Positions 1-64,000 of a DNA stretch of 64,000 nucleotides are shown here, piece after piece. The position numbers were made by a program, and so were the translations under genes. Each line of letters starts with the position of its first letter. Position 1 is the stretch's first letter. Source of the stretch: Flavobacteriales bacterium (GTDB taxonomy: Bacteria; Bacteroidota; Bacteroidia; Flavobacteriales_D; Crocinitomicaceae); assembly GCA_009926125.1 (NCBI GenBank), contig RFPM01000003.1:1-64000 (forward strand), in the 5' to 3' direction. Below the pieces are notes generated by a model. The model was not told the origin of the DNA and did not search any database. It was given only the letters and a program-made list of their open reading frames with translations.

Positions 1-2149
1 CATAAGTCCCATCCCAACCAGCTGAGGCATCATTTGTTTCCCATATAGTTTCTCCCCATCGATTGTACATTTGTAAGTTAAAGGAATAAATATCAAATCC
101 AGAGGTAAAAATAGGTTTCCACAGTTGATTGTGTTCGTCTTCATCAGGAGTAAAGGTATTTGGAATATAAAAAATTGCTTCACTAAGCACAACTATTGTC
201 ATTTCATAGATGTCAAAACAACCCAATGGCGAACTTGCAGTTAATGAAACCAAGATATTATCTGCAGCACCAGTATAAGTATGACTGGTATTTTGAACAG
301 TACTAGATGAATTATCTCCAAAATCCCATAAATAGGCAACTGCACCAATGCTTGAATTCACAAAATTAATTTCCTCAATCTCAGAAGAAATTACTGCAGG
401 ATTAAAAGTAAAAGAAGCAATCGGATCATTCTCCATGAAAATATAGTCATCATATGTTGTGGTTTCAGAACAAGAGCTTAATTCGTATTCTAAGGTTATA
501 TCATGGTATCCACTTGCATTTATAGTGTACACTAAATTTGGTCCAGTTCCTATTTCTGTATTATTCAAAAACCATGTATAATTTGCGCCAGGAATTGGAT
601 TTATAGTTGTAAAATTAACTGGTAAAGGATTACAACCTGTAAGATTATCAGCAATAAAAGATGGTGGTGCAGCAGGAACTATTGTAATATTCATATTAAC
701 AGTAGTTTGACACTGCCCACTGTTTGGAAGAAAGGTATGTGTAAAAAATCCAGGAATTGATGAATCAATAGTTGCTGGGGTCCAAACTCCAGTAATTCCA
801 GGAGTATTATTTGAAATTGTTGGTAGAATTGGGTTTGGATCATCTTGGCATAATTGTGGAATTTGACTAAAAGCCGCAACTTCTTGTATTGTTACATTAA
901 TAGTTATAGGTAAGCCACACTGACCGGGTGTTGGAGTAAAAGTATAGGGGAAAATTCCGGCAGTTGAAGTTGAAATAATTGGGGGGTTCCATGTCCCTTG
1001 GTAAGGAACTGTGTTTGTTGAGGTAGTCGGTAATATTGGAGCTACACTATTAATACATAAAGTGTTTATTGGATTAACACTTGCTGTTCCATTTGGAATA
1101 GTTATAACAGTCATAGTTGCAGTATTTGCACAATAAATATTTGTTGGTGTAAAGGTGTATACTTGACTTCCTACTGTGGCAGATGAAACAGTTGGGGGAT
1201 TCCAAGTACCTGTAATAGGAGGTAAATTTGTAGAATTAGTTGGAAGAACTGCTGTCACAACTGAATTATTACAGAAAGGAAGAATTTGGGAAAAGGTTGG
1301 ATTTATGGGTGCATTTACCGTTACAGAGCTTGTAGCAGAATTACTTATTGGTGCACCATTAATTCCAAATCCGCTTGCAGAAACAGTATAAGTTGTACTT
1401 GAGATTGGTGAAACGGTAATACTTTGGGTAGTTTCTCCACCAGGAGACCATAAGTAAGATACAGTAGATGGATTTCCTGGTATATTTGCTGTTAGCGTAA
1501 CACTTTCACCGGGACAAATTGAAGCATTATTTACAGTTAGTGGTAACACTGGAGTACAAGAAATGTTTGCAGTTCCTGGAAAACTAAGCGGTAATGTTGC
1601 AGATAGCGAGCTATAATTTGACATACAAATAAGGAACTGCTGTCCAACCGTTGCATTTAATGATGCTTCAAAATTTGTTGGGCTTGCTCCTGGAGGAAGA
1701 ACAGTAGCCATACCTGTAAACCCTTCGCAGGCACCATTCCAATTACATCGAATAGGTGCTAATGTATTTGCTATGATTTCATTGCATGCTGTTGGGGAAT
1801 AAGGCCACATAATCCAATCTAGGCAGCCTGTGCTTGCATCTGCTCCAAATGAAAATTCTAAGGAGCCTGATGCAGCAATGTTGATTATCATCCATGTAGG
1901 ATTCGGACCACCAGAAAGTAAACAACCAGCATTTAAAGTCCCTAATGAATTAACCGGTCCGGGGTTAGTAGAGGGATTTGAAAATGATCCAGTTGTAAGT
2001 TCGATTACATTTCCTGCTCCATTTGGTGTTATTTGTAAAGGTTGATCTGCACAAATATTAATAGCATCTACACAATCTGGTTGTGCATAGGATGAAAAGC
2101 TGCAAAATAATAAAAGAAAAAGAAGTAAATTTTTATAAAGTTTAATCAT
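1..2149 (-). CDS. T9SS type B sorting domain-containing / PKD-like surface protein, partial (C-terminus runs off left edge)
   Basis: Minus-strand frame open from ATG at 2149 to position 2 (not in ORF track because it runs off the edge). Signal peptide MIKLYKNLLLFLLLFCSFSSYAQ; PKD-like '...AVAYLWDFGDNSS'; edge reads '...IPNTFTPDEDEHNQLWKP...MYNRWGETIWETND', typical of gliding-motility/CHU_C C-terminal domains. Confidence 0.85.
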   Translation of the reverse strand, partial: MIKLYKNLLLFLLLFCSFSSYAQPDCVDAINICADQPLQITPNGAGNVIELTTGSFSNPSTNPGPVNSLGTLNAGCLLSGGPNPTWMIINIAASGSLEFSFGADASTGCLDWIMWPYSPTACNEIIANTLAPIRCNWNGACEGFTGMATVLPPGASPTNFEASLNATVGQQFLICMSNYSSLSATLPLSFPGTANISCTPVLPLTVNNASICPGESVTLTANIPGNPSTVSYLWSPGGETTQSITVSPISSTTYTVSASGFGINGAPISNSATSSVTVNAPINPTFSQILPFCNNSVVTAVLPTNSTNLPPITGTWNPPTVSSATVGSQVYTFTPTNIYCANTATMTVITIPNGTASVNPINTLCINSVAPILPTTSTNTVPYQGTWNPPIISTSTAGIFPYTFTPTPGQCGLPITINVTIQEVAAFSQIPQLCQDDPNPILPTISNNTPGITGVWTPATIDSSIPGFFTHTFLPNSGQCQTTVNMNITIVPAAPPSFIADNLTGCNPLPVNFTTINPIPGANYTWFLNNTEIGTGPNLVYTINASGYHDITLEYELSSCSETTTYDDYIFMENDPIASFTFNPAVISSEIEEINFVNSSIGAVAYLWDFGDNSSSTVQNTSHTYTGAADNILVSLTASSPLGCFDIYEMTIVVLSEAIFYIPNTFTPDEDEHNQLWKPIFTSGFDIYSFNLQMYNRWGETIWETNDASAGWDGTY

Positions 2150-2264
2150 TATACTTTGTTTTTTTATAAAAACGAATATAAAAATAATTAGTTGCTTCGA
2201 ATTTAAGCAAATTTACCAAAAATATTTTATCTATAAAATCTTATTCTTTTTTACATTTGTAGCA

Positions 2265-3269
2265 ATGAAAACGAAGGAAAAATTAAAACTTGCTGTAGTT
2301 GGTGGAGGAAGTTGGGCTACTGCACTTGTAAAACTTTTTTGCAATAACCTATCAACGGTTGGGTGGTGGATGAGAAATGAAGAGGCAATAGAACATATTC
2401 GTCAGTTCAAGCACAATCCTAGATACTTACAATCTATTGAATTTGACACGACAAAATTACATCTTAGCGCTAATCTAATTGAAACAATTGAAAATGCTGA
2501 GATTATAATAATTGCTACTCCTTCCGCTTTTTTAACAGCTCTTTTTAAGGACTTACCGGAAGGGCTTTTAAGTAATAAAATCGTTTTCTCAGCAGTTAAA
2601 GGAATTGTACCTGAATTCAATGCAATACCTGCACGATTTATTCATAAATCTTTTGCTACTCCATACAATAATATAGGAATTATTTGTGGGCCGTGCCATG
2701 CTGAAGAAGTCGCATTAGAAAGATTATCCTACCTTACAATTGCTTGTGAAAATAATCTTATTGCGAAAGAAATGTCAGAGTTATTAAAATGTAGATATAT
2801 AAAAACAACGCTATCTGACGATTTATTTGGCACTGAATTTTCTGCAATACTAAAAAATATCTATGCCCTGTGCTCAGGTATTTCCGCAGGTTTAGGATAC
2901 GGCGATAATTTTCAAGCAGTTTTAATTGCAAATTCACTTCAAGAAATAGAACGTTTTATTGATGTTGTAAGCCCTGTGCACCGCGATACAAAAACAAGCG
3001 CTTATTTAGGGGACTTATTGGTTACCTCCTACTCCAATTTTTCAAGAAATAGAACATTTGGACATATGATCGGTAAAGGTTATTCTGTAAAAAACGCACA
3101 ATTGGAAATGAATATGATTGCTGAAGGTTATTACGCTACAAAATGCTTAATTGAAATCAACAAAAAATTTAAAGTAGAAATGCCAATTTTAGAAGCTGTT
3201 TATGAAATACTCTATAAAAATGCAAATCCTGCTCTTGAAATTAAAAAGCTTTCAAATAAATTATCTTAA
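2265..3269 (+). CDS. gpsA: NAD(P)-dependent glycerol-3-phosphate dehydrogenase
   Basis: 334 aa; N-terminal VVGGGSWATAL Rossmann motif, KGIVPE, LKNIYALCSGISAGLGYGDN. Confidence 0.9.
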   Translation: MKTKEKLKLAVVGGGSWATALVKLFCNNLSTVGWWMRNEEAIEHIRQFKHNPRYLQSIEFDTTKLHLSANLIETIENAEIIIIATPSAFLTALFKDLPEGLLSNKIVFSAVKGIVPEFNAIPARFIHKSFATPYNNIGIICGPCHAEEVALERLSYLTIACENNLIAKEMSELLKCRYIKTTLSDDLFGTEFSAILKNIYALCSGISAGLGYGDNFQAVLIANSLQEIERFIDVVSPVHRDTKTSAYLGDLLVTSYSNFSRNRTFGHMIGKGYSVKNAQLEMNMIAEGYYATKCLIEINKKFKVEMPILEAVYEILYKNANPALEIKKLSNKLS

Positions 3270-3312
3270 TTCAAATTCTGAATCCCTACTTTTGTCATCG
3301 TAAACTAGTAAA

Positions 3313-4587
3313 ATGAAAGTATTCAAATTTGGTGGGGCTTCCGTGAAAGATGCGTCAGCAATCAGAAATGTCTCAAAAATAATGTCATTATTCCCTGATG
3401 AAGAAATTCTAGTTGTTTTATCTGCTATCGGAAAAACTACAAATAAACTAGAAAAAATTCATCAAGCATACCAATCAATGGATAAGTTGACATTCCTAAA
3501 AACTATTGCTGAACTAGAAAAATTCCATATTGATCTTTTAAATGAACTTTTTAAAACTCATTCAAATCCAATTTATAATAAAATTGAAGTGGTATTTGAT
3601 CATCTAAAAGCTAAATTCAATTTACCATATTCTCAAAATTTTTCATTGGAATACGATCAACTTGTTTCTTTAGGAGAAGTCCTTTCTTCGTATATTCTGA
3701 GTGCTTATTTAAGCGAAAATGATTTTTCTGCAATGTGGATTGATGCACTAGAATTAATTCAAACGGATAATAATTTCCAAGAAGCTAATGTGGATTGGAA
3801 AAAAACTGAAATAGCTATTTCAAAGAAGATTTTACCAAAAATAAAAGAGAATAAATTATTAATTACTCAAGGTTTTATTGGTGCTACTGCAGATGGGAAA
3901 TCAACTACACTTGGAAGAGAGGGCTCCGATTATTCTGCTGCAATATTTGCCTATTGTTGTAATGCTGAAAGTGTAACCATTTGGAAAGATGTTCCTGGAA
4001 TGTTAAATGCTGATCCAAAATATTTTGAAAACACTAAAAAATTAGATAAAATATCGTACAAAGAAGCGCTAGAACTTTCTTATTACGGTGCCAGTGTTAT
4101 TCACCCAAAAACTATAAAGCCACTCCAAAATAAAGGCATTCCACTTTATGTGAAATCTTTCCTTGAACCTTTAAATGAAGGGACAACAATTCATGCAAAT
4201 AAAGAAAATGATAAGCTTATTGCATCTTTTATCGTGAAACATAATCAAGTCCTATTTTCATTTACTCCAAATGATTTCTCTTTCATTGTTGAAGAAAACC
4301 TAAGCACACTATTCAAAGGTCTCTCAGCTTGCTCTGCAAAAATTAACCTAATGCAAAATTCCGCCTTAAGTTTTTCTATTTTGCTAGACGAACTAAAAAT
4401 TAACAAAGAAAAAATTCTCGATTACTTCAAAAAAGAATACACTATAAAATACAACGAAGGATTAGAGCTTATTACAATACGCCATTACGATGAGCAAATA
4501 ATTTCGAAAATGACGAAAGGAAAAGTAATTTTAGTAGAACAAAAAACACGAGAAACTGCACGATTTGTTGTTAAAAATAAGTTGTAA
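3313..4587 (+). CDS. aspartate kinase
   Basis: 424 aa; MKVFKFGGASVKD, TTLGREGSDYSAA, KDVPGMLNADP motifs; monofunctional. Confidence 0.9.
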   Translation: MKVFKFGGASVKDASAIRNVSKIMSLFPDEEILVVLSAIGKTTNKLEKIHQAYQSMDKLTFLKTIAELEKFHIDLLNELFKTHSNPIYNKIEVVFDHLKAKFNLPYSQNFSLEYDQLVSLGEVLSSYILSAYLSENDFSAMWIDALELIQTDNNFQEANVDWKKTEIAISKKILPKIKENKLLITQGFIGATADGKSTTLGREGSDYSAAIFAYCCNAESVTIWKDVPGMLNADPKYFENTKKLDKISYKEALELSYYGASVIHPKTIKPLQNKGIPLYVKSFLEPLNEGTTIHANKENDKLIASFIVKHNQVLFSFTPNDFSFIVEENLSTLFKGLSACSAKINLMQNSALSFSILLDELKINKEKILDYFKKEYTIKYNEGLELITIRHYDEQIISKMTKGKVILVEQKTRETARFVVKNKL

Positions 4588-4631
4588 ATACCACTTTAAA
4601 GGTATGTTTTGAGGTACATTAAATCTTAAAT

Positions 4632-4865
4632 TTGCACATGTTTGATCTCTCAACTATGAAAGTAGGAAGTAAGTCCGAAATTATCGCAATTGAAAATTCC
4701 TCTATTAAATCAAAACTGATAGAATTGGGTTTTTTAGTTGGTAGTTCATTAGAAGTTGTTTTCAAAGCACCATTGGGCGATCCAATTGCAATTGAAATAA
4801 ATAGCACCGTAATCTCCTTGAGAAAGGATGAAGCTAATCTTATTAAAGTACGTAAAAAAAATTGA
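4632..4865 (+). CDS. feoA: FeoA-type ferrous iron transport protein
   Basis: 77 aa SH3-like FeoA domain; immediately upstream of feoB; start may be the internal ATG at 4656. Confidence 0.8.
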   Translation: MHMFDLSTMKVGSKSEIIAIENSSIKSKLIELGFLVGSSLEVVFKAPLGDPIAIEINSTVISLRKDEANLIKVRKKN

Positions 4866-4894
4866 TACTCATGTATCCATAAGTTTGCAATCAA

Positions 4895-6850
4895 ATGAAA
4901 ATTGCCCTATTTGGAAATCCTAATACCGGAAAAAGCTCTGTTTTTAATTTATTAACGGGTTTAAGGCAACAAATAGGTAACTTTGCGGGTGTTACCGTAG
5001 AAAAAAGAGAGGGCTTTCTTACTCTTGGAGATAAAAAATATTCAATTATCGATTTTCCAGGGGCCTATAGTTTGTATCCTCGTTCAAAAGATGAGAAAAT
5101 TGTTTACGATCTACTCAAAAACAAAAATCAAGAATTATATCCTGACGCAGCGCTATTTATTGTTGATGCTGCTAATTTAGAACGCAATCTTTTATTTTTT
5201 ACACAATTATACGATTTAAATATCCCCCTCATTTTAGTCTTAAATATGTGGGACCTTACTGCTAAAAGAGGCATTGAAATTAATATTAAAAAGTTAGAAG
5301 AGGCATTCCCAGGAGTTCAAATTGTTACTTCTAATGCACGACTTAGAATGGGAAAAGAAAGAATTATTCAAGCTATTCAAACTTTAAATCTCACTGCTAG
5401 GAAATCATTTTTTTTAGAAGATTATCAAGTTGCAGAAATTAATGACCAAGAAAAACAAATAACCGAAACAAATTTGCGCTACGAAAAAATTAAAAAATTA
5501 ATCGAAGTAGTAGAGAAAGTAAAAGAAACAAAAACAGATACCTTTTCAAGAAAAATTGATAGAATTATCGTGCATCCAATATGGGGCTACGCAATTTTTA
5601 TATGCATATTACTAACGATTTTTCAATTTATATTTTCTTTTGCAAGTATTCCAATGGAATTAATTGATGGTATTTTTACTGATTTTGCCGCTTATACCTC
5701 ACAAATTCTTCCGGCAGGTGTTTTTAATAATTTAATCTGTCATGGAATAATTCCTGGAATTGGAGGTATTGTTGTGTTTATTCCACAAATTGCGCTTCTC
5801 TTTTTTTTCATTGCTATTCTCGAAGAAACAGGCTATTTAGCAAGAGTTGTTTTTATAATGGATCGCCTAATGAGACCTTTCGGATTAAATGGCAAAAGTG
5901 TTGTGCCACTAATGTCAAGTGTTGCATGCGCGATTCCCGCTGTTATGGCAACAAGAACTATTTCAAATTGGAAAGAACGAATGATTACGATATTTGTAGC
6001 TCCTTTTATGAGCTGCAGTGCAAGAATTCCAGTGTATACGCTCTTAATTTCTTTAGTAATACCTAAAATCTATTATTTTGGTTTTATCAACTTGCAAGGA
6101 ATTGTCCTTTTTTCACTCTATAGCTTGGGTTTAATTGCAGTATTAGCAGTTTCGTTTATCATGAAATTTATTGTCAAAAGTGAAGAAAAAGGCTTTCTTT
6201 TGCTTGAGCTACCAAGTTATAAAAATCCGAGATGGCCAAATATCGGAATTAGTATACTTGAAAAAATCAAACTATTTATTTTCGATGCTGGAAAAGTTAT
6301 ACTGGCTATCTCCATTATTCTTTGGGCTTTGGCATCCTACGGACCAAATAATTCAATGGATGAAGCACTTGAAAAAACTAAAAAACAAAAACGGTTCACA
6401 TCGTTGAGAAAAGTAGATAAAGATCGTGAACTTGCCTCATCAAAATTGGAAGCTTCATACATCGGAAGAATGGGGAAATTTATAGAGCCTGCAATAGAGC
6501 CGCTAGGCTACGATTGGAAAATTGGAATTTCCTTAATTACTTCTTTCGCAGCAAGAGAAGTTTTTGTGGGTTCCCTAGCAACGATCTATGCAGTACAAGA
6601 CGATGGAGTTACCAAAACAAGGTTAATTCAGCGACTAAAAAGAGATAAAAATGCAAAAGGAAAAAAAACCTATACCCTTGCTTCTGGAGTATCACTAATG
6701 ATTTTCTATGTTTTTGCAATGCAATGTATGTCGACAGTAGCAGTAGTTAAACGAGAAACAAATAGCTGGAAATGGCCTTTAATTCAACTAATAGTTATGG
6801 GAGTAATGGCATATTTCAGTGCTTTTTTAGCTTTTCAACTTTTAAAATAA
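4895..6850 (+). CDS. feoB: ferrous iron transport protein B
   Basis: 651 aa; GNPNTGKSSVFN G1, DFPGAYSL, NMWD, gate motifs and C-terminal TM domain. Confidence 0.95.
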   Translation: MKIALFGNPNTGKSSVFNLLTGLRQQIGNFAGVTVEKREGFLTLGDKKYSIIDFPGAYSLYPRSKDEKIVYDLLKNKNQELYPDAALFIVDAANLERNLLFFTQLYDLNIPLILVLNMWDLTAKRGIEINIKKLEEAFPGVQIVTSNARLRMGKERIIQAIQTLNLTARKSFFLEDYQVAEINDQEKQITETNLRYEKIKKLIEVVEKVKETKTDTFSRKIDRIIVHPIWGYAIFICILLTIFQFIFSFASIPMELIDGIFTDFAAYTSQILPAGVFNNLICHGIIPGIGGIVVFIPQIALLFFFIAILEETGYLARVVFIMDRLMRPFGLNGKSVVPLMSSVACAIPAVMATRTISNWKERMITIFVAPFMSCSARIPVYTLLISLVIPKIYYFGFINLQGIVLFSLYSLGLIAVLAVSFIMKFIVKSEEKGFLLLELPSYKNPRWPNIGISILEKIKLFIFDAGKVILAISIILWALASYGPNNSMDEALEKTKKQKRFTSLRKVDKDRELASSKLEASYIGRMGKFIEPAIEPLGYDWKIGISLITSFAAREVFVGSLATIYAVQDDGVTKTRLIQRLKRDKNAKGKKTYTLASGVSLMIFYVFAMQCMSTVAVVKRETNSWKWPLIQLIVMGVMAYFSAFLAFQLLK

Positions 6851-6931
6851 TTATAAAAATTTTAGCGCTTTTTTAATTTTATTTCTTTTAAAAAATTAAA
6901 TCCTAAATAAAAAAGGTAAATTTATTCTCAA

Positions 6932-7072
6932 ATGACACAAACTATTATTGTATTTCTGAGTATCGGATTAGCAATTTTATTTCTTTTGCGGCATTTTTGG
7001 AAAATGTTTTTTCAAAAAAAAGATTCATGCGCGGGATGTGGAATTTCTAAAGCAATGAAAACAAAGATTTAA
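6932..7072 (+). CDS. small FeoB-associated Cys-rich membrane protein
   Basis: 46 aa MTQTIIVFLSIGLAILFLLRHFWKMFFQKKDSCAGCGISKAMKTKI; one TM helix plus CxxC; directly after feoB; below the ORF track length cutoff. Confidence 0.75.
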   Translation: MTQTIIVFLSIGLAILFLLRHFWKMFFQKKDSCAGCGISKAMKTKI

Positions 7073-7087
7073 CTTTAAAAATAAAAA

Positions 7088-7903
7088 ATGAGTCAATGTC
7101 AGTTATATAAGTACAATGCTACATTTTACACTGTTAAAAAAGAGAACTCAGAATTTTTTGGTTCAAGCTTTTCAGAAAATGAATTAGACAATGACCATGT
7201 TGCTTGGCTTAATTTTCACGGCTTAGATGATACTAAAAGTATTGAAGAGTTGTGCCATAAATTGGATCTTGATAAGCTCACCAATGAAAATATACACACT
7301 TCATCAAGAAGACCAAAAATTGAAGAATATCCAAAATATGTGTTCTTTCAAATTAAATCAGCGCTTCCGACAGAGAAAGATGATAATCTGTTAAACCAAG
7401 AACAAATTTCCTTCATTTTAGGGAGTAATTATTTGATTTCTTTTCAAGAAAAAGCTGCTGATCACTTTTCTGATATTAGAGATCGTATCATAAAAGCAAG
7501 GGGGAAAATTCGATCGAAAGGTCCAGACTTTTTATTAGCAAGTAGCGATAGTATTTTTCTAGACAAAGCAAACTTTCGATATTTCTCAAATTTAAAATCA
7601 TCTTGTGCTAGCGCATTGGAAGAAATTGATGCGAACAAACAAATTCTTGAAGGTCTTACAAATTTATACTATGCTGTTCAAGGGCAGCGCATGAATCAAA
7701 TCATGAAAGTATTGACAATCGTAAGTGCAATATTTATTCCTCTTACATTTATTGTTGGTGTATATGGCATGAATTTTGAAAATATGCCAGAATTAAAATA
7801 CCAAAATGGTTATTTTATAATAATGGCTTGTATGCTTATTCTAGGTATAAGTTTATTGGCATATTTCATAAAGCGAGGTTGGTTAAACCGAGAAGATGAA
7901 TAA
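7088..7903 (+). CDS. corA: CorA-family Mg2+/Co2+ transporter (central region appears deleted)
   Basis: GVYGMNF motif and C-terminal TM helices; 271 aa, shorter than typical family members, with an abrupt GPDFLL->SSDSIFLDK junction. Confidence 0.85.
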   Translation: MSQCQLYKYNATFYTVKKENSEFFGSSFSENELDNDHVAWLNFHGLDDTKSIEELCHKLDLDKLTNENIHTSSRRPKIEEYPKYVFFQIKSALPTEKDDNLLNQEQISFILGSNYLISFQEKAADHFSDIRDRIIKARGKIRSKGPDFLLASSDSIFLDKANFRYFSNLKSSCASALEEIDANKQILEGLTNLYYAVQGQRMNQIMKVLTIVSAIFIPLTFIVGVYGMNFENMPELKYQNGYFIIMACMLILGISLLAYFIKRGWLNREDE

Positions 7904-7980
7904 AAAAATCTTGTTAATGTTATGTTAAAATAATTCAGGATTAGGACAAAAAGTAATAGATTTACATAAAAATAGAAACT

Positions 7981-8442
7981 ATGAAAAAATTAATTTTATC
8001 ATTTGCATTGATCTTTGGAACTTCTGTTCTAGTAAATGCACAAATTGAAAAAGGTCCAAAAATTGAATTCAGTAAGGAAGTTCATGATTATGGAAATATT
8101 AAATATGGTGGAGAACCAAATTGCACATTTGAGTTTAAAAATACTGGTAACGAACCTCTAATTATTACCAATGCAAAAGGCTCATGTGGCTGTACTGTTC
8201 CAGATTGGCCAAAAGAACCAATTGCACCAGGAGCAACTGGAGTAATCAAAGTAAAATATGACACTAACAGACCTGGACCTATAAACAAGAGTGTAACAAT
8301 TTCTACAAATGTTACTACAGGAAAAGATGACCAAGGTAATCCTTCTTATTATGATGCAGTAATTCGTATTAAAGGTGAAGTTGGACCTGCTCCAGAAAGT
8401 GGGACGCCTGTTAACAATACTGGTGCACCAACTAACAACTAA
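7981..8442 (+). CDS. DUF1573 domain-containing secreted protein
   Basis: Signal peptide, HDYGNIKYGGEPNCTFEFKNTGNEPLIITNAKGSCGCTVPDWPKEPIAPGATG typical of DUF1573. Confidence 0.9.
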   Translation: MKKLILSFALIFGTSVLVNAQIEKGPKIEFSKEVHDYGNIKYGGEPNCTFEFKNTGNEPLIITNAKGSCGCTVPDWPKEPIAPGATGVIKVKYDTNRPGPINKSVTISTNVTTGKDDQGNPSYYDAVIRIKGEVGPAPESGTPVNNTGAPTNN

Positions 8443-8462
8443 ATAAAACTTTTATTATTTAT

Positions 8463-8492
8463 AAAGACCACTTGATAGTGGTCTTTTTTTTT
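8463..8492. terminator. bidirectional rho-independent terminator
   Basis: AAAGACCAC-TTGATA-GTGGTCTTT followed by T-run; between convergent genes. Confidence 0.85.
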
Positions 8493-8502
8493 GAGGAAAA
8501 AT

Positions 8503-9195
8503 TTAAGTGAGGATGATTTCTGAAAAATCTGATACAGATTGTTGCCATGATTGTAAGTTGCCCTCACGTGTTATTTGTATGGTTTTCATTCCAGCCATAT
8601 CTGCGGCGGCTAGTTCTTCTATTACATCCGAAAGAAATAAAATATTATTGGAAGGTAGTGCGAGTTTTTTCGTTATCAAGGAATATGTATCACTATCTCT
8701 TTTACTACCAATGTTGGTATCAAAATAATTTGAAAAATAAGTTGATAAATTACCTTTTACACTATGACTAAATAGTAACTTTTGAGCATTTACTGAACCT
8801 GAAGAAAAAATACCCATTTTCTTACCTAGCAAATTCCAATTTTCAAGCATTACAGGCACATCATCGTAAACGTGACCTAGTAATTCACCATTCTGATAAC
8901 CCTTCTGCCATAAAATACCCTGCAAAGTTTTTAAAGGAGTTATTTTTAAATCCTGCCCGCACCATTTCTTTAATTGAAGTATTACCTCTTCACTTGTTGT
9001 AATATCTCTATTTTCATCTCTTTTAACTATTCTTAATACTTGACCAAAAGCGTACTTTACTTCCTTTATATTAGAAAGTTTATTGATATCATCAATATTT
9101 GAAAGAAAATATGGAAATAATACATCCTTTACAAAAGAAATGGAAGAAGTTGTGCCCTCAATATCCATTAAAATATAATCACAATCAATTTTCAC
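8503..9195 (-). CDS. mtnC: acireductone synthase (enolase-phosphatase E1)
   Basis: DYILMDIEGTTSSISFVKDVLFPY HAD motif; in operon with mtnD and mtnB. Confidence 0.92.
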   Translation of the reverse strand: MKIDCDYILMDIEGTTSSISFVKDVLFPYFLSNIDDINKLSNIKEVKYAFGQVLRIVKRDENRDITTSEEVILQLKKWCGQDLKITPLKTLQGILWQKGYQNGELLGHVYDDVPVMLENWNLLGKKMGIFSSGSVNAQKLLFSHSVKGNLSTYFSNYFDTNIGSKRDSDTYSLITKKLALPSNNILFLSDVIEELAAADMAGMKTIQITREGNLQSWQQSVSDFSEIILT

Positions 9196-9733
9196 GAGAA
9201 GGCATTATAAAGTTTGAAAATTTTAACTCAATTCCAGAATTTGTATAATCCGGAACCCAAGCACTAACATCCATAAAAACCCGTATTGCTTTAACAAAAG
9301 GATTTTTTTCTCCAGCATCAAACCAATGCTTTGTGCCTGCAGGGACGCTGATTAAATCTCCAGCCTCACAGAGTAAATTAAATACTGGCACATTGTCTAA
9401 ATTAAACCAAAATAAACCTTTTCCGTCAACAAAAAAACGAATTTCATCTTCAGAATGTGTGTGCTCAGCAAGAAATTTAGTGCGTAAGGTGCTATAATTT
9501 TCTGTTGTAGCGTTAATGGATATGACATCTGCGGTCTTATAACCAGAATTCTTCATAAATGGTACTAAGTCTTTTGAATAAGCTGCTAATATTTCTTCTT
9601 GAGTAGCGTCATCATCAAAAACAATGTCACATTTCCATTGATCAAAAAAAATACCGTGACTAATTAAAAAAGTATGTATTTCTTTGGGACTATCATACTG
9701 AGTATTTAAGGAAGGAATAGAAAGTAGTGCCAT
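9185..9733 (-). CDS. mtnD: acireductone dioxygenase
   Basis: Cupin HTHSEDEIRFFVDGKGLFW and GDLISVPAGTKHWFD; ATG at 9733 overlaps mtnB stop (TAATG). Confidence 0.92.
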   Translation of the reverse strand: MALLSIPSLNTQYDSPKEIHTFLISHGIFFDQWKCDIVFDDDATQEEILAAYSKDLVPFMKNSGYKTADVISINATTENYSTLRTKFLAEHTHSEDEIRFFVDGKGLFWFNLDNVPVFNLLCEAGDLISVPAGTKHWFDAGEKNPFVKAIRVFMDVSAWVPDYTNSGIELKFSNFIMPSREN

Positions 9734-10338
9734 TATTTTTGAGTTAAATTCCATTCAAATTGACAAAGATAATCCAAGGTTTCAAGATGTCTTTTTGCTT
9801 CAAATAAATTTTTTCCCCAAGCATAAGTTCCGTGCTTAGAAATAGCAAAACAAGAATGAAGAATTTCCGATTTTCGTGACCAGAGTTCCTTTTCAAAAAA
9901 AGACATGTCCTGACTATTTTCTAAAAGTGGAATTCTCAATTTCGAGAGATGAGAAACTTCTCCATCAAAGCCCTTTTGTATTTCATTTCCCTGAAATTCA
10001 AAATAATTTTTCTTTACTGAAGAAAGTAAAACAGGATAAAGACCATGGCTATGTAAGATAATTTTAGTTTCAGGAAAAAGCTTGTAAATAAAAAGATGAA
10101 TAGCTGTTTCAGCAGATGGTTTAAAAGTAAGATTGTTTCCAGTAAAGTAACCATTTTCATCAATAGGAATAAAATCAATTTCAGCAATTATCCTTTTATC
10201 TATTCCAGAGCGAGAAATCCAAATTTGATTATTCTCGTCAATAAAAGAGTAATTAGTTGACGTAGCTGGAGACCAACCTTTCAGATTATATACCTTAATA
10301 GTTTCAATAAGTTCTTGAATAATTGAATATTTGCTCAT
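9733..10338 (-). CDS. mtnB: methylthioribulose-1-phosphate dehydratase
   Basis: Class II aldolase fold; ATSTNYSF, ILHSHGLYPVLLS, ISKHGTYAWG. Confidence 0.88.
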   Translation of the reverse strand: MSKYSIIQELIETIKVYNLKGWSPATSTNYSFIDENNQIWISRSGIDKRIIAEIDFIPIDENGYFTGNNLTFKPSAETAIHLFIYKLFPETKIILHSHGLYPVLLSSVKKNYFEFQGNEIQKGFDGEVSHLSKLRIPLLENSQDMSFFEKELWSRKSEILHSCFAISKHGTYAWGKNLFEAKRHLETLDYLCQFEWNLTQK

Positions 10339-10398
10339 ATTAAAAAATTGAAAAAAGCATCCATTAGAATGCTTTTACAATGATATTAATTATTTATT

Positions 10399-10848
10399 CT
10401 ATGATTTTAGTAATTCTTCCTTTACAAGTGCAGCCATAATTTTCCCATCTGCCTTACCTGCTAATTTTGCTGACAAAATACCCATTACTTTTCCCATATC
10501 TTGTGGTCCACTAGCACCAGTTTGAGATATTACTGCTATAACCTCAATTTTAATGTCTTCTTCACTAAGCATTTTGGGTAAGAATTCTTGAATTACATTC
10601 GCTTGTAAGAGTTCAACTTCAGCTAGATCTGCTCTATTTTGAGCAATATATAAATCATAGGTTTCAATTCGTTGTTTGTGTAATTTCATACAAATTTTAA
10701 GTGCTGTTTCTTCAGAAACTTCTCCATTTCCAGATGTGCTTTCTAACAAGAGTTTTGATTTGATATCTCTCAATGGCTCCAAACGATCTTTATCTCTTGC
10801 AAGCATCGCTTTTTTTATCGCCTCATTAATCATACTAGTAAAACTCAT
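10399..10848 (-). CDS. GatB/YqeY domain-containing protein
   Basis: 149 aa; AMLARDKDRLEPLRDIKS, QTGASGPQDMGKVMGILSAKLAGKADGK. Confidence 0.9.
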   Translation of the reverse strand: MSFTSMINEAIKKAMLARDKDRLEPLRDIKSKLLLESTSGNGEVSEETALKICMKLHKQRIETYDLYIAQNRADLAEVELLQANVIQEFLPKMLSEEDIKIEVIAVISQTGASGPQDMGKVMGILSAKLAGKADGKIMAALVKEELLKS

Positions 10849-12575
10849 TAGTCTACATTATCATGTAAGAAATTATTACTGCGCAATCCCGATTTCCCGT
10901 CTTCCTCCTCTGAAAGTCCAAATCTTGAAACGGATTCTTCAGAACTTGGAATACTTTGATTTAACGAAATATTTCTGCGAACATAGGCTGGTTCATTTTC
11001 AAAATCAGCAATACCCTCGGCATTTTTTAACTTATTGGTATATTCCATAATTTTAAAAGATCTTTCCTGCGCTATTTTTTGTTGCTCTTCGGGCGTAGTA
11101 TGTTTTACCTCTGAATCGAGCTCCATAATTACTTCATCTTCTAGCATATGTCGAACAATTTCTTCTTTTTCCTCAATTTTAGTTGAGCTTTCAGAAGCAT
11201 CAGAATTAGAAACACCAATATCCCAAGAAAACTCAGGTTGAACATCTTTTTCTTCTGAATTGGAAGTTATTTCATTTTCAAGAAATGTTATTTCTTCTAC
11301 AAAATTTGTATCCTCGTTTACATCTAAAATAGCAGAAGGATTAATCTCTACAGCAGATTCAAAGAGATCAAAGGATTTTTTTTCACCAAAATTTTGTGAA
11401 ATTGATTCTGCAGGAATAGTATTATCAGTTATTTGTTCCGATTTTAAAAAAGGCTCCTCTGAAAACGCATCTTTGGAATTTCCAGAACCTTCAACAGAAC
11501 TAACTGGATTCGTCAAAAGACTTGTGATTTCTTTATTGTTTTCACCATGTAAATCTACAACTTTCCGTTCTGGCGCCTTTTCAAAGCCATTTAATGGTAC
11601 ATCTTTTAAACCAGCTGCAATCAAAGTTATACTGATTTTTTCACCCAATGAACTATCAAGTCCATGACCCCAAATTACATCTGCAGTAGCACCAGCAGCT
11701 TCTTGAATATAATCGGTGATTTCAGTAATTTCATCCATCATCACTTCTTTAGATCCATAGGTAATATTTAATAATACATACCGAGCTCCATCAATTTCAT
11801 TGTCCATAAGTAAAGGAGATGAAAGAGCAGATGTAACAGCTTCAAGAGCACGATTTTCACCTTCAGCACTTGCGCTACCCATGATTGCGTGACCACTATT
11901 TTTTAAGACAGTGTTCACATCGTTGAAATCTACATTTATTACTCCTGTTACAGAAATTACTTCAGCAATTCCTCTTGCCGCTACAGTTAAAATATCATCA
12001 GCATAGGAAAACGCATCTGTAAGAGACATATCTTTTCCAAATTCTCTCAATCTTTCATTATTAATCACAAGAAGTGTATCAACATTTTCACGCATTTTAT
12101 TCAAACCTTCCTCTGCTTGGATACGGCGTTTTTTTCCTTCAAAATTAAATGGAATCGTTACTATGCCAACGGTTAAAATACCTAAATCCTTTGCAACTTT
12201 TGCAATTACTGGAGCTGCTCCAGTTCCTGTGCCACCTCCCATACCAGCAGTCACAAATACCATTTTAGTATTCTTTGAAAGTAATTCGCGAATTTCATCA
12301 ATATTCTCATTCGCTGCTGCCATTCCAACTTCAGGAAGCATTCCTGCACCTCTACCATCAGTTAATTGAGTTCCTAATTGAATCTTATAAGGCACAGGAG
12401 AAATATCGAGTGCTTGACGATCAGTATTACATACAATAAAGTCTACACCAACAATTCCCTTGTTGAACATATGATTTACTGCGTTACTTCCACCACCTCC
12501 AACACCAATAACTTTTATAATTGAGTTATAGTCTCTCGGTAAGTCAAATTCCATTTTCGGCATATCAAATTCCAT
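10848..12575 (-). CDS. ftsZ: cell division protein FtsZ
   Basis: GGGGSNAVNHM, GGGTGTGAAPVIA tubulin signature; long acidic C-terminal linker. Confidence 0.98.
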   Translation of the reverse strand: MEFDMPKMEFDLPRDYNSIIKVIGVGGGGSNAVNHMFNKGIVGVDFIVCNTDRQALDISPVPYKIQLGTQLTDGRGAGMLPEVGMAAANENIDEIRELLSKNTKMVFVTAGMGGGTGTGAAPVIAKVAKDLGILTVGIVTIPFNFEGKKRRIQAEEGLNKMRENVDTLLVINNERLREFGKDMSLTDAFSYADDILTVAARGIAEVISVTGVINVDFNDVNTVLKNSGHAIMGSASAEGENRALEAVTSALSSPLLMDNEIDGARYVLLNITYGSKEVMMDEITEITDYIQEAAGATADVIWGHGLDSSLGEKISITLIAAGLKDVPLNGFEKAPERKVVDLHGENNKEITSLLTNPVSSVEGSGNSKDAFSEEPFLKSEQITDNTIPAESISQNFGEKKSFDLFESAVEINPSAILDVNEDTNFVEEITFLENEITSNSEEKDVQPEFSWDIGVSNSDASESSTKIEEKEEIVRHMLEDEVIMELDSEVKHTTPEEQQKIAQERSFKIMEYTNKLKNAEGIADFENEPAYVRRNISLNQSIPSSEESVSRFGLSEEEDGKSGLRSNNFLHDNVD

Positions 12576-12594
12576 AATATTATTTTAATAGTAA

Positions 12595-13929
12595 TTAATT
12601 TTCATCTGTAAAAAATCCTTGTGCTTTAGTTAAAAACTTATCAAAAAAAGTTCCTCTTCGTTCTCTATTTGAGTGCTTTGTAACTTCTTCTTTAATAGCT
12701 TTAGTAACCACAGGTTCCTTTGTATCATCTAGCTTTTTAAATCCTTGCAAAACCAAACCAATTCCAGTAGAGAACATTGGACTTTCTATGCCTTCAATAT
12801 CATTTGAATTAGCAAGATGCTCTGTTGGATATCCAATTCGAGTATCCATTCCTGTCATATATTCAAACAATTGCGTTAAATGCTTTAATTGTGCACCGCC
12901 TCCAGTAACTACAATTCCACCTATTAACTTTTTACTGTAGCCAGAATTTTTAATTTCATAATTCACCAACTCAATTATCTCTTCCATTCTAGCTTGAATG
13001 ATATTTGACAAGTTTTTAAGAGTAATCTCTTTTGGTTCTCTCCCTCGTAATCCTGGAATGCATACTACTTCATTTTCTCTGTTTTCAGAAGCACTTGCAC
13101 TGCCGTATTTTATTTTTAATGCTTCCGCGTGGCGAGATAGGATTTTACAACCCTCTCTTATATCGTTTGTAATAATGTTTCCACCAAAAGGAATAACTGC
13201 AGTATGACGAATAATTCCATCCTGAAATATAGCAATATCAGTTGTACCTCCGCCTATATCTACTAAAACAATTCCAGCTTCTTTTTCTTCATCACTTAAA
13301 ACGGCATCTGCAGAAGCAATAGGTTCAAGAATAATATCACGCACATTCAAATTCGCTCTTTCAATGCACCTTTTAATGTTCATCACATTATTAATTTGCC
13401 CGGTAATAATATGAAAATTTGCTTCTAAACGAACACCAGCCATTCCAATAGGTTCTTTTATTTCCGGAGAACCATCGACAATGTATTCTTGAGGAATAAC
13501 ATCAATAATTTCTTCTCCAGGAGGCATAACCATTTTATGCATATCGTCAACAAAGAAATCAATATCTTCCTGAGAAATCTCACTTGTATTATCCCTTTTT
13601 GTATACATTCCCCTGTGCTGAATACTTTTTATATGCTGTCCAGCTATTCCAACATAGACATTTTTTATTGTCAAAGTTCCCTCTTTACATAATTGAGCAG
13701 CATTTACAGCAGCTGTTATAGACTGAACTGTTTTTTCAATATTTGCAACAACGCCGTGCATTACTCCCATGGATTCACTTTTACCCATTGAAATAATTTC
13801 AATTTTATTATGTTCATTTTTACGACCAATAAAACAGGCAATTTTAGTTGTTCCTATATCTAAGCCAACAATAACACGAGTATTACCTTGTCCGCTATCT
13901 TCTTTTTCTACAAACGATTTGTCCTTCAT
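12595..13929 (-). CDS. ftsA: cell division protein FtsA
   Basis: VGLDIGTTKIACFIG, DIGGGTTDIAIF actin-like ATPase; dcw context. Confidence 0.96.
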   Translation of the reverse strand: MKDKSFVEKEDSGQGNTRVIVGLDIGTTKIACFIGRKNEHNKIEIISMGKSESMGVMHGVVANIEKTVQSITAAVNAAQLCKEGTLTIKNVYVGIAGQHIKSIQHRGMYTKRDNTSEISQEDIDFFVDDMHKMVMPPGEEIIDVIPQEYIVDGSPEIKEPIGMAGVRLEANFHIITGQINNVMNIKRCIERANLNVRDIILEPIASADAVLSDEEKEAGIVLVDIGGGTTDIAIFQDGIIRHTAVIPFGGNIITNDIREGCKILSRHAEALKIKYGSASASENRENEVVCIPGLRGREPKEITLKNLSNIIQARMEEIIELVNYEIKNSGYSKKLIGGIVVTGGGAQLKHLTQLFEYMTGMDTRIGYPTEHLANSNDIEGIESPMFSTGIGLVLQGFKKLDDTKEPVVTKAIKEEVTKHSNRERRGTFFDKFLTKAQGFFTDEN

Positions 13930-14692
13930 ATTTTACACTTATTTCATCATATTTATCCCAACCTTCATAGGGCATTGCTTCTTCATAAAAAACCTTCAAT
14001 CGATCAAACTTTTCTTTTATTTCTTGTTCTGAATATGCAGAACCAAAAATTATTTTTTGATCGCCGAGCAGCGGAATTAATATAAAATCGCCATTTTTTA
14101 CCAAATACACTTGGCCAATAAGTTTTGACATTAATGTATCCTTACAAACATAACTTGAAATTCGATAGATTTCATCAATTTTTCTAATACTTTTCAATGA
14201 GTCGTTGTTGATAATTTCTGGCACTGATTTATGGGAAAACTTGTCCTTTATAAAGCCTGAAAATATAAGTACACGTGCAGTATGAAGATCAGATCGATTC
14301 ATCATAAATCCGTCGTCATCGATATAAAAACTTTGACCATAAGAATTGAAAATACGAGCAATGGGTTTTCTCAATTCAATTTTTAAAAACCATTTCATTC
14401 CAATCTGTCGATAGGCCTTTACATTTTTTACCTCTGTCATTTGAGCAATAGCCTTTTCAATTTTATGTATATTAATAGCATTATTCTGCTGACCATCAAA
14501 CACCAACCTGAGAAATCTTAAACGATCCCACAATTCCTTTTCTGTTAGAAATGTATTTTCTCCTTCAACATGTATCGAAATTTCAGGATTTATAATTTTT
14601 TTATTATTTTCTTGCTGATTTGAGAAAACAAAAACGGTAATTACACCAGCTCCAAGAAATATCCATAAAAGAATTTTCAACCATTTTTTCAT
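13895..14692 (-). CDS. ftsQ: cell division protein FtsQ
   Basis: Single N-terminal TM and POTRA/FtsQ-like layout between ftsA and murC. Confidence 0.8.
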   Translation of the reverse strand: MKKWLKILLWIFLGAGVITVFVFSNQQENNKKIINPEISIHVEGENTFLTEKELWDRLRFLRLVFDGQQNNAINIHKIEKAIAQMTEVKNVKAYRQIGMKWFLKIELRKPIARIFNSYGQSFYIDDDGFMMNRSDLHTARVLIFSGFIKDKFSHKSVPEIINNDSLKSIRKIDEIYRISSYVCKDTLMSKLIGQVYLVKNGDFILIPLLGDQKIIFGSAYSEQEIKEKFDRLKVFYEEAMPYEGWDKYDEISVKYEGQIVCRKRR

Positions 14693-16086
14693 TCTGCAGT
14701 AGTTAAATTTGAAGATAATATTTCCTTTAAGGGAGCAACTATTTTATCAATGTCACCTGCTCCAATCGTCAGTACAATTCCTTTATCAAATTGATTAAAA
14801 TATTGTAAGGCTTCAGAAGGCGACAATAAAAATTTCTTTGGTAATTCCACTTTAGAATATAGCCAAGCGCTTGAAATACCATAAATTGGTTCTTCTCTTG
14901 CTGGATAAATTGGCAATAAGATTAATTCATCCAATTTTGATAATTCTGCAGCAAATTCCATAGCAAAGTCTCTCGTTCTAGAAAATAAGTGCGGCTGAAA
15001 AATTCCTGTAATTTTTTTATTGGGATACAAATTTCGTGCTGATTCAATTAAAACCTTCAATTCATTTGGATGATGTGCATAATCATCGATAAAAACCAAG
15101 TCCTCTGTCCGAATTTGATAATCAAATCGTCTTTTCACTCCTGTAAAACTTGAAAGTCCATTTCGAATTTCTAATTCACTCATTCCTAAAGAATCTAAAA
15201 GTGCTATACAAGCGAGTGCATTCTCTGCATTATGAGAGCCTGGTATTCCCAACTTAACATTTTGCCAAAAATTTGTTTTTAAACGTACATCCGAAAAAAT
15301 AAAGCCATCTCGAAAAACTAAATTATTCATGCTATAATCTGCCGTTTCAGAATGAAGAGCATAGGATACTTTTTTGGCTAATGTTGGAAGATTTAAGCCC
15401 TCCTTTTCAATCAAAAAGCCACTTGGCTCAATTTTCATAGCATATTGTCGGAAACCTTCATTAAATTGTTCTATACTCCCATAAATATCTAAATGATCAG
15501 GATCTACACCCGTCACAACACTTGAAAAAGGGGAAAGCTTTAAAAAAGATCGATCAAACTCATCCGCTTCAACAACTGTCCAATCGCTTGTCTGAGAAAG
15601 CACCAAATTTGAATTAAAATTAGTAGCAATTCCGCCTAAAAATGCATTGCATTTCCATGAAGAGTGGTCTAAAATATGAGCAAGCATAGAGCTAGTTGTT
15701 GTTTTTCCATGCGTTCCAGCGACACATAATCCTTTTGATTGTCGTGTTATAATTCCTAGCACTTCCGCACGTTTATAAACTGTAAACTCATTACTAATAA
15801 AATAGACAAGTTCCTTCATGTCCTCCGGAATTGCTGGAGTAAATACCACAAATGTTGTCGTCTTATTTTTAAATTCATTTGAGATTTCTTCCCCTAAATC
15901 TTCGTAATGAATTTGACAGCCTTCTGCCTCTAATTTACTTGTTAAATCGCTAGCGCTTTTATCATAACCAGCGACTTTAAATCCTAAATTATTAAAATAC
16001 CTTGCAAGAGCTGACATTCCAATTCCACCAATACCTATAAAGTAGACATTTTTAAAATCACTAAATAGATTTTTATTTTGTTCCAT
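14689..16086 (-). CDS. murC: UDP-N-acetylmuramate--L-alanine ligase
   Basis: GIGGIGMSALARYF, CVAGTHGKTTTSSMLAHIL, DDYAHHPNE. Confidence 0.97.
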   Translation of the reverse strand: MEQNKNLFSDFKNVYFIGIGGIGMSALARYFNNLGFKVAGYDKSASDLTSKLEAEGCQIHYEDLGEEISNEFKNKTTTFVVFTPAIPEDMKELVYFISNEFTVYKRAEVLGIITRQSKGLCVAGTHGKTTTSSMLAHILDHSSWKCNAFLGGIATNFNSNLVLSQTSDWTVVEADEFDRSFLKLSPFSSVVTGVDPDHLDIYGSIEQFNEGFRQYAMKIEPSGFLIEKEGLNLPTLAKKVSYALHSETADYSMNNLVFRDGFIFSDVRLKTNFWQNVKLGIPGSHNAENALACIALLDSLGMSELEIRNGLSSFTGVKRRFDYQIRTEDLVFIDDYAHHPNELKVLIESARNLYPNKKITGIFQPHLFSRTRDFAMEFAAELSKLDELILLPIYPAREEPIYGISSAWLYSKVELPKKFLLSPSEALQYFNQFDKGIVLTIGAGDIDKIVAPLKEILSSNLTTAE

Positions 16087-17188
16087 TTTCTATTAAACTA
16101 TTTTCGAATGCATCTACAATATCAGCAGTAGCATTTAATTTTTGTATTTTTTTTATCTCAATAGAAAGAAGCTCACATTTTTCTTTTTGCTTCAATAAAT
16201 CCAATGCAATCTTGAATAAGGAGTCAGGTGCTTCAGAATCAGCAATTAGAACTGCAGCATTTTTTGCAACTAGTGCATTAGCATTTTTTGTTTGGTGGTC
16301 TTCGGCAACATTTGGAGAGGGCACAAGAATTAATGGTTTTTCTACGATACATAATTCAGAAACTGAAATGGCACCAGCACGCGAAATAATTAAATCGGCA
16401 GCAGAATAAGCCAAGTCCATTCGTTCAATAAATTGATACAAACAAATATTCTTTAATTCTTTATCCTTTAAATCAATAAGAAGTTGAGAATGGTATAATT
16501 TACCACACTGCCATATAATCTGTACTCCTGAATTCATTATTTCTGCAAGATTTTTTTGAACAGAAATATTAAGGGTTTTAGCACCTAAACTTCCCCCAAT
16601 AACCAATATTGTAGGTTTTTCAGGGTCTAAGCCAAAAAAAGAACATGCCTCAGCTTTGGATTTCAAACTAGCTGAAAATTCTTTGCGAATTGGATTTCCA
16701 GTTAATACTACTTTAGAATTTGGAAAAAATCGTTCCATTCCCTCGTAAGCGGTACAAATACAAGCAGCTTTTTTGGCTAAAATTTTATTTGTTTTTCCTG
16801 GAAACGAATTTTGTTCTTGAATTACCGTGGGCATTTTCAAAAAATTTGCCATCATCAATGTCGGACCACTTGCATAGCCTCCAACACCAATAACAATTTG
16901 GGGCTTAAAATCGATAAGAATTTTTCGAGCTTTTAATAAACTTCCAAGAATTTTAAATGGAAGTAGGAGATTTGAAAAGGAAAATTTTCGTTGAAGACCA
17001 GCTATCTTCAAACCCACGATATCGTAGCCCGCTTGAGGGACTTTTTCCATCTCCATTTTCCCTCTAGCGCCGACAAAAAGAATTGAAGCGCTTGGATTGC
17101 GTTTTTTTATTTCATCTGCGATTGCAATCGCCGGAAAGATATGTCCTCCTGTTCCTCCTCCTGATATAATTGCACGTTCAATCAACAT
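16073..17188 (-). CDS. murG: UDP-N-acetylglucosamine transferase MurG
   Basis: SGGGTGGHIFPAIAIADEI, GVGGYASGP, ISRAGAISVSEL. Confidence 0.97.
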   Translation of the reverse strand: MLIERAIISGGGTGGHIFPAIAIADEIKKRNPSASILFVGARGKMEMEKVPQAGYDIVGLKIAGLQRKFSFSNLLLPFKILGSLLKARKILIDFKPQIVIGVGGYASGPTLMMANFLKMPTVIQEQNSFPGKTNKILAKKAACICTAYEGMERFFPNSKVVLTGNPIRKEFSASLKSKAEACSFFGLDPEKPTILVIGGSLGAKTLNISVQKNLAEIMNSGVQIIWQCGKLYHSQLLIDLKDKELKNICLYQFIERMDLAYSAADLIISRAGAISVSELCIVEKPLILVPSPNVAEDHQTKNANALVAKNAAVLIADSEAPDSLFKIALDLLKQKEKCELLSIEIKKIQKLNATADIVDAFENSLIENGTK

Positions 17189-17200
17189 AAATACACTTCT

Positions 17201-18391
17201 TTAAGATACAAAAACACCCTCTTCCTTTTTTCCCTTTTGTATTTGATTGGAAAAAGATTGGATTACTCCAATTGAAATACAAGCCATAATTAATGCTGAA
17301 CCACCCATAGCAAGAAAAGGCATATTTTGACCTGTAACAGGAAAAACTCCAGTACAAACTAACATATTAATACTTGCCTGTGTTAGTAAATGAACCCCGA
17401 TTCCCATAGAGGCGTAAGTTTGGAATAAATCATCTGTTTTCAATGAAATACGAATAATTCGAAACAATAAAATAAGGTAAAGCAAGACAAGAAAAAAAGA
17501 AGAAAATAAGCCAAATTCTTCTACAAAACTTGCATAATAAAAATCCGCATAAGCTTCTGGCAAATATTCTTTTAATTTACCATCACCAACACCTTGTCCA
17601 AACAAAGAACCATTGTGAATAGCCAACTGGGCGTTATTTGATTGCGCATTGGCAATGTTACCCATATCATTTTCAACACGTTGATTGAATCTGCTTACCC
17701 AAGTATCATAGCGAGGTAAAAGATTAAGCTGAGGAACAGTTACATGAATACCAATTACAAGCGCAACTAATCCAATTCCACCTGCAGCTAATGTTGTAAG
17801 TTTTAAAAAAGGAACTCTTCCAATAAACAGCATTGCCATTGAAAGTAAAAAGAGCATGGCGGCGGTTGAGAAATTATCTTTTATAATAAGTCCACAAATT
17901 AATAATATTGGAATCATTAAGGGAACAATTCCTTTTTCCCAATCATTCAATAATTCCTTTTTTCGGACAAGTAAACGAGAAATATATAGAATCAAGGCAA
18001 GCTTTGCAAAGTCAGACGATTGAAACGTTAAGCCAATAAATGGAATACGGATCCAACGGCCTGCGTCATTTACTTTTGCACCAAAAAAAATGGTAAAAAG
18101 CAGCAAAGCAAGTGCAATATAATAGGCAAATTTTGAAAGTTGATAGATGTATTTTGAGTCGACTCTATGAATAAAAAACATAGAGGCAAATCCCAATAAA
18201 ACATAGATAAAATGCTTAAAAAGATATTGAAAAGGTGTTCCTCCCTCAATTTTTACAAGTATAGGCACAAAACTATACACTGTTACCAAAGAGAAAGCCA
18301 TCATTAAAATCGTAATAATCCATATTACAGGATCACCTTTAAGGTATTTTAAATAGGATCTTAAATTGGGGTTAATATCTTTTATTTCCAT
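17201..18391 (-). CDS. ftsW: lipid II flippase/polymerase, FtsW/SEDS family
   Basis: Multi-TM SEDS protein; FQSSDFAKLALILYISRLL; PVTGQNMPFLAMGGSALI. Confidence 0.93.
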   Translation of the reverse strand: MEIKDINPNLRSYLKYLKGDPVIWIITILMMAFSLVTVYSFVPILVKIEGGTPFQYLFKHFIYVLLGFASMFFIHRVDSKYIYQLSKFAYYIALALLLFTIFFGAKVNDAGRWIRIPFIGLTFQSSDFAKLALILYISRLLVRKKELLNDWEKGIVPLMIPILLICGLIIKDNFSTAAMLFLLSMAMLFIGRVPFLKLTTLAAGGIGLVALVIGIHVTVPQLNLLPRYDTWVSRFNQRVENDMGNIANAQSNNAQLAIHNGSLFGQGVGDGKLKEYLPEAYADFYYASFVEEFGLFSSFFLVLLYLILLFRIIRISLKTDDLFQTYASMGIGVHLLTQASINMLVCTGVFPVTGQNMPFLAMGGSALIMACISIGVIQSFSNQIQKGKKEEGVFVS

Positions 18392-18418
18392 TTTAGTTAT
18401 AAATCAATAAATTTTCAA

Positions 18419-19762
18419 TTACAACTTTCTAACCGCCTGCTTGAATTGATTTCCTCGGTCTTCATAGTTTTCAAATAAATCAAAACTTGCGCAAGCTGGA
18501 GAAAGTAAAACTGTTTCATTTTTTTTCGCTAAACGATAAGCATAAGCAACTGCCTCTGTTGCAGATCCAGCTTCTACAATCGTTTCTACAAGGTGACCAA
18601 AAGCCTTGATGATTTTTTGATTGTCAATGCCAAGACAAATAATTGCTTTCACCTTGTCCTTTACCAAATTACTTAATTCGGAATAATCATTTCCTTTGTC
18701 CACACCACCCATAACCCAAACAACGGGGTTTTCCATTGTTTCCAATGCATACCAAGTTGAATTTATATTTGTGGCTTTGGAGTCGTTTATAAATTCAATT
18801 CCATTTACTTTCGCCACAAATTCAAGGCGGTGCTCAACATTTTCGAAGTCCTCAAGACTTTCACGCACAACACTCTTGCGAATTTCAACAATGCGTGCAG
18901 CAATCCCTGCTGCTAACGAGTTTTGGGTATTGTGCTTACCCTTCAAAGCTAATTCGTGAATTGACATAGTTAATTGGTCTTTTATATTGATTATTAGTTG
19001 ATTATTTACAGCGTAAGCACCTACTTTTATTTCTTCTTTCAATGAAAAAGGTGCAAGATTCATTGAAAGCTTTCTTTTTGATAATTCTTCTCTAATTATT
19101 GGATCATCATAATTGTAGATAAACCAATCCTCGTGATTTTGATTATTGAGAATTCTAAATTTTGAATCCACATATTTTTGCATTTGATTTTCATAGCGAT
19201 CCAGATGATCTGGTGTTATATTTGTAAGTATTCCGATGTCAGCTTTGAAATCAAACATGTCATCCAATTGAAAAGAACTCAGTTCAATCACATACCAATC
19301 GTGGTCGCCTTCTGCCACTTGTTTCGCAAAACTTTTTCCAACATTTCCTGCTAAGCCAACATCCCATCCTGCTTTCTTCAAAATATGATGGGTAAGCATT
19401 GTTGTAGTTGTTTTCCCGTTACTTCCTGTAACACAAATAGATTTTCCTCTGGTGTAGTAGCCAGCGAATTCTATTTCAGAAATTATCTTGACTTGCTTAT
19501 TTCGAAGAGCGCGCATTAAGTCGGTTGTTTCAGGAATTCCCGGAGACTTAACAATGAGCTCAGCTTGAAAGATACGATCTGTAGAATGTGTATTTTCTTC
19601 CCATTCAATTTGATTATTGTCTAACTCTGTTTTATAATCCGCTTTGATTTTTCCTGCGTCTGAAACAAAAACATTCCATTCTTGTTTTTTTGCAAGAAGA
19701 GCTGCACCAACGCCACTTTCGCCAGCGCCCAAAATAACAATATGTTTATTTTTACCCTCCAC
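18419..19762 (-). CDS. murD: UDP-N-acetylmuramoyl-L-alanine--D-glutamate ligase
   Basis: LGAGESGVGAALLAK, CVTGSNGKTTTTMLTHHIL, NDSKATN. Confidence 0.96.
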   Translation of the reverse strand: MEGKNKHIVILGAGESGVGAALLAKKQEWNVFVSDAGKIKADYKTELDNNQIEWEENTHSTDRIFQAELIVKSPGIPETTDLMRALRNKQVKIISEIEFAGYYTRGKSICVTGSNGKTTTTMLTHHILKKAGWDVGLAGNVGKSFAKQVAEGDHDWYVIELSSFQLDDMFDFKADIGILTNITPDHLDRYENQMQKYVDSKFRILNNQNHEDWFIYNYDDPIIREELSKRKLSMNLAPFSLKEEIKVGAYAVNNQLIINIKDQLTMSIHELALKGKHNTQNSLAAGIAARIVEIRKSVVRESLEDFENVEHRLEFVAKVNGIEFINDSKATNINSTWYALETMENPVVWVMGGVDKGNDYSELSNLVKDKVKAIICLGIDNQKIIKAFGHLVETIVEAGSATEAVAYAYRLAKKNETVLLSPACASFDLFENYEDRGNQFKQAVRKL

Positions 19763-19765
19763 AGT

Positions 19766-21010
19766 TTAACGTAATTTCAATGTTACAATCGTTATAACAG
19801 CCAATAAAACAGCAATAATCCAAAAACGCGCAACTATTTTTGCCTCATGAATTCCTTTCTTTTGATAATGATGGTGCAAGGGTGCCATCAAGAAAATTCT
19901 CCTGCCTTCACCGAACTGTTTCTTTGTGAATTTGAAATAACCCACTTGCAGTATTACCGATAGATTTTCAATTAGAAAGATGCCACACAAAACTGGTATA
20001 AGTAATTCCTTTCGTATTGAAATTGCAAAGACAGCAATAATTCCTCCCAATGCTAGACTTCCTGTGTCTCCCATAAAAACTTGGGCAGGATAGGAATTAT
20101 ACCATAAAAATCCAATACATGCACCCACAAAAGCGGATATAAAAACCACTAATTCTTCAGCATTTGGGATGTACATGACATTCAGATAATCCGCAAACTT
20201 ATAATTAGAGCTAACGTAAGCCAATACTGCTAATGCAATTCCAATAATTGCCGAAGAACCTGTTGCTAAACCATCTAAACCATCCGTCATATTTGCACCA
20301 TTGGAAACAGCAATTACAATAAAAATGACTATCGGAATAAAAAGTAGCCAGCCATAAGATTTATGAGAATCGCCAATCAACCAATTGTAATTAAACTCAT
20401 TCCCCTTCATAAACGGAATTGTGGTTGTCATATCATCCGTTTTAATCCATTTATAATTCTCCCCTTCATTTTGAATATGTCTTTGCGTTACAAAAGCTTC
20501 ATTCATTTTTAAGCGATAATTCAAAGCAACTCTTTTATGAACAACTACCTCATCAGAAAAATAAAGGATACAACCTACTATTAAACCAACTCCTATTTGT
20601 CCTATAATTTTAAAACGACCTTTTAAACCCTCCTTGTTTTTCTTAAAAACCTTAATGTAATCGTCTAAAAATCCAATTAACCCAAGCCAAATGATTGAAA
20701 TAATCATTGTAATAACATATACATTTTGGAGCTTAGCAAATAACAAGGTTGGTATTAAAATTGCTGCAAGAATTATGATTCCACCCATTGTTGGCGTTCC
20801 TGATTTTTCAAGTTGCCCTGATAATCCTAAATCACGAACCGTTTCACCGATTTGCTGATTACGCAATTTATTGATTATGCGTTTACCGAAATGAATCGAC
20901 ACAAAAAGAGACATAAGCAAGGCCATTGCAGCACGAAAGGAGATGTAATTGAATAAACCTGCACCTGGAAAATTGAACTTATCGAGGTAATCAAAAATAT
21001 AGTATAGCAT
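19766..21010 (-). CDS. mraY: phospho-N-acetylmuramoyl-pentapeptide-transferase
   Basis: [37 protein letters not shown]. Confidence 0.97.
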
Positions 21011-22470
21011 TACTTATTTAATTCGTTAAACATATTTTCTGTAATTTTCAAATCATCAAAATCATGACGAACACCCATAATTTCTTGGTATTTTTCATGA
21101 CCTTTTCCTGCAATCAAAATAATATCACCTGTATTTGCTAATAGAATTGCAGTCTTAATTGCTTGCTTTCTATCTTGAATTGTTATTGATTTTTGCTTTT
21201 CAATATCATCTAAACCCGCTTCCATTTCTAATAAAATAATTTCAGGGTTCTCAGTTCTTGGATTATCAGATGTGAGTAGAACATTAGTGCTTTTATCGCA
21301 GGCAATTTTTGCCATTAGCGGTCTTTTTGACTTATCACGATCTCCTCCGCACCCAATTACTGTTATTACTTTAGAAGCTCCTTTACGAATACCATTAATT
21401 GTTTTTAGCACATTTTCCAATGCATCAGGAGTATGAGCATAATCAATAATCGCTGTAATACCTTTAGCACTTTGAACGTATTGAAATCGACCCTCAACAG
21501 ATTCAAGAAGGCTCATTGTTCGCAAAACTTCAAGTTCATCTTTCTCGAGCAAAAGTGATACGCCATAAACTGCCAATAAATTATATGCATTAAATTCACC
21601 AACAAGTCGAGAATAAACTTCCTTTCCATTAATTTTTATCACCAAGCCAGTAATCTCATTCTCTATTACTTTTCCTTTAAAATCTGCTGGTGTTTTTAGA
21701 GCAAAAGTATGTTTTGAAGCAAGTGTATTTTGGAGCATTATCAACCCATTTTTATCGTCAGTATTGACAAGGGCAAAAGAAGTAGCAGGTAATAAATCAA
21801 AAAAAGTTTTTTTTACTCGGATATATTCTGAAAAAGTTTTGTGGTAATCCAAATGATCATGAGTAATATTTGTGAATACAGCACCAGAAAAATTTAATCC
21901 TGAAATTCTATTTTGATGAATTGCGTGTGAACTAACTTCCATAAAACAATGCGTGCAATTCTCAGTCACCATTTGAGCAAGCAAACGATTTAAACTTACT
22001 GGATCCGGAGTTGTATGTGTTGCAACAATATCAGTAGAACCAACTTTATTTACAACCGTTGAAATTAAACCGCATTTATATCCTAAATCTGAAAAAAGTT
22101 TATAAAGAAGAGATGTGCATGTCGTTTTCCCATTGGTTCCTGTTATACCAATAAGTTTTAATTTCTTAGAAGGATTCTCAAAAAAGTTACAAGACATTGA
22201 TGCCAATAAAGCTGAGGTATCACTTGTTTTTATGATTGTTGAATCAGATAAATCTGGAATATTGTTTTGTACAACGAAAATTCTACAGCCTTTATCGTGT
22301 GCTTGCTGAACAAATAAATGGCCGTCAGTAGCACTTCCTTTAATTGCAAAGAAAACAGAGGAAGAATTTGCCTGACGAGAATCAAAAATCAAAGACCCGA
22401 CAGGATGTTCCAAAGAACCTACAACAGATTCAGTTTTAATATTCAATAATATGTCAGACAACATCATCAT
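21010..22470 (-). CDS. murE: UDP-N-acetylmuramoyl-tripeptide synthetase
   Basis: [35 protein letters not shown] overlap with mraY. Confidence 0.96.
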
Positions 22471-24572
22471 TGCAATTCTATTTTTATTAATTGACCTTTA
22501 GTTGGCAGTATTCCCGGATTCAAAGATTGTTTAGTTACAAGTCCGCAACCAGTTAATTTGACAATCAAGCCCCTACTTTCAAGAAGAAAGACAGCATCCT
22601 TAGCTGTTAGTCCAAGAACATTTGGAATTTTATCTTTAAGAATTATTTTTTTTGAGAGTTGAACAGAACCTTTTAGAGTATCGGCAGATAACCATTCGCC
22701 ATTGTAATTTAATTTATAACGAATTTGCAATTGATCTAATACAGCTATTATATCTCGTTTATTTCCTTTCTTAACAAGTGGCAAAACATTCTTTTTCTTC
22801 GCATTTTGATTGATTGCCTTGTGATAAGAAAGTGTTGATGCATAAATTTTGTTGGCAATTTCTGCAAAAACAGTTCCTGAAACCCTCGCGCCATAAATTT
22901 CCTTCTTAGGATTTGAAATTACTACGATACAAGAATAGATTGGTTTATCAGCCGGGAAATATCCTACAAATGAAGCTTGGTAAGCACTGTTTCTTTGATC
23001 GTTGTATAATTTATTTTCGCCAATTAATTTTGCTGTTCCTGTTTTTCCAGCAATTTTAAAAAGAGAGCTTTTTAAATCAGACCCAGTACCATCTGTCATG
23101 ACACCTTTTAGACAAGATTGCAGAATTTTAATAGTATTTTCAGAACAAATTTCTTCACGAAGAACAACTGGATTAAAATTCTTTACAACCTTACCATATC
23201 TCTCAATTCTTTCCACAAAAAGTGGGCGAAGCAATTTTCCTTCATTTGCTACTGCATTGTAGAATGCCAAAGTTTGAAGAGGCGTTTGTTGTAATTCGTA
23301 ACCAATTGCCATCATAGGAATAGAAAGTGCCGACCAACCCGGAGTACCAATTTTTGGGATAACTGGAAAAGCTTCTCCTTTAATCGCAACACCCAATGGC
23401 TGAGTTAAACCAAATTGCTTTAAACGTGCTAAAAACTTTTCTGGATCGTTATGATAAGTACGGTAAATAAGTTGTGCAATAACATTGGATGATTTTTCAA
23501 ATGCTTTTTGAATTGTTATGGTGCCATAGCCAATACCGTGATTGGAATCCTCTAAACGTTTCCCGGGAAAAGAATATGAGCCAACAGCAGAAACCTTATC
23601 TGTAATTTTGAATTTCCCATCTTCTAGACCAGCCATTAAAGAAGCTAACTTAAAAGTTGACCCCGGCACCTCATGAAAACCAACAGCATAATTGTAAGAC
23701 TCAGTATATGATTTATTATCATTATTTGTAAGGTTTGCAATAGCACGAATAAAGCCTGTTTTTACTTCCATCACTATTACACTTCCATGTTCAGCATCCA
23801 TATCTCTTAATTGTCTTTCTAATTCAGAATGAGCTACTTCTTGGATTTCTTTATCAATAGAGGTAATTACATTTGCTCCCTCAACTGACTCTCTTGTAAT
23901 TTGTCCCGTTTTTTTCCAACCTGTCGAAAATTTCTGTTCTAGTTCTGCGCCGTCCTCGCCTCTCAAGTATTCGTAAAATGCCCCCTCAATTCCAACTCGC
24001 TTTTCTACACCTCTATCCACGGAGTAATACCCAAGAGTTCTTCTCAATAAATTTCCATTAGGTAGTTCACGCTCAATAATCGCATCTGTATCAATTAAGC
24101 CACCCTTCATTCGTCCTATTTTGAAGATTGGTAATTTCCTTAGTCGTTTTCGCTCGTCGTTTGTGACTTTTTTCCTTATTAGTAAATAGCGTGATTTATT
24201 GGCACGTGCTTTTTGAATTGAATTAATGTATTCTCGGGCTGATTTATCAGGATACATTTTGTGAAGACCTTCTGCTAAATCTGATAATTCATCATCAAAA
24301 ACTTTTTGGTCAATAACCGTTGGATCCATGTGAATATCAAAATAGGTAACTGACGTAACTAGCGGATTCTTGTTGCGGTCTAAAATCTCCCCCATTCTAG
24401 GAATTCGATTTACTGTTCGAACAGGTATTTTTAAATCTGAGGAATCAAAAAAAGTTGAACGGCCTTCTAATTGTAAAGAAATAGTATTGTAGAGCACTGT
24501 TATCATAATAATAACAAAACCAAAATAGATGGCATAAGCCCTGTAATAAAGAAAGTTTTTCTCTTTACTCAT
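22467..24572 (-). CDS. ftsI: penicillin-binding protein / FtsI transpeptidase with C-terminal PASTA domain
   Basis: SSNVIAQLI (SxN), GKTGTAKL (KTG), PGSTFK (SxxK); PASTA-like VLGLTAKDAVFLLESRGL. Confidence 0.92.
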   Translation of the reverse strand: MSKEKNFLYYRAYAIYFGFVIIMITVLYNTISLQLEGRSTFFDSSDLKIPVRTVNRIPRMGEILDRNKNPLVTSVTYFDIHMDPTVIDQKVFDDELSDLAEGLHKMYPDKSAREYINSIQKARANKSRYLLIRKKVTNDERKRLRKLPIFKIGRMKGGLIDTDAIIERELPNGNLLRRTLGYYSVDRGVEKRVGIEGAFYEYLRGEDGAELEQKFSTGWKKTGQITRESVEGANVITSIDKEIQEVAHSELERQLRDMDAEHGSVIVMEVKTGFIRAIANLTNNDNKSYTESYNYAVGFHEVPGSTFKLASLMAGLEDGKFKITDKVSAVGSYSFPGKRLEDSNHGIGYGTITIQKAFEKSSNVIAQLIYRTYHNDPEKFLARLKQFGLTQPLGVAIKGEAFPVIPKIGTPGWSALSIPMMAIGYELQQTPLQTLAFYNAVANEGKLLRPLFVERIERYGKVVKNFNPVVLREEICSENTIKILQSCLKGVMTDGTGSDLKSSLFKIAGKTGTAKLIGENKLYNDQRNSAYQASFVGYFPADKPIYSCIVVISNPKKEIYGARVSGTVFAEIANKIYASTLSYHKAINQNAKKKNVLPLVKKGNKRDIIAVLDQLQIRYKLNYNGEWLSADTLKGSVQLSKKIILKDKIPNVLGLTAKDAVFLLESRGLIVKLTGCGLVTKQSLNPGILPTKGQLIKIELQ

Positions 24573-24969
24573 CTTTTTTCTTTTTCAAACGAATTACTTT
24601 TGTCGCATTTTTAGTCTCTTTCAATTCTCTCTTTTCTAGTCTTTCTACTAATTTGTAGCGTCTTGTAACAGTTTCTAATTTTGATTTTACCTCTATGTAT
24701 TCGGCAGCATTTTGATCGTATTCTCTCTGGGCATTATCAATGTCAACCGAAATTTGTTTTCCATAATATCCTTTTGCTATAATAAGTAGAAGCAATGCAA
24801 TTAAAAAAAAGATATAATTCAAATTATTTAACACGAATTCCTTGGTTAAAAAATCTCCATTCAATATTTGGGAAAATGCACTAGTTTTCCCCGAACGCTT
24901 TTTAGTTTCGTTCTCACTTGAAGGTGCTTGCTTATTTATATTTTTATCCTCAGTCATTCTTCTCTGCAA
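24565..24969 (-). CDS. FtsL-like cell division protein
   Basis: 134 aa, one TM plus coiled coil, located between rsmH and ftsI. Confidence 0.75.
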   Translation of the reverse strand: MQRRMTEDKNINKQAPSSENETKKRSGKTSAFSQILNGDFLTKEFVLNNLNYIFFLIALLLLIIAKGYYGKQISVDIDNAQREYDQNAAEYIEVKSKLETVTRRYKLVERLEKRELKETKNATKVIRLKKKKDE

Positions 24970-25864
24970 TTCTTAATTTTGCGCTTCTTGCGCGACTATT
25001 TAATCTAATTTCATCCTCGTCGGGAACAAGCGGATGTTTTATAAGCTCTTTAAATGGCTTTAATACATTTCCAAAGAAATCTTTCTGAATTTCACCCTCA
25101 AAAGAGCCGCGTTTCATAAAATTTTTCACCAAGCGATCTTCCAAAGAATGGTATGATATCACTACTAATCTTCCACCTGGCTTCAATAATTCACTTGATT
25201 GTAGAAGAAGTTGTTTTAAGGCATCTAATTCTTGATTGACTTCTATTCTAATTGCCTGAAAAACCTGTGCATAAAATTTATGGTCTTTAAATTTTGGGGC
25301 AAATGGCTTTAAAACAGCCATTAATTCAAAAGTTGTTTTAATTGATTTTGAGGCACGTTGACGGATAATTTCACCAGCTAAAGCACGAGAATTACTTAAT
25401 TCGCCGTAATATCGAAAAATTGAAATAAGTTTATCTTCACTATCAAGGTTCACAACTTCAAATGCAGAACGCTCTGAATTTTGGTTCATTCGCATGTCCA
25501 AAGGCGCATCTTCACGAATTGAAAATCCTCGTTCTGGCAAATCAAATTGATGCGAAGAAACGCCCAAATCTGCCAATAAGCCGTCTATAGCATCAAATTT
25601 GTGAGCCTTCAAATGATTTGATAAATAAATAAAATTTGAAGGAACAAAATAAAAATTTGGGGCTTTCCAAGTATTTTCTTTTGCAGCAGCATCTTGATCG
25701 AAAACAATTAATTTACCCTGCTCATTAATTTGCTTGAAGATTTCTTTTGCATGACCGCCACCACCGAAAGTGACATCCACATAAACACCTTCTGGCTTAA
25801 TTTCTAAACCCTGAATGCATTCCTGCAACAAAACTGGTATGTGGTACGGTATCTTTTTATCCAT
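24950..25864 (-). CDS. rsmH: 16S rRNA (cytosine(1402)-N(4))-methyltransferase
   Basis: YHIPVLLQECIQGL, VDVTFGGGGHAKEI, DLGVSSHQFD, ISYHSLEDRLVK. Confidence 0.97.
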   Translation of the reverse strand: MDKKIPYHIPVLLQECIQGLEIKPEGVYVDVTFGGGGHAKEIFKQINEQGKLIVFDQDAAAKENTWKAPNFYFVPSNFIYLSNHLKAHKFDAIDGLLADLGVSSHQFDLPERGFSIREDAPLDMRMNQNSERSAFEVVNLDSEDKLISIFRYYGELSNSRALAGEIIRQRASKSIKTTFELMAVLKPFAPKFKDHKFYAQVFQAIRIEVNQELDALKQLLLQSSELLKPGGRLVVISYHSLEDRLVKNFMKRGSFEGEIQKDFFGNVLKPFKELIKHPLVPDEDEIRLNSRARSAKLRIAEKND

Positions 25865-26312
25865 TATCCAAATCGCCCATTACATCATCCGCCAAATCAG
25901 CGAAGTCTGCCATGTTCCCTTCAATCAGATTGAAGTATTTGGATTTATCCCAGATTTCAATTCGGTCATTGTATGCAATGAGCATTACCTCTTGCACTAA
26001 CCCAACACGCTCCATAAGCGTAGTTGGGATCAATACCCGGCCAGCATTATCCAATGCTATCTGCTTTGCTCCTTGATGAAACAAACGATAAAACATTCGA
26101 TTTTTCGGCTTAAACAAGTTCATTTTTGAAAGTCGAGCACTTACCTTTTCCCATTCTGGAAGTGGATAAAGCGTCAAGCAATCCTCAAAACCTTTGTTTA
26201 ACATAAAATCACGTTGAGACGCAGGGGGAAGCTGCTTCCGTAAACCGGAAGGAAATAGAAATCGACCTTTTTCGTCCAATTTTACCTCGAATTCTCCAAC
26301 TAAACCTGCCAT
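25857..26312 (-). CDS. mraZ: division/cell wall cluster transcriptional regulator MraZ
   Basis: LVGEFEVKLDEKGRFLFPSGLRKQL, DNAGRVLIPTTL AbrB-like repeats; first gene of dcw. Confidence 0.95.
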   Translation of the reverse strand: MAGLVGEFEVKLDEKGRFLFPSGLRKQLPPASQRDFMLNKGFEDCLTLYPLPEWEKVSARLSKMNLFKPKNRMFYRLFHQGAKQIALDNAGRVLIPTTLMERVGLVQEVMLIAYNDRIEIWDKSKYFNLIEGNMADFADLADDVMGDLDNG

Positions 26313-26340
26313 AGCGTTATAATGGGTAAAAATAATGGAA

Positions 26341-26360
26341 TTTTACCACTTTTTACCACT
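26341..26360 (-). promoter_or_regulatory. 10-bp tandem repeat (AGTGGTAAAA x2), candidate MraZ box upstream of mraZ
   Basis: Plus strand TTTTACCACT TTTTACCACT; TGGTA-N5-TGGTA on the mraZ sense strand. Confidence 0.55.
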
Positions 26361-26552
26361 TAACTTTTAATTGTTCATAACTTTTAACGTTTATATCCGA
26401 AAAAGGTTGCGATACAAAGTTTAATATTTTTTTAAACTCTTTAAAAACAATAGTTTTAAGATTTGTGGGAATATGTGGTAAACTTTTTAACAATTAATGT
26501 CAATAAGTAAAGAAATTAAAATTTTGGCTTATTTTATGTCTACTTTTGCCAC

Positions 26553-27473
26553 ATGTCAAAAAATTTAAAGAGCTGGGTTCTTCTTCTAATTCTTGCTTGT
26601 ATTTGGGGGAGTTCTTTTATGCTGATGAAGAAAGGGATGTTTACTGAAAATGGTGAAAAAATATTCAGTGCGCTACAAGTGGGAAATTTAAGAATGTTAA
26701 TTGCCTCCGCCATTCTACTTCCACTTTCACTTTACAATTTAAAAAAAATAAAAAATAAAAAACAGCTTCTTTATTTATGTATTGTTGGCTTTTGCGGGAA
26801 TTTTTTTCCTGCATTTTTATTTACCTATGCAGAAACTGAAGTCTCATCTGGTTTTGCAGGGATGCTTAATAGCTTTACTCCTATCTTTACGCTAGTACTT
26901 GGCTTTGTACTGTTTTTGAATCGCATGACAAAATTTCAAGTTGTAGGAACGATAATTGGAACTATCGGCATTTATTTTTTAATTACTTCAGGAAAAAATG
27001 TGTCATTTAAAGGAGACTGGAGTCATATTTTTGCGATTATTCTAGCAACTTTTTTATACGGCCTAAGCTTGAATACAATTAAATATAAATTGCAGGACTT
27101 ATCAGCTGCAGAAATAACTTCCTTGGGCTTTCTCCTTGTTTTTTTACCATCTCTTTTTGGTTTCTTTTTTCTCAATACAGCTAGTGTTTTTTTAGAAAAC
27201 TCAGAAGCAATGAATGGCTTTTCTGCAATTGCAATTCTTGCAATTGTAGGAACGGCACTTGCAGTATTTCTTTTTAATGGTATTATTCGAATTTCTTCAG
27301 CTCTTTTTGCAAGTGGAGTAACTTATTTTATTCCAATTGTAGCGATAATAATTGGTTTTTATTATGGTGAAACGATCTCAAATTGGCAAATCTTAGCAAT
27401 GTTCATTGTTCTAATCGGTGTTGTTTTAGCTAATTATGGAGCAAAACTATTTTCTAGAAGCAAGAAAACATAA
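26553..27473 (+). CDS. EamA/DMT family transporter
   Basis: 10-TM architecture, IWGSSFMLMK N-terminal motif. Confidence 0.88.
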   Translation: MSKNLKSWVLLLILACIWGSSFMLMKKGMFTENGEKIFSALQVGNLRMLIASAILLPLSLYNLKKIKNKKQLLYLCIVGFCGNFFPAFLFTYAETEVSSGFAGMLNSFTPIFTLVLGFVLFLNRMTKFQVVGTIIGTIGIYFLITSGKNVSFKGDWSHIFAIILATFLYGLSLNTIKYKLQDLSAAEITSLGFLLVFLPSLFGFFFLNTASVFLENSEAMNGFSAIAILAIVGTALAVFLFNGIIRISSALFASGVTYFIPIVAIIIGFYYGETISNWQILAMFIVLIGVVLANYGAKLFSRSKKT

Positions 27474-27478
27474 AAAAG

Positions 27479-27509
27479 TTTGTTGTAAAAGAATAAAATT
27501 GTATCTTTG
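27479..27509 (+). promoter_or_regulatory. Bacteroidota-type promoter upstream of rplU
   Basis: TTTG (27479-27482), N19, TATCTTTG (27502-27509), matching TTTG/TAnnTTTG consensus. Confidence 0.6.
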
Positions 27510-27550
27510 CAATCCTAATTTTAGGGACTAATAAATAAAAATAAGCTATT

Positions 27551-27862
27551 ATGTACGCAATTGTAGAGATAGCAGGGCAGCAGTTTAAAGTGCAAAAAGA
27601 CCAAAAGGTTTATGTACATCGATTAGCAGCAGAAGTTGGTTCAAAACTTACATTTGACCGCATTTTGTTGATTGATAACGATGGAAAAATCAACGTTGGC
27701 GCCCCGGCTATAGAAGGTGCAAAAATCACCGCAGAAGTAAATGATCACGTGAAAGGTGACAAAGTAATCGTTTTCAAAAAGAAACGAAGAAAAGGTTATA
27801 AAAAACGAAATGGTCACCGTCAACAATTTACATCTATTACAATTAAAACAATAAAAGCATAA
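27551..27862 (+). CDS. rplU: 50S ribosomal protein L21
   Basis: [25 protein letters not shown]. Confidence 0.98.
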
Positions 27863-27900
27863 ATTAACCTTCCCTATTTTTAGGAAAAAAATAAAAAACA

Positions 27901-28170
27901 ATGGCACATAAAAAAGGAGCTGGTAGTTCAAAAAACGGAAGAGAATCTCATAGCAAACGTCTTGGCGTAAAAATCTTTGGGGGGCAAGCTGCAATTGCAG
28001 GAAATATTATTGTTCGTCAACGAGGAACACATCATCACCCAGGATCCAACGTAGGAATAGGTAAAGATCACACTCTATTTGCTCTTACTGATGGACTTGT
28101 AGAATTTCGCAAGAAGAAAGACAATAGATCTTTTGTTTCAATTGTTCCATTAGAGACAGCTCAAGCATAA
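27901..28170 (+). CDS. rpmA: 50S ribosomal protein L27
   Basis: [24 protein letters not shown]. Confidence 0.98.
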
Positions 28171-28191
28171 GATAAAATTCTATAAAATTTG

Positions 28192-28225
28192 AAAGGTCGC
28201 AATCATTGGTTAGCGGCCTTTTTTA
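28192..28225 (+). terminator. rho-independent terminator after rpmA
   Basis: AAAGGTCGC ... GCGGCCTTT (one G-T pair) followed by T-run. Confidence 0.8.
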
Positions 28226-28310
28226 ATGCCAAAAACTTCTTCTCAAACAAATAAATTTGAACTATTAAAGTTCATAATGCTTAACTTTACTTCAAAATTA
28301 AAGACCCATA

Positions 28311-29927
28311 ATGCTAGAACTAACTCGTTTGAAATGTTACTTGCTTTCACTATTAAGTGGAGTCTTAATGATTCTTTGCTTCCCTTTTACTGGAAGTTTA
28401 ACAATTTTGGTTTTCATTTCATGGGTGCCTCTTTTACTTGTAGAAGATTTTATACAAGTTGAAAAAAAGAAATCAGCTCTTGTTTTTTTATTTGCTTTCA
28501 TTACGTTTTTAATTTACAATATCGGAACGACATGGTGGGTTTGCAATGCTAGTTTTAATGGAGGAGTTGCAGCTATAATTGCTAATTCGTTCTTGATGTC
28601 CATTACGTTCCAAGCATTTCATTTTGCAAAAAAACATATCGGCAGAAAACAGGGTTATCTTTCCTTAATCTTTCTTTGGATTGGATTTGAGTATCTCCAT
28701 TTTAATTGGGATATTTCATGGCCTTGGCTGGCATTAGGAAATGTTTTTTCAGTTCGAACTAGCTGGATACAATGGTATGAATTTACTGGAGTTCATGGTG
28801 GTACTATTTGGATTTTAATTCTAAATGTTTTAATATTTAGATGTCTAAAGCAGTATTTTAATAACGGCAAGAAATTTCTTCCACTAACGAAACAATTTAT
28901 TGTGATTGGATTTATTTTACTAATACCAATAATAAGTTCATTCTTTATCAGATTTAGTGGTGGCCCTGTAGGGAAAGATGGTACAGATTATAAAGTTGTA
29001 ATTGTTCAACCAAATATAGATCCATACAACGAGAAATTTGCTCTCAATTCAAGTGTAGAGACTCAACTTAGTAAGTTTTTTCAATTAGCAGAGAAAAAAT
29101 ACGCAAGTGATGTAGACTTACTACTCGGACCAGAAACGGCAATAAGCACAGGATTTGTAGAGTCAAATATAAAGAATGAAGGTTTTTTTAAGTACCTCTC
29201 TTTAAAAGGGAACAAATGGAAAAACACAAATTTTTTAATTGGGGCTTCTACCTTCGGTCTTTTTAAATCTAAGAAATCAAATGCTTCATTTCCTTTGCCA
29301 AACGGTGGGTTTTACGAAAACTATAATACTTCTCTGCTTTTAACCTCAGACAAGAAAATTGACTTTATTCATAAATCAAAGTTAGTGCCGGGAGCAGAAA
29401 TAATTCCTTTTTCATCTTATCTTCCCTTTTTAGAAAAACTTGCATTAAGCAATGGCGGGACATCAGGAACTTTAGGAGTTGAAGATTCTCCAAATATTTT
29501 TAAAACACAAAAAACAAGTATCGCTCCTGTTATCTGCTACGAATCAATTTACGGTGAATTTACAGCAAACCAAGTAAGACAGGGAGCAGAGCTTTTGTGT
29601 GTATTGACAAATGATGGTTGGTGGGGAGATACTCCCGGTTATAAACAGCACTTTAGTTTTTCACGACTAAGAGCTATCGAAACAAGACGTTGGGTTATAC
29701 GCTCAGCAAATACAGGAACTAGTGGAATAATTAATGAGTATGGAGATGTTATAGCAGAGACACACTATTGGAAACCAGCAGTTCTCTCAGCTACGATTCC
29801 TCTTTTAAAAACTCAAACTATTTTTAGTCAACAGGGCGATTATATTGGAAGGAGTTTTTCTTTTGTGGCTTTACTAATTATTCTCTTTGCATTTTCAAAA
29901 AAGCTCAAGAATAAATTATCAAAATAA
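28311..29927 (+). CDS. lnt: apolipoprotein N-acyltransferase
   Basis: Nitrilase-type triad segments GPETAIS, HKSKLVPGAE, VICYES plus N-terminal TM domain. Confidence 0.92.
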   Translation: MLELTRLKCYLLSLLSGVLMILCFPFTGSLTILVFISWVPLLLVEDFIQVEKKKSALVFLFAFITFLIYNIGTTWWVCNASFNGGVAAIIANSFLMSITFQAFHFAKKHIGRKQGYLSLIFLWIGFEYLHFNWDISWPWLALGNVFSVRTSWIQWYEFTGVHGGTIWILILNVLIFRCLKQYFNNGKKFLPLTKQFIVIGFILLIPIISSFFIRFSGGPVGKDGTDYKVVIVQPNIDPYNEKFALNSSVETQLSKFFQLAEKKYASDVDLLLGPETAISTGFVESNIKNEGFFKYLSLKGNKWKNTNFLIGASTFGLFKSKKSNASFPLPNGGFYENYNTSLLLTSDKKIDFIHKSKLVPGAEIIPFSSYLPFLEKLALSNGGTSGTLGVEDSPNIFKTQKTSIAPVICYESIYGEFTANQVRQGAELLCVLTNDGWWGDTPGYKQHFSFSRLRAIETRRWVIRSANTGTSGIINEYGDVIAETHYWKPAVLSATIPLLKTQTIFSQQGDYIGRSFSFVALLIILFAFSKKLKNKLSK

Positions 29928-29952
29928 TTTTATAGAACTCGATTTTATTTTC

Positions 29953-30894
29953 TTAAGAAATTTTAACCTTATCTAACATTGTCTTAACAATTGCTTTTAA
30001 ATCAAATGTATGTTTCCAATTCCAATCATTTTGAGCATGCGTTTCGTCAATGGAATTAGGCCAGCTGTCAGCAATTGCTTGACGAAAATCTGGCTCGTAA
30101 TTGATGTTAAAATTTGGTAATTCTTTTCGGATTTCTTCAGCAAGTTCTTTTGGTGTAAAACTAATTCCTCCTAAATTATAACTCGAACGGATTTTAACTT
30201 TTTCAGTAGGTGCAGCCATTAAATCAATAGTTGCCTTAATTGCATCATCCATAAACATCATAGGAAGTGCCGTATTTTCACTAAGAAAACAAGTGAATGG
30301 AACACCCTCTTTTGCTTTATAAAATATATCTACTGCATAATCTGTCGTGCCGCCACCTGGTAAACTTTTGTATGAGATTAATCCTGGATAACGAAGACTA
30401 CGGACATCTACATTGAATCTATTGAAATAATATTCACACCAACGCTCACCTGCTTGCTTTGAAATTCCATAGACTGTTGATGGTTCCATTACAGTATATT
30501 GAGGAGTATTGTCCAATGGAGTTGTCGGCCCAAATACTGCAATTGAACTCGGCCAAAAGATTTTTTTTACATATCCTTCTTTTGCTAAATCTAAAATAGT
30601 AAACAATCCTTCCATATTAAGTTTCCATGCGAAATCTGGTTTTCGTTCTGCAGTAGCAGAAAGTAGCGCAGCAAGTAAATAAACTTCTTGAATTGAATTT
30701 GATATAATGAACTCACGAATATCCTCGCGATCTATAATATCCATTTTTTGGTACGGACCATTTGCTATAAGCGCAGGACATTCATCCTTAATATCAGTTG
30801 CAAATACTTCAGTTACTCCATATTTTTTGCGCAATTCTATTACTAATTCTATTCCAATTTGACCGCAAGCGCCAATAACAATAATTTTAGGCAT
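29953..30894 (-). CDS. NAD-dependent epimerase/dehydratase, likely L-threonine 3-dehydrogenase
   Basis: IGACGQIGIELVIELR, YGISKQAGERWCEYY; SDR-type threonine dehydrogenase features (PGGGTTDYAVDIF). Confidence 0.82.
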   Translation of the reverse strand: MPKIIVIGACGQIGIELVIELRKKYGVTEVFATDIKDECPALIANGPYQKMDIIDREDIREFIISNSIQEVYLLAALLSATAERKPDFAWKLNMEGLFTILDLAKEGYVKKIFWPSSIAVFGPTTPLDNTPQYTVMEPSTVYGISKQAGERWCEYYFNRFNVDVRSLRYPGLISYKSLPGGGTTDYAVDIFYKAKEGVPFTCFLSENTALPMMFMDDAIKATIDLMAAPTEKVKIRSSYNLGGISFTPKELAEEIRKELPNFNINYEPDFRQAIADSWPNSIDETHAQNDWNWKHTFDLKAIVKTMLDKVKIS

Positions 30895-31102
30895 ATATTT
30901 ATTTCTCTTAATACAAAATTAACTTTCTGAATTCATTTTTAGAGCTAAAAAATAAAAATTATCACCCCGAATACAAAAAGCTTATTTAGATGACTTATTT
31001 TAGTGAATTGATTTTCTTAAATTTGTAGTAACTAGGATCAAATAATTGAATAGTAATTATAGCAAGAAGAATAATTCAACTAGCACTTTAAAACTAAATA
31101 CA

Positions 31103-32260
31103 ATGCCTTTTTACCATAAGCTTGGAAAAATACCACCAAAACGACACACTGTTTTTAAAAATTCAGAAGGTGGAATTTACCACGAACAATTATTTGGAAC
31201 GATCGGATTTGATGGAATGTCATCTTTACTTTATCATATTCAACCTCCTACAGCTGTAATAAAAATTGTACAGCAAAAATCTGTGGCGCCAGAGATTGGT
31301 TTGGATAAAAATATGCAGATGCGGAGTCTACAAGGATTTAATGTTGAAGCAAAAGATGATTATTTAGAAAGTAGAACTCCAATGCTAGTAAATTCTGATG
31401 TTTACATAGAATTAGCAGCTCCTAAAAAATCGATGACAGCTTATTTCTATAAGAATGCTGATGCCGACGAGGTTATTTTTATTCACAAAGGAAGTGGGAA
31501 ATTAAAAACTCAATTGGGAAATATAGATTTTTCATACGGTGATTATTTGCTAATTCCAAGAGGAATGATTTATCAAATGCACTTCGAAAATGAAGAAAAT
31601 CGGCTGTTGATTATTCAATCTTTTCATCCTGTTTACACTCCAAAAAGATACCGTAATTGGTTTGGACAATTATTGGAACATTCTCCCTATTGCGAGAGAG
31701 ATATTCGCGCACCCCATGAACTTGAAACACACAATGAAAATGGTGAGTTTTTAATAAAAATTAAGAAAGAAGACACGATGTACGATTATGTCTACGCGCA
31801 CCATCCTTTTAATGTTGTAGGTTGGGACGGATACAATTTTCCGTATGCATTTTCAATTCATAATTTTGAGCCGATTACTGGACGCGTGCATCAACCGCCG
31901 CCGGTACATCAAACTTTTGAAACGCAAGCTTTTGCAATTTGCTCATTTGTACCAAGAATGTATGATTACCATCCAGACGCCATTCCTTCACCTTATAATC
32001 ATAGTAATATTGATTCGGATGAGGTGTTGTATTATGTTGATGGCGATTTTATGAGTAGAAACCACGTGGATAAAGGGCAAATAACACTACACCCTTCTGG
32101 AATTCCACATGGTCCACATCCTGGAGCTTATGAAAGAAGTATTGGGCAAAAGGAAACAAAAGAACTTGCTGTTATGATTGATACTTTTAAGCCCTTAAAA
32201 TTAACAAAGCAAGCTTTAGGTATAGAAATGTCAGATTATATGAATTCTTGGGTACATTAA
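31103..32260 (+). CDS. hmgA: homogentisate 1,2-dioxygenase
   Basis: MPFYHKLGKIPPKRHTVF; PHGPHPGAYERSIG; next to hppD. ATG at 31103 preferred over the track's TTG at 31046. Confidence 0.92.
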   Translation: MPFYHKLGKIPPKRHTVFKNSEGGIYHEQLFGTIGFDGMSSLLYHIQPPTAVIKIVQQKSVAPEIGLDKNMQMRSLQGFNVEAKDDYLESRTPMLVNSDVYIELAAPKKSMTAYFYKNADADEVIFIHKGSGKLKTQLGNIDFSYGDYLLIPRGMIYQMHFENEENRLLIIQSFHPVYTPKRYRNWFGQLLEHSPYCERDIRAPHELETHNENGEFLIKIKKEDTMYDYVYAHHPFNVVGWDGYNFPYAFSIHNFEPITGRVHQPPPVHQTFETQAFAICSFVPRMYDYHPDAIPSPYNHSNIDSDEVLYYVDGDFMSRNHVDKGQITLHPSGIPHGPHPGAYERSIGQKETKELAVMIDTFKPLKLTKQALGIEMSDYMNSWVH

Positions 32261-32272
32261 TTAAAACAATAG

Positions 32273-33301
32273 ATGAATAAAGAAATAAAAAATATTGAAT
32301 ACGGTTTAGAAAAAATATTCGAGGGAGCGCAAGATTTTTTGCCCTTACTCGGAACAGATTACGTAGAATTTTACGTTGGAAATGCAAAACAAGCAGCGCA
32401 CTTTTATAAAACAGCTTTTGGATTTCAATCTCATGCATATGCAGGATTAGAAACTGGAATGAAAGACCGTGTTTCGTATGTTTTAAAGCAAGATAAAATT
32501 CGCTTGGTTTTAACAACAGCTTTAAAAAGTGAATCTCCAATTGGGGAACATGTTAAAAAACATGGTGATGGCGTTAAAATAATTGCCCTTTGGGTTGAAG
32601 ACGCCAGAAGCGCTTATGAAGAAACGATGAAACGCGGCGCTAAATCATACCAAGAACCACTTGTTACAAATGATGCAAATGGCGAAGTTGTGAGTGCAGG
32701 AATTTATACTTACGGAGAAACTGTTCATCTTTTTATTGAGCGAAAAAATTACAGGGGCGAATTTTTACCCGGATTTGTAAAATGGGACTCTGATTATAAT
32801 CCAAGTCCTGTGGGCTTAAAGTTTATTGATCACATGGTTGGAAATGTTGGCTGGGGAGAAATGAACACTTGGGTGAAATGGTATGAAGAAGTTATGGGAT
32901 TTGTAAATTTCCTTTCCTTTGATGACAAACAAATTCATACGGAATATTCTGCTTTAATGTCTAAAGTAATGAGCAATGGCAACGGACGTATTAAGTTTCC
33001 GATAAACGAACCTGCTAAAGCAAAGAAACGTTCACAAATTGAAGAATATTTAGACTTTTATGAGGGCTCAGGAGTGCAGCACATTGCTGTGGCAACAGAT
33101 GATATTATTAAAACGGTATCACTTTTACGCGCTCGTGGAATTGATTTTTTATCAGCGCCACCACAAGCATATTACGATGAAATACCTGCGCGGTTTTTTG
33201 AAATTATCCAACGAATGGGAGCAAGAGGTTTTGGAGCAGGAAATTTTAAAGCTTTGTTTGAATCGATTGAACGAGAACAAGAAAAACGAGGGACTTTGTA
33301 G
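32273..33301 (+). CDS. hppD: 4-hydroxyphenylpyruvate dioxygenase (C-terminal domain appears internally deleted)
   Basis: LGTDYVEFYVGNAKQAAHFYKTAFGF, GPQHIAVATDD-like GVQHIAVATDD, FFEIIQRMGARGFGAGNFKALF. Confidence 0.9.
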   Translation: MNKEIKNIEYGLEKIFEGAQDFLPLLGTDYVEFYVGNAKQAAHFYKTAFGFQSHAYAGLETGMKDRVSYVLKQDKIRLVLTTALKSESPIGEHVKKHGDGVKIIALWVEDARSAYEETMKRGAKSYQEPLVTNDANGEVVSAGIYTYGETVHLFIERKNYRGEFLPGFVKWDSDYNPSPVGLKFIDHMVGNVGWGEMNTWVKWYEEVMGFVNFLSFDDKQIHTEYSALMSKVMSNGNGRIKFPINEPAKAKKRSQIEEYLDFYEGSGVQHIAVATDDIIKTVSLLRARGIDFLSAPPQAYYDEIPARFFEIIQRMGARGFGAGNFKALFESIEREQEKRGTL

Positions 33302-33324
33302 GTTTGATTTAATAATTAAATATC

Positions 33325-34566
33325 CTAAGCATCAGCTAAATCAAAAACCAATTCTGAAAGCGCTTCTTTTTTAAAATATTTTCTCGAGATTTCAAGTAGT
33401 TGGCTGCTACTTATTTTATCAATTCCTTGATGGATTTCTGCAAGTGTATCTATTTGATTGAAAGCCAATAAACTTTTTCCCAAACCTTGCATAAGTCCAG
33501 CATTAGAATCCATGCCAAGTGCCAAATGTCCTTTTAGTTGGGCCTTAGCACGCTGTAACTGCAAAGATGAAAGTTCTTTTGTTTGAAAAACCTGCAGTTC
33601 TTTGTAAATAAGATCGATTGCTTTGTTCATGTTTTTTGCTTCCGAACCAACATAAATCTGCCAAAAACCAGTATCTGCAAATGTATTGTAACTCGCTTCA
33701 ACACTGTAAGCCAATCCATATTTTTCTCGGACAGATAAATTTAAACGTGAATTTAATGCAGGTCCGCCTAAAATATTTATCAATAAAGACATCGCCATTC
33801 TATCATCACTTTTGTAACTTGGAGCAAGACCACCAAGAACAGCATGCGACTGAAAATTTGCTTCCTTACTCCGCTTTTTAAAGGGGATATACGTATTAAA
33901 ATCTGTCGGAATTTCTCTCTTTCCTGTTAAAGGCATTTCTTGAAGAGAAGCTAAAAGTAATTTTTCAAGTTTTGGATATGCAAAATTTCCAACATACGAA
34001 ACTACTAAATTGTCAGCCGTAAAATAATTAGAAACAAAAGCAACAAGGTTTTTTTTTGTAAAATGTTCAACACTTTCCTTTGTGCCGAGGATATTATTTC
34101 CCAAGGGGTGATTTTTAAATAACTCTGCTTCAAAATCGTCAAATATTTTATCTGAAGGACTATCCAAATAAGAGTTTAATTCGTCAAGAATAACTTCTTT
34201 TTCTTTTTCCAATTCTTTTTCAGGAAAAGTAGAATTTATAGAAATGTCGGATAATAAATTAATGGCTTTTGCTGTATGTTCTTTTGAGAATGAAGCATAT
34301 AAACACAAATCTTCTTTTGCTGTGTAAGCATTTAGTTCGCCGCCAACAGCATCAATACAAGAAAGAATATTCAGTGCTTTGCGTGAAGTCGTTCCTTTAA
34401 AAACACAATGTTCAAGAAAATGCGCCAAGCCAACCTCATCTTTTTTTTCAAAACGCGAGCCTGCAGCAAAAAAATAGCCGAGATGGGCAACTTGATTTGG
34501 AACATTCAAGTATACAACGCGAACGCCATTTTTTAAAACATGACAACTTGGTTCAATTTGTTTCAT
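33325..34566 (-). CDS. M16 family zinc peptidase (insulinase-like)
   Basis: HFLEHCVFKGT (HxxEH), ELNAYTAKE. Confidence 0.93.
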   Translation of the reverse strand: MKQIEPSCHVLKNGVRVVYLNVPNQVAHLGYFFAAGSRFEKKDEVGLAHFLEHCVFKGTTSRKALNILSCIDAVGGELNAYTAKEDLCLYASFSKEHTAKAINLLSDISINSTFPEKELEKEKEVILDELNSYLDSPSDKIFDDFEAELFKNHPLGNNILGTKESVEHFTKKNLVAFVSNYFTADNLVVSYVGNFAYPKLEKLLLASLQEMPLTGKREIPTDFNTYIPFKKRSKEANFQSHAVLGGLAPSYKSDDRMAMSLLINILGGPALNSRLNLSVREKYGLAYSVEASYNTFADTGFWQIYVGSEAKNMNKAIDLIYKELQVFQTKELSSLQLQRAKAQLKGHLALGMDSNAGLMQGLGKSLLAFNQIDTLAEIHQGIDKISSSQLLEISRKYFKKEALSELVFDLADA

Positions 34567-35210
34567 TAAGGATTTTTACGGTAATTTATCCATTTTCCAT
34601 CTATAAATTCATAGCAACACCGATCGTGTAAACGCGAAGGTCGACCCTGCCAAAATTCTATAGTGTTTGGTTTTAAAGCATACCCACCCCAATGTGGAGG
34701 ACGCGGAACTTTTTCTGGAAATTGACTATTCAATGCCTCCAATCTGCTTATTAAATCTTCACGTTGATTGAGTTTTTCAGATTGATTTGATGCCCAAGCT
34801 GACAATTGACTTTGACGTGGGCGACTTTCAAAATAAGCATCACTTTCAAGAGCAGGAATTTTTTGTACGATACCTTCTATTCGAATTTGACGCTCTAAAC
34901 CAGGCCAAAAAAATAAAAGAGCTGCCAACGGATTTTCTTTTAAATCAGTTCCTTTCTGGCTTCCATAATTTGTGTAAAAAACAAACTCAGAATCCCTTAA
35001 TTCTTTCAAATATACAATTCTAGAACTCACTTTCAAGGAACCTGGCGAAACTGTAGAAAGAGAGCAGGCATTTGGTTCTAGTTCGTTCTTAACATTTGCT
35101 TCATCAAACCATTTTATGAATTCATCAAACGGATTTTCTCCAAAAACAGTTGCTATATTTCCTTTTTCGAAATCTTTGTGTGAATCGCGTAATTTTTGAA
35201 TCCAATCCAT
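34566..35210 (-). CDS. pdxH: pyridoxamine 5'-phosphate oxidase
   Basis: PNACSLSTVSPGSLKVSSRIVYLKEL; RPSRLHDRCCYEF C-terminal motif. Confidence 0.94.
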   Translation of the reverse strand: MDWIQKLRDSHKDFEKGNIATVFGENPFDEFIKWFDEANVKNELEPNACSLSTVSPGSLKVSSRIVYLKELRDSEFVFYTNYGSQKGTDLKENPLAALLFFWPGLERQIRIEGIVQKIPALESDAYFESRPRQSQLSAWASNQSEKLNQREDLISRLEALNSQFPEKVPRPPHWGGYALKPNTIEFWQGRPSRLHDRCCYEFIDGKWINYRKNP

Positions 35211-35213
35211 TGT

Positions 35214-35819
35214 CTATTCTTCTTTATCGGAAAATTCATCAGAAATTTCACTTTCATCTTCCTTATTGATTTCGAAGGCTTCTTTTAAGTCATCAAAATC
35301 AGTTCCTGGAGCACTAAAAATCTCTCCTATTGATTTCGGTGGATTTTCATCAGCATCCATTTTATATTTTTTTCCAGGTAAAGCAACTTCTTCTTCTTTG
35401 TATGGGAAAATCTCAACTATTGGAGAAGCAATAATGGAAATAATTTGATAATCTAACATCAATGTCTCCAGACTCTCTTCAATTCGTTCGTATGAATCTT
35501 TTACAGTTTTTGCAGACACGAGAAAATTTTGAGTAACAGTTCTTTTCTTATCCCCATCATCATCGATATTATCATAGGAAATTTTACACTTAAACCATGA
35601 ATCAGCATCATCGTATTGAAATATATCTTGAATATCTTCACGCGTAATTCCCATAACTGAAAATTCTCCGCGAATGAAAGAACCGAGCTCTTCGTAAATC
35701 CGTGCTTCAGCATCTGTAAAGGTCATTGCTGACAATAAATAAGGTTCAGAAACCCTTTTAAAAGATCCGCTTTCTAACTGTTTTGTGTATTTGACTTTTA
35801 CTTTAAACCAAGTATTCAT
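35214..35819 (-). CDS. DUF4494 domain-containing protein
   Basis: MNTWFKVKVKYTKQLESGSFKRVSEPYLLSAMTFTDAEARIYEEL. Confidence 0.85.
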   Translation of the reverse strand: MNTWFKVKVKYTKQLESGSFKRVSEPYLLSAMTFTDAEARIYEELGSFIRGEFSVMGITREDIQDIFQYDDADSWFKCKISYDNIDDDGDKKRTVTQNFLVSAKTVKDSYERIEESLETLMLDYQIISIIASPIVEIFPYKEEEVALPGKKYKMDADENPPKSIGEIFSAPGTDFDDLKEAFEINKEDESEISDEFSDKEE

Positions 35820-36035
35820 TTTTCGATAAATTTAGCTTACAAAGATACATATCAAGAAAGTAAAAAAATGATTTATTGAAAAGATTATTTATCCCTTTTC
35901 AAAAATAAAAAACTTTTAAATAGTGCAGTTAAAATTTATTAGGTCTAAAAGTGTGACCAACTCACATTATTGCGTTAATAAATCCGTTTGCTTATTATTA
36001 AAGCAATCAAAACTGAAAGTAATTTCGTAGTAGAA

Positions 36036-38696
36036 ATGAAAACAAAACTTATTCGATTTGCGAAATGGTTCTTAGGAATTATTTTCACTTTAATTTTTTT
36101 GATATCCGGTATAATTTACCTTTTTAAAGACCGTATTTGTGGCTTAGTCATAACTGAAGTGAATCAATACTTAACAGTACCAGTAGCAGCGTCTTCTGTT
36201 GAACTTACATTTTGGGGAAGTTTTCCAAATCTTTCTGTAGACTTTAATAATGTTTTTATTCAGGATGCAGACCCTAAATCAACAAGAAGAGATACTTTAT
36301 TATACACAGATCGTATTCGCCTAAAATTTAATCCTATTGATTTATGGAATAAAAATTACCATATAAAAGCAATTGAAATTTCTCCTGGAACACTGAATTT
36401 AAAAATCAATGAAAAAGGAGAAGCTAATTATATGATTTTTAAAGCTTCAAAGGAAAAATCTGAAGAAGATTTTAATTTAAAATTAGAAGAAATAAATCTT
36501 GAGAAATTAAGATTTAGTTATGAAAATTATCAAACTAAGCAATTCTACAAAACACTTTTTAATGAAGCTGAATTTTATGGTGACTTTAGCTCAAAAAAAT
36601 ATGAGCTAACAGCTAGCGGAGATGTTGAGCTAAAAGTTGCAAAAAGTGGGGAGCTTACTCTTCTTTCTAATAAAGCAATCGATTTTGACCTAAATATTCT
36701 TGTAAATCAAGTTGATAGCACAATTACTTTTCCAAAGGCACTCATAAATATTGAAGATTTACCTTTTGAATTAGAGGGTGCTATTACTGCAAAACGTTTA
36801 GATTTTCAAGTAAGATCAAAAAATATATTACTAACAGATTTGATAAATAAATTGTCATTAGACGAAGAAAAAAAAATGAACAAGTTTAAGGGCGAAGGAA
36901 AAATTAATTTTGATTTAATAATTGGAAGCGAGTTAAACTCAAATAACCCAATGGATATAACATGCAAATTCGATATTGAAAATGGTGAGTTAATAGAGCC
37001 TTTAAAAGGAATAAAAATTAAAAAAATTAAATTAAATGGGAAATATTCAAATGAAGGAGGCACTACTAAAGAATATTTAGAATTGTTAGATTTTCGATTT
37101 CAGACAAGTAGTGGCCCTTTTTCTGGTAATTTAAAAATTACAGCATTTTCAAATCCATTTTTTGAAGGAAAAGCAAAAGGGAATATAAATTTAATAAGTG
37201 CACAAGCAATTTTAAGACGGCCTGAAATAGAAAAAATAAATGGGTCTATCAGTGTAAACTCATCATTTGCAATTCAAAATAATACCTCAAAAGATGCTAT
37301 TGAGATGAAATATTGCAATGGAAATGTCAAACTAAATAATGTATTGTTAAAATTAAAAGAAGATAAGCGGACTTTTGAAAAAGTAAATGGGAATTTATTT
37401 TTAAGAAATAGTGAGGCTGGAATTGAAGATGGTTCTCTAAAAGTTGGGTCTACAGATTTAAAAATTGAAGGGGTTTTTGGTAATATCTATGATTACCTTA
37501 ACGGAAATGGAAACTTACAGACTGAGGTACATATTGAAAGTAATCATATAAATATCGAGGACATTGGTACAACATCCAAAGAACAAAAGATTATAGATGG
37601 CAGAGTCTACGCTATTCCGAGTGATATTAGAGGATTTATAAGCTTATCTGTTGGTTCATTAAAATATGAAAAACATCTATTTGATAATTTAATCGGAAGA
37701 ATGGAAATTCAATCCCGACGTCTTCATTTTCCTCAATTGAGTTTTGTGAATGCCGAAGCACTAATAAGTGGAGCACTTGTAATAGAGGAAAAACTTCCTG
37801 AAATCTTCACTATTACTGCTCAAGTCGCAAGTAAAAATTTAAAATTTAAACCAATGTTTAAGGAATGGAATAATTTTGAGCAGACAGTAATCTCTGATGA
37901 AAATATTTCTGGAAGAGCAGAGCTAAGTTTGTACTTTCATGCTCCCTTCGATTTACGTACTGGAGTAATTTTGAAATCAATTGATGCGCGCTTAGACATG
38001 AAAGTTTACGATGGGCATTTGAAAAATGTACTTGGGTTTAAAGACATAACAGAAAGCTTAAAAACAACAGCAGGAAAATTAGTTATCGGTAAAAATAACA
38101 TAGCCCTAATTGAGAAAAAATTAAGCGATATTTCATTTAAAGTGCTTCAAAATAGCATTCTAATTCACGATGGAAAAGTTGAAATTCCTAAAATGTTAAT
38201 TGCATCTTCAGCACTAGATTTAGAGATGTCTGGAACGCATACTTTTGAAAATAATATCGATTATCAATTCGGATTTAATTTTAGAGATCTATTGAACAAA
38301 GAAAAAAATACGGAGTTTGGAGAAGTTATCGATGATGGAACCGGCTTAAAAATATTCATGAGAATGTATGGAACTCTCGATAATGCAATTATTGAATGGG
38401 ATCAAAAAAGTAGAAAAGAGGCATCTAAAGAAAATAGAGAGGAAGCAAAGAAAGATGCTAAATCTATCTTGAAATCAGAGTTTGGATTGTTTAAAAATGA
38501 TTCAACTGTAAAAATCTATGTGCCAAAAGATGTGCCTCAAGAAGATCTGAAAATCCAATTTGGTCCGGCAACTAAAACTGAATTAAAAGAAGAACAGAAA
38601 AAAATAAAGAAAGATTCTAAACTAAAGAAAACACTTCAAAATTGGAAAGAACAACAGAAAAAAGAGGAAGAAGAAGGCTTTAAAATTGGGGGTTAA
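36036..38696 (+). CDS. AsmA-family outer-membrane assembly-like protein
   Basis: One N-terminal TM plus repetitive beta-rich AsmA-like body; ATG at 36036 preferred. Confidence 0.8.
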   Translation: MKTKLIRFAKWFLGIIFTLIFLISGIIYLFKDRICGLVITEVNQYLTVPVAASSVELTFWGSFPNLSVDFNNVFIQDADPKSTRRDTLLYTDRIRLKFNPIDLWNKNYHIKAIEISPGTLNLKINEKGEANYMIFKASKEKSEEDFNLKLEEINLEKLRFSYENYQTKQFYKTLFNEAEFYGDFSSKKYELTASGDVELKVAKSGELTLLSNKAIDFDLNILVNQVDSTITFPKALINIEDLPFELEGAITAKRLDFQVRSKNILLTDLINKLSLDEEKKMNKFKGEGKINFDLIIGSELNSNNPMDITCKFDIENGELIEPLKGIKIKKIKLNGKYSNEGGTTKEYLELLDFRFQTSSGPFSGNLKITAFSNPFFEGKAKGNINLISAQAILRRPEIEKINGSISVNSSFAIQNNTSKDAIEMKYCNGNVKLNNVLLKLKEDKRTFEKVNGNLFLRNSEAGIEDGSLKVGSTDLKIEGVFGNIYDYLNGNGNLQTEVHIESNHINIEDIGTTSKEQKIIDGRVYAIPSDIRGFISLSVGSLKYEKHLFDNLIGRMEIQSRRLHFPQLSFVNAEALISGALVIEEKLPEIFTITAQVASKNLKFKPMFKEWNNFEQTVISDENISGRAELSLYFHAPFDLRTGVILKSIDARLDMKVYDGHLKNVLGFKDITESLKTTAGKLVIGKNNIALIEKKLSDISFKVLQNSILIHDGKVEIPKMLIASSALDLEMSGTHTFENNIDYQFGFNFRDLLNKEKNTEFGEVIDDGTGLKIFMRMYGTLDNAIIEWDQKSRKEASKENREEAKKDAKSILKSEFGLFKNDSTVKIYVPKDVPQEDLKIQFGPATKTELKEEQKKIKKDSKLKKTLQNWKEQQKKEEEEGFKIGG

Positions 38697-38782
38697 ACAA
38701 ATCAAAAAAATATTTTAAATTTTGGCAATCCTAAAATAATCTTTAAATTCGGTTTTTTTAAATTCTTTTAATTTATCTCTCC

Positions 38783-41416
38783 ATGATTAAAAAATTCCTT
38801 TTTTCAATTTGTATCTTAATTCTTTGCTTTAACCAATTCATTTTTGCCCAAAAAGAAGAGTCAAATGTTATTGTTTGTGAAGACTTTCACATTACAAGGC
38901 CTCTTATAGAAATAAATGCTGAATTCCCTGTTAATAATAGAAAAATTGAAAGGGAAATGAAGAAGAAAATGAAGAAGAAAATTGTTGAGTCGAAAGACAA
39001 AAAACACAGAGATCCTCAGCATTTTGAATTTTCTTTTGAGAAAGATGGTTACAAATATGGAACAGATTCAACTATTATCCAAAAAAATGATGGCTCAAGA
39101 CCTGGACCTACTCAAAAGATAAATATTGCTGGGCAATCGTCTTCAAGTCGACCAATGGACCCCTCTGGTGCAGCTGGTATTGACTACTACATTCAAATAA
39201 TTAACGCTACGGTTTATAAAATTTACAACAAAATCACGGGTGCTGTTACAACTACAGGGACTCTTGGGAATATATGGAGCCCTGCAACTGGTAATAGCGG
39301 TGACCCAATTGTAATGTATGATCGCTTCGCTGACCGTTGGTTCATGGCACAATTTGGAACTGGCAATAAAATTTACATCGCGATTTCAACTACAAGTAAT
39401 CCAGCAGGTTCATATTACACCTATACATTTACTTCCCCTCAATTTCCTGACTACCTAAAATTTTCAATCTGGCAAGATGGATATTATATGACTTCCAATC
39501 AAGGTACGCAGAAAGTTTTTGCTTTTGAAAGAGATGCCATGTTAATTGGAAATTCAGGAGCACGATCTATTTATAAGACTTTTACACCTCCTTCTGGTGG
39601 TGGATTCTTCTGCCCATTGGCAGGTGATTCCGATGGAAATACAGGCTTAGCTCCTGCAGGTACTCCATGCCCAATTTTTTCTTATTCAGACAATGCTTGG
39701 GGAGGAAGTGTAATTGATGGAATTCAAATTTATCAAATGGCTGTAAATTGGATTCCAACAACCCCTACGGCAACATTATCATTTGTGAGCGCCGTTCCCA
39801 CTGCTAGTTTTGATGGTTCCTATAATTCAAGTTGGAATGATGTTTCTCAACCTGGTACTACTCAAAAGCTCGATGGAATTGGAGGAACTCTAAGCTATCG
39901 TGCTCAATGGAGAAAATGGGCTACTTACAACAGTGTTGTTCTAGCTTGGCCAGTTAAAATCAGCACTACTCAAAGAAGTGTTATGTGGTGTGAATTAAGA
40001 CAGGATCAAACTACAATGGCTTGGTCAACTTATCAACAAGGTGTTTTTACACCTGATGCATACACAAGATGGTTGGCATCTATTGCGATGGACGATAATG
40101 GAAATATTGGCTTGTGCTACTTAAAATCAGGGGCGACAACTATTTATCCAAGTTTAGGTTATACCGGACGTTTAGCAAGTGATCCACTAAATACAATGAC
40201 ATACGCAGAAACTATTGCTGCAGTTGGGACAGCGTCACAAACTGGTGGTATAAATCGTGTTGGAGATTATTCACAAACAACACTTGATCCTGATGGCAGT
40301 ACTTTTTGGCATACCGGAGAATATATGGGCGGTACAAGTACTTCACCTGCAAGAACAAGAATCTATTCTTTTCAATTAATTTTACCTACCGCAGCTCTCG
40401 TTTCTGTTACTTCCTCAGATTCAGATAATTCAATTTGTGCAGGCTCAACAGTTACTTTTACTGCTTCACCAACAAACGGAGGAACAAATCCTTCGTACCA
40501 ATGGTATGTAAATAATAGTCCAGTTGGGTCAAATAGTTCAACTTTCACAACCTCATCCTTAGTAAATGGTTCTGTTGTTTCTTGTGTTATGACTTCAGAC
40601 TTAAGTGGTGCAGAAACTAACCCTGCAACATCAAATACCATAACTGTATCAGTTGTAAATCCGGTTTCTCCATCTGTTAGTATTTTTGGAAATCAGGCTA
40701 TTTGTGCTGGTCAATCTATAACTTTAGGTTCATTCTCTAGTAATTCTGGTTCTTCACCTGCATATCAATGGCTTGTCAATGGAGTAAATGTAGGGACAAA
40801 TATATCTTCCTATTCTTTTGTGCCTAATAATGGAGATGTCGTTAGTCTTGTTTTGACATCAAATAGTACCTGTGTTACCTCTAGTACTGCAAATGCTTCA
40901 CCTGTCAATGTAACAGTTAATCCTTTGCCAAGCACACCTACCATTTCTCAAAACATTAATACTTTAACATCTAGTTCTGCAACTGGAAACCAATGGTATT
41001 ACAATGGGACTTTAATTTCAGGTGCTACTAGCCAAAACTACACAGCAAGTTTAGTAGGTTTATACACAGTTTTAGTAAGTAATTCTCAGGGTTGTTCTGC
41101 TAGTTCTGTTGGGGTAACTGTAAATGAATTTGTAGATATCGTAGAATTAGATTCTTACATTTTCACCATTTTCCCAAATCCTTCACAAGGAGACTTCAGT
41201 ATTTCTTTTACGGCTTTATCTGGAAGTAACTATACTATAAAGATATACAATGCAGCAGGGCAATTAATCTATGAAGATGAATTAGCAAATCAAAATCAAA
41301 GTGGGAAAATTATTAAAGATATTCATCTTGGAGAACTTGCTTCGGGAGTTTATAACTTATTACTTTCTGATGGTAAAACAGAATCTTCTAAAAAGATAAT
41401 TATAAAAAGAAACTAA
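38783..41416 (+). CDS. secreted T9SS type A sorting domain-containing protein
   Basis: Signal peptide; C-terminal FTIFPNPSQGDFSISF...GVYNLLLSDGKTESSKKIIIKRN; Ig-like repeats. Confidence 0.9.
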   Translation: MIKKFLFSICILILCFNQFIFAQKEESNVIVCEDFHITRPLIEINAEFPVNNRKIEREMKKKMKKKIVESKDKKHRDPQHFEFSFEKDGYKYGTDSTIIQKNDGSRPGPTQKINIAGQSSSSRPMDPSGAAGIDYYIQIINATVYKIYNKITGAVTTTGTLGNIWSPATGNSGDPIVMYDRFADRWFMAQFGTGNKIYIAISTTSNPAGSYYTYTFTSPQFPDYLKFSIWQDGYYMTSNQGTQKVFAFERDAMLIGNSGARSIYKTFTPPSGGGFFCPLAGDSDGNTGLAPAGTPCPIFSYSDNAWGGSVIDGIQIYQMAVNWIPTTPTATLSFVSAVPTASFDGSYNSSWNDVSQPGTTQKLDGIGGTLSYRAQWRKWATYNSVVLAWPVKISTTQRSVMWCELRQDQTTMAWSTYQQGVFTPDAYTRWLASIAMDDNGNIGLCYLKSGATTIYPSLGYTGRLASDPLNTMTYAETIAAVGTASQTGGINRVGDYSQTTLDPDGSTFWHTGEYMGGTSTSPARTRIYSFQLILPTAALVSVTSSDSDNSICAGSTVTFTASPTNGGTNPSYQWYVNNSPVGSNSSTFTTSSLVNGSVVSCVMTSDLSGAETNPATSNTITVSVVNPVSPSVSIFGNQAICAGQSITLGSFSSNSGSSPAYQWLVNGVNVGTNISSYSFVPNNGDVVSLVLTSNSTCVTSSTANASPVNVTVNPLPSTPTISQNINTLTSSSATGNQWYYNGTLISGATSQNYTASLVGLYTVLVSNSQGCSASSVGVTVNEFVDIVELDSYIFTIFPNPSQGDFSISFTALSGSNYTIKIYNAAGQLIYEDELANQNQSGKIIKDIHLGELASGVYNLLLSDGKTESSKKIIIKRN

Positions 41417-41418
41417 CT

Positions 41419-42519
41419 TTACTTTTTAAGAATCCGATAGCGTTTTCCTGGCAATTGTTCTACCATATTTTTCATCTCCATTTGGAATAATAAAACATTG
41501 ATTTTTGAAGCTGACATTTCCGCTTTCATTCCAATTATATCTGAATGAAGAATTTCATCGTTTTCAAAAAGATTTAAAATCGTTGCTTCATCTGGTTCTA
41601 AGTTTAGCTCCAACTCTTTTTGAACTGAAACTCTTTTTGAATCCCAATTCATAAATGTTAAAAAATCGTTTGGTGAACTTATTAAATGAGCTTTTTGCTT
41701 TTTTATCAATAAATTACAGCCTTCCGATGTCTGACGACCTATGTCTCCAGGAAAAGCAAAAACATCTCTACTGTAATCATTTGCCAATTCTGCTGTAATC
41801 ATAGATCCTCCTCTTTCCTTACTTTCAATTACAATAGTTGCATCTGCTAATCCAGCAACAATTCTATTTCGCATAGGAAAATTTTCTCTGTCTGGATTTG
41901 TGCTAATCATGAATTCAGTAAGTAAACCGCCATTTTCTTGCATATCTTTTGCTATTTGCTTGTGCTGCGAGGGATAAATCCGATCTAAGCCATGCCCTAA
42001 GACACCAATTGTTTGAATATTATTTTGTAAGCACAATTGATGCGCATGAATATCAACGCCATAAGCCAAGCCACTTACGACTAAAATATTTTTTTCCTTA
42101 AAGGATGAAAGTAAAGATTTTAATAGCTCTTTTCCATATTCTGTATGATTTCTCGTTCCAACAATTGAAACAATCTGTGTGTGATTTAAATCCATTTTTC
42201 CTTTTGTATAAATTACAATTGGAGCATCTGAACATTGCCTCAATCTTCTTGGATAAGTAGAATCCAAAAAAAAATGAGTTGAAATTCCATTTTTATGATT
42301 AAAATTTAGCTGTGTTTCGGCTAAATTAATTGCCTCTTCTCTTTTTAAAGCTCTTAAAAATGATTCGCTAAGCCCTGTTTGGGTTTTTATTTCTTGTAAG
42401 GTGCTTTCAAAAAGGAAATTTATATTTTCTAATTTTGATAAAACTTGTGCAGCACGAATTGGACCAATGCCATTTAATTTACTAAGTGCTATTCTATAAA
42501 TTTCGCTTGTTTTTGACAA
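41419..42519 (-). CDS. dprA: DNA-processing protein DprA
   Basis: VSIVGTRNHTEYGKELL, VVSGLAYGVDIHAH, FPMRNRIVAGLADATIVIESKERGGSMITAELA. Confidence 0.95.
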   Translation of the reverse strand: MSKTSEIYRIALSKLNGIGPIRAAQVLSKLENINFLFESTLQEIKTQTGLSESFLRALKREEAINLAETQLNFNHKNGISTHFFLDSTYPRRLRQCSDAPIVIYTKGKMDLNHTQIVSIVGTRNHTEYGKELLKSLLSSFKEKNILVVSGLAYGVDIHAHQLCLQNNIQTIGVLGHGLDRIYPSQHKQIAKDMQENGGLLTEFMISTNPDRENFPMRNRIVAGLADATIVIESKERGGSMITAELANDYSRDVFAFPGDIGRQTSEGCNLLIKKQKAHLISSPNDFLTFMNWDSKRVSVQKELELNLEPDEATILNLFENDEILHSDIIGMKAEMSASKINVLLFQMEMKNMVEQLPGKRYRILKK

Positions 42520-42574
42520 AATATTCTTATTTTCGTCTTATTAAGATAATGAATATTATCATTTCATTGATAAC

Positions 42575-44920
42575 ATGGCAAGGTATTTTATTTTATTTAT
42601 TTTAATTTTATTAAACTCCACAGTTTTTTTTTCGCAGACAAAAGGCATTGTTTTGGATGCTTCAAATGGTGATCCAATTATTGGTGCTCGTATTGTCTTA
42701 TCATCGGGACAAAAATCTATTACTAGTAATTCTGGTGAGTTTATACTCAGTAATGTCAAATATCCAAATTCACTTGTTGTTTCTATGATGGGCTTTATCT
42801 CAGAAACTGTTAAACTATCAAAGGATACACTTTTAATGATTAACTTAAAAACACAAGTGCAAGAAATTAGCGACGTTGTTGTTACTGCAAGCAGAAGAAA
42901 CCAAAATATTGAAGATGTACCAATTTCAATGGAAATCATTAAGCCAGAATTAATCAATAACAAAGGTTTTTCAAATTTAGAACAAGCAGTTGATCAAAGT
43001 CCTGGTGTTTACGCCATGGATGGACAAGTTAGTATTCGAGGAGGAGGAGGCTTTGCATACGGCGCCGGAAGTCGCGTTGCTCTACTTTGGAATGGTGTTC
43101 CGATGATGTCTCCGGATATAGGTGATGCAAAATGGAATGCTATTCCAATGGAACAGACTTCGCAGATAGAAATTTTAAAGGGTGCATCTTCCGTTTTATA
43201 TGGTAGTGGCGCTTTAAATGGAATTATTGCTTTAACAGAGAAAGAACCAAGTCCAAAAGGAAATTTTTCTGCTAAAGTTCAATCAGGGGTTTATGGAAAT
43301 CCTAGAAGAAAATCAATGCAGTGGTGGGATAAAAACCCAACTTTTCATCTAGCGGATGTTTATTTTGGTAAATCTTATAAATATTTAGGATACACAGTAG
43401 GTGCAAATGCTTATTTAGATTCTGGTTTTCGGCAAGGAGAAAACGAAAAAAGATTTCGTTTAAATGGTTCTTTTTACTTCAAACCCAAAAGCAACTCGAA
43501 ACTAAAGGCAGGTTTAAGTTACAATGCACAATACCAAGATATGGGAGTTTTTATTCTTTGGAAGAATGATTCTTTGGGTTACCAAGCTCAGGATAATACA
43601 CTCTCACGACAAAAAGCAATTCGTATTAATGTTGATCCCTACATTAAATTTTATGACAAATTCCAAAATCAACATCAACTAAAAACAAGGTATTACCTCG
43701 TTACAAGTGGGAATGAATCAAAAGTTGGTGATGCTTCCATTGCCGATTTATTTTATGCCGATTATCAATTTCAACGGAAATTTGGGGCTTCTATGAATTT
43801 ATCAGCAGGTATTACACATAATTCTGGGCAAGTAAAAAGTTGGGTATTTGGGGATCATATTTCTAGTAATTCTGCTCTTTATGGTCAAGTAGAATCTAAA
43901 TTTAAACAATTGGATATTACAGCAGGTATGAGAATAGAGCATTATAAATTAGATGAGATGAAGGCTGATTCTCGTTTTAAACTCAATGATTCTTTGTCGA
44001 TTCCTGTTTATCCTATTTTTAGAATGGGTTTGCATTACAAGCTAACTCCTGCGACACATCTTAGGGCTTCATTTGGACAAGGCGTACGCTTTCCTTCTAT
44101 TGCTGAACGCTTTGTTTCAACTTCTGTTGGTGGCTTGACAATTTTTAAAAATCCAAATTTAAAACCCGAAAAGGGTTGGTCTTCCGAACTGGGATTCAAA
44201 CAACTTGTTAAACTTGGTAGTTCTTGGAAAGGATTTTTTGATGTCGCAGCATTTATAAACGAATATAGCAATATGACTGAATTTACTTTTGGTATTTTTA
44301 AACCTGATACAATGGGAAATTTACAATTTACAGATCCAAATGCACTAAACTATTTATTTAATTGGGTCGGATTCCAAGCTCAAAATGCTGAAAAGGCTCG
44401 TATTACAGGTATAGAATTTTCATTTAATAGTCAGGGAAAAATTGGAGAGGTTGAATTAACTTCATTATTAGGTTACACTTATATGAATCCAATTAGTTTA
44501 AACAATGATCCAGCATATAGAGCAAAATTTTCTGATGCAAGTTCAAATATGCTAAAATATCGTTTCAATCATTTAGCCAAGGCAGATATTCAAGCTACTT
44601 TCAGGAAATTTAGTTTGGGTATATCTTTTAGATACAATAGTTTCATGAAAAATATTGACAAAATATTTGAAAATTCTGTAGAAGCGGTGCTTTCCGGAGG
44701 AGAAAATGGGACAATATTTATTTTACCTGGCTTAAAAGAATACCGAAAAAACAACAACAGTGGAGCACTTGTTTTTGATACTCGATTTATATACCATATT
44801 ACAAAAGAAATGAAGCTTAATTTAATTGTAAATAATCTTTTTAATGCTGAATATGTTTCCCGCCCTGCGGATTTGCAAGCACCTAGAAATTTTTTGCTTC
44901 AATTGCAATACGCTTTCTAA
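42575..44920 (+). CDS. TonB-dependent receptor with N-terminal carboxypeptidase-regulatory-like domain (paralog 1)
   Basis: DVVVTASRRNQNIEDVPISMEII plug, beta-barrel, LNLIVNNLFNAEY end. Confidence 0.93.
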   Translation: MARYFILFILILLNSTVFFSQTKGIVLDASNGDPIIGARIVLSSGQKSITSNSGEFILSNVKYPNSLVVSMMGFISETVKLSKDTLLMINLKTQVQEISDVVVTASRRNQNIEDVPISMEIIKPELINNKGFSNLEQAVDQSPGVYAMDGQVSIRGGGGFAYGAGSRVALLWNGVPMMSPDIGDAKWNAIPMEQTSQIEILKGASSVLYGSGALNGIIALTEKEPSPKGNFSAKVQSGVYGNPRRKSMQWWDKNPTFHLADVYFGKSYKYLGYTVGANAYLDSGFRQGENEKRFRLNGSFYFKPKSNSKLKAGLSYNAQYQDMGVFILWKNDSLGYQAQDNTLSRQKAIRINVDPYIKFYDKFQNQHQLKTRYYLVTSGNESKVGDASIADLFYADYQFQRKFGASMNLSAGITHNSGQVKSWVFGDHISSNSALYGQVESKFKQLDITAGMRIEHYKLDEMKADSRFKLNDSLSIPVYPIFRMGLHYKLTPATHLRASFGQGVRFPSIAERFVSTSVGGLTIFKNPNLKPEKGWSSELGFKQLVKLGSSWKGFFDVAAFINEYSNMTEFTFGIFKPDTMGNLQFTDPNALNYLFNWVGFQAQNAEKARITGIEFSFNSQGKIGEVELTSLLGYTYMNPISLNNDPAYRAKFSDASSNMLKYRFNHLAKADIQATFRKFSLGISFRYNSFMKNIDKIFENSVEAVLSGGENGTIFILPGLKEYRKNNNSGALVFDTRFIYHITKEMKLNLIVNNLFNAEYVSRPADLQAPRNFLLQLQYAF

Positions 44921-44994
44921 GTAAAGAAGAAATCATAGAACATATTGTTGTAAATTCACAAAATACTTTTTAATATTGATATCGAAAATTTTAG

Positions 44995-47379
44995 ATGAAA
45001 ATACGAATTCTAACACTTTTATTATTCTTTTGTCCAATTGGCCTATTTTCTCAAATTTCGGGCCTTGTTATTGATAAAGCTACAGATAGTCCAATTGTTG
45101 GTGCTAAAGTTATCGCTTCAGATGGATCTAAAGTTATTTCAAATGGCAATGGAGAATTTAAGTTAAATTGTGCCGTATTTCCTGTAAAAATTAGTGTGTC
45201 GATGTTGCAATATCAAGAAGTAGAGCTTGAAGTGGCAAATGCTGGAACTATTAAAATAGAACTTTCAGAATCCATAAAAGATTTTGGAACAATTGTAGTT
45301 TCTGCTGGAAGGAGAAAACAAACCATTGAAGAAGTTCCAGTTTCAATGGAAATTATCCGACCGCAATTAATCGATAATAAAGGTATTACAGATTTAGAAC
45401 AAGCGGTGGACCAAACTCCCGGTGTTTTTACAATGGATGGGCAAGTTAGTATTCGCGGTGGCTCTGGATTTGCTTACGGAACTGGAAGTCGTGTCTTACT
45501 TTTGTGGAATGGAATGCCACTTCTTTCTGGTTATGCTGGAGATACGCAATGGAATGCTATACCAATGGAACAAACAGCTCAAATTGAAGTAATGAAAGGT
45601 GCTGCATCTGTGCTTTATGGAAGTGGCGCATTAAATGGCGTGATTTCATTAATAGAAAAAGAACCGGGAATTATACCAGAGACAAAAGTTAAAGTTGCTT
45701 ATGGGTTCTTCGATAATCCAAGACGAACCTCTCTTAAATGGTGGTCGAAAACACCAATGATGCAACAAATTGAGGCGTATCATGGAAAAATGTTTAAAAA
45801 AATGGGGTACACGCTTTCTACAACTTTATTTCACAACAACGGATACAAACAAGGTGAAACAGAATACAGAGGTCGAGTAAGTGGAAGCTTATTTTTTAAA
45901 CCACGAAAAATACATGGCCTAAAAGCAGGTTTAGGATACAATTATCAATATCAAAAAACCGGAAATTTCTTAATCTGGGAAAGTGATTCTTTAGGATATA
46001 CTCCAAGTGGTGGAGCTGATACTAGTAATTCAGAATCGACACTAACCTACAATATTGGTCACCGATTTTTTATTGATCCATATCTTAAATACATTGACAA
46101 GTACAACAATCGTCATAATCTTAAAGCACGAATCTATTCTGCTACAAATAATAATATTAATAATCCTCAGCAAGGAAGTGGTGCAATAATCTATTTTAGT
46201 GAATACCAATTTCAAAAACAATTTGGAAATAGAATTTCAGTAACAACCGGTATTTCAAATATTTACAATGTAGTGGTCTCAAAATTATTTGGAGATCACA
46301 CCTCAAATAACTTAGCCGCATACGGGCAATATGAGCATAAAATTGGGAAATTAGATATCACAGCAGGAGTTCGCTTAGAATATTTTCAAATGGACGGCAA
46401 ATCTGGTGACACGGATTTTTATTTCGGAAATGACACAAATGATTTATCTAAATCCCCCCTCTATCCAGTTTTTAGAACAGGCTTACATTACGAACTTGCA
46501 AAATACACGCATCTGAGAGCTTCATTAGGACAAGGCATTCGTTATCCATCTGTTGCAGAAAGATACACAGCAACTTCTGTAGGTGCTTTAAATATTTTTC
46601 CGAATCCTACATTGAGACCAGAAATAGGTTGGGCTGCTGAACTTGGAATCAAACAAGGTGTAAAAATTGGTTCGTGGAAAGGAATGATTGATGTTGCAGC
46701 TTTTGTTAATGAATATAGTAATATGATGGAGTTTGCATTCGGAATTTACAATCCTGATTCAATTAATTTATCACTTGAATCAAATAGTCCTGGATACATT
46801 AAAAAATGGATTGGCTTTAGAGCAGTAAATGCAGAGGCAGCTAGAATTACTGGCATTGATTTTTCCTTCAATAGTTCAGGAAGTATTGGAAAAGTAGAAA
46901 TTATTTCATTAATTGGATATACGTATATGAACCCTATTAGTTTAAATAATGACTCAAATTATAGAACACAATTTTCCGATAAATATTCAAATATGTTAAA
47001 ATATCGTTTCAAACATTTAGCAAAATTGGATGTAGAAGCAAACTATAAAAAATACAGTGTAGGAGTTTCTTGTCGTTACAATAGCTTTATGGGAAATATC
47101 GATAGAATATTTGAAATTTCTGCAGAAGAAGTAATTTTCGGAGCAGAAATTGCGCAAAACATAGTTGATAAAACATTCATTTTACCTGGTTTATTAGAAT
47201 ATCGTAAAAAATTTAACAAAGGAGTTTTTGTCATTGACTTCCGCCTAGGATACAAATTGAATGATAATTTTAGAATTGGTTTGATTGCCAATAATATATT
47301 TAATGCTGAATATTCAAGTAGACCTGGAGATATTCAGGCACCACGAAATTTTATGGCACAACTTCAAATGAAATTTTAA
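44995..47379 (+). CDS. TonB-dependent receptor with N-terminal carboxypeptidase-regulatory-like domain (paralog 2)
   Basis: Clearly similar along its length to 42575..44920 (e.g. shared DLEQAVDQTPGVFTMDGQVSIRGG, QAPRNF end). Confidence 0.93.
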   Translation: MKIRILTLLLFFCPIGLFSQISGLVIDKATDSPIVGAKVIASDGSKVISNGNGEFKLNCAVFPVKISVSMLQYQEVELEVANAGTIKIELSESIKDFGTIVVSAGRRKQTIEEVPVSMEIIRPQLIDNKGITDLEQAVDQTPGVFTMDGQVSIRGGSGFAYGTGSRVLLLWNGMPLLSGYAGDTQWNAIPMEQTAQIEVMKGAASVLYGSGALNGVISLIEKEPGIIPETKVKVAYGFFDNPRRTSLKWWSKTPMMQQIEAYHGKMFKKMGYTLSTTLFHNNGYKQGETEYRGRVSGSLFFKPRKIHGLKAGLGYNYQYQKTGNFLIWESDSLGYTPSGGADTSNSESTLTYNIGHRFFIDPYLKYIDKYNNRHNLKARIYSATNNNINNPQQGSGAIIYFSEYQFQKQFGNRISVTTGISNIYNVVVSKLFGDHTSNNLAAYGQYEHKIGKLDITAGVRLEYFQMDGKSGDTDFYFGNDTNDLSKSPLYPVFRTGLHYELAKYTHLRASLGQGIRYPSVAERYTATSVGALNIFPNPTLRPEIGWAAELGIKQGVKIGSWKGMIDVAAFVNEYSNMMEFAFGIYNPDSINLSLESNSPGYIKKWIGFRAVNAEAARITGIDFSFNSSGSIGKVEIISLIGYTYMNPISLNNDSNYRTQFSDKYSNMLKYRFKHLAKLDVEANYKKYSVGVSCRYNSFMGNIDRIFEISAEEVIFGAEIAQNIVDKTFILPGLLEYRKKFNKGVFVIDFRLGYKLNDNFRIGLIANNIFNAEYSSRPGDIQAPRNFMAQLQMKF

Positions 47380-48110
47380 TGAAAGTATTAGGAATTATTC
47401 CTGCGCGCTATGCATCTTCCCGTTTTCCTGGAAAGCCTTTAATTGATCTCAAAGGGAAAACGATGATTCAACGTGTTTATGAAGGCGCTAAACAATCTAA
47501 ATTAATTGACCTTCTAATTGTAGCAACAGATGATTCTCGAATTCAGGACGAGGTTCTGAAATTTGGGGGAAATGTTGAAATGACATCCGAGAAACACAAC
47601 TCTGGAACAGATCGCTGTGCTGAAGTTGCAAAAAAATACCCAGAATACGATTTAATCGTTAATATCCAAGGAGATGAACCACTCGTTGACTTTAGACAAT
47701 TAGATCAATTAATTCAAGTTTTTGAAAAAGAAAGTATTCAAATTGCAACCTTAGCGACAAGGAAAATTACAAAGGGAGAACTTGAAAATCCAAATAGAAT
47801 TAAAATAGTAGTTGATAAAAATAATTCAGCTCTTTATTTTAGTCGTAGTGCGATTCCAAATCAAGTAAATTTTAAAGGTGATGGACTTAGCTCATACCCA
47901 TTTCTTAGGCATATTGGCTTGTATGCCTATCGCAGAGAAACACTTTTATATATTGCAAACTTGCCTGTTTCTCTGTTGGAAACAATAGAATCTTTAGAGC
48001 AATTGAGATGGTTATACAACGGTTTTTCTATTTATGTTTCTGAAACTACTATCGAAACTCCAAACATCGATACAATTGAAGATGTTGAAATTGTTTTACG
48101 AAGTTTATAG
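47379..48110 (+). CDS. kdsB: 3-deoxy-manno-octulosonate cytidylyltransferase
   Basis: IIPARYASSRFPGKPL, NIQGDEPLV; TAATG overlap with TonB receptor 2. Confidence 0.96.
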   Translation: MKVLGIIPARYASSRFPGKPLIDLKGKTMIQRVYEGAKQSKLIDLLIVATDDSRIQDEVLKFGGNVEMTSEKHNSGTDRCAEVAKKYPEYDLIVNIQGDEPLVDFRQLDQLIQVFEKESIQIATLATRKITKGELENPNRIKIVVDKNNSALYFSRSAIPNQVNFKGDGLSSYPFLRHIGLYAYRRETLLYIANLPVSLLETIESLEQLRWLYNGFSIYVSETTIETPNIDTIEDVEIVLRSL

Positions 48111-48141
48111 TAGTTTCATTAATCTTTTGTAGCTTTGGATT

Positions 48142-49200
48142 ATGCATGAAATAGAAGATCTTGTTAGCTCCTTATTATTGCGCCATTCTTGCGTAATCAT
48201 TCCTAATTTTGGAGGATTTGTAGCAAAAACTATTTCTGCAAAATTAGACCTTGATCGCGGTTTGTTCTTAGCTCCATCAAAGCAACTTTTGTTTAATAAA
48301 AACTTATTAAATAATGATGGATTATTAATTTCTGAATATGCTAGTATAAATGCTATTGAATATTCTAAAAGTCAAAGTGAGATTGAAGAATTTGTACTCG
48401 ATCTTAAATCAAAATTGAATTCAAAACAATCAGTTCACATTGAACGAGTTGGAAAATTATCATATGATCTTGAAGGGAATTTAGTGTTTGAACAAGACCG
48501 TTATTTTAACCTCTTATTGAGTTCATATGGACTTAGCCAAGTTCAATTTATTGCTAATAAAGAACCTGAGATTAATGAACCAAGCTTAAAAGAGAAAAAG
48601 ATAAATTTAAAAGCGCCTATCCGCAAAATTAATTACTTGAAATATGCTGCTGCAGCATGTCTTTTACCACTTGCTTTTTATTCCTTTTGGATTCCAACAC
48701 ATTCTGGTGTGCTAGAATCTGGACTAATTTCATTTAAGGATTTTAATCCTTTTTATAAAAAAGAAATTGGGGCCTACTCTCAGCAAAAGATGGCTACTCA
48801 ACAAAACGAAGTTCTTGAAAAGAATGTTTTTGAAAACCAAATTACAACTTCAAAAAATCATCGAATTGGACTTTATAAATTTGATGAAGGAATCAATATC
48901 CCTATTCGAATTGAAGAAAAAAAGATAGTGAAAGAAATACTTGATATTAAAATAAAACCCATTCAAAATAAAATTTCAAAAACAAATGCTTTTGAATACA
49001 TAATTGGCTGCTTTTCTAACAAAAATAATGCACTTAAGTTAATCTCTAAATTAAAGCAAGAAGGTTTTGCTGCTTCACTTACAGGTGGTTCTCCGCTTGT
49101 TCGTGTTAGTATTGGCGGAGCTGATTCAGATTTACAAATGCAGAGTATTATTCAGAAAGCCAATGAAAAAGGCTATAAAGGTTGGATTCTTAAAAAATAA
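48142..49200 (+). CDS. HU-like (CCDC81-type) N-terminal and C-terminal SPOR domain protein
   Basis: N-terminal CVIIPNFGGFVAKTISA; central TM; C-terminal YIIGCFSNKNNALKLISKLKQEGFAASLTGG SPOR-like. Confidence 0.82.
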   Translation: MHEIEDLVSSLLLRHSCVIIPNFGGFVAKTISAKLDLDRGLFLAPSKQLLFNKNLLNNDGLLISEYASINAIEYSKSQSEIEEFVLDLKSKLNSKQSVHIERVGKLSYDLEGNLVFEQDRYFNLLLSSYGLSQVQFIANKEPEINEPSLKEKKINLKAPIRKINYLKYAAAACLLPLAFYSFWIPTHSGVLESGLISFKDFNPFYKKEIGAYSQQKMATQQNEVLEKNVFENQITTSKNHRIGLYKFDEGINIPIRIEEKKIVKEILDIKIKPIQNKISKTNAFEYIIGCFSNKNNALKLISKLKQEGFAASLTGGSPLVRVSIGGADSDLQMQSIIQKANEKGYKGWILKK

Positions 49201-49205
49201 AAAAT

Positions 49206-50405
49206 ATGCTTTACTGTTCTAAAATTATTACTGCTCTATTTATTGGAGCATCCTTTCTTTCTTTTGCTCAAGTAAGCAATGCAGAAGATAGTAAATATGA
49301 ATTTACTAAAATTTATCGCTTTGATAATACTCCCGTAGAAAGTCAGGGTAACACCGGCACTTGTTGGAGTTTTTCAGCTTTATCTTTTCTAGAATCTGAA
49401 TTGATTCGCTTAGGTAAAAATAAGCCTTCCGAATTATCAGAGATGTATATCGTTCGAAAAGCATACGAATTAAAAGCTGACAAATTCATTAGAATGGATG
49501 GAAAGATAAATTTTGGAGAAGGAGGAGCTTTTCATGATATTCCTCTTGTAATTAAAAATTTTGGAATAGTACCTAAAGAACTTTATAACAGTAATCTTAA
49601 GGATGGAAAAGCCTATGATCATTCGGCACTTTTTTCAGAGATAAATGAGTTTATGCAAAAATTATTATCAACTGCAAGTTCTCCAAAAGGGCTGGATTTA
49701 TCTTGGAAACAAGAATACAATGCTATACTTGATAAAAACTTTGGAGCTGACCTTCAAAAATTCAAATGGGAAGGAAAAACATATTCTCCAAAATCTTATG
49801 CAGAATCAATTGGTCTTGTTATGGATAATTATATTTCCTTAACTTCTTTTACTAATCATACTATGCATGAAAAATGCCTTTTAGAAATTCCTGATAATTG
49901 GGCATGGGGAGAAAGCTACAATGTACAACTAGAAGAATTATTTAGCGCTTGTGAAACAGCATTAAAAAATGGCTACTCAGTAGCTTGGGGAGCAGATGTT
50001 TCTGAGAAAGGCTTTAGTTTTAAAAATGGGATTGCGCTTGTTCCTGAAAATACTGATGCTATTCAAGTAGAAGGGAAAGACAATAAAAATTTCAATAATG
50101 CTGGTGCAGATAGAATATCAAATGCATTTTTAAATCCAACGAAAGAATTAAAAATTACTCCAGAAATCAGACAATATGCTTATGATAATAAAACAACAAC
50201 CGATGATCATGGAATGCATATTGTTGGCTTATACCAAGATCAATCTGGCACAAAATTTTTCCTGGTAAAAAATTCATGGGGCACTAGCAATTTTCCAAAA
50301 GGGTATTTATATGTTTCTGAAGAATATTTTAAATTCAAAACAATCAATATCTACATTCATAAAGATGCTTTATCCCCTGAAATAAAGGGAAAATTGAAAC
50401 TTTGA
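49206..50405 (+). CDS. secreted C1 family (bleomycin-hydrolase-like) aminopeptidase
   Basis: QGNTGTCWSFSALSFLESE (Cys), DDHGMHIVGLYQD (His), FFLVKNSWGTS (Asn). Confidence 0.9.
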   Translation: MLYCSKIITALFIGASFLSFAQVSNAEDSKYEFTKIYRFDNTPVESQGNTGTCWSFSALSFLESELIRLGKNKPSELSEMYIVRKAYELKADKFIRMDGKINFGEGGAFHDIPLVIKNFGIVPKELYNSNLKDGKAYDHSALFSEINEFMQKLLSTASSPKGLDLSWKQEYNAILDKNFGADLQKFKWEGKTYSPKSYAESIGLVMDNYISLTSFTNHTMHEKCLLEIPDNWAWGESYNVQLEELFSACETALKNGYSVAWGADVSEKGFSFKNGIALVPENTDAIQVEGKDNKNFNNAGADRISNAFLNPTKELKITPEIRQYAYDNKTTTDDHGMHIVGLYQDQSGTKFFLVKNSWGTSNFPKGYLYVSEEYFKFKTINIYIHKDALSPEIKGKLKL

Positions 50406-50537
50406 TTTTGAAACTTTTTATCTAATGAAGAAAAAAGCTATTCAGGTTGGGTGTTAAAAAAAATTAATTATTATTTTTGCTAATGAAATTCTTTTCTTTA
50501 AAAATTTAAATCATTTTCAACCTCAAATCAATTACAA

Positions 50538-51207
50538 ATGAACCGTCTAATTTTATTATCATCTATCTTGATTCTTGCGCTTGGTGCGTGCCGAAAAAAG
50601 CAATTTGATAACGATCAATCTGCTATGTTAAATTATAAGATTGAAACTGCTTTTGACGAAATGACAAATATTTCTGATCAAGCAGTTAATGGAAACTTGG
50701 TTTATTATAAGTCAGGTAAAATTATCTCTACAAAACCAGGTGAAAAACCAGTTTTAGAGAAAACACCTTGCGATGTAATGATCACCTTAGATACCATTAA
50801 TTCTTTTAAAACTGTTACTGTAGATTATGGAAATACTAATTGTGATTGCAATGACGGTAAACAAAGAAGAGGGAAAATAGTAACAACATTTACTGGTCAA
50901 TACATTGCTCAAGGGACAGTAATTACTCATACACCAATAGATTATTATGTAAATGACATTAAAATTGAAGGGACAAAAACAGTGGAAAATATGGGGCTAA
51001 ATGCAAACAATCAACCCTATTTTAATGTAAACGTTAATGGTTTGGCAACATTAACTTCTGGTGAAACACTATTGTGGATTTCCAGTCAGTGGAACAATTG
51101 ATCTTCAACCACAAAATAAACCGCTACGTATCGTAGATTATGGTTCTGGAATCTGTGACTTTACTTTTACGGTTACAGTGAATGGCGTCACTTATACATT
51201 TAACTAA
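50538..51207 (+). pseudogene. lipoprotein gene disrupted by internal deletion/frameshift
   Basis: ORF 50538..51101 (lipobox LILALGAC) ends at TGA; after ~51081 the +1 frame continues as ...PVSGTIDLQPQNKPLRIVDYGSGICDFTFTVTVNGVTYTFN* to 51207. Confidence 0.7.
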
Positions 51208-51311
51208 AATCACGAAAAATCTTTTCGGATTTAGTTTAAACACTTTTTATTTTAATACGTTTCCTTTTTGTACTCAATGATTGAGTAGTTTTGTGTCTTA
51301 AATGTTTTAAA

Positions 51312-52304
51312 ATGAATCTGATTGGAATTAACGGTTTTGGAAGGATAGGAAGATGTTTTACGCGTATTGCATTGAACGATAATTCTATTGAAATTGCACT
51401 CATTAACGACCTTGCCGATATTTCTACGCTTGCGCATTTGCTTAAGTACGACAGCATCCATGGAACGCTAAATATTTCTTTTACAATTGAAGGAAATACC
51501 TTGCATTTTGAAAACGGAAAAAAAATAATTTTTACGCAAGAAAAAAATCCTTCGCAAATTCCATGGGATAATTATTCTGTAGAAACTGTTGTAGATTCCA
51601 CTGGAATGTTCTTAACAAGAGATTCAGCAAGTAAACATCTAAGAAACGGAGTTAAAAGAGTAATTCTTTCTGCTCCTGCAAATGACACAGATATTCCAAC
51701 TGTTGTAATTGGTATAAATGAGAAGGAAATCAATTTATCGGATACTATTTTTTCAAATGCATCTTGTACTACAAACAATGCTGCACCAATGATAAAAGTT
51801 TTAAAGGAATTAGTAAATATAGATGTTGCATACATTTCAACAGTGCATAGTTACACGTCTGACCAACGCTTACACGATTCTCCTCACAAAGATTTAAGAA
51901 GAGCTAGAGCAGCTGGCAACTCAATTATTCCAACTTCAACGGGTGCAGCGAAGGCAATCACCAAAATATTTCCTGATTTAGATGGAAAAATTACCGGAGG
52001 AAGCGTGCGAGTTCCTGTTTTAGATGGCTCAATGACAGAAATGACAATTATTACCAAAGATGAAATAACTGTTGAACAAATAAATACTGCAATGAAAAAC
52101 GCAGCGCTCGGTTCTATGAAAGGAATTTTAGGATATACAGAAGATCCAATTGTTTCTGTTGATGTAATAGGAAGCCCTTACAGCTGTTTATTTGATTCAG
52201 AACTCTCACTTGTTTTCAAAAACCTTATTAAAGTTGTTGGTTGGTACGATAACGAAGCCGGTTATTCTCATAGATTAATTGATTTTGTGAAGAAGTTTAA
52301 TTGA
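51312..52304 (+). CDS. gap: type I glyceraldehyde-3-phosphate dehydrogenase
   Basis: IGINGFGRIGR, SNASCTTNNAAP, WYDNEAGYS; ATG at 51312 preferred. Confidence 0.96.
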   Translation: MNLIGINGFGRIGRCFTRIALNDNSIEIALINDLADISTLAHLLKYDSIHGTLNISFTIEGNTLHFENGKKIIFTQEKNPSQIPWDNYSVETVVDSTGMFLTRDSASKHLRNGVKRVILSAPANDTDIPTVVIGINEKEINLSDTIFSNASCTTNNAAPMIKVLKELVNIDVAYISTVHSYTSDQRLHDSPHKDLRRARAAGNSIIPTSTGAAKAITKIFPDLDGKITGGSVRVPVLDGSMTEMTIITKDEITVEQINTAMKNAALGSMKGILGYTEDPIVSVDVIGSPYSCLFDSELSLVFKNLIKVVGWYDNEAGYSHRLIDFVKKFN

Positions 52305-53339
52305 GTATAGCCGATATTCCTGGTAATTCCTTTCCTTCAAAGTACTCTAAAAGCGCTCCTCCACCCGTGCTAACATAACTTACTTGAGAGGCAAATCCAA
52401 ATTTCTGAACTGCTGCAGCACTATCTCCTCCCCCAATCAGTGAATACGCGCCATTTTTTGTAGCTTCGGCAACAGCTTCAGCAATTGACTTTGTGCCATG
52501 TGCAAATGCATCCATTTCAAAAACTCCCATAGGTCCATTCCAAAGGATAGTTTTACTATTCAATAACACCTTAGTAAAAGATTTAATTGTTTCATTACCA
52601 ATATCTAATCCCATCCACCCTTCTGGAATAGCAGCACTTTTTTGGTTTCTTGTTTCTGCATCTGCAGCAAATTTATTTGCGATTTTTGAATCTATTGGTA
52701 AATGAATTTCTACTCCTAATGTTTTTGCGCGCTCTAATATTTCTTTACAGGTCCCTAAACGTTCATTTTCACAAAGTGAATCTCCGATTTCTCCACCTAA
52801 GGCTTTAAAAAATGTATATGCCATTCCTCCTCCAATAATAATATGATCGGCAATTTTCAATAAGTTTTCTACTATTAAAACCTTGTCTGAAACTTTAGCG
52901 CCTCCAACAATCGCAGTAAATGGACGCTCTGTTTTTTTTATTATTTTTTCTGCACTTTCTATTTCTGCTGCCATCAGAAAGCCCATCATCTTATCATTAG
53001 GAAAAAAAGATGCGATTTGAGTTGTACTTGCATGAGCACGATGCGCAGCTCCAAAAGCCAGTCATTCGCGAAAAGCACTTCTTTTCCTACTAATTTTTCA
53101 ATATGAGGAATAATGTGCTTGAGTGAGAATTTATCTTCTGGACCATTTTTTGGCCTGCCTAAATGTGACATTAGGATGAGACTTCCTCCTTTATTTAAAA
53201 TGTGCTTTAATGTTGGTAAAGCTGCGCGAATTCTTTTATCATCTGTGATTTCGAAAGTAGATTTATCTTGAGGAACATTAAAATCAACACGAATTAAAAC
53301 GTGTTTGTTTAAGAAGTCATAATCCAGAAAATTAATCAT
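52297..53339 (-). pseudogene. pgk: phosphoglycerate kinase, split by out-of-frame internal deletion
   Basis: N-terminal [23 protein letters not shown]...SHLGRPK...FAND in one frame; [35 protein letters not shown]... in another; junction 53056-53066. Confidence 0.85.
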
Positions 53340-53448
53340 ACTATTCTTTTTTCTGCAAATCTATAAAAGCTTTGTAACTTCCAACTATTTCTTTGATTAT
53401 TCTTGTCAAAAGAAAATTTCTTTGCAGTTTTGTACTAAATTTAATTCA

Positions 53449-56106
53449 ATGAAAAAAATCACTCTTTTTATCGGCATATTTATTGTTTTACTTGCTTGTA
53501 CAAACATTAAAGAAATTACTTTAGATTCAACTTTAAATGAGCCTGTAGATATCGAGGAAACATACTACGACACGACAGCTATGTATGATGAATTCGAAGA
53601 AGTTGACATCGATGAACCTAAAGTTCGAAGTATCTACAATAGTTCAAGAACTATATACACCGACTTAATTCATACCAAATTGGAAGTGAATTTTAATTGG
53701 CAAAAATCACAATTAAATGGCCTTGCTACTATTACTGCAAAGCCACATTTTCATGCTTCTGATAGTTTAGTTTTAGATGCCAAGGGAATGGATATTAAAA
53801 AAGTTGAAATGAACGGCAAAGAATTAAATTATGTCTATAAAGATTCACTTACACTTCATATTAAATTAGATCGCAACTATACTAGAGATGAAAAATTTAC
53901 CCTGCAAATTGACTATGTTGCAAAACCGGATGAAAGAACTGTTAATGGCAGCGCTGCAATTACATCTGATAAAGGCTTGTTTTTTATAAATCCAAAAGGG
54001 GAAGACAAATCTAAAATGCCACAGATATGGACACAGGGAGAAACAGAATCAAATTCAGTTTGGTTCCCAACAATTGATGCTCCAAATACAAAAACGACAG
54101 AAGAAATTTTAATGACCGTTGATGATAAATATGCAACCCTCTCCAATGGAAAATTAATTTCCTCAAAAAAGAATTCAGACGGCACCCGCACTGACCATTG
54201 GAAACAAGATTTGCCGCATGCTCCTTATTTATTTATGATGGCGGTTGGAGAATTTAAAGTTGTTAAGGATTTCTATACACGTCCTGATGGTTCTAAAATG
54301 GAAGTCAACTATTATGTGGAGCCGGAATTTGAGAAAGATGCAAAAGCAATTTTTGGTGAAACACCAGCTATGATAAAATTCTTTTCTCAAAAACTTGGAA
54401 TAGAATATCCTTGGGATAAATACACTCAAATTGTTGTTAGAAATTATGTTTCTGGAGCAATGGAAAATACTGGCGCTGTAATTTTTGGCGATTATGTTTA
54501 CAAAAATGAACGTGAATTATTGGATAATAATGATCAATCTACAATTGCTCACGAATTGTTTCATCATTGGTTTGGAGATTTGGTGACCTGTGAATCTTGG
54601 GCAAATTTACCCTTAAATGAATCTTTCGCTAATTATTCTCAGTATCTATGGGACGAGCACCGATACGGAATAGATGAAGCTGATTACCAAGGATCCAATG
54701 AAGCAGAAAGTTATTTTAATTCTGCTTGGGAAAACTATCACAATTTAATTTGGTTTGAACACCCTGATAAAGAAAATATGTTCGATGGTCACTCCTATGC
54801 TAAAGGAGGAAGGATTTTACACATGCTGAGAAATTATCTTGGAGATGAGGTTTTCTTTAAAGGGCTAAATAGTTATCTCGTTAATAATAAATTTAAAACT
54901 GCTGAATTTCATAATCTTAGAATGGCTTTTGAAGAGGTTTCTGGGGAAGATCTTAATTGGTTTTTTGACCAGTGGTTTTTAGGTAAAGGGCACCCAATAG
55001 TACATACTTCTCAAGTAATAAATCCTGAAAATAATACAGTTACTATCAATGTAAAACAAAAGCAAAATACCGACGATTTTCCTTTGTATAAACTCCCTGT
55101 AAATGTCGCTATTTGGGATGCTAATGGAAAACGAACTGAAAAAATTGTGCTTGAAAACTTAGAAGAGAATTTTACATTTAGCTTTTCTGGTGAATTAAAA
55201 AATATTCTCTTTGATGAGCAACAAATGCTGTTGGGAAAATATTATGAGGAGAAACCCTTAAGTCAATATGTTCATCAATACTATAATTCTTCAAGATACA
55301 AAGCAAGGGCTTCAGCTATTACAATGGCGCAACGAACAAAAAATAGTGACAGCGAAAAATTACTTTTTGATGCCTTAAAAGATCCTTTTTGGAATATCCG
55401 AATACTTGCACTTCCGTCAATTGAAAATGTAAAAAATGATTTAGATATTGAAACTATAGCTCGAATTAAAGAATTAGCTAAAAGTGATCCAAAATCGCAA
55501 GTTAGGGTTGCAGCACTTAAAACCTTGTGTGCTTTAGAAGACAGCGTTGCAGCCACTGAACTACTCAAAGCTGCTATAAGTACTGATCAATCCTATGCAG
55601 TTATCTCTTCAGCTCTTGCATTATTGACGGAAATAAATCCTGAAGAAGCCTTACTTGTAGCAAGAAAATTAATGAAAGAGGAAAATGCTACCCTTAATGT
55701 TTCAATTGCTGGGGTTTTACAACAATTAGGAACTGAAGAAGATATTCTATTTTTTGATAAAAATTTAAAGAATAATAGTTTTAAGGGTTACGATGAATTA
55801 AATGTCTTTGTAGCTTATGTTGTATTAATATTAAGAATGGAAATAGATTTACAAGAAAAATCACTTGAATTTTATACCTTATTAAAGGAAAAAGGTGGCG
55901 CTGCAGTACAACTCTATTTTGGACAAATAATTGAATACAGTAATTCTATTTATCTCGCTAAAATTGAAGAGTTAGATGCAGAAATAGCAGAATTAGAAGA
56001 AGCTAAATCTTTTGGGACTGTCTTTGAAAAAAAGAAGTTAAAACAACGCTTCGAGGATTTAATTGCTAAGTTAACCTTGCTAAGTCCGCCAATACCTTTG
56101 GATTAA
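53449..56106 (+). CDS. M1 family metallopeptidase (lipoprotein) with C-terminal HEAT-like region
   Basis: GAMENTGAVIFGD, HELFHHWFGDLVT..WANLPLNESFANY; signal/lipobox near N-terminus (VLLAC). Confidence 0.93.
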   Translation: MKKITLFIGIFIVLLACTNIKEITLDSTLNEPVDIEETYYDTTAMYDEFEEVDIDEPKVRSIYNSSRTIYTDLIHTKLEVNFNWQKSQLNGLATITAKPHFHASDSLVLDAKGMDIKKVEMNGKELNYVYKDSLTLHIKLDRNYTRDEKFTLQIDYVAKPDERTVNGSAAITSDKGLFFINPKGEDKSKMPQIWTQGETESNSVWFPTIDAPNTKTTEEILMTVDDKYATLSNGKLISSKKNSDGTRTDHWKQDLPHAPYLFMMAVGEFKVVKDFYTRPDGSKMEVNYYVEPEFEKDAKAIFGETPAMIKFFSQKLGIEYPWDKYTQIVVRNYVSGAMENTGAVIFGDYVYKNERELLDNNDQSTIAHELFHHWFGDLVTCESWANLPLNESFANYSQYLWDEHRYGIDEADYQGSNEAESYFNSAWENYHNLIWFEHPDKENMFDGHSYAKGGRILHMLRNYLGDEVFFKGLNSYLVNNKFKTAEFHNLRMAFEEVSGEDLNWFFDQWFLGKGHPIVHTSQVINPENNTVTINVKQKQNTDDFPLYKLPVNVAIWDANGKRTEKIVLENLEENFTFSFSGELKNILFDEQQMLLGKYYEEKPLSQYVHQYYNSSRYKARASAITMAQRTKNSDSEKLLFDALKDPFWNIRILALPSIENVKNDLDIETIARIKELAKSDPKSQVRVAALKTLCALEDSVAATELLKAAISTDQSYAVISSALALLTEINPEEALLVARKLMKEENATLNVSIAGVLQQLGTEEDILFFDKNLKNNSFKGYDELNVFVAYVVLILRMEIDLQEKSLEFYTLLKEKGGAAVQLYFGQIIEYSNSIYLAKIEELDAEIAELEEAKSFGTVFEKKKLKQRFEDLIAKLTLLSPPIPLD

Positions 56107-56113
56107 AAATGCT

Positions 56114-56872
56114 TTATTTCTTATAAAGAATAGTTGCTGAAGCCTGCGCTGTTGGCATGATTGTAATATCATTAATTGTCACATGAGCCGGTCGAGAAGT
56201 TACAAACCAGATTGCTTCGGCTACATCATTTGCAAGTAAAGCCTCAAAACCGTCATATACGGAATTTGCTGTTTGAACATCTCCTTTAAATCGCACCAAC
56301 GAAAATTCAGTTTCTGCAGCTCCAGGAGCAATATTTGTGACTTTTATTCCATGTGAAACTAAATCTATTCGCATCGCTTTTGAAAGTGCATCAACTGCAT
56401 GTTTTGTAGCACAATAAACATTTCCGCCAGGGTAAACCTCTTTTCCAGCAATACTAGAAATATTTACAATTTGAGTAGATTCATGAAGTTTCAGAAAGGG
56501 AATAATGGCTTTTGAAACGTACAATAATCCCTTGATATTGGTGTCAATCATTCGCTCCCAATCATCTGTTACGGCATTTTCTATGGAAGATCTTCCCACT
56601 GCTAATCCCGCATTATTAATAAGGATATGAATGTTATTTTTAATTATTTCAGGAAGTGAATTAATAGACTGAATAACCTCTTTTTCATTCCTAATATCAA
56701 GTTCTAGGCAATGTATATTGACAGTATCATTTTGCAAGGAAACTTTCAATTGTTCTAATTTATCAACTCTTCTAGCAACTAAAACAAGTGAAAACCCATT
56801 TTTTGCAAAAATATGTGCACACGCTTCTCCAAATCCGGAGGATGCTCCTGTAATAAATACGTATTTTTTCAT
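56114..56872 (-). CDS. SDR family NAD(P)-dependent oxidoreductase
   Basis: FITGASSGFGEACA, NNAG, YCATKHAV. Confidence 0.93.
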   Translation of the reverse strand: MKKYVFITGASSGFGEACAHIFAKNGFSLVLVARRVDKLEQLKVSLQNDTVNIHCLELDIRNEKEVIQSINSLPEIIKNNIHILINNAGLAVGRSSIENAVTDDWERMIDTNIKGLLYVSKAIIPFLKLHESTQIVNISSIAGKEVYPGGNVYCATKHAVDALSKAMRIDLVSHGIKVTNIAPGAAETEFSLVRFKGDVQTANSVYDGFEALLANDVAEAIWFVTSRPAHVTINDITIMPTAQASATILYKK

Positions 56873-57000
56873 GTTGCAAATTTGAATAGAAAATTTCTAT
56901 TTTGCTTTGTTTATGTCAATTTAACAATAAAAAAAGACAAAATGACATAAAAATTAACTTGGCATATAGATTGACTAATTGTTTTCAAATAAAAAACAAA

Positions 57001-58905
57001 ATGAAAAAAAACACAATTAAGTCCGGTAAAATTAACGTTCAAACGGAAAATATTTTTCCCATAATTAAGAAATTTTTATACTCAGATCACGAAATATTTT
57101 TACGTGAATTAGTTTCCAATGCTGTCGATGCATCTCAAAAATTACGCGTTCTTTCAGCAAATGGAGAATATAAAGGTGAACTTGGAGATTTGAAGGTAGA
57201 AGTAATATTGGATCGCGATGCAAAAACAATTACCATTCGAGATAATGGAATCGGAATGTCTGCTGAAGAAATTGATAAATACATCAATCAAATTGCATTT
57301 TCTGGGGCTGAGGAGTTTGTAGAAAAATACAAAGGAAAAGAAGGTGCTGAGCAAATTATAGGTCATTTTGGACTTGGTTTTTATTCAGGATTTATGGTGT
57401 CAGAAAAAGTGCAGATTCGCAGTAAATCTCGCCATGAGGGAGAAAAAGCAATTCAATGGGAAAGCAACGGTTCTCCGGACTATACAATTATTGAAATTGA
57501 CAAAACAACACAAGGAACTGACATCGTTTTATATATTTCCGAAGAATCAAATGAGTTTTTGGAAAAAGAACGGATTTCTGGAATCTTAACGAAATACTGT
57601 AAGTTTTTACCAATTCCTGTGTTTTTTGGTGACAAAACAGAATACATCGACTCGCCAGAAGGGGAAAAAGATGATAAAGGAAATATAAAGCGAGTAGCTA
57701 TTGAAGTTCCAAATCAAATTAACAATCCTTCGCCTGCCTGGACAAAAGCACCTGTAGATTTGAAAGACGAAGATTATTCTTCTTTCTACAGTGAATTATA
57801 TCCCTCAACATTTGACAAGCCTCTCTTTCATATTCATTTGAATGTAGATTATCCTTTTAATTTAACGGGTATTCTCTATTTCCCAAAAATTAAGGAGAAT
57901 GTTGAAGTTCAGCGAAATAAAATAAATTTATATTCCAATCAAGTCTTTATTACGGATAGTGTTGCGGAAATTGTACCTGAATTTTTAACGCTTTTACATG
58001 GAGTAATTGATTCTCCAGATATTCCTTTAAATGTTTCTAGGTCGTATTTACAAAGTGATGGCAACGTCAAAAAAATAGCTTCTCACATCACCAAAAAAGT
58101 GGCGGATAAATTGGCAGATATGTTCAAAAAAGACCGCAAGGATTTTGAAGATAAATGGAATGACCTACAAATATTTGTTCAATATGGAATGTTATCAGAT
58201 GAAAAATTTGCTGAAAAAGCTGCAGGTTTTTCCTTATTGAAAAATACAGATGGGCTTTATTTTACTCCGGAAGAATACAAAGAAAAAATTGCTGCACTTC
58301 AAGTGGATAAAGACAAAAAAACAATTTGCTTGTATACCAATAACCCGGAAGAACAATTCTCCTTTGTTAAAAAAGCAAAAGAAAGAGCTTACGATGTTCT
58401 TCATTTAGAAGGTCCTTTGGTTTCTCATTGGATTCAAAAACTCGAGCAATCAATGGAAAATACAAGTTTTGTTCGTGTTGATTCTGACACTCTAGATAAA
58501 CTAATTCGTAAAACAGATGAACTTCCTTCAAAAATTTCAAAAGAGGAAGAAGAAAAGTTAAAGCCTGTTTTTGAAGAATGCTTAAATAAAGAAAAATATA
58601 CTGTTCAATTTGAAAGCATGAGTGAAAGTGATTCTCCAATGATTATTACGCAACCAGAATTTATTCGACGAATGATGGAACAGCAAAAATTAGGCGGCGG
58701 TGGAATGTTCGGAGCTTTTCCAGAAATGTTTACGCTCGTTGTAAATGCAAATCATCCAAAAATTGCTCAGCTTCTAACTAAAAAAGCAAAGGATCAAAAG
58801 GCAAGTGTAAAGCAACTTACAGATCTTGCCCTACTTGCACAGGGAATGTTAAAAGGCGAAGCATTGGATAGTTTTATTGAGCGAAACATTGAGCATATTG
58901 CTTAA
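57001..58905 (+). CDS. htpG: molecular chaperone HtpG (Hsp90)
   Basis: ELVSNAVDASQK, DNGIGMS, GHFGLGFYSGFMV; ATG at 57001 preferred over the TTG at 56902. Confidence 0.96.
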   Translation: MKKNTIKSGKINVQTENIFPIIKKFLYSDHEIFLRELVSNAVDASQKLRVLSANGEYKGELGDLKVEVILDRDAKTITIRDNGIGMSAEEIDKYINQIAFSGAEEFVEKYKGKEGAEQIIGHFGLGFYSGFMVSEKVQIRSKSRHEGEKAIQWESNGSPDYTIIEIDKTTQGTDIVLYISEESNEFLEKERISGILTKYCKFLPIPVFFGDKTEYIDSPEGEKDDKGNIKRVAIEVPNQINNPSPAWTKAPVDLKDEDYSSFYSELYPSTFDKPLFHIHLNVDYPFNLTGILYFPKIKENVEVQRNKINLYSNQVFITDSVAEIVPEFLTLLHGVIDSPDIPLNVSRSYLQSDGNVKKIASHITKKVADKLADMFKKDRKDFEDKWNDLQIFVQYGMLSDEKFAEKAAGFSLLKNTDGLYFTPEEYKEKIAALQVDKDKKTICLYTNNPEEQFSFVKKAKERAYDVLHLEGPLVSHWIQKLEQSMENTSFVRVDSDTLDKLIRKTDELPSKISKEEEEKLKPVFEECLNKEKYTVQFESMSESDSPMIITQPEFIRRMMEQQKLGGGGMFGAFPEMFTLVVNANHPKIAQLLTKKAKDQKASVKQLTDLALLAQGMLKGEALDSFIERNIEHIA

Positions 58906-58958
58906 TTAACTAATTTTACACGGGATTTTCCCTAATAAAATTTTTTAAAACTCAGTGC

Positions 58959-59723
58959 GTGTATAAGTGGATTTTAGGACTTGGAGGTTATTTTACTACA
59001 CGAACGTTGGGAGGAGGACTTTTTGGATTCATCATTGGCTCCTTAATTGATCGGACCACTAGTAAATCAGGTGCCTCTAATTCTTCTAGTGGTCGAAAAA
59101 GTTTTCAAGATTCATTTGAATATTATAGACAGCAATCTTCTCGCTACGATATTCAAACCATGCTCATGGCGCTTTCCGCATCTGTAATGAAGGCTGATGG
59201 GAAAGTCTTAAAAATCGAACTTGACTTTGTGAAACGTTTTTTTGCTTCGCAATTTGGCAATCGTTTTACTAGTGAGCATCTTCAAATCCTTAAAAATTTC
59301 CTGGATTCCGATAAAATACCACTTCAAGAAATTTGCGCAGATATTCGCACTAGAATGCCTTCGGAAGTCCGCGTTCAATTAATTCACTATTTGTTTAGTA
59401 TTGCAAAAGCAGATGGCGATGTTGCTCCAGCGGAAATGAATATTATTCAAAAAATTGCTACAATGCTCGGTGTTTCTGCAGTAGAATTTGAAAGTGTGAA
59501 AAATATGTTCTACAGAAATGTAGATTCTGATTATAAAATTTTAGGTGTTGAGTCATCTGTAACTGATGAAGAAATTAAAAAAGCCTACCGTAAAATGGCT
59601 ATTTCCTTTCACCCTGATAAAGTTGCGACAATGGGCGAAGAATACCAAAAAGGTGCAAAGGAAAAATTTCAGCAAATACAAGATGCTTACGAAGCAATAA
59701 AAAAACGAAGAGGATTTAAGTGA
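58959..59723 (+). CDS. TerB-like plus C-terminal DnaJ domain protein
   Basis: C-terminal DYKILGVESSVTDEEIKKAYRKMAISFHPDK (HPD); TerB-like ALSASVMKADGKV...AKADGDVAPAE; GTG start. Confidence 0.85.
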   Translation: MYKWILGLGGYFTTRTLGGGLFGFIIGSLIDRTTSKSGASNSSSGRKSFQDSFEYYRQQSSRYDIQTMLMALSASVMKADGKVLKIELDFVKRFFASQFGNRFTSEHLQILKNFLDSDKIPLQEICADIRTRMPSEVRVQLIHYLFSIAKADGDVAPAEMNIIQKIATMLGVSAVEFESVKNMFYRNVDSDYKILGVESSVTDEEIKKAYRKMAISFHPDKVATMGEEYQKGAKEKFQQIQDAYEAIKKRRGFK

Positions 59724-59789
59724 TTATTGCTTTTTCAAAATTGTTTTTATTGTTGTATCTTTAAACATAAGTAAAGAAAATTACCTAAA

Positions 59790-59999
59790 ATGACAGAGCA
59801 AAAATATACCGAAGCATTTGAAGAATTACAAGAAATTGTCAGTGACATGGAAGATGGAAACATCAGTGTAGATGAATTAGCGGAAAAAGTGAAACGTGCA
59901 ACTGTTTTAATTCGTGTTTGCAAGGCTAAATTAAGTGCAACTGAAGGTGATGTTCAGAAAATTCTCAAAGAACTTGAGGAGGATAAGACTGAAGAATAA
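59790..59999 (+). CDS. xseB: exodeoxyribonuclease VII small subunit
   Basis: 69 aa; YTEAFEELQEIVSDMEDGNISVDELAEKVKRA. Confidence 0.85.
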   Translation: MTEQKYTEAFEELQEIVSDMEDGNISVDELAEKVKRATVLIRVCKAKLSATEGDVQKILKELEEDKTEE

Positions 60000-60034
60000 G
60001 TCAAATTTCTAACTTTACCTTTTTTAATAAACTT

Positions 60035-61207
60035 ATGTCAGACAATCGTTATCAAGCAAGAGGAGTATCAGCAGGAAAAGAGGATGTTCATAATGCTATA
60101 AAAAATGTGGACAAAGGTTTATTTCCTCAAGCTTTTTGTAAAATAGTTCCTGATTATTTAACCGGAGATGACGATTATTGTGTTGTAATGCATGCTGACG
60201 GTGCGGGGACAAAAACATCTTTAGCATACATGTATTGGAAAAAAACTGGAGATATTTCAGTTTGGAAAGGAATTGCTCAAGATGCATTGATAATGAACAT
60301 TGATGATTTATTATGTGTAGGAGCAACTGGCCCCATTCTATTATCTTCAACTATTGGCCGTAATAAAAACCTCATTCCTGGTAGCGTTATTTCTGAAATA
60401 ATAAATGGCACAGAAGAACTCTTGAAAGATTTAAGGTCTCATGGCATTGAAATTTATTCCACTGGTGGAGAAACTGCAGATGTAGGCGATTTAGTAAGAA
60501 CAATCATTGTGGATTCTACTGTAATTGCCAGAATGAAGCGCAGTGATGTTATTTCTAATGATAAAATTCAAGCAGGAGACTGCATTGTTGGTTTGGCTTC
60601 TTATGGTCAAACTAGCTATGAAAACACCTACAACAGTGGAATGGGAAGTAATGGGCTTACAAGTGCTCGACACGATGTGTTCAACTATCAATTAGCAAAA
60701 GAATTTCCCGAAAGCTTTGATCCTAATATACCAAATGATCTTGTTTATAGTGGCGGAAAATTATTGGAAGATGAAGTTGCTAACCTTCCTTTAGATGCAG
60801 GAAAACTTGTTTTATCGCCAACACGAACTTACGCGCCAGTAATTAAAAAGATTTTAGATTCTTATCGCTCGCAAATTCATGGAATGGTTCACTGCTCTGG
60901 AGGAGCTCAAACTAAAGTCTTGCATTTTGTAAATAACCTTCATATCATTAAAGATAATCTTTTTCCAATTCCACCTTTGTTTCTTATGATTCAAGAGGAA
61001 TCAGGGACCTCTTGGGAAGAAATGTATAAAGTTTTTAACATGGGACACAGAATGGAGATTTATGTTCCTTTTGAAATAGCTTCAGATCTTATTGCTATTT
61101 CAGAATCATTTGGAATTGCAGCTCAGGTTATTGGCAAAGTAGATTCTTTCGACGGCAAACAAGTAAGTATTAAAAGTGAAAAGGGAGAATTCAGCTATAA
61201 TTCCTAA
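60035..61207 (+). CDS. purM: AIR synthase / phosphoribosylformylglycinamidine cyclo-ligase
   Basis: HADGAGTKTSLAY, STGGETADVGDLVRT, HCSGGAQTKVL. Confidence 0.88.
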   Translation: MSDNRYQARGVSAGKEDVHNAIKNVDKGLFPQAFCKIVPDYLTGDDDYCVVMHADGAGTKTSLAYMYWKKTGDISVWKGIAQDALIMNIDDLLCVGATGPILLSSTIGRNKNLIPGSVISEIINGTEELLKDLRSHGIEIYSTGGETADVGDLVRTIIVDSTVIARMKRSDVISNDKIQAGDCIVGLASYGQTSYENTYNSGMGSNGLTSARHDVFNYQLAKEFPESFDPNIPNDLVYSGGKLLEDEVANLPLDAGKLVLSPTRTYAPVIKKILDSYRSQIHGMVHCSGGAQTKVLHFVNNLHIIKDNLFPIPPLFLMIQEESGTSWEEMYKVFNMGHRMEIYVPFEIASDLIAISESFGIAAQVIGKVDSFDGKQVSIKSEKGEFSYNS

Positions 61208-61276
61208 TCTTTTTCTAAAAAAACTACTGATAAAAGGAATAAAATTTATATTTTTGCCCCCTGTTCATTGAATATT

Positions 61277-61363
61277 GGAGGGATGGGTGAGTGGCTGAAA
61301 CCACCAGTTTGCTAAACTGACGTACGGGAAACTGTACCGCGGGTTCGAATCCCGCTCCCTCCG
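61277..61363 (+). tRNA. tRNA-Ser (anticodon GCT)
   Basis: GGAGGGA...TCCCTCC acceptor pairing, long variable arm, GGGTTCGAATCCC T-arm, loop TTGCTAA. Confidence 0.93.
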
Positions 61364-61410
61364 CAATAAATATTAAAACGGATTGTTTCGGGATGAGAAC
61401 CAGCGGGTTC
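61348..61410 (+). repeat. 63-bp perfect direct repeat, copy 1 (starts inside tRNA-Ser T-arm)
   Basis: AATCCCGCTCCCTCCGCAATAAATATTAAAACGGATTGTTTCGGGATGAGAACCAGCGGGTTC, identical to 61462-61524. Confidence 0.95.
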
Positions 61411-61461
61411 GAACCGGAGCAAAGCGGAGCTCACTGAAAAGCGACAATAGGAGCTTGAAGT

Positions 61462-61524
61462 AATCCCGCTCCCTCCGCAATAAATATTAAAACGGATTGT
61501 TTCGGGATGAGAACCAGCGGGTTC
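61462..61524 (+). repeat. 63-bp perfect direct repeat, copy 2
   Basis: Identical to 61348-61410, offset 114 bp. Confidence 0.95.
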
Positions 61525-61650
61525 AAATCTAATGAAGAATAGTCTTATTGTTGGCTTGTCTATTGTAAATCGTAATAATCTTATTACTTTTGCACTCACT
61601 TTCTGAAAAACGTTTCAGGAAGATTTAATTAAACAGATGATACATTAGTT

Positions 61651-61725
61651 CGGGGCGTAGCGTAGTCCGGTCATCGCGCCTGGTTTGGGACCAGGAGGTC
61701 GCAGGTTCGAATCCTGCCGCCCCGA
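61651..61725 (+). tRNA. tRNA-Pro (anticodon TGG)
   Basis: CGGGGCG...CGCCCCG acceptor; loop TTTGGGA; T-arm GCAGGTTCGAATCCTGC. Confidence 0.94.
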
Positions 61726-61728
61726 CGA

Positions 61729-61756
61729 GGGGGATGAGCAATCATCCCCCTTTTTT
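61729..61756 (+). terminator. rho-independent terminator after tRNA-Pro
   Basis: GGGGGATGA-GCAA-TCATCCCCC TTTTTT. Confidence 0.9.
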
Positions 61757-61796
61757 AATTAGTTTAATTGAAACTGATAATTAATTTCAATTGATT

Positions 61797-61870
<74 letters not shown>

Positions 61871-61871
61871 C

Positions 61872-61916
61872 AAAAAGTGCCCACTTCATGAAATGAAGCG
61901 GGCTTTTTCGTTTTTT
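61872..61916 (+). terminator. rho-independent terminator after tRNA-Arg
   Basis: AAAAAG-GCCC..CTTCAT-GAA-ATGAAG.GGGC-TTTTT then CGTTTTTT. Confidence 0.85.
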
Positions 61917-61930
61917 AGTGTCGGAAACTT
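61911..61930 (+). repeat. left 20-bp direct repeat flanking hipBA
   Basis: TTTTTTAGTGTCGGAAACTT vs TTTTTTATTGTCGGAAACTT at 63721-63740 (19/20). Confidence 0.8.
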
Positions 61931-62087
61931 ATCTGTGTTTAGATTAGCAGCTATACATATTTTGTTGCCGAGTTAGACAGGATCTAGATAGTTTCCGAAA
62001 TTATCTAACTCAATTTGACCGATTAATGTTAAGGATATTAGCGAATAATATAGGAGTATTTTCAACTTCACCGCAAAAAATAATAAC

Positions 62088-62101
62088 GCTAATATATTAG
62101 C
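62088..62101. promoter_or_regulatory. perfect 14-bp palindrome, candidate HipB operator O1
   Basis: GCTAATATATTAGC. Confidence 0.6.
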
Positions 62102-62128
62102 TATTTTTATTAATAATTAGTAAATTTG

Positions 62129-62142
62129 GCTAATATATTAAC
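62129..62142. promoter_or_regulatory. near-identical palindrome, candidate HipB operator O2
   Basis: GCTAATATATTAAC, 1 mismatch to O1, 41 bp downstream, just after TAAATTTG -7 element (62121-62128). Confidence 0.6.
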
Positions 62143-62146
62143 TAAT

Positions 62147-62419
62147 ATGAATCCTTTTTCCATTGATAAAAATCCAACAGACATACTGAAGGAACTTGCT
62201 CAACGAACAAAAACTCTTAGAAAAGAACATAAAATGTCTCAGAGCGAACTTGCTCAACGTGCCAATGTTTCGCTTGGGAGTTACAAACGATTTGAAACGA
62301 GTGGTCATATTTCATTGGATTCATTATTGAAAATTGCTTTTATCCTTGGGAAATTGAATGATTTTGAAACAGTTTTTCAGTCCAACAAAAACAAGGATCT
62401 TGAAAAATTATTTAAGTAG
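62147..62419 (+). CDS. XRE-family HTH antitoxin, HipB-like
   Basis: LRKEHKMSQSELAQRANVSLGSYKRFETSGHISLDSLLKIAFILG; 6 nt upstream of hipA-like gene; ATG at 62147 preferred over TTG 62126. Confidence 0.88.
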   Translation: MNPFSIDKNPTDILKELAQRTKTLRKEHKMSQSELAQRANVSLGSYKRFETSGHISLDSLLKIAFILGKLNDFETVFQSNKNKDLEKLFK

Positions 62420-62425
62420 ATTAGA

Positions 62426-63646
62426 ATGAGCCAAGAAAGAATTAAAGTATCATTGGATTTTGGATCGTCAATCGTTGAGGTGGGGATGCTCATTGAGCAA
62501 AATCAGCAAATTTATTTTCGATTCGAACCTTCCTTTTTGGAAAGCGATTTGGATATTTCTCCCTTTAAATTAAAGAAAACAACTGAAATACTTCTTTCGC
62601 CAAGAGCACCTTTTGATGGCCTATTTGGCGTATTCAACGATTCAATTCCCGATGGCTGGGGAAGATTACTCTTGGATCGAAAACTAATTAAAAGTGGGGA
62701 AAACCCAAAAGAAATAAGTATTCTGAATCGTCTTTCTATGCTGGGTAAAAGTGCTCAAGGCGCATTGATTTACGAACCCGTTACCGATGAAGGGAAATTT
62801 GAAAATGAACTCATCAATTTAGACTTGATTGCTCAAGAATCAGAAGAATTATTAAAAACTGGTACTGCCACGTTTTTGGATCAATTGTACCATCTTGGTG
62901 GAAATTCAGTTGGTGCTCGACCGAAAATATTGGTGAATTACAATCAAAAATTGAATCAATTCTCCACTGTTTCTAAAGAAGAATTTGAACCTTGGATTAT
63001 AAAGTTTCCCGCACTAAACGATTTAAAAGATATCGCACAAATTGAGTTTGCCTATTACAAGATGGCAGGGGCTTGTGGAATTGAAATGAGCGAATCTAAC
63101 TTGTTTTATTCTGAAAGCGGAAAGGTATTCTTTGGAACGAAGCGTTTTGATCGCTTTGCCAATAAACGATCGCATCTGCATTCTGCATGTGGCTTATTAC
63201 ATGATGATTTCCGATATAGCACCATGGATTATGGCCATGTAATGGATGCTGCAAACCGATTGGAAAATAATTTAAACGCTTGCGAAAAAGTATTTCGTTT
63301 GGCTGTTTTCAATGTCTATGCTTCCAATATGGATGACCATAGTAAAAACATTGCTTTTTTGATGAATGAAAAAGGAAAATGGGGTTTAGCACCCGCGTTC
63401 GATTTAACCTTTTCGCCCTCTCCGGGAGGATATCATAGTCTTTCAGTTGCAAATACTTATCAAGAAATTGGAAAAAAAGATCTATTGAAATTAGCCGCTT
63501 ACTTTGGCATTAATAAAGGCAATGAAATCATTGATCAAGTAAAAGAAACGCTATCTAAATGGAACATATTCTCTTCTGAAACGCAAATCAATAAAAAAGA
63601 GCATGAACTCATTGAAAAAACGTTGTTTAATAACTTGAAAAAGTAA
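62426..63646 (+). CDS. HipA-like serine/threonine kinase toxin
   Basis: LGGNSVGARPKI loop, SNMDDHSKNIAFL catalytic segment, LAPAFDLT metal-binding segment; N-terminal DGLFGVFNDSIPDGWGRLLLDR. Confidence 0.93.
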   Translation: MSQERIKVSLDFGSSIVEVGMLIEQNQQIYFRFEPSFLESDLDISPFKLKKTTEILLSPRAPFDGLFGVFNDSIPDGWGRLLLDRKLIKSGENPKEISILNRLSMLGKSAQGALIYEPVTDEGKFENELINLDLIAQESEELLKTGTATFLDQLYHLGGNSVGARPKILVNYNQKLNQFSTVSKEEFEPWIIKFPALNDLKDIAQIEFAYYKMAGACGIEMSESNLFYSESGKVFFGTKRFDRFANKRSHLHSACGLLHDDFRYSTMDYGHVMDAANRLENNLNACEKVFRLAVFNVYASNMDDHSKNIAFLMNEKGKWGLAPAFDLTFSPSPGGYHSLSVANTYQEIGKKDLLKLAAYFGINKGNEIIDQVKETLSKWNIFSSETQINKKEHELIEKTLFNNLKK

Positions 63647-63720
63647 GAAGGTAGCAGAAAGACAGCGTGAGACCACGCAGTAGCACCGAAGGTAAACAGC
63701 CCTGTCGATAGATGTTAGGA

Positions 63721-63740
63721 TTTTTTATTGTCGGAAACTT
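63721..63740 (+). repeat. right 20-bp direct repeat flanking hipBA
   Basis: TTTTTTATTGTCGGAAACTT; 19/20 match to 61911-61930. Confidence 0.8.
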
Positions 63741-63744
63741 GGAA

Positions 63745-64000
63745 TCAAACTTTTATGGATAAAGTGTTAATTCCTGAATATTCAACAAACTCTCTAATAA
63801 ATAATTCTAATGGAAGTTCAAATGCATTGGACAACCCTATTATCCAAAATAAGGTTGGGGAGATAAGGCCTCTTTCAACCCTAGAAATATATTGATAGTC
63901 CAAGCCCATTCTATCTCCTAGATTTGATTGACTTAGTTTTAAGTGAATCCTTTTTTCTCTGACAAACTCTCCAAATATTTTATTGAAAGCTGTTTTTTCC
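63745..64000 (-). CDS. XRE-family HTH transcriptional regulator, partial (start beyond right edge)
   Basis: Minus frame open from edge: EKTAFNKIFGEFVREKRIHLKLSQSNLGDRMGLDYQYISRVERGLISPTLFWIIGLSNAFELPLELFIREFVEYSGINTLSIKV*; not in ORF track. Confidence 0.85.
   Translation of the reverse strand, partial: EKTAFNKIFGEFVREKRIHLKLSQSNLGDRMGLDYQYISRVERGLISPTLFWIIGLSNAFELPLELFIREFVEYSGINTLSIKV

Follow-up and report, generated by a model that had tools for sequence, protein, structure and literature searches.

A hipBA toxin-antitoxin pair beside a tRNA-Arg gene of a Flavobacteriales bacterium, exchanged between species at a site that in relatives holds apparent remnants of tRNA-linked GIY-YIG genes

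HipBA modules are type II toxin-antitoxin systems of the HipA kinase family, with the gene for a helix-turn-helix antitoxin, hipB, placed before hipA, whose product joins a Couple_hipA domain to a HipA_C kinase domain. tRNA sites are classic integration targets, and the genomic islands associated with them have a tyrosine integrase and hold variable cargo 3' of the tRNA gene. Behind the tyrT gene of E. coli lie tandem 178-bp repeats that carry the tRNA 3' end, and we know of no GIY-YIG gene or loop palindromes in these repeats. The gene for the GIY-YIG homing endonuclease SegB lies between tRNA-Arg and tRNA-Ile in phage T4 (PMC2988022). Such endonucleases are often tRNA-associated in phages, and inheritance and tandem amplification of the SegB region by homologous recombination have been described (PMC13096335). 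By analogy, phage SegB is the closest described case to the tRNA-linked GIY-YIG genes found here in Bacteroidia; the open-access literature searched yielded no description of such genes together with broken tRNA copies for bacterial chromosomes.

The window, a stretch of 64,000 nucleotides, comes from a genome (G000) assembled to 1.5 Mb in 157 contigs and 81% complete. Its contig is 64,054 bp long and has an XRE gene at its end, so that the right junction of the region described below adjoins the contig edge. The genomes compared with it are apparently for the most part metagenome assemblies, and several loci end at contig edges. The nearest relatives are G088 (99% complete) and G047 (71% complete), with a backbone identity between G000 and G047 of about 96%. 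Repeat matches were sought in 86 genomes of the same genus, and the tRNA cluster was compared over about 50 same-genus loci.

Two intact genes on the forward strand, 6 nt apart, make up the pair. The first, hipB (62150-62419), encodes an HTH_3/XRE antitoxin of 89 aa counted from its ATG, with a profile score above cut-off and a possible alternative TTG start at 62126. The second, hipA (62426-63646), encodes a toxin of 406 aa with Couple_hipA (PF13657) and HipA_C kinase (PF07804) domains, both above cut-off; the C-terminal half can be aligned with solved HipT structures across the conserved catalytic-loop region. Upstream, on the same strand, two AATATATT palindromes 41 bp apart (62088-62142) were recognised from sequence and alignment as likely HipB operators. 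Their spacing is identical in G064, G076, G006 and G096, and HipB may regulate its own synthesis through them. Judged by its sequence, the pair is a canonical two-gene HipBA toxin-antitoxin cassette of about 1.6 kb with a predicted kinase toxin. It agrees with known HipBA modules in gene order, antitoxin type and toxin domains; the genes are ordinary, whereas their address and their exchange between species form the notable part. Past the cassette, an ORF supported by profile search (63745-63999, minus strand, with its 5' part beyond the window) encodes an accessory XRE-type regulator with a homologue elsewhere in G096. HipBA relatives with 44-52% identity occur in many Bacteroidota. Those on plasmids are all below 60% identity, with a best value of 45%, and a search of viral contigs found no relative, which led us to reject a phage-borne origin.

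The left side of the locus is constant. ARAGORN identified tRNA-Ser (GCT) at 61277-61364, tRNA-Pro (TGG) at 61651-61726 and tRNA-Arg (TCT) at 61797-61871, all on the forward strand, and alignment placed the tRNA-Arg terminator, GCCCACTTCAT...ATGAAGCGGGC followed by a T-run, at 61879-61908 (plus strand). This Ser-Pro-Arg cluster is kept across the same-genus loci and is near-identical genus-wide, while the genes 3' of tRNA-Arg vary from genome to genome; the locus comparison and the alignment thus mark tRNA-Arg as the left anchor of a variable site. In the alignment, G000 resembles G047 through tRNA-Arg and the first bases of the terminator and resembles the hipBA-bearing lineages thereafter, with the switch at about 61878-61892, inside the terminator. 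G047 is only partly usable as a clean empty site, because a feoB-like gene follows its tRNA-Arg (L055/L093). That gene is about 84% identical to window positions 5432-6860, 55 kb upstream, well under the backbone identity, and may represent a second feoB or a rearrangement. Other arrangements were seen around the same tRNA gene. In five loci (L099, L101, L104, L112, L131), up to ten small secreted-looking paralogues of about 130 aa stand in tandem 3' of tRNA-Arg and adjoin large predicted secreted proteins. In three others (L130, L129, L123), the first 15-18 nt of tRNA-Arg are tandemly copied upstream of the intact gene at a spacing of about 70 bp, irregular in L129.

Close relatives of the window's hipBA occupy this tRNA-Arg address in G006, G064, G076 and G091 as well as in G000, remnants remain there in G096, where hipA has been deleted, and in G058, where only hipB is left, and G019 has a 52% identical hipBA at the same site. 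A match is absent from the two nearest relatives, G047 (71% complete) and G088 (99% complete), and, in the genus search, from G097. The presence/absence variation that the initial annotation had proposed to look for at this locus does therefore exist within the genus. At DNA level, hipBA is 90-94% identical between species that are saturated at silent sites in the genes flanking it. Between G000 and G064, G076 or G091, four-fold-site identity is 0.25-0.32 (saturated) in the gene to the left and 0.74-0.87 in hipA, values that rule out vertical inheritance of hipBA. The comparison of G091 with G064 gives 0.34 for the left gene, 0.70 for hipA and 0.39 for rsgA on the right, and since both sides are saturated there, the cassette must have moved alone in that case. 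Elsewhere the tracts are longer. A hipBA-rsgA-aroE block is about 93-96% alike among G064, G076, G006 and G058, while the gene left of the tRNAs, at 0.40 over four-fold sites between G064 and G076, is more diverged than the block to their right; some tracts are therefore long and end at the tRNAs. A close copy in G014 lies away from the tRNA-Arg cluster, so other routes of movement must exist. A general preference of hipBA for tRNA genes was considered and ruled out, since among 30 more distant hipA loci (L024-L053) just one lies less than 300 nt from a tRNA. By this sequence comparison, hipBA in this genus is an accessory, horizontally exchanged cassette at a tRNA-Arg address. The silent-site evidence shows a toxin-antitoxin pair changing hands between species at one constant tRNA address, and no integrase was seen on the contig. 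Once acquired, the pair would be expected to persist by ordinary toxin-antitoxin addiction.

The initial annotation had read the pair as a candidate minimal cassette, bounded precisely by 20-bp direct repeats and mobile, if at all, in trans or by homologous recombination between those repeats. Direct repeats are indeed present on the forward strand at 61911-61930 and 63721-63740, around the intact pair and 3' of the tRNA cluster, and match at 19 of 20 positions; the inverted core AGTTTCCGA at 61990-61998 (TCGGAAACT, minus strand) and the XRE regulator beyond the right copy, running from 63745 past 63999, are likewise as described. The repeats do flank hipB-hipA, but not precisely: about 219 nt separate the end of the left copy from the hipB ATG, and the right copy starts 74 nt past the hipA stop. 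Five direct 20-mer pairs with at least 19 matches, 100-3000 bp apart, occur in the 64 kb, whereas 300 dinucleotide shuffles of 61200-64000 produced no comparable pair. Chance is ruled out by the shuffles for the pair as a whole, and part of the likeness is accounted for by T-tracts and a dispersed palindrome. Both repeats open with T-tracts after hairpins, of the tRNA-Arg terminator on the left and of the palindrome on the right; because the first bases of both copies are T-tracts, the informative shared part is approximately TGTCGGAAACTT. The search for further sites in the G000 genome, with 3 mismatches allowed, returned two weak matches and no third true copy. Exact matches to TTTTAGTGTCGNNAACTTG in the 86 genus genomes are confined to the tRNA-Arg flank, where G064 has three in tandem and G076, G006, G096 and G097 have one each. 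With two true copies in G000 and exact genus copies in that flank only, generic intergenic sequence can be dismissed as their source.

A hipBA cassette that ends at these repeats, moving in trans or by recombination between them, would account for repeats that are genuine, unlikely by chance and flank only hipBA, and for the mobility of the pair. We nevertheless consider this quite improbable. The left copy is the conserved downstream flank of tRNA-Arg, 40-59 nt 3' of the tRNA, as sequence and genus comparison agree. G097 has it without hipBA, as ordinary tRNA flank; in G096 a whole tRNA-derived unit separates it from hipB. The right copy was seen only in G000 in searches of the genome and the genus, and not at the right flank of other hipBA loci in relatives. 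It opens with ten bases that form the end of a palindromic, REP-like element (63694-63730) that overlaps the first half of the repeat and was recognised by search of relatives, two relatives of the element lying upstream of hipBA in G091. The same search showed 63669-63697 to be a piece of a dispersed repeat with several copies each in G057 and other genomes. Independent hipBA copies lack the same terminal repeats at both ends: the direct repeats of G000 are 20 bp long and those of G091 58 and 49 bp, those of G064 and G076 are tRNA-Arg 3' units in degenerate form, and the inverted core is missing from the shorter leaders of G006, G064 and G076. The window's cassette has a right junction that occurs only at this one contig end. 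The best explanation is that the 20-bp repeats are by-products of a repeat-rich site, not attachment sites; repeats beside a cassette need not mark its ends. Homologous recombination rather than an integrase is still favoured, as the initial annotation had guessed, with the two 20-bp repeats no longer serving as cassette ends.

Its statement that no integrase or transposase is visible holds for the two families checked. A profile search for PF00589 found its sole G000 match on another contig, the window contig stopping soon after the XRE gene, and a search for the Y1 transposase of REP/RAYT systems (PF01797) gave no match in the G000 genome (81% complete). These results bear on a further explanation, that of a decayed integrase-type island at tRNA-Arg, which has since lost its tyrosine recombinase and in which former att sites persist as degenerate tRNA 3' ends. 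As at tRNA-associated islands, the cargo 3' of the tRNA is variable, and tRNA 3' ends are duplicated beyond hipBA, in degenerate form, in G064, G076 and G006, though not in the window. These copies, however, are degenerate, tandem and split by hairpins, and accompany GIY-YIG ORFs; no integrase was found on the window contig or recognised in the loci read, and the window's 20-bp repeats contain no tRNA sequence. We regard a decayed island as very improbable.

What the relatives do have is GIY-YIG sequence. Six of them have a short GIY-YIG endonuclease ORF whose start, 36-48 nt 3' of tRNA-Arg, coincides with the left-repeat position in the window. The tail of such an ORF (for example EATRREKWYET) follows hipA, or the hipA remnant, in G064, G006, G076 and G096. 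The tail matches are short, at 11-13 aa, and in G096 the tail includes an exact DNA stretch of at least 25 nt in common with the intact gene of G058 and G089. Directly after the tail in G064, G006 and G076 comes a degenerate tRNA-Arg 3' end. Judged by this order of sequences, hipBA in these genomes appears to sit inside the wreckage of a tRNA-GIY element. Beside hipBA in the window, neither an intact GIY-YIG gene nor a recognisable tail of one is present; compared with a SegB-like element, it keeps the site without the gene. Within its tRNA cluster, the tRNA-Ser 3' end and spacer are present in two 66-bp copies with a 114-bp period (61348-61527, plus strand), in which the downstream T-arm is split by an insert and which have no ORF. 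The sister genome G047 has three copies of this repeat.

We consider it probable, if well short of certain, that hipBA lies among the ruins of a GIY-YIG element linked to tRNA genes, and that its exchange proceeds by homologous recombination for which the tRNA cluster acts as anchor. What is observed is that hipBA was transferred, that the left anchor stays fixed while the content and the flanking repeats of the site change, and that relatives have remains of GIY-YIG genes and tRNAs next to hipBA. Homology on the left would come from the near-invariant tRNA cluster and terminator, and on the right from downstream genes or from tRNA-derived or palindromic repeats. A tRNA-linked GIY-YIG element homing in the manner of SegB would, by past insertion and cutting, have left partial tRNA repeats and recombinogenic ends, and its cutting was possibly the source of the breaks that start exchange. 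Plain homologous replacement, in which the conserved tRNA cluster is the anchor and the GIY-YIG genes and partial tRNAs are non-causal passengers, would make do with the near-identical cluster, requires no recombinase, and fits the long co-transferred tracts of the G064 group. It leaves unexplained, however, the hairpin-interrupted partial tRNA copies, the GIY tail directly 3' of hipA and the siting of GIY-YIG genes at tRNAs throughout the class, and we hold it to be rather unlikely. In the reading we prefer, the setting of GIY-YIG genes and broken tRNAs may be why the tRNA-Arg site keeps rearranging.

The class-wide siting was assessed with the 29 best-matching GIY-YIG loci outside the genus, drawn from 295 Bacteroidia genomes and not picked for tRNA proximity. 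In 24 of the 29, no more than 260 nt separate the GIY-YIG match from a tRNA on the same strand, upstream or downstream; at a generous background of 1%, the binomial probability is about 1e-43. The more distant hipA loci served as the control, with their single nearby tRNA in 30. In many of the GIY-YIG loci a tRNA is partly copied, and the copy has a GC-rich palindrome or hairpin in its D-, anticodon- or T-loop region. The clearest intact element, at a tRNA-Phe in G015, consists of the tRNA 3' end, a terminator, the GIY-YIG ORF, a T-arm with TCCGCCGCGGCGGA splitting its loop, and the tRNA 3' end again, and the unit is tandem with a 329-bp period. The partial copies of the window's tRNA-Ser, which have no ORF, resemble it. 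Tandem arrays were also found in G206 (ten copies at 457-bp spacing) and G263. These partial tRNA copies and arrays may reflect site-specific cleavage that led to copying of the GIY-YIG element and its flanks.

The free-standing SegB of phages T4 and T6 is alike in having a GIY-YIG gene beside tRNA genes, as seen on the same strand both in the relatives and across the class. The Bacteroidia ORFs, known here from sequence alone, differ in being chromosomal and tiny (about 80-110 aa) and in having partial tRNA copies split by palindromes. The tyrT repeats are similar as tandem units with a tRNA 3' end behind a tRNA gene. As a possibility to which we give slightly less than even credence, the small GIY-YIG genes would be minimal mobile elements of one family, able to insert in tRNA genes, rebuild an intact tRNA, leave a partial copy with a GC-rich palindrome in its D-, anticodon- or T-loop and amplify in tandem, making tRNA loci exchange sites for cargo like hipBA; the window locus would then be a burnt-out example. 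If true, this could explain how tRNA loci become variable without integrases.

Small GIY-YIG ORFs abutting tRNAs were noted in L184 (1385-2200), in L217-L245, in L178, L182, L188 and L190, and in L191, L193, L198, L200, L204 and L205. Elsewhere in the window, 43016-46986 contains long-range direct repeats, about 2.4 kb apart, that look like an internal duplication in coding sequence.
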